A stretch of 64,000 bases of DNA from Nymphaea colorata. Lineage: Eukaryota; Streptophyta; Magnoliopsida; Nymphaeales; Nymphaeaceae. The notes beneath the pieces were generated by a model, which was given only the letters and a program-made list of their open reading frames with translations, searched no databases and had not been told where the DNA came from. Where the stretch lies: the NCBI RefSeq assembly GCF_008831285.2, contig NC_045147.1, positions 19,532,581 to 19,596,580 of the forward strand, written 5' to 3'. This document shows, piece after piece, positions 1-64,000 of the stretch (positions are counted from its first letter, which is position 1; each line of letters starts with the position of its first letter). Both the position numbers and the translations under genes were made by a program.

Positions 1-2163
1 CAAGCATGAGGTTCTAGAAATAAAGCATGTTAGATTCATATATGCAATGTATGATATGCTCGTCTAATTGGGTTTTGAAAGCTTCGAGTTCATGTATTAT
101 GCTGTGCAATTCATGTGAGAAAATCAAAACCACAAACGACCCTTAACAGGGCATGTCTCTCTAATTTGAGGGCTCTGGAAGAGGATTCAAAACAACCATA
201 GAAGAGAAACAGAGGGATAAACATAGTCATGCATGTATGAATGGTGATATCAAAGTTGCGAAAATAAAGGATAACGGGTATGATTTATCCCCGTGAGATT
301 GGGCCACATTCCCAAATCTCTGATGATGGACGAACACTTCTGTTCGGACGTCCACCTCCGTGAACAACGATGCCCATGACTCTTTTTCCTTTGCCACTGA
401 CACCAACAGAAGAGACGTTCTCTTGTTTTCTTCACTCTTGCTTTTACCTGAGGGCTTCAAGAGAGGGGAACACCGTGAGAGACTGGTTGCCCTCGACCAG
501 TCCACTATTGCAACCACCGGAACCTACCTACACCCTCTTTGTGTTGAGAGAAACCGAGGACGGGTCGTGGGTTTCTGCTGCCCCATTTTGCTCTCTGGGC
601 TGGTCGGCGGCGACTGTCGCTGCCGCTGGACAGAGATGGCTTGAGAGGAAGACAACTCTCTCTCCCGGGTTCGTTCCCCCTTTGAAGACGACGGGAAGTG
701 GTGGCGCGCCGGTGGAAGCTCCACTGTCGGTCGGATGGTGGGCGGCGACCTGGAACCCTCGCGTTGGTACTCACGGGAAGAAGTCCCTCCCTGTTGCTGA
801 TTTTGTGTTGTTGAAGAAGCGGTGGAAGCCACCGTCGGTCGAACGAGCGGAGGGGAGGAGCTCTCGTGCGGAGAGAGAGAAAACAAGGGCGAGAAATGAA
901 GAAAAACGAGTGTGATCCGTTTTTATAACAAAACTCAAAAAAATTACAAAACGGGTCCACCTTATTAGCAAAATTTACGAAAAAGCTGTTATAATTTTTA
1001 AGCACTCATGCCGCAACACTTTAATGAAAATCTTTTGCAAAAAGAGGCTCGTAAAAGTTCTTTTCAATATAAGCCTAATATCTCATACGAAATAGCACCT
1101 TCCGAGTTCTTAGAAATCACCAAAAGAGGGTTTCCATATATTTGTTTGAAATTTCAGTAAAAAAATGAATTGTTATGTATTATTGCTTTGTGGTACCCTT
1201 AGTTTTATTTAAAATTTCAGAATAAGGGTTCGGAAATCTTTTGTTCTATACAATGATTACAACATACTATGTGAGATTTTTTAACGTGATATACTTGTAT
1301 AGATGCATTGTCAACTCGACTTTGTTTTGTTGTCATTAAATTGAACTAGAAAATGGCCTATTGCTTCTGTTTGGGAAACCGAGCCTGAGGGCGGTTTCTG
1401 AGAGGGGTATTAGACAAGGTCTAGTAAGGAAAAACCCTCACATTTGAAATTCGAAGGCGAAACGTGGGCTTTGTGCGATGGTTTATGTGAGTGCGAGCTT
1501 TTGTTGTTGCCCAGTGTTTGGTTTTGTCCCGGGAGGTAGTGGTGCGCGAGGCTCACTGTTGTCGCCCACTCCTCTGTCTGTACTGGAGGGCCCACAAGGT
1601 ATTGGGCGGCACAAGGGCCCGGGATTTTGTTCTGTTTCTGTTTGGGAGCGAGACGTCACCTGGTCTCTCACCCCGGGTTCCTAGAGAGACCATGCTGCTG
1701 CAGCGGCGATCTGGGATATCTCAGGAGGCTTCACTGCGGGTACCCTCGATTCGTTGGATCGCCTGGTGAAGAAATGTTCTGTTCTGCCCGTGAGTGCCTA
1801 CGGGGATTTCTGTTGTTGGGCACGATGACCATGACACTGTCAGAGAACCACGGTTGGAAGCCTACGAAATTTTGGAGGTTGTGCACACCTCGTTTTGTTT
1901 CTGATAATGTGACGTAACTCCAATATGTGCTAAGATTTGAAGATATTTGTTTTACAAAAGAAAAATATTATTTTATTGGGCCATGTTCCATTCATGGCTT
2001 CATTTTCTCCATACTCAGAGGAACTCTGACCCTTCTTTCTATCTCTACAGGTAGTCTTTGATAGATTTCGGCTCTTGGAGTGACGACCTCAGGCTTTGTG
2101 ATGGACGGGCATTGGCATTCTGGGCACTACGTCGGTAATTTGTGGACTTGTGTTCATTTTAAC
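1..2163. other. Unassigned left flank with two GC-rich patches
   Basis: No gene could be identified. Two patches (about 480-900 and 1380-1880) are much richer in G+C than their AT-rich surroundings and are open on both strands. The open frames have no recognisable domain, and their composition (runs of Arg, Ser and Pro) looks like GC-rich leader or retroelement-flank DNA. A pyrimidine-rich, T-rich stretch follows on the minus strand at 900-1000. These could be first exons, promoter DNA or decayed LTR sequence; nothing decides between these. Confidence 0.4.
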
Positions 2164-2510
2164 TGTTTGGTCATGACTCAATGTTGCTTCCGCTATTATA
2201 GAAATGGAAAGAAAAAAAAAATGGTGTCAAAAATTGGGTCGTGACAACTTTGGTATCAGAGTCGGTTCAACACTCGGACCTGGGGTCCCACACGCGCGGA
2301 CGCGTGTGCCTTAAGGGGTGTGGATTGTAACACCCCATAAGTTTAGTCCCGTATCGAAGATTGTAACACCCCATAAGTTGGGTCCAAATGTTTTCTTATT
2401 GAAATAAAACAATGTCTGATTTCTTTATGTTTTGGTCATGACTCAATGTTGCTTCCGCTATTATAGAAATGAAAAGAAAAAAAATTGGTGTCAAAAATTG
2501 GATCGTGACA
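2164..2510 (+). mobile_element. TRIM-like LTR retrotransposon, truncated, + orientation
   Basis: A complete right LTR of 149 bp lies at 2362-2510, beginning TGTAACACCCC and ending GTGACA. The last 80 bp of the matching left LTR are at about 2166-2246. Just inside the left LTR is a typical plant primer-binding site, TGGTATCAGAG (2251-2261). The internal region is only about 115 bp and has a purine tract (AAGGGGTGTGGA) near its right end. LTR, PBS, tiny internal region, PPT and LTR make up a terminal-repeat retrotransposon in miniature. A 36-bp piece of a second, related LTR (2326-2361) is wedged before the right LTR. There is no coding capacity, so it would depend on another element for movement. 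Confidence 0.7.
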
Positions 2511-2601
2511 ACTTATGGGGTGTTACAATCCACCCCCCTTAAGGCACACGCGTCCGCGCGTGTGGGACCCCAGGTCCGAGTGTTGAACCGGCTCTGATAC
2601 C
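2252..2601. repeat. Inverted repeat of about 90 bp formed by two TRIM internal regions
   Basis: The segment 2252-2341 (PBS, GC-rich core with CACACGCGCGGACGCGTGTG, purine tract, LTR start) reappears inverted at 2512-2601 with only a few differences, around a loop of about 170 bp. If transcribed through, it would fold into a long hairpin. Confidence 0.75.
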
Positions 2602-2794
2602 ACTATAACAACCCGACCCACTCCCGGGCTCAGGCCCCTGGTTCGACGGATCCCAACCCGCCCCCTAGCAGTTTCAGTTCCAATCCTAAAAAGGCTAGGA
2701 ACCAGGACAATCATCTCATTAATAGTCTTCTTTTATAAGCCCTTGAAGATCCCTCACAATCTTCGATACGGGACTAAACTTATGGGGTGTTACA
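2511..2794 (-). mobile_element. TRIM-like LTR retrotransposon, truncated, - orientation
   Basis: Read on the minus strand, an LTR of about 190 bp starts TGTAACACCCCATAAG at 2794 and runs to about 2604. It is followed by the PBS TGGTATCAGAGC (2602-2591), a short GC-rich internal region and the purine tract AAGGGGGGTGGA (about 2542-2531). Only 16 bp of the second LTR remain (2527-2512), where it abuts the plus-strand element. Its LTR start, PBS, internal region and PPT match those of the neighbouring + element, so both belong to one family, inserted head to head or rearranged. Confidence 0.65.
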
Positions 2795-5700
2795 GTTATG
2801 GAGGGGGAAGCCTCACTTTCTTCACTTGCTAGCGTAACAGAGAGCACTATCAAGGCAGCCAAGTTATCCTTGAAAAGTATAATAAGTACTGAATACTAAT
2901 TTATGACCAATCAGTTAGTTACTCCCTTAAACAGAATCCAATTTTCAGATCGATAAATTAATAACACCCTTAAACAAAATCCAATTTCCGGTAATGTGGG
3001 TCTTCTACACATCAATGTGTCTTTGGCCCTTCATTCAAGTCATGTTGAAGATTTGTACATCTAAGCATGCTGGTGAAAGCATTTGAGGTTTTATAAATCC
3101 AAGCATGCTTTTATTGTTGGCGTGGTCCAAAAGCTAACCAACATAAAATATATATATATTGGCATTAAGAATTTAAGAGTTTCTTAGAGCAGGAAATTTT
3201 TGACAGAGCTTAGAAGTTTAGTCTTTTTTACTTTTTTTAAAAACAGATCCTGTTACTAATGAAGAGTTTCAGTTCGTGGGGAAATCACATGCAAATTCAG
3301 AAGTGAAAAGTATGTGCAAAATTCAAACACCAGAAGGTATACAAAGGTAAAACATAAGAACTTGATCACAAAATTCTGAAATGCTTTTCACGATTCGTGT
3401 GGCCTTCAAAAGAAAAATGAAATTACAACCTTTCCATAGTTGCAGCAATATTCATTACTACCACAAAACCTAACTTTTAATGTTTCTTGCATAGGGTCAT
3501 TAGATGAGGACAACAAACCATTGAATGTTGAAGTTAATTATTGGTCTATAATCATCGAAATTCTAAGCTCCTGAGGATGAGCAGCTGTTTCTGATCATTA
3601 TACCAGCTTCTATGGGATCATATTTTGTAGAAAAGACTCAAAAATGTTGAATTGAGATCATCACAAATCTGAACAAATTTATGAATCCCAACATGAAGAC
3701 CATCTCCTTCTCTCTCTCTCTCTCTCTCCCCCCCCCCTTCTCTCTTCATTTTTTCAGACAGCATATTGAGGTGTTTGAAAAATCAGGTGTAGACTAATAA
3801 TGAAACAGAGGAGAAGGATCAAGTATGAAAGATCATATGAGAATTAGAGAATAGGATGTATGGCCTCCGAGCAACAAGATTTCACCAGAGCTGCGAGAAA
3901 AGAGCAAATAGACGAAATACAGTAGAGAGAGACGGAAAAGAACAGAGAGAGCAAGTTCGACCCAAAACATCAGTTTTTCCCAATTGAAGAAAAAGGAAAA
4001 ACTCTATTCCTACTTATCAAATCATAGAGCACTATCAATAGCAAGCAACAAAATGAGAAATTGCCAAGAGTGAGACAAGGAAGCAAATTAGACATATACC
4101 CTTCAATCCAAACATCTTGTGCAAATCCAAGGAGGCACATAGAGGCTGGTATTTTGAACTAGTTTAGTGTGGAAAAATAGCATGTCAAAATAAACAGCGA
4201 AATAAGTTCTTATGCAGTACATATTCTGAGACTAAAGCTTCATTTTCATGAACTATCAAACAAAGATCCCGTTGATGGACAAAAAAGTGTCTAGTCTACT
4301 GCATTCATGAAAATGAATGCCAATCTATTTTACCATGATAGCAAATTTAATTTCGTTCAGTTTTTTCTTAAAAATTTTGAGATGAGTAACAAGGTCCAGA
4401 AAACAAGAGTCATTATCTCACATACATAGTCCAATGAGACTCCTGCTTCATACATATGAACATAACCTATATCTACAGCTACATTAATCACAAGAGGGCA
4501 ACACAAATTACTCACCTTATCCAAGATTCAATGATGGAGCCATTGACTTGTGAATGTATGAGAATGATAAACAAAGGAAGCCTTTTCAAGTCAAATGATG
4601 AGTTTTCCTCTCAAATGGCATCCACACTGAATCTTGCCACTGATACACAAATGTAATACAACAAAAACGTAAATAAAGTATGAAAAAGTACATGAAGTGA
4701 TTATTGTAAATATATGCCAAAGCTTTTTCAGAATGACTAAGATGATCTTCAACCAATTTATTACGAGCAAAATCATCTCAAAAGAAGAGCCACACAACAA
4801 GCTGATTGCAACCAAAAACTGCATGACACCAAATACTGTATAACTAACGCCAAAGGCAAAAGAAAATTGGATATGACATAGCCACATTTAAATATATCTT
4901 ACTTTTCGATTATAACACAGATTGCACAAGGAGGCAAACCTTGATACTCTGGGACCACCCAGGAGTAGACGTTGAGTCTGACAAACCTTATCAATGAAAA
5001 AATTCTGCATTTAGGAGACATGTTGCCACAAAGATCCAATTTCAAAATTTCACTAGTTCACTATAGTCTGCATATGATGCACAAAATGCATAAATAAGTG
5101 TGTCAAAAGAATATAAATTTGTTCAGATCATAAAACACTGCTTCTCTTAATGCAAGTGTATCCTAGATCAGAATTAAATCAAGACTAATAACAAGTACAA
5201 AGGCCAACCCCTGCTCAACAAGAGAAATTAGAGTCACATTTTCACCAAATTTGGCTTCACAGAATTTAGATTATCCAAGTCTGAACCATTTATATTCATG
5301 GTTAGGAAGCAAGAACATTTAGAGCATCTCCTGCTCAAGGGAGAAAAAGACAAAATGAATAGCAAGGGACCAACAAGTCCATCTTCAACCAATGCGGTAC
5401 AAGTGGTCGGAAATCACCAATTACCCATGCAAATATACTCTTAAGGTTTAAACCTCACAAAAAGTTCCCACTTAAGAACAGAGCCCTATTCAACCGCATA
5501 TGCAGTTCAACCCAAATGTGGAACTACAGTATAACTTCTATTAGTTATTTCTGATAACGATAACATGTTTTGCTAGTGGTTCTTACCCTGAGGGGTTGAT
5601 CTTCTTTTCACTACAAGCAAATATCAAGGCACAACTTCTATCAGTTATTTCTAATAACAACTTTAACTTTTATCTGTTTTACCAGTGAATTTTTACCCTT

Positions 5701-6529
5701 ACGGGATTGTCTTTTTTCCACTGGATGCAAATATCAACATTCATTATTGTGTATATACTATGAACTATGAAGCATATAAGGCACGACACCAACTCAGTCG
5801 ATCACAATACACTGGAATTTACCTCAAAAAGCAGCCACATCAAACGACGTCAGTTACTGAACAACCAACTATTTCTCACCAATTTAGAAACAAATCATGG
5901 TCAAAGCTTGGTTATGACATTTTACCATCAAATCCGTGTCACAAAGATACAGGGAAACTTGATTTATAAAATTGGGGAGTAACTTAAATACGTAGAGAGA
6001 GAGTTTTTCTTTTAATACTTGGTCAATAAAGGGAACATTTCCAATTTTTGTATGTTAAATTGCATCATTGGATCAGTTTCAGGCCCGTGCATGAAGCATT
6101 GAAATGGGCTAGTCCCGTACGAAATAGCTGAAAATTCTTGGTTTCTTCACCAAGATATAAAACAAAACATGAATCTGTTCCTTGTAGAGATCCGATAGAC
6201 GATGAATCCATCCTTACAGCATAACTCCAACTGGCACAATAAATTCATGCTTAAACAAACCAGACACATGCAACACATAAATGAAGAAAACACCGAACGA
6301 AGAGTCCAGATACATACATTTCCTTCAAACCCCATGGTAGAGTGGAAGGAACGACATCCAAAACCCTTGGCAATGGAAGCGAGTGCATGCAATGGATGGA
6401 ATTAGTCGGAGAGAAATATAGAGAAAGAGAAAGAAACAAATAAAAAAAGCGAAAGAGACGGAGGGAGAGAGAGATAGAGGGATGCTATTACCTTAGATAA
6501 TGCAGCTTGAGAGAATCGAGACTCCTCGA
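2795..6529. other. AT-rich intergenic DNA, possibly minus-strand introns
   Basis: No convincing coding region. It holds a CT microsatellite (about 3706-3737), a diverged duplication of about 107 bp (about 5527-5630 and 5634-5740) and scattered short open frames without family resemblance. A 38-nt minus-strand segment (4977-4940) is bordered by CAG and GT and has codon-like third positions; it could be a small exon of a gene starting in the GC-rich island at 6530-6850. This cannot be confirmed by eye. Confidence 0.4.
3706..3737. repeat. (CT)n / C-run microsatellite
   Basis: About eleven TC dinucleotides followed directly by a run of about ten C residues. Confidence 0.9.
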
Positions 6530-6850
6530 TTAAGACCCTCGCTCGCCAAATTGCCATTCACTGTGGATGGATGAACGGGTCAGGAAGGTTAAAAAAAGCC
6601 CGCCAAATAATCGCTGCCTAGGGTCACAGTTCCCCCGACCCATCTCCTTCCGGAGCAGCCTCCTCGCCCTAGCCGAGGGGCATGGGAGATATCGCCGGCT
6701 GGAGACTGACTGGCGGTGATGGTGGAGAGCGCCGGCGGGGGAGCGAGCGGTGGTGAAGGGGGCTGGAAGCACGCGAGCGCGGGAGAGGCAAAGCTTCATC
6801 GAAGCAGCATTATTAATATCAATATGGCCTCCACATCCCGCGCGTAGGCA
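6530..6850 (-). promoter_or_regulatory. GC-rich island, possible minus-strand first exon or promoter
   Basis: A sharply GC-rich stretch in AT-rich surroundings. It has an open frame on the minus strand (6799-6530, 89 codons, rich in Arg, Pro and Ser with no known domain) and a GA-rich tract just downstream (6410-6480). Plant 5' leaders and first exons often look like this. The minus-strand sequence CTAAGGTAATAG near 6490-6500 would serve as a splice donor. No downstream coding exon was recognised, so it may be a non-coding RNA, a gene of unknown family, or not transcribed. Confidence 0.3.
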
Positions 6851-7189
6851 TTTCCTTTCGGTCTCGGCTTATTCACTCATCGTCTTCCCTCCAATACATG
6901 GTTACTTTTCTTCTAATTAATGCTTTGTCGAGCCTTTTATCCATGCTACTAAAGCTTAATATAGGTGTATTTAAATTTTACTTGTTATCTGATTAGATTA
7001 GTTGAAAAATAAATTATATTTAAAATATGAGAAATAAAAATGGTGTTTAGTTTGCATTAACCTCCTTTAGGATACCTAATAGTATTATTGATCATGTTTA
7101 ACTATTTGTAAATTAGTTAATTTTAATATATACCAAAATAATTTATGCTGACACTTTTCCGTTGATTTTGAAATTATACAAAAAGCTTA
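6851..7189. other. AT-rich spacer
   Basis: Very AT-rich, with no open frame or repeat of note. Confidence 0.5.
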
Positions 7190-7441
7190 AGGGGCGTCTG
7201 ATTACTTCAGAATGTCTGAAATCGATGAATCTGATCTGTTGTGGCATGTTTATGCCCATGTAGTAAAAGTTCCATGATAAAATCTAGGGTTCACCAAACT
7301 AAAGACCTTGGGTCAAACATAAGATCCATTTTTTTTGCATTGAGAAAAGGTCGGCTTTAAGATATAAGGGGAAAGGGTATGATCTTAAACTTACAATTCT
7401 TAAATCCAGATGGTTTTAGATCAGGGGCAATCAAACACCCA
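7190..7441. mobile_element. Tourist-like MITE candidate
   Basis: The left end reads GGGGCGTCTGATTAC and the right end, reverse-complemented, reads TGGGTGTTTGATTGC, which is 11 of 15 positions with pyrimidine or purine exchanges at most of the rest. CTTA stands immediately on each side (7186-7189 and 7442-7445), consistent with a short TTA-type target duplication as made by PIF/Harbinger elements. It is about 250 bp long with no coding capacity. The family assignment rests only on terminal sequence and target site. Confidence 0.5.
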
Positions 7442-7517
7442 CTTAGGGTATTTGCAAAATATGGCAGACTTCTCCTAGTAACAGTTCTACTAACTTAAAA
7501 GTTTGCCTCAGAGAAGT

Positions 7518-7580
7518 CAACATTTGGTGTTCTTGATTAACTATGAAATAAACATTTGGTGTTCTTGATTAACTACGAAA
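7518..7580. repeat. Tandem duplication of about 31 bp
   Basis: Two adjacent copies built on CATTTGGTGTTCTTGATTAA differ by a few bases; a partial third copy starts near 7619. Confidence 0.75.
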
Positions 7581-8508
7581 GTACTCATATCTGCTACTAA
7601 TAGTATAGAGAAGTTCCAGCATTTGGTGTTTTCTTCAATTTAATTATATAAAATAAATTAGGTAATTTTTTTAATGATATTTAGGCATGCACCCAGGAAT
7701 CCCAATATGTGACATGCTATTGGTGATTGAGTTACAAAGAGTTGGTCATTTAGGTCATTTGAATAGTTTGAAAGATAAATCAATGATATGTTTAATATAA
7801 CCAATAAGTGACAAAACCATCACATGAGATTCGACATAACTTCAACTTGAGAGATCCAGCATAGCTGGTTGGCTGGGTAAAAGTCTGTTTGATTTTTAAG
7901 TGTTGCTTTTTATATTGTAAACAGTAGATACGCGACAATCTAATTGGCATGCAAGTTTCTACTCTGGTCTCGAAGAAGCCCTAAACCTAGAGGGAAAGAC
8001 TACAATCATAAAATGGCACATGTGTTTGATTAATTCATATCTAGAATATAAAGTGATTTAAGATTTTGGGATGTTAGATTTTAAGTTTTCAGGTTTTTGG
8101 TTTCTAACAAAAAATTGAAACTCTTTATTTGAAAGATGCGTTAATTGTATAATGAATTTGCATGCCTTGCATATTAAAAGCCATAGACGCGAAATTATAC
8201 GAAATTCATGGTTCTCAAATCTATAATTGTAGATCATTCTAGAAAAGTGTAATGATTTATAGCGATAGGAGTCCAAGACACTTATATTGAAGTGGTTGAA
8301 TCTATGGTATGATCTGCTCGCTTTTTACTTTTTCATTGACTCCTTTATATGGACTACTTGCTCCACATAGTAAGACATCTCGGCCGGTCGTTCGTTCCGG
8401 TTTCCTCAAAGAAAAGAACAAACAATTAAAGGGAAAAGCCTAAAAATTCAATTTGAACTAATCAATAAGGGGCCAACTAACCTCTTTCAAACTTTTGACG
8501 ATAGTTTA
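7581..8508. other. AT-rich spacer
   Basis: No gene or clear element seen. Short open frames have no family signal. Confidence 0.5.
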
Positions 8509-8652
8509 ATCACCTTTTAAGTCATTTTCTCTGTCATTATTGACCAAGTCTTGGTCAAACCTGCTCTAAGATCGAGACAAATCACCTTTTAAGTCATTTT
8601 CTCAGTGATTATTGACCAAGTCTTGGTCAAACCTGCTCTAAGATTGAGACAC
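8509..8652. repeat. 72-bp tandem duplication with W-box palindromes
   Basis: Two direct copies, 8509-8580 and 8581-8652, differ at only a few positions. Each holds the perfect inverted repeat TTGACCAAG-T-CTTGGTCAA (8540-8558 and 8612-8630), so four TTGACC cores (the W-box bound by WRKY factors) are present as two palindromes. They lie about 2.0-2.1 kb upstream of the MACPF start codon. Binding is inferred from the motif only. Confidence 0.7.
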
Positions 8653-9990
8653 AATAATTAGAATTTGAAAGTATAATCGTGTGATCGAAGAGTTACGAAC
8701 TCGAGCCAACGAGGCCTAAGTTGACTCGAGCCCGGCGACTCCATCGACTTGGCTCGCTTTCTTGACGACGACCGTTTCGACGGCGCTTGTTGGGTCCGGA
8801 CATTTGGACACAAGTCCAACAGTTTTGGACTGCAGGATCAAAGGGTCGGGAGCCTTTAGACCCAACGGGCTCTTTCCATGAATCGCGTCAGAGCTCAGCC
8901 CACAGGATCGTACATGGACAAACGGGCCGAGCAGTCCATGAGCTTATTGACTTCCGGTCGTTACTGCAGGTCCCACAACGACAAAAACTTCATCTGGCAT
9001 TCCCAGTTTCTTCTCCGCGTCGTATTTCTTTGTTATTCGTGTAGAAGGAGACATGTTTTTCTGAATTTTAAGAAGGTGCTTGCTGCTTCTTACACAAAAA
9101 TGAAGCTAAAGATCTGAGCAGTTGTAGTTCCCAATTCTGAATCTGGTGATCCAGAATCTTATGAACATCTCAACTGCTAAAACATTTTTTTCACCTTTTT
9201 AGCAAGCCATCTGCATTTCTTTGTACTGGGACGACGTCTAACTCCCTGACATCATTGATTGCGTCCCTTCCACTTGGAAACAAGGACAAATTGCAGTATG
9301 AAAGTGCTAGAGCCCTGGTGAGCGCAACTAGACTCCTCAAGATGCGCTGAAATTTTGACAAAACCTCAAAACCTTTCAAACTTTTGCTTGGGGAGTTTTA
9401 TTTGGAGTCGTATTTTAATAATCAAAGGACTCACATGGAGCATCAGTTTGGTCACAGTAGGAAGGTTCAATCATGGGTTTGATCGAATTTACGTATGAAA
9501 TGGTACTGGTGAATTGGAATTATTTGGATTTCCCTCGTGCGTAGAGACGCTCCACGTTTGATTGAAGCTTTTCTGGAAATAAGAGACGTCGAATTTGAGA
9601 GGTAGGAAATTTTGGCACTTAACGGGGAATATCGTGTTAGAATGGAGACTGAACAAAACTTTCCTTTTTCATGAATTCTTTTGATCTTTCCCCACCTGCA
9701 AAGTCAAAAGATCGGCAGTGTGAAATGCGCTCAGAGACATTAAAAATGGGGTGCTTGCTTCATCGTTTTTTGTGATGGTACAGAATGGGGAAAAGTTGAA
9801 AAAATTTGCATAGAAGAGGGGGAGAGTGTCGTACACTTTCGAGTTGCTCCACATCTGTCTTTGCTTACTGCTTGCACACTGCAGCTTCTGCTGATTTATT
9901 AAACGAAACCCCTCTTGGAATGGTGGGTCGCTTTCTGCACAAGGTAGAGAAATAGAAGAAGAAAGGTTATGCGTGCGTGTGATCTTTGAA
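8653..9990. other. Intergenic, upstream of the MACPF gene
   Basis: It includes a moderately GC-rich block (8690-9000) with short open frames and no recognisable product. The rest is AT-rich. It probably contains distal promoter DNA of the MACPF gene. Confidence 0.4.
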
Positions 9991-10644
9991 GTTTCAGGAC
10001 CTCAATAATCCTCCGCAGAGAGAGAAGGAGAGAGAGGACCACCAAGAAAGCAGAGTCAATGGTCTCTGCGTGACAAAGTATCCGGTGTCCCCCTCTTCTT
10101 TCTGCAAGTCTTCTGCAGTTGATAGACGGAGAAACCAGACCCGATGAGCCTATTTGTTTTCTTATGAGAAATTTTAGTGAGGAAGCTCTGATGGCGAAAA
10201 AGAGTGGGCTCCGGGTGGTAATTCTGAGGACTAGTTACTGTTCCGAATGAAGCCCATCTCTGAAACTAGGCGATTGTTTTTCCTCGAAGCCCCAAAACTG
10301 TTACTGTTCAAGTATTCCCGAGAAAACCAGTTGTTTTTCTTTTCCCTTCATTTTGATAGTAGCTTGAATACTTTGTTGGTTTTGGGCAGGAGCCCAGCTA
10401 GAAGACTCAGGTGAGCTTTCTAAAGGTGTCAATCTTGGAAAATTGGGACTTGTGGCTGATTGTTGACGGCGAGATACCTTGAGAAGATGGAATTATGTAG
10501 ATTCTCTGACTGGTGAAGACGTGAGCACGTTGAGATGAAGAATTGGGTGGTTGATTTTGGAATTTTGGAGATGGTTTGTGATTTCAGGTGGCAGTGAGAT
10601 GGAAGGATTGAGTTTACTGTGATCCTTTCTCCGGCAGAGTGAGA
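9991..10644 (+). promoter_or_regulatory. Probable promoter and 5' leader of the MACPF gene, with short upstream ORFs
   Basis: GA-rich tracts (10014-10040) and leader-like sequence precede the start codon. Several upstream ATGs are present. A 19-codon ORF at 10191-10250 overlaps by its last bases the ATG of a 55-codon ORF (10247-10414) in an ATGA junction. CAG/GTGAGC at 10410-10416 could be a leader-intron donor, which would change the second ORF. The transcription start is not visible, so whether these ORFs are in the mRNA is an inference. Confidence 0.35.
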
Positions 10645-13600
10645 ATGGAGGAGAAAGCTGCTGCTCTTCATACCGTGGAGAGTGCAGTTCAGGCACTAGG
10701 GAGGGGTTTTGACGTCACGTTCGACAGCAGGTTGCTGTATTGCAAGGGGCTTGCTGAGTCCAGAATAGTCGAGGTCGACGAGGAGCACACAAGGGATTTT
10801 GTGGCTTTTGATGATCTAGTGGTCGCTAATGTCTCCAGGGATATCAGGAGGGTCCAGGTGAAGAGTCGCAGAGAGGCATCAGGAATTCGTAGTTTTCACG
10901 AGGTATCATCTCCACGATTTTTGTTTGTTTGCTTCTTAGTGAATCATTTTTCCCATATTCGCAATTGAAAACGGAGGAAATTTCAAGTTTTATGCGTGTA
11001 TCAATTATGTTGTTATGTGTGGGGGCTTTGATATGCTTGTATTCTACGTTTCTGTTGGCAAGGTTTGATATATCGATGATTGGTGCTTGGACAATATTGA
11101 ATTATTATGCTGGTTACAATATCTAAGTTGTTGAGTAAATGCATTATCACTGATTTGATCACTCATTTGATAACATTAATATCTTCCTTTTTCTTTTTGA
11201 GTAAGTGGGGATGATATCAAATCATAAACGCTTATTTATATGTGTCATTTTACCACTTATACATGTAGAAATAATGCATTGATGCGGTAGTCCGGCAAAA
11301 TAGCTTGTTATTTGTGAGGGTCGTGATGGTTGGTGTAACGGCGGATTGTGGTCCAGAACACAATATAGTATCCAAAAAATGATAAGAGAATCCTGTTTCT
11401 TCCTTCAAGATAATGCGATTACTTGCCGAATGACATGCTCCTATTTTACAGGTCCGACTAATTGCTGCACATGTCAATAGGATGAGCCTGGAAAGAGTAG
11501 TTTCCATTTTTGGTGGTCTAGCTTTACCTGAGATTCGTTGGTTAGAACTGTATGGCATTGAGTAGTCTCGATTTCTTATTCAGTTCTAAGACTACCTATT
11601 GGACCAGTACGTTTTGATCCACAGGCATACTGACACCCATACATATAACATATAGATGCATACACACGTATGTGCATACATTGTGTGTGTATGTAGATTC
11701 ATTCTCTAATTGTGAAATTCCCATACATCTTCATATCTCCCTCTAAAAGACTAAAACTTTACTAAATTCGTATACGGAGGTTTGTTTCAAGGCTTATTCG
11801 TTCTTAGGATAAACAGATAAGAGTTGTAACATGTTTTTATTTCCTTGTATTACTGATAAAGATTTTATTCCTGGTGGTGGAGGGTATGTTTTCTTATATG
11901 TTAAGAATTGTCAGTGCGTATGCATACTGAACCAGCAGTGTTTAGTCCTAACTCCTAAGTGCACAGATTGTGGTATTAGCACTGAACTGCTGTCCTAAGT
12001 CGGAGAGATTTTAAGTTTGGGCATCTTACAATAGTTTATCATATTGACTTTCTATATAAACGGGCTGATATTATGTAGCTGCATGACAAAATCTCAGATG
12101 GCTGAGTATTTCAATATCAAGGCATGTCTTTCCGGAAGTGTCCCTCTAGGAAACTTCAATTCTGCTTTCAATTTCACTGGATTGAGGCACATTGATTCAG
12201 CTGCTACAAAGTCCCTTGCTGTTGATGGATTCTATGTACCCTTGGTCAAGGTTGAGTTAATGAAGCTTCCTTTGGTATTAAGGGAGAATGTGAGACATGC
12301 TGTTCCATGTTCATGGGATCCAATGGCTTTAGCTAGGTGAGTTCCATTTCTGCATGTTTTATCTTCAAGAGGAGCTTGATACTGAAACCAATATTTAAAT
12401 GATTGCTTGGTGTTTCAGCTTCATTGAGAACTTTGGTACACACGTCATTACATCTGTGACAATTGGAGGTAGAGATGTAATATATGTCAAGCAGCACAAT
12501 ACCTCTTCTTTATCAGCTGCAGCAATTAAACATTATGTTCAGGACATTGGGGATCAAAGATTCTCTGATACAGATGCCCAAACAAGTAGAACTCCAGTGA
12601 AATTCAAAGACAAGGCTGGTGTTGCTTTTCCTTCTCTTGGGAAAGATATTTATAATTCATGTTCTGTTCAATTTGGTGCTTGTATGTGTTTTCTTATATT
12701 ACTTATTGCTGTAAGTTGCAGGCTGGAGACTCTTTCGCATTTAACAGCCAAGGTGTACATCCTCAACCTTCAATTCCTCCATTTCTAACTGGGAAAGAAG
12801 TAAGTGTTGCTACTTCTAAATGTATGTAAGTGAAAAATGAATTCAATTTGTTAACAAAAATATAGTTCATGGTTCTTCCTAAGGACCACATGATGATGCC
12901 ACACAGGGAAATATGTGAACTAAATTGATATGTTAAGAACTTGTTCATGCTGTAGCTACTGGGTGATATTTGTGCAGCAAATAAACTTGGATTGGCAGAA
13001 AAATATGGTTTCCACTGGAATGTAGAGACCATTTTCTAAATTAAAATGCATGAACACAAGGTGTCAATCATTCTTCCATCCGCTTTCACTGTTCTTGTAG
13101 GCATATGATACAAGATATTTTTTGTGTCTTTGCTTTTACCTTGGAGGAGATAAAATTTTGCATGTGTGACGTGGAACTTGTAGGTCAACAAAGAGGACCA
13201 CGATTGCTGGGGACATGGTCTAAGATAATCCATTAACCTTGTCAATTGTTGTATCAAAACAATGAGAACATAAGGGCGAAACCTCCAGGAAAACTAGGTA
13301 TATGGAGTACAATTGTAGAAAGTTGAAACAGGGTAAGTAGGTTACTGGTATAGTTTCTGTGATGCACAATAGCCCTCAATTATGGACTTATACTGCAGCG
13401 ATAACTGGTGCAACTAGAAATTTCAAATATACCTCAAGATACAACATCTCCCTTGACTTTCACTTGGTTGTTTTGGGCCTTTGGCAGTCTTTTCCCTTTG
13501 TTTGATGAATCACCTTTTAATAAAAAAACAGTTGCAAGTTATTAAAGCAACTTAAAGCTGCATGTCAGATGCTTGAATGCGTATGTTGCCCTTTTGTTGT

Positions 13601-15589
13601 TGCTTTTGAGACTACAAACCTGTTATTAAGGCCTGAATCCTGCATAGAATGGAAACAAGTACCATGCAGAGAAGCTGCAGCCTTACTGGACAAAAGCCAG
13701 GACCTGATTAAGTGGAGAAGATGTTCAAATTTGAAGTGCACCCAAACTATATCAACAGAAAATTGCATGAATATTTCTCACATATTTTTTCATTCAGTTG
13801 ATAGCTTGAACAATTGTTATGTTTTTAGCAGCAACTAACCAAATGATTCTATAACCAGCCCATGTTCACCTGCTTTTTTCCTCTTTTGCATTATTTTGTG
13901 CATCATATTTCCAATCTGACAACTGTTATTGCAACCTGCCCATCCAGACTTACATAATCAGTACTGCAGTTTCTGGTGTTATAGAGCATAGGTGACACAT
14001 TCATGTAGCTTTGAACTTGTTGAAATGCTGTTGTTCTGCAGGATGTTACCGTGATTTTGAGGAGAAGAGGAGGAGACGATCTGATTCAGAGCCATACTCA
14101 TTGGGCAAAAACTGTTCGATTTGCTCCTGATGTTGTTGACATGACCTTCTGTCCGATCAGCTCTCTACTTGATGGTATTCCTGGAAAGGATCACCTTGTT
14201 CGGGCCATTGACCTTTACCTAGAAAGTGAGAAGCATCGCCTGCACCATCCAGCAGCTGCTACCATTTTATACAATGAATTAGTTGCATAATGTTCTCTTT
14301 AACAAACAATTGCAGATAAACCTCCGATTGAGGAATTGCGATACTTCTTAGAGTTCCAGATTCCTCGTGTATGGGCGCCCAACAGGGACCACCTTCCTGG
14401 TCCTCAAAGAAAGGGGCCTGTGTGCCCCTCTCTGCAGTTTAGCTTGATGGGTCCTAAGCTTTATGTTAGCCCGGAACAGGTAATCTGTCACTCACTCTTT
14501 CTCAATATACACACACAATTCAACCTTGACGTTTGTCAAGATTTATCTGGAATAAAAATGACAATATAATAACCAGAGCATCAACGGTCTGGCAGTTGAT
14601 GAATTGAAAAACACGACCTAGCTATCCCATAGCTCAAGGGTTCTGATTTCACAGAATGGTAAACTACTTACACATTTTACTAGAGTCTGACATGATCAAA
14701 GGCTTTTTTAGACTTTTAATTTCTTGTAGATTATTCAAAATCTAACAAAAAAACTCCTTCATATTGAAATTCATTCATCGCCTCTTCTCTTCTAAATCCT
14801 GTGTTCCCTTGTTTCATTTGGCCTAAAGCTGGTTGTGTTATTTTGTGCTAAATCTGCTTAGAGAAGTGATCACTTTTACTTGCATTTTTTGAGAGTAGAG
14901 CATGCTCTCCAATTTACTTTCACCTCAACTAAACAAAGCCACATGCAAAAGAGCAGGTATCAGTTGGTAGGAAGCCTGTTACAGGTCTTCGTCTGTGCCT
15001 AGAAGGGAGCAAGCAAAAGCGACTGTGTGTTCATCTCCAACACTTGGCAACATTGCCGAAGATCCTCCAACCGTACTGGGACATCCATGTGGCCATTGGA
15101 CCGCCTAGGTGGCATGGAGCTGAAGAACAAGATACTAGATGGTTTGAGCCAGTGAAATGGAAGAATTTTTCTAATGTCAGCACTGCCCCAATTGAGTTGA
15201 ACGAATCCTACACTGCTGAACCTTCGGGTGCTTACATAGTTACTGGTGCTCAGCTTGGAGTCTGGGATTTTGGGAATAGAAATGTTTTGCATTTGAAACT
15301 TTTATATTCCAAGGTCCCTGGTTGCACTATCAAGAGATCTGTTTGGGACCATACTCCAAGTCAAAATGATATTGCAAGAACACAAGCGGTTGAAGCTTCA
15401 AAAACCAGTGACTCAAGCTCTGGAATGACGACAGCACAGGCGGCGAAACTGATGAAAATTGTGGACATGTCTGAAATGAGCAAAGGTCCACAGGATCCAC
15501 CGGGCCACTGGTTGGTTACAGGTGCTAAATTAGGTGTAGAGAAAGGGAAGATTGTTTTGCGAGTAAAATACTCTCTATTGAACTTTTGA
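10645..15589 (+). CDS. MACPF-domain protein, CAD1/NSL1-type
   Basis: Coding exons read 10645-10902, 12098-12336, 12419-12614, 12722-12799, 14042-14225, 14316-14479 and 14957-15589, giving 583 aa, within the usual size of this plant family. The MACPF fold occupies roughly residues 1-330. The signature FIENFGTH lies at 167-174, followed by VTIGGRDVIYVKQ. Later family blocks are KEDVTVILRRRGGDDL (about 256-271), RVWAPNRDHLPGP, LCLEGSKQKRLCVHLQHL and, near the C-terminus, PGCTIKRSVWDHTP. The chosen start is the first ATG, with MEEKAAALHTVESAVQALGRG as in relatives. Phases agree at every junction, but the third intron (about 12615-12721) lacks a clean GT donor and its edges may shift by a few bases. 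Arabidopsis members (CAD1, NSL1) restrain salicylate-dependent cell death; the same role here is inferred from family only. It lacks a signal peptide. Confidence 0.93.
10903..12097 (+). other. MACPF intron 1
   Basis: 1.2-kb phase-0 intron from GAG/GTATCA to TCTCAG/ATG. The join gives FHE-MAEYFN, the family's usual sequence at this position. AT-rich; no element recognised. Confidence 0.8.
12800..14041 (+). other. MACPF intron 4
   Basis: 1.24-kb phase-0 intron from AAAGAA/GTAAGT to CTGCAG/GATGTT, joining TGKE to DVTVI. Short open frames inside carry no family signal. Confidence 0.8.
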
Positions 15590-16531
15590 CAACAGTTGCA
15601 GCACGTCATTGTCATTGTGGGCTCGGTAGGAAGGTTCGCTGGGCAGGCAGGAGACGCTATTTTGCACTGCCCATTGTAGCATCTGTATGTAAATCACATT
15701 TAGTGGGTTGCTTGTAGTAATTTTGAAAGTACCGTGAAGGGATTTTCCCTGTCAATGGAAGTATTATTGCACTTATCGATGGAAAGAACTCGTGATAAAA
15801 AAGTTTCTTCTTGAGTGATGATTTTAGCTTTAGAGCTAATTATTTATGCTACGAAGCCATCTTGAATGGAGTCAACGGACAACGCTCTGTTTCGAACATG
15901 GATTCTTATTGGGTACCTTGTCTTCCTCGGCTGTCCAACAATTAACTAGTACCTTCTAGTTTCTTGAACAATGCACAGACAGACATAAGGACGTCAAAAT
16001 TGAAGGAGATGAAAATACTTCGATGCGCGCAAGGTGTTTTGTCGACCTTATCAACTCAACAATAAAAGATAAAGTCCTACCAAGTATCTGATTTTTCATA
16101 ATTCAATTTTTGTGCCCGAACAGGTCGATCGTTTTGGGAATATGACTATTGTTAGATTGCACGGTAAAGATAAAAGAGGAATTGCACGGTGCTGAATATC
16201 GTTCGCCAGTATTCCACCAAAAGGAAAAAGAAAGTAGATGCTTTAGACAAAGGTGCCTAACCAAGTCACCTTGTAGTTGTTTTCATAAAAAAGGGACTAT
16301 AAGAAGAAACGTATGAGGTTCAGGTATCAGAACAAGGTATACAAGGAAAATCGGTGGGTGTGACGAGGACAACACAGAGACCATGCTTTTTATTGTCACA
16401 GCACGCTTAAAAGTTTTCAGTTGTAGTGTTGATTCACTAAACATACAAGCATATCTCTTTTGCACAATTTCGTCCATAAAAGGATTTTCCATTTCAGATT
16501 CTTGTGGCCGGTAGACAAATGGTGGTCGACT
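15590..16531. other. Convergent intergenic region between MACPF and macro-domain genes
   Basis: Contains the 3' flanks of both genes. A minus-strand AATAAA (16394-16389) lies about 140 nt past the macro-domain stop codon and is a plausible poly(A) signal. No additional gene was seen. Confidence 0.5.
16389..16394 (-). terminator. Candidate poly(A) signal for the macro-domain gene
   Basis: AATAAA on the minus strand, about 140 nt downstream of the stop. Plant poly(A) signals are loose, so this is suggestive only. Confidence 0.3.
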
Positions 16532-19474
16532 TTATAAAACCTCATTTGCCTTCTCCAACCAAGCACTGTAGGCGTCGTCCGAGAACAGGACGAAGTGGAT
16601 CTGCACGTGACAAACTAGATCAGGATTAGGTATCTTGAATTAGTTCCAGCAGCATTCTTAAGTCTCCCTCGCTCCCCAAACATGCGAAACGTCGACATAC
16701 AACTAATTCACCTTCATTTATATCCTCGCAGGTGGTGATAATTACATGAACTATACCAACCAAACTTTTAAGCTATTTTACAAAGAAAAGCAAGCAATCT
16801 GCATTTTCAGAATAACGGCCCCACAAATGAGTGTGTGCACGCGTGTGCCCACATATCTAAACAAAAATCTGCTACAGTTGTATGCTAGTGGAAAACACAT
16901 TTTTTTGTCTGATTAAAAAAGATTCAAAGAATCAGAAAAGACCCTCCAGATCTGAATCATGTAAACTGCATGTTTGGTTTAGAAGCCGATCCACTAGTAC
17001 AGAAAATCCATATATACTCATAAGCCTTCTATTTCTGATGTGGGTGTGGGGGCACGCACGAGCGTCAGCATTTTTTATTAAAATGCACTAAATGTGTTAA
17101 ATGAAAATGATAAAGCATGCCATCACGACATAAATGACATGAATACCTCCTTGAAGTCATCAGCAAACTCCTTCACAGTAGATACAGCCACATACGAAGC
17201 TTCGGAAAGAGGATATCTGTAAAATTGGTGATGCGGCAATTGATCAAAACCATTGCAGACTTTGTACAGTCGTTTTAAAAGTACTATAGGGATGCCAATA
17301 TCACAGAATTCCATGGTGTAATTACCTGAAAACACCGCAAGAGATGGCAGGAAAGGCAATGTACTGAATGTGGTTTTCTTTCGCAATCCTTAAGCAATTC
17401 CTGATTAGTTGACAATCAATAAATCAGGGATCTGATGGAAGAACGAAATCAGCCAGAAAGTCCTCAAAGATAGCTGCAGCTTCATGCATAGACATCATTT
17501 TCATCAAAATAAAATTTACCTGTATACACTGCGAAGTGAAGCCTCCGGATGTTCATCAATGTCATAGACTGGTCCCACTGTATGGATCACACGAGAGACT
17601 GGCAACCGATAAGCTCTGCAAAATTTCAAGCAGAGAAACACTATTTTTAGTAAGTCCAAAATGATAGAACACATATTACAGCATCACAGCAGATAGGTAC
17701 CCCGTGATCCTCGCTTCACCAGTAGGGCAGCGAACTCCAGGTCGCACCTCTGGGACATTCCAACATGCTTCACGAAGTTCTGGTCCCGCAGCCCTGTGGA
17801 TAGCTGAAGCAAAAATTTTCCAGTCACATAAACCAGTCATGAAAAACGATGTCCTCAACAATGTCTAATAGCTACCTCCATCCACCCCACCGCCTCCAAG
17901 CATACGCTCATTAGCTGCATTTACCTGTTAGATATCATGTTGTAGAAACAGGATTAACTTCCAGAGAAAAATAAAGTAGAATCGTAAAACAGGCATGCAA
18001 TTATTCGTGCATACATACTGACATGTACTGGCTACGACATAAACTCTAAGAAATAAAGGGACATGATAAACTGCATAATCTAACCATGTGATGAGAACAT
18101 ATAAATAAATAGGTTACAAAAGATCTTCTGAATGTGAAAAAAAACAAAGAATCCCAATTAACGAATTGGCTAGTAACCATAGGTGCTCTCTTTGGTTCTC
18201 CCAAAACTAAATCAAGGATCTTTCATAGTGACATTTTTCCCTCCTCTTAAACACATAATTCACAGTGACTAACATAAAGCCATGGTCTCACTCATTTTCC
18301 CCAGAAATTTCATTAATGACTATAGGATGAGAGTGTTATCATGAAGAAGCCAGTGGCTCAAAAGGTAATTCGTCACTCTATCGACATATCCGAGGAGATG
18401 ATTGCCATTTGGCTACTTAGTCAAAGGCCAGATGATCATACATTTGGCTACCAACTCCAGCTATGATAGGTCATCATAATTCCTCTCAGTGCGAAGGCGG
18501 ACTAAGTTTGGAGAACATGGGGACAAGCAGTTTATAATAAAACTAAGTGATCCTGCATTCAGAGAGGAAGATCTGCATCGTTGCATATATTGTTGGAACC
18601 ATCTTTTCCTGTCACCACAATGAGGAAGTCAACAGTTTCAATAGCATTACTCACCTAGACCACAAGGTGATACAATTGCACCGATCCATTTGAATTTTGA
18701 AAACAATCAAGACAGAAATGTCTGGGAAGATCTCTGTTCTTCGTCTTCTCTCTTTAGGTTTTGAACCCACGAGACGTAATCATTTTACTGATTAATTGAA
18801 CAAGCTAATAAAAACGCGTAATATTAAAACACTAGAAAACACAACTAAGGGACCACCAAAGGCCTCTTGCTGTGGATCCACCAGGCGAATGTTCCATTCA
18901 ACAGTAACAACAAGAGATTCACTTATAGCAAGAACGAAAATCAACATATCATCCACCAACCAGACCGAAAGGAATCCCTCATTCCCTAAGAAGACAACCA
19001 TTCAACGGCAAGTGGGGAAGATCCATCAGCCCCACCAAAATCAAATCCATTAATTCATTGTAAAAAAGACAGAACAACAAATCAAAGATCAACCAGCGGA
19101 ATGAAAGGCCTAGCCAAGAAAGCAACAGAAAGAGGGAGCGAGGAACTGACGATCGCATCGGAAGTGCCATCAACGGACCATTTGGTGATATCCCCCCGCT
19201 GCAGCTTCAACAAGCACGTCGAGGAGAGGGGGAATGACTTCTGCCCATCGCGCGATACGCCGTTGTCGGATCTCGCCATGCCTCGCACGCAGCGAAAGAA
19301 GGAGAAGGAGAATGAGAAGGAGGAGGGGGCTCGAGGTCTATGAGTCGGTGGATGGCACTGAAGAGGTGCAACGGCAGAGAAAGATGGACGAAGGATGGTT
19401 GGTTTGGCCGGGCAAGCTCCCGCTGCTTGACTAGGGAGACAACAGAGAGAGAAGGAGCGTCCGACCATCGCCAT
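16532..19474 (-). CDS. MacroD-type macro-domain (Appr-1''-p processing) protein
   Basis: Minus-strand exons, in transcript order, are 19474-19151, 17924-17876, 17803-17701, 17615-17520, 17400-17326, 17216-17147 and 16600-16532 (TAA). All have GT/AG borders and matching phase, giving 261 aa. The macro domain spans about residues 88-258. LQRGDITKW is followed by AIVNAANERMLGGGGVDGAI (NAAN at 110-113), which is loop 1 contacting ADP-ribose. Then come VIHTVGPVYD and FPAISCGVFRYPLSEA (207-222), which is loop 2. These are MacroD-like features, and such enzymes remove ADP-ribose from acidic residues or hydrolyse O-acetyl-ADP-ribose. About 65 residues rich in Ser, Arg, Ala and Pro precede the domain and resemble an organellar transit peptide. 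Alternative starts are ATG 19468 (two codons on) and ATG 19279, which would remove the extension. Enzyme activity is inferred. Confidence 0.92.
17925..19150 (-). other. Macro-domain gene intron 1
   Basis: 1.2-kb phase-0 intron (ATC/GTCAGT to AACAG/GTAAAT) splitting the NAAN motif from the preceding DAI. Open frames on either strand inside it have no family signal. Confidence 0.8.
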
Positions 19475-22230
<2,756 letters not shown>

Positions 22231-25200
22231 TCAATGGCCTCTCCCAGAGAGCCACTTCCCAGTAAAACCCCATCCGCCAGATGATTTGTTATGCCTTGGC
22301 TCCTGAAAGCCAATGTGTTCAACTGCTCCCACAGTCTTGAACAGCCTTAGCTTCCTCACTTCCTCCACCAACGACCTGTGAGAAAGCTGGCTCCGAAAAT
22401 CGATCGACGAGTTCATCTTCGACAACCGGCGATTGCCGAAGGATGACACGTCGGTGCCAGGACTAACCATCGGACCTGAAGGCATGGCACTGTTGCGTTT
22501 ATCAATGCGCTGCTGCATATCCATGCCTGCCGGACAGAACCTTGATGATTTATTCGTCCGGCCATGTCCGGGCTGCTCATGGCTCCACTGTGGATGGACA
22601 TGCCTTAATCCGCCAAACTCTCCTGCCCCAGTGCACATGTCAGCATTGTCATTGTCACTAGAGGCATGGGTCCAGCTAGAGTAATGGCCAGAGAAAGAGG
22701 AGCCTTGGGAGCTCTTATCATCATAATCATCATCATCATAATCATTGCATGATTCATCTGCGTGGATGATAAACATCATCACTGATAAATTTGTCATGTC
22801 ATCCAAGCGAACCATGTACAGTAACAAAAAGCCCCCATGGACAACTTAATGTCTCAAGAGTTGAAACTCTGAGAGGTCATCATCATTGTACATAGCATCC
22901 GCATACTTCGATGACAAACTGGCAGATCAAAATCATCACCATGATCGTATGCAGATGTCACATTGCAATGATGGTTGACAACTATGGTTCTATACATCAG
23001 ATTCTTTTAATGCTCTATGTTGGCTGGGCAAGACTCATAGCCGCATCCACTATAATCATGTGCCACTAACATCATCAATATTCATGTATAGATGCACACC
23101 AGACAGATAGCTGGAGGCTATATGCATCAAGGAATAGCATCTTTATGCAGCATGAGGCCTCATGAGTAGATGCAGTATCATGTTTGATACCCGTTTCATC
23201 GACAAATACATGTAGGGATGTAGATGGTTCGGATTAGATAGTCGAATAGATTAAAAAACGGACACGGTAAAGAAACCAAAATCTTGAGACCATATCCAAC
23301 CATTTACATCCCTTAATGCACGAGAACAATGGCTTTGGCACTACCATCTATAGTTTTACTACGTGCTAGACTTGAACACAAGCAAGAACCATACCTCGAA
23401 GCCAATCCATTAAAGCTTTATCATCTTTGTCGGATGGTTGATGTCCCTTAAGAAAAACATCCCTTGGCAGTTGATCAAAAAAAATTCTTTGGCCAGCTCG
23501 GAGATCAGATAAAGAAGGTGAATCACAATCAAGATCAATGGCTGAGTCTTCGTCTTCCAAGTTGAAGCTGTCATGGTCTCCGACAGGCAGATCATCTTTC
23601 CAGTCAGGCACTAATGCAGAGATCTCAGTCTCAATAGCTTGTGCTATGTCGGAAGCTTCCCGGTCTGAGATCTCGAGCTCTTTAACCATTTCCTCGGCCA
23701 CCTCCATGGGTGTGTCCTTGACTATGTCAAAAGGAAACGACACATTTCTTATGACACCTGCACCCATGTCGAGTCCAACAAAAAAACTGCATTAGTCACT
23801 ACTGTCAATCGCTTCAATAATTCAGCAAGCATTTAGACTGCCACATTATCGGTTTTTATAAATTTATGCTCTAAAGTTCTGCTTTATTTTATTTCATCAA
23901 AAGGGAAGTGGAAAACAAACGAGAACTGAGACTCGACCAGAAGGGCGAATTTGGTTGCTTCTTACCGTCTTTATCAGCAATCTGGACCTTGAGAAAAATG
24001 GTGTCATCATCAGGATTCAATTTTCCCGTGATGGTCATATCGGTGGTTGCCCGGTTCGGGCGGTGAGCTTTGGCCGTAGGCGATATGGGACTAATTGCGG
24101 ATTTGCCAGGCACAGGGGTGGGTGCGGAGCGTGGGCTCGCAACTGAGGGTTTGGCTGAACTGGGAGGCCGGACCGGCGAATACTCCGGAACATCCTCGTC
24201 ATCATGGAAGAGAAAAGGATCCAGCAGCAGCTCTTCTGCTGGCACCCTGTTGGGCGCACTTTCCAGGCACCTCTCCACGAACCTTCGAGCCTCGGGATCC
24301 TTTATACGATAGAACGCCTCTGGTTTCTTCCCCTACATGAGCACAAGACTGTCCTGGTCAGGCGCTAGTTTACAGTTTACATCTTCGTCTCTGCATTTAA
24401 GTGCTACCTGAGAAATTTCATGCTTCTTCCCTTTTCTGCCTATTGGCTATGAAAAACTTTCAGAAAGATTATGATATTTAGCAAGCATGCAGGTATATAC
24501 TATATATAACTGTGGCGAACATACCAAACCAAGTAGGGGTTTTGGATTTTGATTATTACCGAGGTGACCTTCTTGTAGATCTGGGCAGGGTTGTGACACT
24601 CGCTATAAGGGTAATCAGCAGTGAGCATCTCCAACACGCACATGCCGAACGAGTAAATGTCCACCAACTCATTGTATTCTTCTTCGTAGAGTTCCGGCGC
24701 CATGAATTCCGGCGTACCTTAACAAACAATAGCGCCATCAGCACAGTGTCTACCAGTTCTATTCTAACAGGCACGCTGCGACGCTGTCCTCCATGTAATT
24801 CCCCAACGAAGAACATCAGAAGACAATGTAAGAGCGCGAGAGCGAGAGCGAGAGCGAGAGATAGACCTATGACACTGTGAGCGGCATGTGATTGGTGAAG
24901 GATGGCAGCGAGGCCTAAATCGCCGATCTTGACTTCGCCCAGATGGCCGTTCACGAAGATGTTGTCACACTTGAGGTCCCTGTGGATGACGGGAGGGTCG
25001 TGGCTGTGCAGGTAGACCAGCCCCCTCAGTATCTGCCTGCACCAGTTCTTTATCGCCCGTATGTCCACCCGCCGGTACTTCTGCCGATACCTGATCACCC
25101 CCCACAAACGCACGCACCCACCCCGCACCCAAACTCTCATGAGACGTCATAATCCATGTACAAATCATCATCATGTTAGCATGCAAACATTCATCCCCAT

Positions 25201-26106
25201 ATCAAATAATATTTCTTCATCTTTACTTCCCATTCCATCAATTTATTTTGATGTGTAAGAATCAAGCTCAAGAAAGCCATGCATATCGTAGCACATGCGT
25301 ATATGTGTGGTATTAGTATCTTAAAAATTCACATTGAACAATTTAAGATCAAAGGGGAAATGGATAAGGATATATAAGCTTTCTAATGACATAATTATCG
25401 AGGGGAGAACTTAGGAACCCATCCTTCTTTGGCACTCATACTATTAGGCAGGTTAGTCAGTGGGTGTCGGCATCATGCAACTAAAGGAAGCAAGTTGACA
25501 AGATACTGTTGCTTTCATTTCAATATTGGGAGGCTTCAATTGGGCGTCCCATCTTCCTTCATTTTAAGCAGGGTTGGGACGTTCACGTGGGTAGACGACG
25601 AATGGTTGGTTAAGTCACCATCCATGGCTGCTTGGTCGGTCTCATCCCACTAGGCCCTGTGGCCCCCATGCACCACTCGAGAATATGCTTTCTCTGTCGC
25701 CCATACATGTACAAAAGCCTATGTTCTTGGCTTTCTCTTAATCCGTCGTGTCGTCGTTATTTCGATGTTAAGATGAGCGACCAAGAAGAGACAAATTCCG
25801 GGGTTTTCATCATTAAGTTCCGGGACAAATTGATAGTTCAGGTTCCACAATTGGAGCCTGTAATTCAATTATTATCGGAAAGTGCAGATAATAATTATAT
25901 GTACCACTTCCTCATCGATCGGAAGCAACCTCAAAGGCTGAAACCAAATCTTACTACGCATAATTTACTTTTCTTGTCTTTATACAAGCAAGCTGAGGTT
26001 AAGCACAAGTTTAACAATACACGTGACTAGTCATGAGGGAACGGAAACTCTGGTTGCCAAGATCAAAAGGTTTTGTCTTTACGTAAATTGCATTTATGTA
26101 AAGCAG

Positions 26107-26158
<52 letters not shown>

Positions 26159-27094
26159 CAGAACGGTTTTAAAACTTTTGAAATAGTTTTGTTGTCATTA
26201 AGATGGAAAAAGAAAAAAAATTTGTCGCCTGCTTCTATTTGGATAGTCTGGGGAATGAAGCACTACTGATCTTCATAAACATGAACCTCAGGTATATATA
26301 TATATAACAGAAAAACTTTTGAAATAGTTTTGTTGTCTTTACGATGGAAAAAGAAAAAAAAAATTGTCGCCTGCTTCTATTTGGATGGTCTGGGGAATGA
26401 AGAACTGTTGATCTTCCCTAACAAACATGAACCTCAGGTACATTGACTTTGGTATACAGGCCTGTCTACGTAGGCAAAAAAGACCTTTCCAAGAATACTG
26501 TCTTTTCTCAACTTAATATATATGCACTTCATCGGGGTTTTTTTTTTTGTTAAAAACATTTCTTTTTTTTTTTTCAAAATGTCTCTTCAAAGTGACGACT
26601 GACGGCTTTTCTCATGCGGACTCTTTCTCTGTGGGCGATAATCTTCTATATCGCCAAAAAATTAGAAAAGATAACCCCATGACGTCATTTCCCCGTTATT
26701 TCCCAAGATTCGAAATGAGTTAGATTACCATCACGCCTTTAGTTCTCCTCCTCTTTTTTTCTTTTCCACCCTCTCTACGTCGTCTACCTTGATCAGTGAA
26801 CAGATAATCTTTTATGCTGCTTTTAACAGAATAAACATAAGAACAGCTAAATATTCATGATAATCTATTTTAAATATGTTATTTCGCTATTATATTTGAT
26901 TTTAATGACATCAATACTAAAAATCCTGATTCTCCGGTCCATTATTCTACGACATCCTAGCCGCATCTTCCTGACAAATTTAGATCGTCTAGGCAATAAA
27001 AGCGAGAAGGCACATGGCGCCACAGCAGCCAAATTCATCAACCAAGTGTATGAATTTTCTCGAAAAGGGCCAATCGAAAATCACATGCAGTCAT

Positions 27095-27138
<44 letters not shown>

Positions 27139-28284
27139 ATAAAGAAAGGACTGTTCTTAGCCTTACCCCCTGAGAGTACCGGATGTAAACATCTCTGTGA
27201 TGAAGTTGATGGTGCGGGAGGTGGTATCGATCCACGACGCGTAGAACTTGATGAGAGATTCGTGTTGGAGGGTGCTAAGTAGGTGCACCTCGGAGTAGAG
27301 CCGCTGAAGCTCTTCCGGCGACCTGAGAGCGTCCGTCAGTCTCACTTGATTCCATGCCACCTCCATTCCCGTGGCCTCGTCGAACGCCCTGTAACTGTTT
27401 GTTTTTTCCAATTGTCATAAATTTTTCCGGCAGACAAAGAGAAAAAGGCGGGATCTTAGTAACACAAAAGAGTAGATTTTTCGCCGGAGAACTTCAAGAA
27501 GCTCGCCAGAAATTTCAGGGAATAAAGAAACGGAAACGCTTACACAGTCTTGGTCGCGCCTTTGCCGAGAACATCGTTGAACTGCAGTGAATTAAAAAAT
27601 GTAATTGAATAACCAAAATAACGTTAACCATGCAAACTACAACATTGGAAAAATCACGCGCAGAGTTCGTGTTCATGTCTTTTCGGGAACCGTCAAAGGA
27701 TTTTATTGTCCTTCGGGGGCTGATTATTGCGCTCCAATGCCAGTTGACTTTCCTTCTCAACAGAAAGGAGTCTCAGTTTCCACCGATCTCCCGCTCAGGG
27801 GTATTATCGGTATAAAAAAGAACGGAGCCCAATAATTTCCTTTGGGCGAATGACAATAATGCCCCCATCTTTCTGTAGAGAGGGAAGTGGAGCGAAGAAA
27901 ACAATTTGCGAATTGGCCAAAAAGCCCCTCGCTCTACACTACGTCATCAGAAATTGACGCAATTACCCTTTAAATCCCGACAACTAGTTTTATTTTGTAA
28001 GATGATGGCAAAAAGAAAAAGAAGAGAACGCATGGTCTTAAGGGCACGGAAATTTAACGAATATTTAATTTAACGAATATTTAATTTAACGAGAAATTAA
28101 CAGGGGCAGTCCCTGTAAAGTTTTTTGTTTACAAAAAACGAACCAAGGGCATTTTTGTCATTGAAGGATAGAACGTGGAACTTACCCGCCCGTACCGACC
28201 CGTGGGGTCCGTCTCGGCGTAGCTAAGATCACCGCCACCGCCGCCTCCGGCACCACCGTCACAAAACCGCCTGGGGTTGAACAT
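22231..28284 (-). CDS. WNK: WNK (with-no-lysine) serine/threonine protein kinase
   Basis: Minus-strand exons, in order, are 28284-28186, 27581-27544, 27394-27167, 25090-24867, 24717-24560, 24332-23966, 23757-23395 and 22757-22231. They sum to 2004 nt, or 667 aa, with GT/AG borders and consistent phase. Kinase domain is about residues 30-285. The Gly-rich loop [12 protein letters not shown] carries the WNK lysine (K44). In strand 3, EVAWNQV has Asn61 where other kinases have the catalytic Lys, the WNK hallmark. HRDLKCDN is at 158-165 and DLG replaces DFG at 179-181. Activation-loop [12 protein letters not shown] follows, with Ser194 as the likely autophosphorylation site. An OSR1-C-like domain follows at about 355-430 ([14 protein letters not shown]). 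After an acidic stretch (DDDDYDD) comes the plant-WNK C-terminal block [29 protein letters not shown] suggests the AtWNK1/2/3/9 side of the family. Plant WNKs act in ion, osmotic and circadian signalling. Confidence 0.95.
24835..24861. repeat. (GCGAGA)n short tandem repeat at WNK intron 4 donor
   Basis: Four to five hexamer units lie within about 10 nt of the intron 4 splice donor (GTCTATCTCTCG on the minus strand). Confidence 0.85.
26155..26437. repeat. Direct tandem duplication of about 141 bp in WNK intron 3
   Basis: Both copies contain CTTTTGAAATAGTTTTGTTG, TTGTCGCCTGCTTCTATTTG and AACATGAACCTCAGGT in the same order, at an offset of 141-146 bp. They are joined by a short TA tract. Confidence 0.85.
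27098..27134. repeat. (TA)n microsatellite in WNK intron 3
   Basis: About 18 TA units beside the exon 3 donor of the WNK gene. Confidence 0.95.
28051..28092. repeat. Short tandem repeat in WNK intron 1
   Basis: AATTTAACGAATATTT occurs twice in tandem, with a partial third unit. Confidence 0.8.
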
Positions 28285-28930
28285 CGTGTTTCCACAGCGC
28301 GTCACCCGCCGGAGAAAATCAAGAATCGCCGGCAGCGAGCGAAAGCGAGAGGGGAGAACGAGAGATAGAGAGAGACGGTTAGAAAAAAGAGAGAAAGGGA
28401 AGAGGGGGAGGGAAGGTTAGCTTAATCGTTTTCCGGTGAGAGTTAAGGTAAGAAATAGCAGCAGCGGCAGGTGCTAGATTCGAGGTTTCCCCTCGTGGTT
28501 GTCGTAGGAGAAGAGGCCGAAGAAGAGCCAGAAGAGCCTTGTGTAGTGGACTCTTTGCATGATCGTCGCCAGCTCCACCACGCACCGCTGGAAGACGTAG
28601 TCGTTGATATACATCGCGAAATCAAATATGCGTCTCTATTTTTTTGGGCCGGAAGAAAGCGAGAAAGCCTGAACGGGATGTTCGCCTCCGCCTTCTCTCG
28701 TTCCTTTTTCTTCTGCGAAGACGAGAAGCGACGGCGAGGAGAAGGAGATCCGGTGATGGCGATCAATTAAGACCGGGCTCGAGAAGATCAGAGTCCCTGT
28801 ACTTGAAGAATCGACGGCCGGGTCGTTTCGTTACCATTTGCGACATGCGAGATCGTCTTGCGGTAGGATGCGGGACGGCCGGCGGCTTTGGGCTTCTGCA
28901 CGAGGAAGGAAGGCAAGTCTGAAATGGAAC
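28285..28930 (-). promoter_or_regulatory. WNK 5' leader and proximal promoter
   Basis: GC-rich DNA in AT-rich surroundings, with purine-rich tracts (28340-28415) close to the start codon and the 46-codon upstream ORF at 28614-28474. Longer open frames on both strands here overlap each other without domain signals and are probably leader composition effects. Confidence 0.5.
28474..28614 (-). CDS. Candidate upstream ORF (46 aa) in the WNK 5' leader
   Basis: On the minus strand, ATG at 28614 opens a 46-codon frame ending in TAG at 28474, 189 nt upstream of the WNK ATG. The peptide begins MYINDYVFQRCVVELATIMQ and contains a hydrophobic LFWLFFGLF near residues 27-35. Third codon positions are nearly all G or C through the first two thirds, as expected of selected coding sequence, whereas surrounding leader DNA has no such bias in this frame. 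I recognise no known peptide. Plants have conserved peptide uORFs that stall ribosomes and control the main ORF; this is a candidate, provided the transcript starts upstream of 28614. It could instead be a short exon spliced elsewhere. Confidence 0.5.
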   Translation of the reverse strand: MYINDYVFQRCVVELATIMQRVHYTRLFWLFFGLFSYDNHEGKPRI

Positions 28931-31900
28931 CGCAGCGAGGGACGGGGTGAGAAGAGGGCCGCTGATAAAGGGACGTGACAGATGCACAAAACTGCAGCGC
29001 CCTAGAAATTTTAATAAATTCAAAAAGAAAAATACACGAGAAATCCATTTGACGATTACGCCCCTTGACTTTGACTTTTGATTTTGGCGCGAAGGTGTGC
29101 CGCCCGGGCTTGGTCAAACCACGGCCCGGCTCGAGAGCTGGCAAAGTCAAATGCGAATTCCTTGTTCGTAGTCACTCTTGATAGAAATGAAATGATTATC
29201 GTGCGTATTTAATTTTCCTTTTATCTCAAATATGGCGCTTACTACTGTTTATGATCCAAAGACCTCACCATCAACAAATGAAATTGATATATTCAAATTT
29301 AGGTCATTTCAACGCAGAAAAAAACAAATGGAGCCGAAATAAATTCAATCAGGAGCCAAAATTCCAAAACCATGCGCTCGACCATTTATATCCCTAAAGT
29401 GAAACAAACCTTAGGAAAAATCATCAAAATTATAGTCATAGGAACAATTATGCATATCAACCGATTGGGTTTGGATCGAACCTAGCCTTCAAGTACCTTC
29501 TCTGTCGAAGTCGAGGGTCAGGTGGACCTGGTTTTGTGAAGAGGGTGCACCTTGGACTTTTTGACTCACATGAGGGTAATTTTGTCATTTAAAAATTCAC
29601 AAATTTTGTATATTGGTGGTAGTTGCTTTCTGCAGTTGAACAAAAAAAAATATGATATTAATATTTCCGACAAAAAATAAGAATGAAAGCCATAAAACAG
29701 AGCTATCTGTGGGCCCGGAGACATTTGATATCATTTTGGTTTTGGACTTTGCACGCGAGCACGACTCCCATCTCCATCTCCAATGAAAGATAAGTCAGCC
29801 GATGAAAATAACGGCAATTTAACGAGTGCACTAAATATCGACTTGAAAAACAAGGACAAAAAAAAAGAGAGAAATATTCGGGTCAGGTATGACGCGTTAT
29901 CTGAGTCCAGCTGGTTGGGTTTGACATGCTAAATTTAGATAGACAATCCAACATAATTTGATATAAAATTCCAGAGATAATTCTGATGTAACATGAAAAG
30001 GAAGTTAGTGGTCTATTTTGAAAAAAGAAACGGAAAGCCGAGTTTCTTGCAAATTGCAATGGTAGATCGGCTCACGTGGTTTTAAGGAGTTTTCTCTTGC
30101 TTTTAATGATTTAAATTGTCGTTTTATTTTTTTTTTAAGTAAAAAAAAAAAAGAAACAGACATATGTAGGGATCTGAGTAATGAGATCCCCGATCGGTTT
30201 TGGGTAATGAGATCCAATCCTTTTTAGAATATGAATTTGGATCTGAGTAGCATAAGGTCTGACGTTTAAACGAAATCAGATCTCAGTAACATATCTGCCT
30301 TGGAATTTGATACTGAATTCATATCCAGCTAGTAATCGGACCTAAATCTGTGTCATCAGCAGCTTGTATGATTGCCTACACTTTCCTTCATTTTTAAACA
30401 TGAAATGAGTGTAGTGGCCTACAAAAGACACCCATTAAACTATTCAAGCAACTTGCATAATCTTGGCAAAAAGTTGGCCCTCCAGAGAAAATTAAACAAT
30501 AAGTTTCTTTTTCAACATGCGGCGCGAAAAGCAATATTTTTTCTTGAAAACATTAAAGATGACAAGGCTGAGCCCGGATCTTGTTTAAAACATGGTTAAG
30601 CTAAGCTCAAGTTCATCAATTCTCGCGCTTAAAAGGAAAAGCAAAGCCCTTAAAGAACGGGAAACTATAAAAAAGAACTTGGCACCAAGAACTGCATCAA
30701 TTAATGGAAGAATCTTATCTTCTATGGCTCAAAATAAGCAGGTGCATGCCCTTCACATGCAGTTGCTTGCATTAATGGAGATTCACTTGCTTGCAGTGGA
30801 GATTGGCTTTCATTTCCTTCCAGTATTTTCCTAGATGTCTGTGTCCAAAGGCTGTACTTCGTGGGAGGCATGAAATGCTGGTGGAAAGTTCGCGCAGAGA
30901 AAAGGCATCATCAAATCTCCCTGTATCTAACAGTGTATCCCACTTGGGGCTCATCACGACAGGAGTGGAGTCAAATCTATGCAACTCTAGAACCACTTCT
31001 GCCAATAAGAAATTACTTGATTTTCAAGAAAAAAAGTTAAAATCTAAAAGAGAAACAGTACGTTTTCATGATCTTTCTTTTAAATCTTTTGCGATTCAAA
31101 AGTTCAACATTATCAATGATTTTCCAAAAAATCTTCCCCAGAAAGCAACTTCAGAAAAAAAAATATATGTGGTGCCGATTTTCTTTGTCAAAGATAATGC
31201 TGATAAACAACTTTTGTGACTGCTGTCAAGAAAATAAAGATTAACGTCTCCTTTAGATCTTTCTGGGGTTTTTCTAAAAGGACTTTGTCGTCATTGCTTA
31301 GATATACAACACTCAGCCTGGCCCCAAAAATTCGTTTTGTTTAATAAACAGTGAGTGAAGGACAAACCACACAAAGTGCTGCAGAAACACACACACCCAC
31401 ACACTGCATGCAGTCTCTGCACAAACATACAAACGGTCATGAAATATATAATAAGATAAACTTGATTTTTCTTGTACCAATCGGTTCTCAAGTTGAGAAA
31501 TTGTGTGTGTGTATATATATATATATAATGTATTAATTTATATTTGCTGATGGATGTTGAAGTCCTGGAGCCCTCCAAGATTATAGAAAATGCTTCCATA
31601 ATTCTGTAAGATTCCAAGGATGGATTTTTCTTTTTTCTTCGTATTGAGGTGCGTTTTCCCCCTTCCTCCATTGCCATCAGTTTCTTTACAATGATGGTGG
31701 TTTTAATATAAATCAATCCTTTCTGTCAACTTCCAACAACTTCACTTGGGCAATTCAATAATGGGTTGACAATGAAATGAACAATTTCCTTCTCATCTTT
31801 TTTGGTCCAACTGTAATCTATCATCATTTTCTCCGCACTATATTTGCAACTAGTCCTTGTAATTCTCGTGCTTTCTAATTTCTGCGGCCCCCATCCATTC

Positions 31901-32339
31901 TGTGGTCGACGAGGTGCAGGTGCTATCTGTGGTGTGTCCATCTTCTGCTAGGTTTCTTTGCTTTTCTTTTTTTTATCTTGATGAATCATGACAAGTTTGA
32001 TTTTGGGCAGTATTTTAACAGACCAGTTGGTGATCCAAATTGACAATTAAGAAGTATTTGTCACATAACATTCTTGTTTTCTTGTAGTTCTTGCAAACAT
32101 AACAAGCTACCCTTAAGGCCCATTTCGTTGATTGTTTGAGTTTCTGGTTATGTCATATGGAAGAAACGACTGCATCTGCTGTTCCTGTTGCTTGCATCAC
32201 TCAAATTATTTGATTAAATTGTTAGGCGCTATTGCATCTTATTTTTCTCTCTTTTGTTTTTGTCTTTTTTTTTTTTGGTTAAATTTGTTCATACTTGTGT
32301 TCCTCCCTTCTGAAAACCATGGGCTGCCCATTAAATAGT
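28931..32339. other. AT-rich intergenic DNA
   Basis: No convincing gene. It contains poly(A/T) runs, a cluster of diverged GGATCTGAGTAATGAGATCC-like repeats (30165-30290) and a short TA tract (about 31510-31526). Open frames such as that at 30791-31216 lack any family resemblance or splice support. Confidence 0.45.
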
Positions 32340-32570
32340 TTATGTAATGGCCGTTCCTTGGAGCCTTACACTTGTCGTCCTCGCTTCGAATCCTGCGAAA
32401 CAGGCATGCACTCGCTGTTTTATTTGAAAAAGGTCGCATTCCGGGTACAAGACGGGTTGGGTTGGGCACAAGTACCAGACCCGTGCGTCCTTCACGAATA
32501 TTTGCTTGTAATTAAATTAGCTCGGTCGGACATGGTACGGGGCTTGTTCAAATTCCGATCCAGCCTCCAG
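32340..32570 (+). mobile_element. Possible tRNA-derived SINE remnant
   Basis: GCTTCGAATCCTGCG (about 32382-32396) is close to the RNA polymerase III B box, with an A-box-like TGGCCGTTCCTTGG about 37 bp before it. A second tRNA-like module follows: TAGCTCGGTCGG (about 32517-32528), close to the A-box consensus, then GTTCAAATTCC. No terminal repeat or target duplication was fixed, so this is a weak call. Confidence 0.3.
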
Positions 32571-35500
32571 GTGTCTGGATGTCTATGCATTCTGTATGCT
32601 GAAATATGACAGCAAAAAAATTTTAATCAACTTCTACAAATCCAGCTATGGAGGACGCATTTTATCATTGTTTACTTGTTACGCGCAGTTGAGATAGATG
32701 TGGAGTGCGTGGATCATTCTTTTCAAATCCTTATAAACATTTATTCATCAGTTCAATGGAGCAGAACAAGTATTGTTTTTAGCAAAAAGTCAATCATGGA
32801 GATTGGATTTGTATAATTATTTTTGAAAATTTCATATAAATATGCCATGAATACTGTTGTCTTACCAATATCGGCTTTGAGAAGATTAATTGTTGTTCTG
32901 TTACCATGCATATACTTTATAAGGAATTGATGCAAGGTGCATAATTGATGATAATACCCGGTTTTATTACTATTTCATTCTATCGGTCATGATCACAATG
33001 TTCGCAAGAGATCACAATTTTATGCATAGATCTCTCACAATTACTATTTCATTTTTTTAGGATAAATGGTCAATAGAAAAATAAGAAGAAAAAGTTCTAA
33101 AATATTGTATTTCCGTTCTTTCCTTGTTTCTCTCAACCATTTTCTTATAAAATGAATGGTCAAGATTACTCATTATGTACCTAACACCTAAGGATCAGGT
33201 GTATATATATATATATATATACTAGACGAATGGTGCCATACCTAGGTGGGCATTTCCCATGTTATCGCCTTTGATCAGCCTCTTTGATTTCATACGGTAG
33301 ATGCATGCGTGGGAAGACATTAATATCACCAACCTGATCTTGACGTTTATTAACTCGAAATGATACAAGTAGAGTGAGAAAAGAGTGCACGAAAAGGATC
33401 TCCCTGCCAATCGATGCCCTTATCTTGCCAACGCTATGAAATCAGTTTGGGCAAACCTATTGGTTTGCTCGCGGATCATACAGCATGGTCAAGCGACGTA
33501 CATCGGACCCATTTTCCCTTTTATTATTACGAATTAAAACTAGTTTAAAACACTTTAATTGATTTGAAAAATAGAAAGTAAATGCATGTATGGGCCAGTG
33601 TCATCAATAGAGTGGTGCACGCCGGCATTGAAAATCAAGGACAGGCAAGCCTTCGTCGGGACGATCACCGATGGGGGTTTGATCTGTGAACGTTATATCA
33701 ATAGGCACACGTCTCTCCAAACTCGAAAGTGGACCCGACTCTTGAATTAATTCCGTTTCAAACATGACCTACAGACACATGTCATCTGTGTCCAGACCCC
33801 GATGCTGTATTCCTTCTTCTGGAACCTCTTATCAGACCAAGAACTCGAGAGTTGGCTTCATAAGGCGGTATGCAGCGCATCTTAATGCAAACAAGGACAC
33901 ATAGTACGCAACTGGCAGGAAATAGGAGAGGTTTGATTGTGCGAGAATAACAAGCTCGTGCACCTTTTGGCCGCACAAATTTATTTTTAGATTGAAAATT
34001 GTGAAAAATCTTTCAAGGACTTATAAAAAGGACTCTTAAGTAGTTTCTCGTCTTTGTTCCTACACTTTTTGCGTTAGAACTAAATCTGAGTAGATTGGGA
34101 TTTCATTAGGTCAAGTAATTTCACTGAGCTTACAAGAAAAGCAAATCATAGGAAGAACATTGTGTTCTTACATAACATGTTTGAAGAGTACTATGTTTTT
34201 ATTTTCAAATATATGATGCCACATATTGTTCTTGGATCTAACAATCAAACACTAGACATAATTTCAATTAAACAGATGATGGCTTTGAAACAAGAAATTT
34301 GGGAACATATGGGTTCCGAAAATACAAGTTCTTATCATACGCCCTAAGAAACTCAAACACAAGCCACGAGACAGCCGAAGAACCACCCATTCAGGCGTTC
34401 CAATTAACTACACATGGAACGTGTTCAATTTCACCCGTTACCATCCTCTCAAAGACCTCCAACTCCTAACTGCATCTTAGTAATGAAACACAGATCCCAA
34501 GTTAACCTACATTGATTTGGCAGCTTAAACAGCTGTGCAAATGAAGCCTTGGACTCTGGAACTGAATATCTAAGCGTTTATCTTCGTTTTAATTTCCCAA
34601 GAGATTTATATCAAGGTGTCAATCCCAAAGAGATATGACACTAGAAATGACATTCACGTTAGCGTCCTTGCATGTGGATCATAATACACGGCAGCTCTTG
34701 CCGAAAGTTTCTATGAAATTCAAACTACAGGTGTTGATAATTGGATGATAAGAGAGAAGTTTGCATTATCCAATTACATTTCGATCCCAACTGGGGAAGC
34801 ATTTAAGAGACTTGATCATAACACTCGAAGTTGGGAAAAGTATGACGTTGAGCCATTCAGAATGTCAAATTACATTCATGGCGGGCCTTTTCTACATGTT
34901 GACGTAGATTCCAAAGTCAGTCTATTGTACAGGTTAATATTTATTGTATACACATTCAAATAAGAACGGTTGCGTATTCAATGAGATAGCTGTTATGGAA
35001 ATGAATTGGTCAAGAGGGATATATATATATCAATGTCAAATATGTAACGATTTTTTTTTTTTCTTTTGTAAGTGAAGAAAAGAAACCTGTCAAAGAATCC
35101 TCTTGAAAGCAACGGTAGGTCATTCATGACTGTCTCCAGATGTACGCCCAGTCATCTCTACGTAACGAATGATTTCATGAAAAACTTCCATGGTCCACAC
35201 GGCCAACCCTTTTGCTTTGTTCACAATGACATTTGAAAAATTTGTGTACATTAATCACTTTTTACGTTATCTGTTTTACTGGATGCTTACGTAGTCGATT
35301 TTGAATTGAGTGAAAGTATATACGGTATCCGAATTTGAATTCACAATCCTTAATCTTATGTGAATCCATTAAGTTTTAAATTCAGAACCGAACCTACATC
35401 CAACTTTTAAGCGGAATCCAAACCCAACAAAATACGTTAAGGACTGAATTCTAAAATGGATGGATACTAGACATCATATATTCATTGATGATTAAATCTA

Positions 35501-38500
35501 AACATGAATCCAGTCCAAATATGATACACTATTTAAATTCAAGTTCATATATAGTTATCTTAATCAGCTGATGTTAACGGTTTTTTTTTTCCATGTCAAT
35601 ATTTCAAAAGCAGTTTAGTAGGATGGTCAGTCTGAATTGGATTTATTGACATCATTATCTACCATGCTCCCATATATAATTTCTTTATAAAGGGGCACAA
35701 ATGACACATATTTCTTATAAAAAAATGAGTGGCATACATGATATGTTCAATTTTCTGGTGACTGCCATTGCACCCCTACAATACAAGAAAGGATAGTCGA
35801 TCATGCCTTGAGTTGAAGTTGAACTTATATTCACATGGTACGACGCTGAAACCTCTCTTCCTTGCATATACATAATAGAGTTACACTACAGCACTTTAGA
35901 TTTTGATCTAAAGTGTAACTTAAATTCAACGTAAAATACTGATACAGGTTTAAAAATAAATCCATTTTATATGTTCTTGTCACCGTGTGAATTGAGTCGA
36001 TGACCCGCAATTTATGTGCACATAGTTACATAGTTTATATGTTGGACGTCTCCGCTTTCATTGACACGTACACGACGGTCATTGTTTTGTGTAAAAGAAA
36101 AGAAAAGACTACCTCAACCCCGATATTGATAAAAACTTAAATGGTCCAGTATTATTCCATGAAAGCTCTTCACCAGCTTAGTCCTTTTGCTGAATATTTA
36201 CTGTCCAAGGACCATTGAGCATCTTGCGTGCGGTAACATTGCATTATGCGGAAATGAAACAGCTTAATCATTCTTTATGTGATGTGAATACTGGCAAGCT
36301 TCAGATAGGAGGAGTAAACTTGCAACATATGTTTTCTTAACTTATCGGATTCGAGATTTTAACTGCAGAAATGTAAGAATCCGAACCTGTTCTAGGTTTT
36401 GTAAGTCCTGAAAAGTTTCTTTCTTCTACTTAGAAGAGCCCATGGATAGGCTGTACACGAGCCCCGTTGAGTTCAACTTGACTCATATATCGATTGGATT
36501 TATCTAAAAGTGAGGTGGCTTTTCATTCCGAGGCAGCTCTTTGAAAGTTTCCCAAAATCGTGCCATGATTTGCTATTTACCTAAAAGTTAGGTGGCTTTT
36601 ATAGTTTTTCCAAGACAAATACTGGGAGAGGACAAGGGCTTAATAAAACTTGCATGACTTCCCACACAGCCGGACGTATTGGTCTTTCAATTTAATTTGT
36701 TTCATATCTAATCACTTGATAACAAATTTTTTTTTGAAAAAAAGTACATGACATGCTCAACTTTTGAGGTTCAACAAAAACAAAACTAAGTTTGAAGTTG
36801 TTATAATCAATAGAATAACCTAAAGTCTTAAACAAGTTCACCTTATACCACCAAAAGTTGAGCTTGTTTCATGAGTCTTAATTTAAATAGATCAATTTAC
36901 ATTCACTCAATATGCTTAACTCATAATGATAATCGCTGCCACTTTATTAAAATTATTGACCCCCACACGCAGATTCTGATAACATTCCCCACCATCTATT
37001 GCTTAGTGGTCTTCATTTGAGTTTGGTTCTACCAATCCCGCCACATATGGCTGCAGAAAAGAAGGGTTGTTCTAAAAAATGTAAAGTAACTTTCCTGCTA
37101 CCAAATGCCCTCTTAACGGTAGGGTTGTGTAGGTTTGTTGGAAGGAAATTCAGTTAATGAATCTGCCCAAATATTGGATCAGATTAACGTTGCATAAAAT
37201 CACAGTAGCATAGAATCAGGTTGGGATTGATCAAAACTTAATAAAGAGGACTTGGCTGGACTCGCTTTCCGAAAAATGGCGCCAACCACGTGTCATCAAA
37301 GCATTGGGATGCCTGACCTCAGCCGACCAACTTGGTAATAGTGTAAATAATCTACATGAACCTAACTAATTCTTATTGATTTTATCTATTTTTTAATTAA
37401 TAAGTGTTAAAACCTTTGTAACCTTGGGTCCAATTACTGAATCAGGGGAACAGGACCACAACCAGATGCAGCTTGAACAAGCGGAATCGATTTCGGCAAA
37501 GAACGCAACCTACACGGAAAACTCAACTGCGAAAGGAGGGCGGTGCAACTGGATGTGAATTTGCAACATCCCCCCAGATCGGATCTGCTTCGTTATCGTA
37601 AAATTTTGAATGAAAAAGAAATGCAATATTACCGTATCCAATAAAAGGACTTACAGTTAGCGTCGTCGTCCGATAAGGCCCATGCCTTTGGGCTTCCGAT
37701 TGATGAACTGTATTCCCACCGCCATCTCCATGAACCCTTGCCTCATTGAGAACGTTGGGGCAACTCGTCTGATCTAGCGGAATAAAATTTTAGGTTGTTA
37801 ACAGATCTGTTAAAAAATTTCAGGACAAACATACAAAATATATCCCGGTTGAATAATTGAAAACGCAATCAAATAATTTGAATACAGAAGTGTAGTATAT
37901 GAATCCATCAGCCTGCCCATGAATCAGAATCAGTCCCAACGTTTGACGAATTTAAGGTAAAGACTAAAGAACAAGTGAGCAAAGAATAGATACATAACGA
38001 AAAAAAAGAAGCTGTAGAGGAAATAGCATAGCACTTCATCATCAACACAAGAACATTTAACTCTGGAAGGATAGAGCACATCTATCAAGGAGAAACGTTT
38101 TGTTGAGATGCCCTTTTCTTGCCAATTCTGCATATTTTAAGGGGCCGATCAGGCTGTTGTTTGTCAGAAACCTACAGTGAATGTATTGTTGCCTGTGACC
38201 TTGTTTACATGCCAACTACTAGTCAGAAAAGAAAAACGATAGTTACACACTTACAAGTACTTTAGTTGTCCAGATAGCCGTGCAATACACTGACCATAAG
38301 ATTATAGTGCACATTTCAATGCAATGGGAAACACAGTTTCACAGAAAAAAAGTGGATATTTAACTCGATGTGTTTTTAAGGTAGTCATTTTGCCTATGTC
38401 AGGCAAATTTTGAACTGGTTCCACTTATGCCACTAATCATCCTGCAAATGATGGGAAGGCAAATTCATGAATTTTGCAATACCTCTACCATAAATAACAG

Positions 38501-38580
38501 CAAAGGATGGATTAACTTGGTCACAGAACATACGACTTTGAACGTCAGAGGGTTTGGCCTCGAAAGAATAGTGCGTCGAC
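32571..38580. other. AT-rich intergenic DNA
   Basis: No gene family was recognised on either strand. Short TA tracts occur near 33200-33220. A small open frame at about 34748-34960 (MIREKFALSNYISIPTGEAF) has fairly protein-like composition but no known relatives. Diverged AT-rich repeats built on GAATTTGAATTC-like words lie at 35320-35540. Confidence 0.45.
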
Positions 38581-38909
38581 TTTCACTGGGAAACGCTTTT
38601 GTTAACCATTAATACAGAAGCAACAAAACTTACATAATATTTAACTTTGTCCACTTCGCATAAATTCAGGAACTTTTCCCAAAAATTCATTGTCACTTAT
38701 CCTACTGAAATGGGAACAAATTTTCAGGCAATCCATTTTTCGAATTTCACTGGGAAAAACTTTTGTTAACCACTAATACAAAAGCAACAGAACTTACATA
38801 ATATTTAGCTTTGTGCACTTCGCATATATTCAGGAACTTTTCCCGAAAATGCATTGTCACTTATTCTACTCAAATGGGAACAAATTTTCAGGCAATCCAT
38901 TTTTCCATT
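38581..38909. repeat. Tandem duplication, 164-bp period
   Basis: Copies at 38581-38744 and 38745-38909 share TTTCACTGGGAAA, CAGGAACTTTTCCC and TTTTCAGGCAATCCATTTTT in order and differ at roughly one base in ten. Confidence 0.9.
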
Positions 38910-39254
38910 AGTAATGCGATCAAAGCAGTTGATGCTGAATCTAATTCAATGTTTCGGTATGATTTATAATGATGTTCTCTTTTTGTTTTTTTGGTGGTGT
39001 TAAAATAACACATCCTGCATGCATTGCAAGCATTTGCTTCAACAAATTTGTTTTGTGGAAGTAACGTAATGCAAAAACAGTGAGTGGCGTTCATGCACCG
39101 CATTTACAGTAAGCACAAGCTTTAACCATTTCAGCTATTTCACACTGTACAACATCTTTAATGTCAGGCTTTTAAGAACATTCAACATGGAAATGCTTCT
39201 TGCAAATGCAAACTATCATCATTCCGTGAAACCAAATTTAAAACTTCAAAAAAA

Positions 39255-39589
39255 GTTGTAACCTTTGTCACATGGCTGCTGCTGTAAAGGCAGTACCCGT
39301 ACCAGTCAGGTACAACACCGGTACTGGTACTGTCCCGAGTACCTCTTGGGTACTGGTTAAACAGTATCGGGTACGGTCAACATACCCAGGACCGTATCCG
39401 TTCGATTTAGGACTCGATCATAGTTGACTGAGTCCTTTCCTATTCAAAATTTAAAATTTCAGCTTTGTTCTTTACACCATTTACACTTAGGAAACACATA
39501 CAAAGCTGTGTTTTCGTATTTTTTTCAATAGTTTCTTCTTTAGAAACTATAATTTTTGAATCATGAATGCGTTATTTTGTTTAAATTCT

Positions 39590-39642
<53 letters not shown>

Positions 39643-39732
39643 CCCATACCCAAGTTTTTTTAAAATAGTCCGAACCAGTACCCGTACCAGTATCCGTACC
39701 AGCACCCGTACCTATGTGACATAGGTTATAAC
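39255..39732. mobile_element. MITE-like element with inverted ends and GTACC repeats
   Basis: The left end GTTGTAACCTTTGTCACATG and the right end (reverse-complemented GTTATAACCTATGTCACATA) match except at two or three positions, enclosing 478 bp. Inside are repeated CCGTACCAGTA-type words at both sides and a TA microsatellite (about 39593-39640). No coding capacity and no certain target duplication were found, so the superfamily is undecided. Confidence 0.55.
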
Positions 39733-41639
39733 CCTTTATGTAGGTCTATGTACCCAATGGCATACACTATGCCCACAAATAGCTCCACCACTTTAGAATC
39801 AGGAACCTAGTGAGAGCGAGAAACACTATCCCAAAAAATTTAAGGCATGTATGAACGATCACTCCCAAAAAAAGTTGTTCTATGAAAACTTGTTTTGCAA
39901 AAAAAGGTAGTTCTTTAATCATTTATTAAAATTGATTTGTGTTTTTGTCGGAAGGGGATGGATATTATTCAATCCATTTTAAAAACTAGGTTTTGATAAA
40001 ATTGAGTTTTTCTCAAACTCATTTTTTAATGTCACCTGAAAACTACAAAAATTCCACTTTAAAAAGATTGTAAATCGAAACAAGTTGTTAGGGGTGGGAA
40101 GATTTCTTTTAGGTGTAGTGTTGCCATCAAAGTACTCTTGTCTCATTTGAGCGGAAACAATCACTTTAAAAGGGAACGATAAGATCATGCACAACCAAAC
40201 AAAAGAGAGAGAGAGAGAGAGGCGGCAACATGAGTTTGAGATTACCTTCATCCAGATTGGAGAGTACATCTGACCTGCACTGGATGACATCGTCACCACC
40301 ATCAGCATGAGCAGCACTTGATCACAACTTCCACCACCAGCACTACCACTCTTGCTCTATCCACTGCATCAACTGTAGAGAAACGTCTTCTAAAAACATG
40401 AGCAATGGTTACAGAAGCAGACCATGTCAATAGGAGTTAACGGGACTAGAAAGAGGGAGCCGACAAAATGCAAGACAAAACATCAAGCAAAATTTGTAGT
40501 AACTTTAGCCTTTTTGGGTTTTTAGAAGTTTTTCTAACACTGTAAAAAGGAAAGCACGTCAACTTTAACTAGGTTGCTTGATAGAGATGAGTGCGTTTTG
40601 CCAACATTGGGAGAAAGAAAGCACGTCGACTTCAATCTTGAGAAAGTTGCTTTCCGAGGTGGAATGAAGTTCCTGAAAGGCAGGGCCAAGGGGCCGGTAG
40701 GGGCCCTTGCCCTCTCGAGGCTTTGGAAAAATTGAAATTTACCATATAAAATTCACCAAAATTCTCACTTGGCCCTGTGAAAATTTTGAAACTTATATAA
40801 TGGCCCCTGCTAGGAAAAAAATTCTCCACGACTATGCATGGACTTGTTTACAAAAGTTGTGGCTGTGCCAAGCTGGTTAAATGGTGCAAAATTATCAGGA
40901 TGCCCCTCGTATACAAAAAGTAAAGCCCCCCCCCCCCTAAGGGCAAAAAGACAGAAAAATAAAAAGGGTAAATTTACCAAAATATGCATTTCCCCAAATT
41001 CCTTTCGGTGGATATTTGTGTCAAGCAACAACTAACCTCCACTTGGACAGAATATTGGTCGCATCCTCCACTTGGGCGAAATCTTACATTGAGTCGCTCC
41101 TACCATCACATGTTTCGCATCCCATGACCAATTATTGCTACATAGCTAATTAGAAAATAAATAATGCGCAAAACCAGGTTTTCCAAATGGGACCTTGTAA
41201 CAGATTTTCAAGTTACAAAATCCTGGTCAAGAATGAAAAGGAGCCAGGAGGCCTGTTTTTCACCTGTCATTCAATACCGAAGATGCACTTAAACCAATGA
41301 AAAAAAAGAGAGAGAAACTAGCTGACTCAAGTAAGTCTTCATAAGCTGTCCTCCTCCTTCTCAGCTTTTGCTGATGCTGCTGTGAGCTTCTTCCTTTTTC
41401 TTCCATCACCCGCTGCCATTACAGCTTCTCTTTCTTTCTTTCTCCAATACTCTCTTTGCCCTCTGCCCCACTCCCTTCCGCCTATCTCCTGTTCTCTTTT
41501 TTTCACAATCCCATGCTGTCTCCATCAATCCCGGCGCCCTTTTTTATTTTGGATGAAACATGACAGGTGGTGTGTGGGGTTGAGTTATTCTGGACCTTTG
41601 AGTCAAACCCAACTTCCCCTCCCTCATTGCCCTTATATA
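39733..41639. other. AT-rich intergenic DNA
   Basis: No gene recognised. GA tract at about 40206-40222 and a C-run at 40926-40937. A pyrimidine-rich patch at 41345-41520 could be the edge of a promoter or leader, but no coding region follows. Confidence 0.45.
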
Positions 41640-41689
41640 TATATCTTACCTTTTTAAGTAATAACTCTAATCAACGTTAACTAATAGAT

Positions 41690-43345
41690 GAATTCCCAAA
41701 AACACCCATTTACATCCATGACCCTTGTATGCTCTTTTTTTTTTCTGGTTTATTTCCAATAATACCCTTTCTGCTATACGCACGCATACCCACACACACA
41801 TACATTTTACAATCTTCTAACTCATTCCTAATCCTAAAATTTCATATTGTCTATGGAAATTCACAGTTGATCACTACATATATGTATATAGTTCAGAATT
41901 ACCCCTTACGATAGGTAACAATTCCAATTTACACGTTATAAATATAATATTTAGTCTTGTATTCATACGCATTTTAAATGCATAAATTACCTATTTTTAA
42001 GGCTCCTTGGGCACAAATTCTTTTCTTATTACCCCTAGCCACATGAAATTCCATTTTCACCCTAATTTATAATTAATAGCAAAAAGATCAGATTTTTAAT
42101 GGAAAAAAGCCACCTGATATCACATTTCTACCTTCTTAAAAGAAAATTTCATCCTCCAGCTTTAGATTGCACCTTTCTTTACAAAGATCAGGGTAATTCT
42201 TTTCCATGTCCAGCTCCAATCCATCTTAGGCCTCGATAGCTATCCATGCAAGCCTTCCATACAATGCTTTTAACCTAGGTGACACGTATACGGCAGTTTG
42301 GGTCAAGTACCGGCGTCGACACGCCGACACGTGGATCCCAACACGTGGATACGGCTGGATACATTTTGGATCGGGTCTGGGTCAGACCCGATCCAAACCA
42401 CTTTCATAACCCGATTTTCTTTTTAAACCTCGTTTTCTTTTTACGCTTTACTTTTTACGCTTTACCCTCGACGGTCGACCTTCCTTTACCCTCGACGACT
42501 TCCGCGGCAACACAGTTCGGCAATGGCGGGCGACGGAGACATCCGGCGGCAGCCGGCGACAGAGAGGTAAGTGTTTTTTCTATTCTTTTCGATATTAGAA
42601 GTTAGGGTTTCAACTTTCATTTGGGGATTTTTTAGATTGGGTATTTCTTGTTGATTTGGGGATGTTTTGGTTTGAAGATTGGACGGTTAAGGATCCTATT
42701 CTTCAATGCTATGTGCGATATTTTCTTTTTTTTGTTTGATGTTGGGATTTGGGGATTTTGCCTTCGTTGTTGTTGATGATGCTAGATAATGATGAATACG
42801 AGAACTAACACAAGAATTCTCAAAACCACCCATTTACATCCATGACCTTCGTCTGCTGGTTTTTTCTGGTTTATTTCCAATGATATCCTTTTTGCTGTAC
42901 ACACCCATATACACATTGTACAATCTTCCAACTCATTCCTGACCCTAGAATATTATATTTTCTATGGAAATTCAGGGTTCATCACCAAATATATAAATAT
43001 ATGCATATATTCCAGAACTACCCTTTATGGAGTTATTGCAGGTAACAATTCCAATTTACACACTATAATATTTGCTCTTGAATTCATATGCATTTCAGAA
43101 GCATAAGTACCAATTTTTAAGGCTCCTTGGGCATAAATTCATTGCTAATTATCCCAAGCTGCATGAAATTCCATTTTTAACCCAATTCATAATTAATAAC
43201 AGAAAGATCAGATTTCTAATCAGAAAGCCACATGATATCACATTTCTACCTTCATAAAAGAAAATTTCACCCTCCAGCTTTAGATTGTACCTTTCTTAAC
43301 AGAAGATAAGGGTAATTATTTTCCTTGCCCAGCTCCAAGGTACAT
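41690..43345. repeat. Direct repeats of about 520 bp flanking a 600-bp insert
   Basis: Segments at about 41690-42215 and 42815-43345 are clearly homologous. Shared words include ACCCATTTACATCCATGACC, TGATATCACATTTCTACCTT and CCTCCAGCTTTAGATTG. They read as the 3' flank of the minus-strand Ty3/gypsy remnant, possibly LTR or 3' untranslated DNA, duplicated around unrelated sequence (about 42216-42814). Confidence 0.75.
42280..42640 (+). pseudogene. Gene-like 5' fragment (leader, short first exon and donor)
   Basis: GC-richer DNA leads to ATG at 42523, 14 codons (MAGDGDIRRQPATE) plus two bases, then a strong donor AGAGAG/GTAAGTG at 42566/42567. No following exon was found before the second direct repeat begins at about 42815. 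It looks like the 5' end of a gene, or of a DNA transposon's transposase gene, cut off by insertion or capture. It could also be chance; no product is named. Confidence 0.3.
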
Positions 43346-43620
43346 TCTTTGCAGCCATGGTGTTGCTAATCTACTTTTGACTAATAGAATCCGCTTGATC
43401 TGAAGCACTTGTTCTATTCTGTCCACAATCCTATGTGCTTCTCTTCAATTGTCCTGTCATCTTATATCCGAATATCCTTGAAATTTATTACGTATTTTGA
43501 ATCTACCACATATTTCAGAAACAAAGATACATGGAAGACCGGTATATACTTGACTAAACTTTGGAGGTAGTCCTAGCCTGTAAGCCAGTTCTTCAACTTT
43601 TTCAAGATCATAAATTGTTC
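43300..43620 (-). pseudogene. Ty3/gypsy pol 3' end (integrase C-terminus and chromodomain-like tail), broken
   Basis: Minus-strand translation from about 43610 gives VEELAYRLGLPPKFSQVY, the conserved block after the integrase core of plant Ty3/gypsy elements. Further on, spacing and wording match RIVDRIEQVLQIKRILLVK, followed in another frame by the usual acidic tail with YPYLL. At least two in-frame stops and one frame change make it non-functional. It lies about 0.4 kb outside the satellite array. Retrotransposon origin is well supported; the element's full limits are not visible. Confidence 0.75.
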
Positions 43621-44035
43621 ATATCGTATATCTTTTCCCCAATAGTCCACATTCGACATTTCTAACTGTCAATCATACGTCCCAACATTTATTTGATAAG
43701 AAAGAATATCATATAAAGGATAGAAGATGAAATATGGGAATTTGGATCAAAGGTCTGATCTGACCCGAACAAGGTGTTGAACTCAGGTTTAAAATCTTGG
43801 TATGAATCAAAAATCTAATAAAATCCGGCAGAAGTATTGGATTTTGGTTTGGGATCAAAGATATGAATAAGACGCTTAACTTGATTCATATCTTCAATCT
43901 GGACCAGAGGCCATATTTGTCCGCATTTAGGTGTTGGATTTGGATTTTGTAGCAAGAGTGTAGATCACAAGTCTAATATGATCATATTTAAATGTTGTGC
44001 TTCGATTTGCATTTAAGTATAGGATTGGGATTTAT
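43621..44035. other. Array-border DNA related to the satellite inserts
   Basis: This stretch is diverged but collinear with the right part of the 650-bp inserts inside the array. Shared words are ATAAATTGTTCA, CCAACATTTATTTGAT, GGTCTGA.CTGACCC and TTTAAAATCT.GGT.TGAAT. It contains loosely repeated TTGGATCAAAGGTCTGA-like units. It immediately precedes the first monomer. Confidence 0.65.
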
Positions 44036-47000
44036 AAAAAAGCATCTAGTTGGCCATGCATTTGTCGTGTCAACCAATCAACTATTTATGTCAATTGCAT
44101 CTAATTGACATTTTTAACTTGATGTTCTGCATGTTGCTTCATCAAGATCTTAGAGCAGTTCACAGGTTTGACAAGACTGCATTCTGTATTGTTGTACGGG
44201 GTTCATCGTATCTTTTGCGCTCAAAATGAGATTATCACATATCATTTACATCACATCCCTTGAGCGTACTTTTTTAGCATTGCATGCTTTTCATTGGTTA
44301 TCCTTCTGTCTAAAGGATAACCTCCTAAAACTAACCATTATACAAATGCATCTAGTTGGTCATGCATTAGTCGTTTGAACCAATCAACCATTTATTTCAA
44401 TTAAATTTAATTGACATTTTAAATTGATGGTTCGCATGTTGCTTCATCAAGATCCTAGAGCAGTTTCCAGGTCTCGCAAGACTGCTTCCGTTTTGTTGAA
44501 CGGGGTTCATCGTATCTTTTGTGCTCAAAATGAGATGATCACATATCATTTACATCACATGCCTTGGCGCACTTGTCTAATATTACATGTTCAACGGCTT
44601 TCCTTCTGTCTTACGCTAAACCTCTTAAAGTTGACCATTATACCAATGCATCTAATTGGGCATGCATTGGTCATGTCAACAAGTCAGTCATTTATTTCAA
44701 TTGCATGTAATTGACATTTTCAACTTCATGTTGCACTTGTTGCTTCATCAAGATCCTAGAGCAGTTCCGAGGTCTCACACGACTGCTTTTCCTTTTGTTG
44801 TATGGGGTTCATCGTATCTTTTGCGCTCAAAATGAGACGATCACATATCATTTACATCACATCCCTTGAGCACAATTTCTAGTATTGCATGCTTTTCATT
44901 GACTTTTCTTTGGTTTTAAGCAAAACCTCCTAAAACTGACCATTATACCAATACATCTAGTTGGCCATGCATTGGTCGTGTTAACCAGTCAGCCATTTAT
45001 TTCAATCACATCTAATTGACATTAATTACTTGATCGTGGGCATGTTGTTTCATCATGATCTTAGAGCAGTTTCCAGGTCTCACAGGACTGCTTTCCCTTT
45101 TATTGTACGGGGTTCATCGTATCTTTTGCGTTCAAAATGAGATGATCACGTATCATTTACATCAAATCCCTTGAGCGCACTTGTCAAGAATTGCATGTTG
45201 TTTATTGGCTTTCCATTTGTCCTACGCATAACCTCCTAAATCTGACCATTACAACAGTGCATCTAGTTGGCCATGCATTGGTCGTGTCAACCATTCAACC
45301 ATTTATTTCAATTGCATCTAATTGACATTTTTAACTTGATGGTGGGCATGCTGTTTCATCAAGATCCTAGAGCAGTTCCCAAGTCTCACAGGACTGCTTT
45401 CCCTTTTGTTGTATGGGGTTCAACGTATCTTTTGTACTCAAAATGAGAAGATCACATATCATTTACATCAAATCTCTTAAGTGCACTTGTCTAGTATTGC
45501 TTGCTTTTCGTTGACTTTCCTTTTGTCTTACGCATAACCTCCAAAAACTGGCCATTACAGCAATGCATCTAGTTGGCCCTGCATTGGTCGTGTCAACCAG
45601 TCAACCATTTATTTCAATTGCATCTAATTGACATTTTTAACTTGATGGTGGCCATGTTATTTCACCAAGATCTTAAAGCAGTTCCCAGGTCTCATAGGAC
45701 TGTTTTCCCATTTGTTGAAAAGGATTCATCGTATTTTTTGCGTTCAAAATGAGACGATCACATATCATCAACATCACATCCCCTAAGCGCATTTGTCTAG
45801 TATTGCTTGCTATTCATTGACTTTCATTTTGTCTTACGCACAACCTCATAAAACTGACCATTATACCAATGCATCTAGTTGGTCAGGCAATGGTCGTGTC
45901 AACCAGTGAGCCATTTATTTCAAATACATCTAATTGACATTAATTACTTGATCGTGGGCATGTTGTTTCATTAAGATCCAAGAGCAGCTCCCAAGTCTCA
46001 CAACAATGTTTTCTCCTTTGTTGTACGAGGTTCACCGTATCTTTTGTGCTTAAAATGAGATGATACAATATCATTTACATCAGATCGCTTGAGCGCATTT
46101 GTCTAGTATTGCATGCTTTTCATTGACTTTCTTTTTATCTAACGCATAACCTCCTAAAACTGACCATTATAGCAATGCATCTAGTAGGCCATGCATTGGT
46201 CGTGTCAACCAGTCAACCAATTATTTCAATTGCATCTAATTGACATTAATAACTTGATATTGGGCATGTTGTTTCATGAGGATCTTAGATCAGTTCCTAG
46301 ATCTCACAGAAGTGCAATCCTTTTTGTTGTACGAGGTTTATCGTATCTTTTGTGCTCAAAATAAGATGATCACATATCATTTACATCACATCCCTTAAAC
46401 ACACTTTTGTCTAGTATTGCATATACAAATGCATCTAGTTGGTCATGCATTGGTCATGTTAACCAGTCAGTCAGATATTTATTTCAGTCGCATCAAATTG
46501 ACATTTTTCAACTTGATGTTCCGCATGTTATTTCATCAAGATCCTAGAGCAGTACCCAGGTCTCACAAGACTGCTTTCCCTTTTATTGTACGAGGTTCAT
46601 CGTATCTTTTGCGCTCAAAATGAAACAATCACATATCATTTACATCACATCCCATGAGCGTATTTTTCTAGTGTTGCATGTTTTTCATTGGCGATCCTTT
46701 TAAATAAAGCATAACCACCTAAAACTGACCATTATACCAATAAATTTAGTTGGTCATGCATTGGTCGTGTCAACCAATCAGTCATTTATTTCAATAACAT
46801 TAATTGACATTTTTAACTTGATGGTGCGCATGTTGCTTCATCAAGATCCTAAAGCAATTCGCAGGACTGCTTTCCCTTCTGTTGTACGGGGTTCATCGTA
46901 TCATTTGCGCTCAAAATGAGATGATCACATAACATGTACATCAAATCTCCTGAGCGCATTAGTCTAGTATTGCTGGTTTTTCATTGACTTTCATTTTGTC

Positions 47001-48726
47001 CTACGCATAACCTCCTAAAACCGACCATGACAACAATGCATCTAGTTGGCCATGCATTGGTCATGGCAACCCGTCAACCATTTATTTCAATTGCATCTAA
47101 TTGAAATTTTTAACTTGATGTTCCGCATGTTGTTTCATCAAGATCCTATAGCAGTCTTAGGTCTCACAAGACGCATTCCCTTTTGTTGTACGGGGTTCAT
47201 CATATCTTTTGTGCTCAAAAATAGACGATCATATATCATTTACATCACATCCCTTGAGCACACTTGTCAAGCATTCCATGTTGTTTATTGGCTTTCCTTT
47301 TGTCTTATGCATAACCTCCTAAAACTGACCATTATAGCAACGCATCTAGTTGGTCATGCATTGGTCGTGTCAACCAGTCAGCTATTTATTTCAATTGCAT
47401 CTAATTGACATTTTTAACTTGATGTTCCGCATCTTGCTTCATCAAGATCCTAGAACAGTTCCCAGGTCTCACAAGACTACTTTCCCTTTTGTTGTACGGG
47501 GTTCACGTATCTTTTGCTCTCAAAATGAGACTATTACATATCATTTACATCATATCCCCTGAACGTACTTTTCCAGTGCTGCATGCTTTTCATTCACTAT
47601 CCTTTTGTCTTACACATAAACTCTTAAAACTGACCATTATATGAATGCATATAGTTGGCCATGCATTGGTCGTGTCAACGAGTCAACCATTTGATTCAAT
47701 TGCATCTAATTGAGATATTTTTAACTTGATGGTGCGCATGTTGCTTCATCAAGATCCTATAGCAGTTCCGAAGTCTCACAAAACTGCTTTCCCTTTAGTT
47801 GAACGGGGTTCGTCGTATCTTTTCTGTTCAAAATGAGATGATCACATATCATTTACAACACATCCATTGGCACACTTGTCTAGTATTGCATGTTTATCTC
47901 TTGACTTTCCTTTTGCCTTACGCATAACCTCCTAAAACTGACCATTATACCAATGCATCTAGTTGGTCATGCATTGGTCGTGTCAACCGGTTAGCTATTT
48001 ATTTCAATTGCATTTAATTGACATTTTTAACTTGATGTTCCGCATCTTGCTTCATCAAGATCCTAGAGCAGTTCTCAGGTCTCACAAGACTGCTTTCCCT
48101 TTGGTTGTACGGGGTTCATCGTATCTTTTGCGCTCAAAAGGAGACTATTACATATCATTTACATCATATTCCCTGAACGCACTTTTCTAGTGTTGCATGC
48201 TTTTCATTGACTATCCTTTTGCCTTACACATAACCTCTTAAAACTGACCATTATACCAATGCATCTAGTTAGCCATGCATTGGTCGTGTCAACGAGTCAG
48301 CCATTTATTTCAATTGCATCTAATTCAGATATTTTCAACTTGATGGTGCGCATGTTGCTTCATCAAGATCCTATAGCAGTTCCGAGGTCTCACAAAACTG
48401 CTTTTCCTTTTGTTGTACGGGGTTCATCGTAGCTTTTGCGCTCAAAATGAGGCTATCACATATCATTTACATCACATCCCCCGAACGTACATTTCTAATA
48501 TTGCATTCTTTTCATTGATTATCTTTTTGTCTTACACATAACTCCTAAAACTGACCATTATACCAATGCATCTAGTTGGCCATGCATTGGTCGTGTTAAC
48601 GAGTCAGCCATTTATTTCAACTGCATCTAATTGAGATATTTTTAACTTGATGGTGCGCACGTTACTTCATCAAGATCCTATAGCAGTTCCGAGGTCTCAC
48701 AAAACTGTTTTCCCTTTTGTTGCACG

Positions 48727-49177
48727 GGGTTTATCATGATACAATTTTCGGGCATCCTATGAGTGGTCTCCAAAGCATCCCAACAAACAAGTTCAAAGGA
48801 CATGAGTAATGTGAAAATGACCTTTGTCTGTGGAACAAAGATTACAATCTTCCATGTACAACTATAACGTACGAAATATCCAATACAAAATCTTGCAATA
48901 GGAGACATTAAAGATAATTTTCCAAGGTTGAAATATCCAAATTTGATACAAATATTTATACCAATCTTCTTGACAACATTGTCCAAAGAACAATTGAATA
49001 TCATAAATTGTTCACATAGTATACGTCACTTTGTCTAAAATCATCAACAATCAACTTCCCGAACCGCCAGTCATACATCCAACATTTATATGATGACAAA
49101 CAATTTCATACCAATGATACACGATGTCATATTGGGACTTTTAATCAGAGGTCTGACGTGACCCGAATAAACTGTTG
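48727..49177 (-). repeat. Satellite insert, copy 1 (right part missing)
   Basis: A non-monomer segment begins after GCACGGGGTTTATCATGATA and covers about the first 450 bp of the insert. It stops at ACCCGAATAAACTGTTG, where monomer sequence resumes. A further stub of about 85 bp with the same left end is at about 49376-49460. Confidence 0.85.
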
Positions 49178-52100
49178 TCTTACATATAACTCCTAAAACT
49201 GACCATTATACCAATGCATCTAGTTGGCCGTGCATTGGTCATGTCAACGAGTCAGCCATTTATTTCAATTGCATCTAATTGAGATATTTTTAACTTGATT
49301 GTGCGCATCTTGCTTCATCAAGATCCTATAGCAGTTCCGAGGTCTCACAAAACTGTTTTCCCTTTTGTTGCACGGGGTTTATCATGATACAATTTTCGGG
49401 CATCCTGTGAGTGGTCTCCAAAGCATCCCAACAAACAAGTTCGAAGGCATAAATACTCATTTTTAACCCGTCAACCATTTATTTGAATTGCATCAAACTG
49501 ATATTTTTAGCTTGATGGCTCGCATGTTGCTTGATCAAGATCCTAGAGCAGTTCCCAAGTCTCATAGGACTGATTTCCCTTTTGTTGTACGGGATTCATC
49601 GTATCTTTTGCTCTTAAAATGAGAAGATCACATATCATTTACATCACATAATGTGAGCGCACTTGTCTAATATTGCATGTTTTTCATTGACTTTCCTTTT
49701 GTCTTACGCATAACCTTCTAAAATCTTGACCATTATAGCAGTGCATCTAATAGGCCATGCATTGGTCGTGTCAACCAATCACACATTTTTTTCAATTGCA
49801 CCAAATTGAAATTAACAACTTGATGGTTGACATGTTGCTTCATCAAGATTTTAGAGCAATTCTCAAGTCTCACAGGACTGTTTTCCATTCTGTTGTACAG
49901 GGTTCATCGTATCATTTGCGCTCAAAATGAGATGATCACATAACATTTACATCAAATCTCTTGACTGCATTTGTCTAATATTGCTCGCTTTTCATTGTCT
50001 TTTCTTTTGTCCTACGCATAACCTCCTAAAACCGACCATTATAGTAATGCATTTAGTTGGTCATGCGTACAAGGTTCATCGTATCTTTTGCGCTCAAAAT
50101 GAGACTATCACATATCATTTACATCATATTCCCTGAACGCACTTTTCTAGTGTTGCATGCTTTTCATTGACTATCCTTTTGCCTTACACATAACCTCCTA
50201 AAACTGACCATTATAGCGATGCATCTAGTTGGCCATGCATTGGTCGTGTCAACGAGTCAGCCATTTATTTCAATTGCATCTAATTCAGATATTTTTAACT
50301 TGATGGTGCGCATGTTGCTTCATCAAGATCCTATAGCAGTTTCGAGGTCTTACAAAACTGTTTTCCCTTTTGTTGCACGGGGTTTATCGTTAGCATTTGT
50401 ACTCAAAATGAGACTATCACATATCATTTACATCACATCCCCCTGAACGTACTTTTCTAGTGTTGCATGCTTTTCATTGACTATCTTTTTGCACTCAAAA
50501 TGAAACGATTACATACCATTTACATCTCTTGACTTTCATTTTGTCTTACGCATAACCTCCTAAAACTGACCATCATAGCAATGCATCTAGTAGGCCACGC
50601 ATTGGTCGTGTTAACCCGTCAACCATTTATTTGAATTGCATCAAATTGATATTTTTAGCTTGATGGCTCGCATGTTGCTTGATCAAGATCCTAGAGCAGT
50701 TCCCAAGTCTCATAGGACTGATTTCCCTTTTGTTGTACGGGATCCATCGTATCTTTTGCTCTTAAAATGAGAAGATCACATATCATTTACATCACATAAT
50801 GTGAGCGCACTTGTCTAGTATTGCATGTTTTTCATTGACTTTCCTTTTGTCTTACGCATAACCTCCTAAAACTGACCATTATAGCAGTGCATCTAATAGG
50901 CCATGCATTGGTCGTGTCAACCAATCACACATTTATTTCAATTGCACCTAATTGGCATTAACAACTTGATGGTTGACATGTTGCTTCATCAAGATTTTAG
51001 AGCATTCTCAAGTCTCACAGGATTGTTTTCCATTCTGTTGTATGGGGTTCATCGTATCATTTGCGCTCAAAATGAGATGCTCACATAACATTTACATCAA
51101 ATCTCTTGACTGCATTTGTCTAATATTACTTGCTTTTCATTGATTTTTCTTTTGTCCTATGCATAACCTCCTAAAACCGACCATTATAGTAATGCATTTA
51201 GTTGGTCATGCGTCGGTGGTGGCAACCCGTCAACCATTTATTTCAATTGCATCTAATTGGTTAAAAAGTTCTGCATGTTGTTTCATCAAGATCCTATAGC
51301 AGTCTCAGGCCTCACAAGACGCATTCTCTTTTGTTGTACAGGGTTCCTCATATCTTTTGCGCTCAAAATTAGACGATCATATATCATTTACATCACATCC
51401 CTTGAGCGCACTTGTCAAGCATTGCATGTTGTTTATTGGCTTTCCATTTGTCTTACGCATAACCTCCTAAAACTGACCATTATAGCAGTGCATCTAGTTG
51501 GTCATGCATTGGTCGTGTCAAACAGTCAGCTATTTATTGTCAATTGCATCTAATTGACATTTTTAACTTGATGGTGGGCATGCTGTTTCATCAAGATCCT
51601 AGAGCAGTTCCCAGGTCTCACAAGACTGCTTTCCCTTTTGTTGTACGGGGTTCATCGTATCTTTTGCGCTCAAAATGAGATTATCACATATCATTTACAT
51701 CACATCCCCTAAACGTACTTTTCTAGTGTTGCATGCTTTTCATTGACAATCCTTTTGTCTTACACATAAACTCTTAAAACTGACCATTACACCAATGCAT
51801 CTAGTTGGTCATGCATTGGTTGTGTCAACGAGTCAACCATTTACTTCAATTGCATCTAATTGAGATATTTCTAACTTGATGGTGCGCAAGATCCTATAGC
51901 AGCTCTTAAGTCTCACAAAATTGCTTTCCCTTTAATTGAACGGGGTTCGTCGTATTTTTTGATTTCAAAATGAGATGATCACATATCATTTACAACACAT
52001 CCATTGGCACACTTGTCCAGTATTGCATGTTTATCTCTTGACTTTCATTTTGCCTTACACATAACCTCCTAAAACTGACCATTATACCAATGCTTCTAGC

Positions 52101-52824
52101 TGGTCATGCATTGGTCGTGTCAACCAGTTAGCTATTTATTTCAATTGCATTTAATTGACATTTTTAACTTGATGTTCCGCATCTTGCTTTTCTCAGGTCT
52201 CACAAGACTGCTTGCCCTTTTGTTGTACGGGGTTCATCATATCTTTTGCGCTCAAAATGAGACTATCACATATCAATTACATCATATTCCCTGAACGCAC
52301 TTTTCTAGTCTTGCATGCTTTTCATTGACTATCCTTTTGCCTTACACATAACCTCATAAAACTGACCATTAAACCAATGCATCTAGTTGGCCATCCATTG
52401 GTCGTGTCAACGAGTCAGCCATTTATATCAATTGCATCTATTTCAGATATTTTTAACTTGCTGGTGCGCATGTTGCTTCATCAAGATCCTATAGCAGTTC
52501 CGAGGTCTTACAAAACTGCTTTCCCTTTTGTTGCACGGGGTTCATCGTATCTTTTGCACTCAAAATGAGACTATCACATATTATTTTTTTCTAGTGTTGC
52601 ATGTTTTTCATTGACTATCCTTTTGTCTTATACATAACTTTTAAAACTGACCATTATACCAATGCATCTAGTTGGCCATGCATTGGTCGTGTCAACGAGT
52701 CAGCAATTTATTTCATCTGTATCTAATTGAGATATTTTTAACTTGATAGTGCGCATGTTGCTTCATCAAGATCCTATAGCAGTTCCGAGGTCTCGCAAAA
52801 CTGTTTTCCCTTTTGTTGCATGGG

Positions 52825-53473
52825 GTTTATCATGACACAATTTTCGGGCATCCTGTGAGTGGTCTCCAAAGCGTCCTACCAAACAAGTTCAAAGGACATG
52901 AGTAATGTGAAAATGACCCCTATCCGTGGAACAAAGATTACAATCTTCCATGTACAACTATAACGTACGAAATATCCAATACAAAATCTTGCAATAGGAG
53001 ACATCAAAGATAATTTTCCAAGGTTGAAATATCCAAATTTGATCCAAGTATTTATATCAATCTTCTTGACGACATTGTCCAAAGAACAATTGAATATCAT
53101 AAATTTTTCACATAGTATACGCCACTTTGTCTAAAATCGTCAACAATAAACTTCCCGAACCGCCAGTCATACATCCAACATTTATTTGATGACAAACAAT
53201 TTCATACCAATGATACACGATGTCATATTGGGACTTTGGATCAGAGGTATGACCTGACCTGGATAAACTGTTGAGCTCAAATTTAAAATCTCGGTTTGAA
53301 TCAGGGGTCTAATCTGATTCGTCTTACGTGTTGGATTTTGATTTGGGATCATGATTTGGGTTAGAGGCTGAATCTGATTCAATTAAGACGTTGAATTTGG
53401 ATCAGAGGTCTATTATGATCCTGTATAGATGCTGGAACTCAGGTCATGGGTCCGGACTGGAGGTCTCATCTGT
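52825..53473 (-). repeat. Satellite insert, copy 2 (649 bp)
   Basis: Full insert between a monomer truncated at GGGGTTTATCATGA and one resuming at CCTAAAACTGACTATTATAC. The minus strand holds open frames of 74 and 66 codons without recognised relatives. Confidence 0.9.
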
Positions 53474-56400
53474 CCTAAAACTGACTATTATACCAATGCA
53501 TCTAGTTGGCCATGCATTGGTCGTGTCAACCAGTCAGCTACTTATTTCAATTGATCTAATTGACATTAATAACTTGATGGCGGGCATGTTGTTTCACCAA
53601 GATCTTAGAGCAGTTCTCAGGTCTCGCAAGACTGCTTTCCCTTTTGTTGTACGGGGTTTACCGTATCCTTTGCACTCAAAATGAAACGATCACATATCAT
53701 TTACATCTCTTGACTTTCATTTTGTCTTACGCATAACCTCCCAAAACTGACCATCATAGCAATGCATCTAGTTGGCCACGCATTGATCGTGTTAACCCAT
53801 CAGCCATTTATTTGAATTGCAGCAAATTGACATTTTTAGCTTGATGGCTCGCATGTTGCTTGATCAAGATCCTAGAGCTGTTCCCAGGTCTCACAGGACT
53901 GATTTCCCTTTTGTTGTACGGTATTCATCGTATCTTTTGCGCTCAAAATGAGAAGATCACATATCATTTACATCACATAATGTGAGCGCACTTGTCTAGT
54001 ATTGCATGTTTTTCATTGACTTTCCTTTTGTCTTACGCATAACCTCCTAAAACTGACCATTATAGCAGTGCATCTAATAGGCCATGCATTGGTCGTGTCA
54101 ACCAATCACACATTTATTTCAATTGCATCCAATTGGCATTAACAACTTGATCGTTGACATGTTGCTTCATCAAGATTTTAGAGCAGTTCTCAAGTCTCAC
54201 AGAACTGTTTTCCATTCTGTTGTACGGGGTTCATCGTATCATTTGCGCTCAAAATGAGATGATCACATAACATTTACATCAAATCTCTTGACTGCATTTG
54301 CCTAATATTGCTTGCTTTTCATTGACTTTTCTTTTGTCATACGCATAACCTCCAAAAACCGACCATTATAGCAATGCATCTAGTTGGTCATGCGTTGGTC
54401 GTGACAACCCGTCAACCAATTTTTTCAATTGCACCTTATTGACATCTTTAACTTGATGTTCCGCATGTTGCTTCATCAAGATCCTATAGCAGTCTCAGGC
54501 CTCACAAGACGCATTCTCTTATGTTATACGGGGTTCTTCATATCTTCTGCGCTCAAAATTAGACGATCATATATTATTTACATCACATCCCTTGAGCGCA
54601 CTTGTCAAGCATTGCATGTTGTATTGGCTTTCCTTTTGTCTTACGCATAACCTCATAAAACTGAGCATTATAGCAATGCATCTAGTTGGTCAAGCATTGG
54701 TCGTGTCAACCAGTCAGCTATTTATTTCAATTGCATCTAATTGACATTTTTAACTTGATGTTCCGCATCTTGTTTCATCAAGATCCTAGAGCAGTTCCCA
54801 GGTCTCACAAGACTGCTTTCCCTTTTGTTATACGGGGTTCATCGTATCTTTTGCGCTCAAAATGAGACTATCACATATCATTTACATCACATCCCCTGAA
54901 CGCACTTTTCTAGTGTTGCATGCTCTTCATTGACAATCCTTTTGTCTTACACATAAACTCTTAAAACTGACCATTACACCAATGCATCTAGTTGGCCATG
55001 CATTGGTCGTGTCAACGAGTCAACCATTTGATTCAATTGCATCTAATTGAGATATTTTTAACTTGATGGTGCGCATGTTGCTTCATCAAGATCCTATAGC
55101 AGTTCCGAAGTCTCACAAAACTGCTTTCCCTTTAGTTGAACGGGGTTCGTCGTATCTTTTCTGTTCAAAATGAGATGATCACATATCATTTACAACACAT
55201 CCATTGGCACACTTGTCTAGTATTGCATGTTTATCTCTTGACTTTCCTTTTGCCTTACGCATAACCTCCTAAAACTGACCATTATACCAATGCATCTAGT
55301 TGGTCATGCATTGGTCGTGTCAACCGGTTAGCTATTTATTTCAATTGCATTTAATTGACATTTTTAACTTGATGTTCCGCATCTTGCTTCATCAAGATCC
55401 TAGAGCAGTTCTCAGGTCTCACAAGACTGCTTTCCCTTTGGTTGTACGGGGTTCATCGTATCTTTTGCGCTCAAAAGGAGACTATTACATATCATTTACA
55501 TCATATTCCCTGAACGCACTTTTCTAGTGTTGCATGCTTTTCATTGACTATCCTTTTGCCTTACACATAACCTCTTAAAACTGACCATTATACCAATGCA
55601 TCTAGTTAGCCATGCATTGGTCGTGTCAACGAGTCAGCCATTTATTTCAATTGCATCTAATTCAGATATTTTCAACTTGATGGTGCGCATGTTGCTTCAT
55701 CAAGATCCTATAGCAGTTCCGAGGTCTTACAAAATTGTTTTCCCTTTTGTTGCACGGGGTTCATCGTTAGCATTTGCACTCAAAATGAGACTATCACATA
55801 TCATTTACATCACATTCCCTGAACGAACTTTTCTAGTGTTGCATGCTTTTCATTGACTATCCTTTTGTCTTACACATAACTTCTAAAACTGACCATTATA
55901 CCAATGCATCTAGTTGGCCATGCATTGGTCGTGTCAACGAGTCAGCCATTTATTTCAATTGCATCCAATTGAGATATTTTTAACTTGATGGTGCGCCCGT
56001 TGCTTCATCAAGATTTTATAGCAGTTCCGAGGTCTCACAAAAATGTTTTCCCTTTTGTTGCACGGGGTTTATCATGAGACAATTTTCAGGCATCCTATGA
56101 GAGGTCTCCAAAGCATCCCACCAAACAAGTTCAAAGGACATGAGTAATGTGAAAATGACCTCTGTCTGTGGAACAAAGATTACAATCTTCCATGTACAAC
56201 TATAACGTACGAAATATCCAATACAAAATCTTGCAATAGGAGACATCAAATATAATTTTCCAAGGTTGAAATGTCCAAATTTGATCCAAATATTTATATC
56301 AATCTTCTTGACGACATTGTCCAAAGAACAATTGAATATCATAAATTTTTCACATAGTATACGTCACTTTGTCTAAAATCGTCAACAATCAACATCCCGA

Positions 56401-56715
56401 ACCGCCAGTCATACATCCAACATTTATTTGATGACAAACAATTTCATACCAATGATACACGATGTCATATTGGGACTTTGGATCGGAGGTCTGACCTGAC
56501 CCAGATAAACTGTTGAGCTCAAATTTAAAATCTCGGTTTGAATAAGGGGTCTAATCTGATTCGTCTTACGTGTTGGATTTTGATTTGGGATCATGATTTG
56601 GGTTAGAAGCTGAATCTGATTCAATTAAGATATTGAATTTGGATCATAGGTCTATTATGATCCTATATAGATGCTGGAGCTCAGGTCATGGGTCCGGACT
56701 GGAAGTCTCATCTGT
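53474..56715 (+). repeat. Higher-order repeat unit A (3242 bp)
   Basis: Nine monomers (CATGCATTGGTCGTG or variants near 53517, 53780, 54083, 54393, 54693, 54995, 55303, 55612 and 55919) followed by one 650-bp insert. The same monomer variants recur in the same order in the next units, including a short second monomer and a GTGAGCGCACTTGTC variant. Confidence 0.88.
56066..56715 (-). repeat. Satellite insert, copy 3 (650 bp)
   Basis: Same borders as copy 2. A 108-codon minus-strand frame (56342-56016) extends into the adjoining monomer. Confidence 0.9.
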
Positions 56716-59700
56716 CCTAAAACTGACTATTATACCAATGCATCTAGTTGACCATGCATTGGTCGTGTCAACCAGTCAGCTACTTATTTCAATTGATCTA
56801 ATTGACATTAATAACTTGATGGCGGGCATGTTGTTTCAGCAAGATCTTAGAGCAGTGCTCAGGTCTCGCAGGACTGCTTTCCCTTTTGTTGTACAGGGTT
56901 TATCGTATCCTTTGCACTCAAAATGAAACGATCACATATCATTTACATCTCTTGACTTTCCTTTTGTCTTACGCATAACCTTCTAAAACTGACCATCATA
57001 GCAATGCATCTAGTAGGCCACGCATTGATCGTGTTAACCCGTCAACCATTTATTTGAATTGCATCAAATTGACATTTTTAGCTTGATGGCTCGCATGTTG
57101 CTTGATCAAGATCCTAGAGCAGTTCCCACGTCTCACAGGACTGATTTCCCTTTTGTTGTACGGGAGTCATCGCATCTTTTGCTCCCAAAATGAGAAGATC
57201 ACATATCATTTACATCAGATAATGTGAGCGCACTTGTCTAGTATTGCATGTTTTTCATTGACTTTCCTTTTGTCTTACGCATAACATCAAACTGACCATT
57301 ATAGCAGTGCATCTAATAGGCCATGCATTGGTCGTGTCAACCAATCACACATTTATTTCAATTGCATCCAATTGGCATTAACAACTTGATCGTTGACATG
57401 TTGCTTCATCAAGATTTTAGAGCAGTTCTCAAGTCTCACAGAACTGTTTTCCATTCTGTTGTACGGGATTCATCGTATCATTTGCGCTCAAAATGAGATG
57501 ATCACAAAACATTTACATCAAATCTCTTGACTGCATTTGTCTAATATTGCTTGCTTTTCATTGACTTTTCTTTTCTCCTACGTATAACCTCCTAAAACGG
57601 ACCATTATAGCAATGCATTTAGTTGGTCATGCGTTGGTCGTGGCAACCCATCAACCATTTATTTCAATTGCATCTAATTGGTTAAAAAGTTCTGCATGTT
57701 GTTTCATCAAGATCCTATAGCAGTCTCAGGCCTCACAAGACGCATTCTCTTTTGTTGTACGGGGTTCCTCATATCTTTTGCGCTCAAAATTAGACGATCA
57801 TATATCATTTACATCACATCCCTTGAGCGCACTTGTCAAGCATGGCATGTTGTTTATCGGCTTTCCTTTTGTCTTACGCATAACCTCCTAAAACTGACCA
57901 TTATAGCAGTGCATCTAGTTGGTCATGCATTGGTCGTGTCAAACAGTCAGCTATTTATTGTCAACTGCATCTAATTGACATTTTTAACTTGATGTTCCGC
58001 AACTTGATTAATCAAGATCCTAGAGCAGTTCCCAGGTCTCACAAGACTGCTTTCCCTTTTGTTGTACGGGGTTCATCGTATCTTTTGCGCTCAAAATGAG
58101 ACTATCACATATCATTTACATCACATCCCCTAAACGTACTTTTCTAGTGTTGCATGCTTTTCATTAACAATCCTTTTGTCTTACACATAAACTCTTAAAA
58201 CTGACCATTATACCAATGCATCTAGTTGGTCATGCATTGGTCGTGTCAACGAGTCAACCATTTACTTCAATTGCATCTAATTGAGATATTTTTAACTTGA
58301 TGGTGCGCATGTTGCTTCATCAAGATCCTATAGCAGTTCCGAAGTCTCACAAAACTGCTTTCCCTTTAGTTGAACGGGGTTCGTCGTATCTTTTGTGTTC
58401 AAAATGAGATGATCACAAATCATTTACAACACATCCATTGGCACACTTGTCCAGTATTGCATGTTTATCTCCTAACTTTCATTTTCCCATACGCATAACC
58501 TCCTAAAACTGACCATTATACCAATGCATCTAGCTGGTCATGCATTGGTCGTGTCGACCAGTTAGCTATTTATTTCAATTGCATTTAATTGACATTTTTA
58601 ACTTGATGTTCCGCATGTTGTTTTTCTCAGGTCTCACAAGACTGCTTTCCCTTTTGTTGTACGGGGTTCATCGTATCTTTTGCGCTCAAAATGAGACTAT
58701 CATATATCATTTACATCATATCCGCTGAACGCACTTTTCTAGTGTTGCATGCTTTTCATTGACTATCCTTTTGCCTTACACATAACCTCCTAAAACTGAC
58801 CATTATACCAATGCATCTAGTTGGCCATGCATTGGTCGTGTCAACGAGTCAGCCATTTATTTCAATTGCATCTAATTCAGATATTTTAACTTGATGGTGT
58901 GCATGTTGCTTCATCAAGATCCTATAGGAGTTCCGAGGTCTTACAAAACTGTTTTCCCTTTTGTTGAACGGGGTTCATCGTAACTTTTGCACTCAAAATG
59001 AGACTATCACATATCATTTTTTTCTAATGTTGCATGCTTTTCATTGTCTATCCTTTTGTCTTACACATAACTTCTAAAACTGACCATTATACCAATGCAT
59101 CTAGTTGGCCATGCATTGGTCGTGTCAACGAGTCAGCCATTTATTTCAATTGCATCTAATTGAGATATTTTAACTTGATGGTTCGCCCGTTGCTTCATCA
59201 AGATTTTATAGCAGTTCCGAGGTCTCACAAAAATGTTTTCCCTTTTGTTGCACGGGGTTTATCATGATACAATTTTCGGGCATCCTGTGAGAGGTCTCCA
59301 AAGCATCCCACCAAACAAGTTCAAAGGACATGAGTAATGTGAAAATGACCTCTGTCCGTGGAACAAAGATTACAATCTTCCATGTACAACTATAACGTAC
59401 GAAATATCCAATACAAAATCTTGCAATAGGAGACATCAAATATAATTTTCCAAGGTTGAAATGTCCAAATTTGATCCAAATATTTATATCAATCTTCTTG
59501 ACGACATTGTCCAAAGAACAATTGAATATCGTAAATTTTTCACATAGTATACGTCACTTTGTCTAAAATCGTCAACAATCAACATCCCGAACCGCCAGTC
59601 ATACATCCAACATTTATTTGATGACAAACAATTTCATACCAATGATACACGATGTCATATTGGGACTTTGGATCGGAGGTCTGACCTGACCCAGATAAAC

Positions 59701-59905
59701 TGTTGAGCTCAAATTTAAAATCTCGGTTTGAATAAGGGGTCTAATCTGATTCGTCTTACGTGTTGGATTTTGATTTGGGATCATGATTTGGGTTAGAGGC
59801 TGAATCTGATTCAATTAAGATGTTGAATTTGGATCATAGATCTATTATGATCCTGTATAGATGCTGGAACTCAGGTCATGGTTCGGGACTGGAGGTCTCA
59901 TCTGT
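56716..59905 (+). repeat. Higher-order repeat unit B (3190 bp)
   Basis: Nine monomers (landmarks near 56757, 57020, 57322, 57628, 57925, 58232, 58537, 58825 and 59112) plus insert, in the same variant order as unit A. Confidence 0.88.
59256..59905 (-). repeat. Satellite insert, copy 4 (650 bp)
   Basis: Same borders; very similar to copy 3, with shared variants such as GAATAAGGGGTCTAATCTGA. Confidence 0.9.
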
Positions 59906-62900
59906 CCTAAAACTGACTATTATACGAATGCATCTAGTTGGCCATGCATTGGTCCTGTCAACCAGTCAGCTACTTATTTCAATTGATCTAATTGACATTA
60001 ATAACTTGATGGCGGGCATGTTGTTTCACCAAGATCTTAGAGCAGTTCTCAGGTCTCGCAGGACTGCTTTCCCTTTTGTTGTACAGGGTTTATCGTATCC
60101 TTTGCACTCAAAATGAAACGATCACATATCATTTACATCTCTTGACTTTCCTTTTGTCTTACGCATAACCTCCTAAAACTGACCATCATAGCAATGCATC
60201 TAGTAGGCCACGCATTGATCGTGTTAACCCGTCAACCATTTATTTGAATTGCATCAAATTGACATTTTTAGCTTGATGGCTCGCATGTTGCTTGATCAAG
60301 ATCCTAAAGCAGTTTCCAAGTCTCACAGGACTGATTTCCCTTTTGTTGTACGGGATTCATCGTATCTTTTGCTCTCAAAATGAGAAGATCACATATCATT
60401 TACACCACATAATGTCAGCGCACTTGTCTAGTATTGCATGTTTTTCATTGACTTTCCTTTTGTCTTACGCATAACCTCCTAAAACTGACCATTATAGCAG
60501 TGCATCTAATAGGCCATGCATTGGTCGTGTCAACCAATCACACATTTATTTCAATTGCATCCAATTGGCATTAACAACTTGATCGTTGACATGTTGCTTC
60601 ATCAAGATTTTACAGCAGTTCTCAAGTCTCACAGAACTGTTTTCCATTCTGCTGTACGGGGTTCATCGTATCATTTGCGCTCAAAATGAGATGATCACAT
60701 AACATTTACATCAAATCTCTTGACTGCATTTGCCTAATATTGCTTGCTTTTCATTGACTTTTCTTTTGTCCTACGCATAACCTCCTAAAAGCGACCATTA
60801 TAGCAATGCATCTACTTGGTCATGCGTTGGTCGTGACAACCCGCCAACCAATTTTTTCAATTGCACCTAATTGGTTAAAAAGTTCCGCATGTTGTTTCAT
60901 CAAGAACCTATAGCAGTCTCAGGCCTCACAAGACGCATTCTCTTTTGTTGTACGGGGTTCCTCATATCTTTTGCACTCAAAATTAGACGATCATATATCA
61001 TTTACATCACATCCCTTGAGCGCAATTGTCAAGCATTGCATGTTGTTTATTGGCTTTCCTTTTGTCTTACGCATAACCTCATAAAACTGAGCATTATAGC
61101 AATGCATCTAGTTGGTCATGCATTGGTCGTGTCAACCAGTCAGCTATTTATTTCAATTGCATCTTATTGACATTTTTAACTTGATGTTCCGCATCTTGCT
61201 TCATCAAGATCCTAGAGCAGTTCCCAAATGAGACTATCACATATCATTTACATCACATCCCTGAACGTACTTTTCTAGTGTTGCATGCTTTTCATTGACA
61301 ATCCTTTTGTCTTACACATAAACTCTTAAAACTGACCATTACACCAATGCATCTAGTTGGCCATGCATTGGTCGTGTCAACGAGTCAACCATTTGATTCA
61401 ATTGCATCTAATTGAGATATTTTTAACTTGATGGTGCGCATGTTGCTTCATCAAGATCCTATAGCAGTTCCAAAGTCTCACAAAACTGCTTTCCCTTTAG
61501 TTGAACGGGGTTCGTCGTATCTTTTGTGTTCAAAATGAGATGATCACATATCATTTACAACACATCCATTGGCACACTTGTCCAGTATTGCATGTTTATC
61601 TCTTGACTTTCCTTTTGCCTTACGCATAACCTCCTAAAACTGACCATTATACCAATGCATCTAGTTGGTCATGCATTGGTCGTGTCAACCGGTTAGCTAT
61701 TTATTTCAATTGCATTTAATTGACATTTTTAACTTGATGTTCTGCACCTTGCTTCATCAAGATCCTAGAGCAGTTCTCAGGTCTCACAAGACTGCTTTCC
61801 CTTTGGTTGTACGGGGTTCATCGTATCTTTTGCGCTCAAAACGAGACTATTACATATCATTTACATCATATTCCCTGAACGCACTTTTCTAGTGTTGCAT
61901 GCTTTTCATTGACTATCCTTTTGCCTTACACATAACCTCCTAAAACTGACCATTATACCAATGCATTTAGTTGGCCATGCATTGGTCGTGTCAACGAGTC
62001 AGCCATTTATTTCAATTGCATCTAATTGAGATATTTTTAACTTGACGGTGCACATGTTGTTTCACCAAGATCCTATAGCAGTTCCGAGGTCTGACAAACT
62101 GTTTTCCCTTTTGTTGCACGGGGTTCATCGTAACATTTACACTCAAAATGAGACTATCACATATCATTTACATCACATCCCCGGAACGTACTTTTCTAGT
62201 GTTGCATGCTTTTCATTGACTATCCTTTTGTCTTACACATAACTTTTAAAACTGACCATTATACCAATGCATCTAGTTGGCCATGCATTGGTCGTGTCAA
62301 CGAGTCAGCCATTATTTCAATGGCAGATAATTGAGATATTTTTAACTTGATGGTGCGCATGTTGCTTCATGAAGATCCTATATCAGTTCCGAGGTCTCAC
62401 AAAACTGTTTTCCCTTTTGTTGCACGGGGTTATCATGATACAATTTTCGGGCATCCTGTGAGTGGTCTCCAAAGCATCCCAACAAACAAGTTCAAAAGAC
62501 ATGAGTAATGTGAAAATGATCTTTGTCCGTGGAACAAAGATAACAATCTTCCATGTACAATTATAACATACGAAATATCCAATACAAAATCTTGCAATAG
62601 GAGACATCAAAGATAATTTTCCAAGGTTAAAATATCCAAACTTGATCCAAATATTTATATCGATCTTCTTGACGACATTGTCCAAAGAACAATTGAGTAT
62701 CATATATTGCTCACATAGTATACGTCACTTTGCCTAAAATCGTCAACAATCAACTTCCCGAACCGCCAGTCATACATCCAACATTTATTCGATGACAAAC
62801 AATTTCATACCAATGATACACGATGTCATATTGGGACTTTGGATCGGAGGTCTGACCTGACCCAGATAAACTGTTGAGCTCAAATTTAAAATCTCGGTTT

Positions 62901-63076
62901 GAATAAGGGGTCTAATCTGATTTGTCTTAGGTGTTGGATTTTTATTTGGGATCATAATTTGGGTTAGAGGCTGAATCTGATTCAATTAAGATGTTGAATT
63001 TGGATCAGAGGTCTCATATGATCCTGTATAGATACTGGAACTCAGGTCATGGGTCCGGACTGGAGGTCTCATCTGT
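59906..63076 (+). repeat. Higher-order repeat unit C (3171 bp)
   Basis: Nine monomers (landmarks near 59945, 60209, 60516, 60825, 61119, 61365, 61671, 61976 and 62283) plus insert. One monomer near 61220 has an internal deletion of about 50 bp. A further unit begins at 63077 and runs out of the window. Confidence 0.88.
62426..63076 (-). repeat. Satellite insert, copy 5 (651 bp)
   Basis: Same borders. Slightly more diverged in its left half than copies 3 and 4 are from each other. Confidence 0.9.
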
Positions 63077-64000
63077 CCTAAAACTGACTATTATACCAAT
63101 GCATCTAATTGGTCGTGTCAACCAGTCAGCTACTTATTTCAATTGATCTAATTGACAATAACTTGATGGCAGGCATGTTGTTTCACCAAGATCTTAGAGC
63201 AGTTCTCAGGTCTCGCAGGACTGCTTTCCCTTTTGTTGTACGGGGTTTATCGTATCTTTTGTACTCAAAATGAAACGATCATATGTCATTTACATCTCGT
63301 GACTTTCCTTTTGTCCTACGCATAACCTCCTAAAACCGACCATTATAGCAATGCATCTAGTAGGTCATGCATTGGTCGTGTTAACCAGTCAACCATTTAT
63401 TTCAATTGCATCAAATTGACATTTTTAGCTTGGTGGCGCGCATTTTGCTTGATCAAGATCTTAGAGCAGTTCCATGGTCTCACAGGACTGATTTCCCATT
63501 TGTTGAACGGGATTCATCGTCTCTTTTCAGCTCAAAATGAGAAGATCACATATCATTTACATCACATAATGTGAGCGCAGTTGTCTAGTATTGCATGTTT
63601 TTCATTGACTTTCCTTTTGTCTTACGCATAACCTCCTAAAACTGACCATTATAACAGTGCATCTAATAGGCCATGCATTGGTCGTGTTAACCAATCACAC
63701 ATTTATTTCAATTGCATCTAATTGACATTAACAACTTGATGGTTGACATGTTGCTTCATCAAGATTTTAGAGCAGTTCTCAAGTCTCACAGGGCTATTTT
63801 CCATTCTGTTGTAAGGGGTTCATCGTATCATCTGCACTCAAAATGAGATGATCACATAACATGTACATCAAATCTCCTGAGCGCATCAGTCTAGTATTGC
63901 TAGTTTTTCAATGACTTTCCTTTTGTCCTACGCATAACCTCCTAAAACTGACCATTATACCAATGCATCTAGTTGGCCATGCATTGGTCGTGGCAACCTG

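Follow-up and report, generated by a model that had tools for sequence, protein, structure and literature searches.

We propose that the leader of a WNK kinase gene in Nymphaea colorata, located on the minus strand of the analysed window (the whole stretch of 64,000 nucleotides), contains a conserved peptide upstream open reading frame (CPuORF) of a WNK4/5-type gene. This uORF encodes 46 amino acids, most probably belongs to the published group HG16, and would lower the output of the kinase by stalling the ribosome through its nascent peptide; taken as a whole, we regard this interpretation as probable. The placement in HG16 is suggested by the type of the gene and the length of the peptide. 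If so, Nymphaea would probably join the plants in which a leader peptide holds down the dosage of a WNK kinase. The features discussed below are collected in Table 1.

Table 1. Features of the WNK gene and its leader within the window.
Feature	Position	Strand	Remarks
WNK kinase gene, WNK4/5-like, 667 aa, 8 coding exons	22231..28284	minus	model from DNA alone
WNK coding exons	28284-28186, 27581-27544, 27394-27167, 25090-24867, 24717-24560, 24332-23966, 23757-23395, 22757-22231	minus	
Spacer from uORF stop to WNK start	28285..28473	minus	189 nt, pyrimidine-rich, ATG-free
46-aa uORF, MYINDYVFQRCVVELATIMQRVHYTRLFWLFFGLFSYDNHEGKPRI, stop TAG	28474..28614	minus	G/C at 39 of 46 third positions; ranks highest in contrast among 229 ATG ORFs (40 codons or longer); excess only within the ORF
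27-aa ATG ORF upstream of the 46-aa uORF	28763..28846	minus	nested ATG at 28837

All seven introns of the gene model start with GT and end with AG, and the predicted protein matches the Pfam family Pkinase (1e-47). According to the PDB matches the kinase domain is of the WNK type: the first 249 residues match 17 PDB sequences at E <= 1e-30, of which 15 carry the name WNK1 or WNK3 (the best at 8.8e-79) and the remaining two, with values near 1e-31, are other kinases. A comparison of 492 of the 667 residues with prokaryotic genome contigs returned 132 pattern matches, none of which was confirmed, as expected for prokaryotes. With respect to the plant family, the protein scores 505 bits against AtWNK4, 399 against AtWNK8 and 351 against AtWNK11, all three taken as approximate reference sequences. 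In addition, a C-terminal stretch matches the reference AtWNK4 (58.7% over 46 aa, 1.9e-14) and gives no match to the reference AtWNK8 or AtWNK11. In a study of cotton, WNK4 and WNK5 are grouped together, separately from WNK8/10 (PMC10708218). Judged from these sequence scores, the gene appears to be WNK4/5-like, a label that we keep broad, as a comparison with AtWNK4, AtWNK8 and AtWNK11 does not separate WNK4 from WNK5. The third intron of the gene also carries an AT dinucleotide repeat (27099-27134), likely a microsatellite.

The uORF comprises 46 codons and a TAG, with its ATG at 28614 and the end of the stop codon at 28474. Its frame is closed on the 5' side by an in-frame TAG at 28638, eight codons upstream, and its ATG stands in the context TTCGCGATGTA, where position -3 is a purine. 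The distance from the ATG of the uORF to that of the kinase (28284-28282) is 330 nt, and both lie in the same frame. The spacer that separates the uORF from the kinase is 70.9% pyrimidine and 52.9% GC, and contains no ATG at all. Further upstream, the 27-aa ORF is possibly a second uORF, provided that the transcript starts above it; the same possibility, under the same proviso, applies to an ATG ORF of 86 aa on the minus strand (28788-29048), which also lies 5' of the 46-aa uORF. Re-reading of the DNA confirmed the position, strand and 46-aa sequence of the uORF as reported in the preliminary description, whose distance of 189 nt to the WNK start proved exact, and whose remark that the third codon positions are mostly G or C was right and pointed to a strong effect.

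The codon pattern carries most of the argument. In the uORF, G or C occupies 39 of the 46 third positions, whereas the counts at first and second positions are 22 and 13. For every ATG ORF in the window with 40 codons or more, a contrast was calculated by subtracting the average of GC1 and GC2 from GC3. Ranked in this way, the uORF stands first of 229 with a value of 0.467, followed at 0.328 and below by ORFs in or across WNK exons 7, 5 and 3, which take ranks 2-4; over the full WNK coding sequence, third-position GC amounts to only 0.59. Along the frame of the uORF, 15-codon windows contain 12-15 third-position G/C where they lie wholly inside it (seven windows), 8-12 where they straddle one of its ends (five windows), 5-7 where they lie wholly upstream (six windows) and 6-9 where they lie wholly downstream (eight windows). 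Four of the upstream windows show a first-position G/C excess (10-11 of 15), and the base composition there is therefore uneven across frames.

Could such an ORF have arisen by chance in a GC-rich leader? Its length is unremarkable and would agree with this explanation, since about half of the dinucleotide shuffles of the 676-nt leader (2572 of 5000) contain a closed ORF that starts with ATG and runs to 46 codons or more. However, none of the 5000 shuffles reaches the GC3 of the uORF (0.848; best shuffle 0.761) or its contrast (best shuffle 0.330), permuting the bases of the ORF itself 100000 times never attains its third-position count (38 of 45 with the start codon left aside), and the excess at third positions is confined to the uORF. 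We therefore regard a chance origin as extremely improbable. The codon pattern suggests, while falling short of proof, that the peptide is very probably translated and under selection.

The same strong coding signal might instead mark a piece of a longer WNK N-terminus, joined to the kinase by alternative splicing that removes the stop codon of the uORF. Fusions of this type are described as a known source of spurious CPuORFs (PMC7106846), and the two start codons share a frame at the distance given above. This explanation is nevertheless very unlikely, as none of the six GT sites within the uORF looks like a strong donor by eye (the nearest to one being GTGCGT at 28585), and the coding signal persists almost to the stop codon. 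Moreover, the one uORF-mORF fusion reported among Arabidopsis ESTs in PMC2075485 concerns a locus of group 17 and not a WNK gene.

When the genome from which the window was taken (407.8 Mb, 783 contigs) was searched with the peptide, the ORF itself was the sole match at E <= 1e-3, of two candidates scored; no close second copy was thus found there, and a diverged copy is possible. The peptide matched no Pfam family, and a tblastn search of plasmids at E <= 1 gave no match, which is unsurprising for a peptide from a plant. The literature text that was searched contained none of six fragments taken from it. Within the window there were no Rfam matches at gathering scores and no tRNAs. RNA structure was considered as a cause and rejected: the 330 nt from the start of the uORF to the start of the kinase fold with a z of -0.13, and 42 of 100 shuffles fold as well. 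Elsewhere in the window, on the plus strand, positions 12399-12788 are part of a gene with a MACPF (perforin-type) domain (Pfam, 5.8e-09); a nearby ORF on the same strand (15044-15589), without Pfam matches at E <= 0.001, may by eye belong to that gene.

Peptide uORFs of plant WNK genes have been in print since 2007, when Hayden and Jorgensen listed 26 conserved peptide uORF groups, two of which, HG16 and HG23, belong to WNK genes (PMC2075485). According to that paper, HG16 unites WNK5/ZIK1 of Arabidopsis (At3g51630) with rice LOC_Os11g02300, its members being listed as At3g51630 (Arabidopsis), AK071885 and AK067447 (rice) and AW693231 (Medicago). HG23 unites WNK8 (At5g41990) and ZIK10 (At1g64630); the table of PMC3426882 swaps the two names, giving At1g64630 as WNK8 and At5g41990 as WNK10. 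Mean pairwise Ka/Ks is given as 0.30 (yn00) and 0.11 (codeml) for the uORFs of HG16, and as 0.57 and 0.43, respectively, for those of HG23 (PMC2075485). The functional evidence, from PMC8509022 (2021), concerns CPuORF58, the HG23 uORF of WNK8, which represses WNK8, reportedly by ribosome stalling. Removal of its start codon, truncation or a frameshift raises reporter output, ribosome footprints peak upstream of its stop codon, and plants without its start codon are less sensitive to ABA. A double mutant of both WNK8 uORFs showed no further relief of repression, contrary to the expectation of the authors of that study.

By analogy with WNK8 and with CPuORFs in general, we infer that nascent-peptide stalling would lower the output of the Nymphaea kinase as well. 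Transcription would run through the uORF. Ribosomes scanning the WNK leader would translate the 46-aa uORF, and the nascent peptide, probably by its C-terminal part, would slow or stall the ribosome near the uORF stop. Fewer ribosomes would then get across the 189 nt to the WNK start, which would keep the output of WNK protein low until some condition relieved the stall.

It follows from the published work that the preliminary description, which knew of no described peptide uORF for WNK genes, had overlooked HG16 (WNK5) and HG23 (WNK8, ZIK10), and that its idea of novelty had been anticipated by the reporter, frameshift and ribosome-footprint evidence for CPuORF58. Its broader proposal, in which the uORF is translated, under selection and in control of the kinase, is partly supported, by the codon pattern, the position of the ORF and the precedent within the same family. 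While this kind of uORF is already known, the function of the WNK4/5 leader peptide is still worth testing: neither HG16 nor HG23 is named in the 2020 list of CPuORFs known to act in a sequence-dependent manner (PMC7106846), and thus we found no support in the literature consulted for stalling by HG16. It is also conceivable, albeit quite unlikely, that the peptide resembles none of HG16, HG16.2 and HG23, and that its hydrophobic LFWLFFGLF core brings about ribosome arrest or targeting of the nascent chain; the peptide would then respond to a signal related to osmotic conditions or ABA and in this way set the dosage of the kinase.

Among the known systems, HG16 (WNK5/ZIK1) is the best fit because the gene in the window is WNK4/5-like; the shared feature is a uORF that precedes a WNK4/5-type kinase in its 5' leader. 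The published length of HG16 peptides is 40-62 aa, conserved at the C-terminus (PMC2075485), and the 46 aa of the Nymphaea peptide fall within this range. As for orthology to WNK5, the comparison covered AtWNK4, AtWNK8 and AtWNK11, of which the reference AtWNK4 is the nearest. The ESUCA study (PMC7106846, 2020) describes a second uORF class, HG16.2, which belongs to the same orthologue group as HG16 and is dissimilar to it in sequence. As such a class exists in the same orthologue group, the Nymphaea uORF could be a translated peptide uORF of HG16.2, or of an uncatalogued class, instead of HG16. This we consider unlikely, the 46 aa agreeing with HG16, although length discriminates weakly. HG23 (CPuORF58 of WNK8, and ZIK10) differs more clearly: its uORFs precede mORFs of the WNK8/WNK10 type and encode 69-71 aa, with neither end conserved (PMC2075485), or 55-84 aa according to PMC8509022, whereas the Nymphaea uORF has 46 aa and its mORF is nearer to the reference WNK4 than to the reference WNK8. 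HG23 nonetheless shares with the Nymphaea leader a uORF placed before a plant WNK, and it provides the precedent for peptide-dependent repression.
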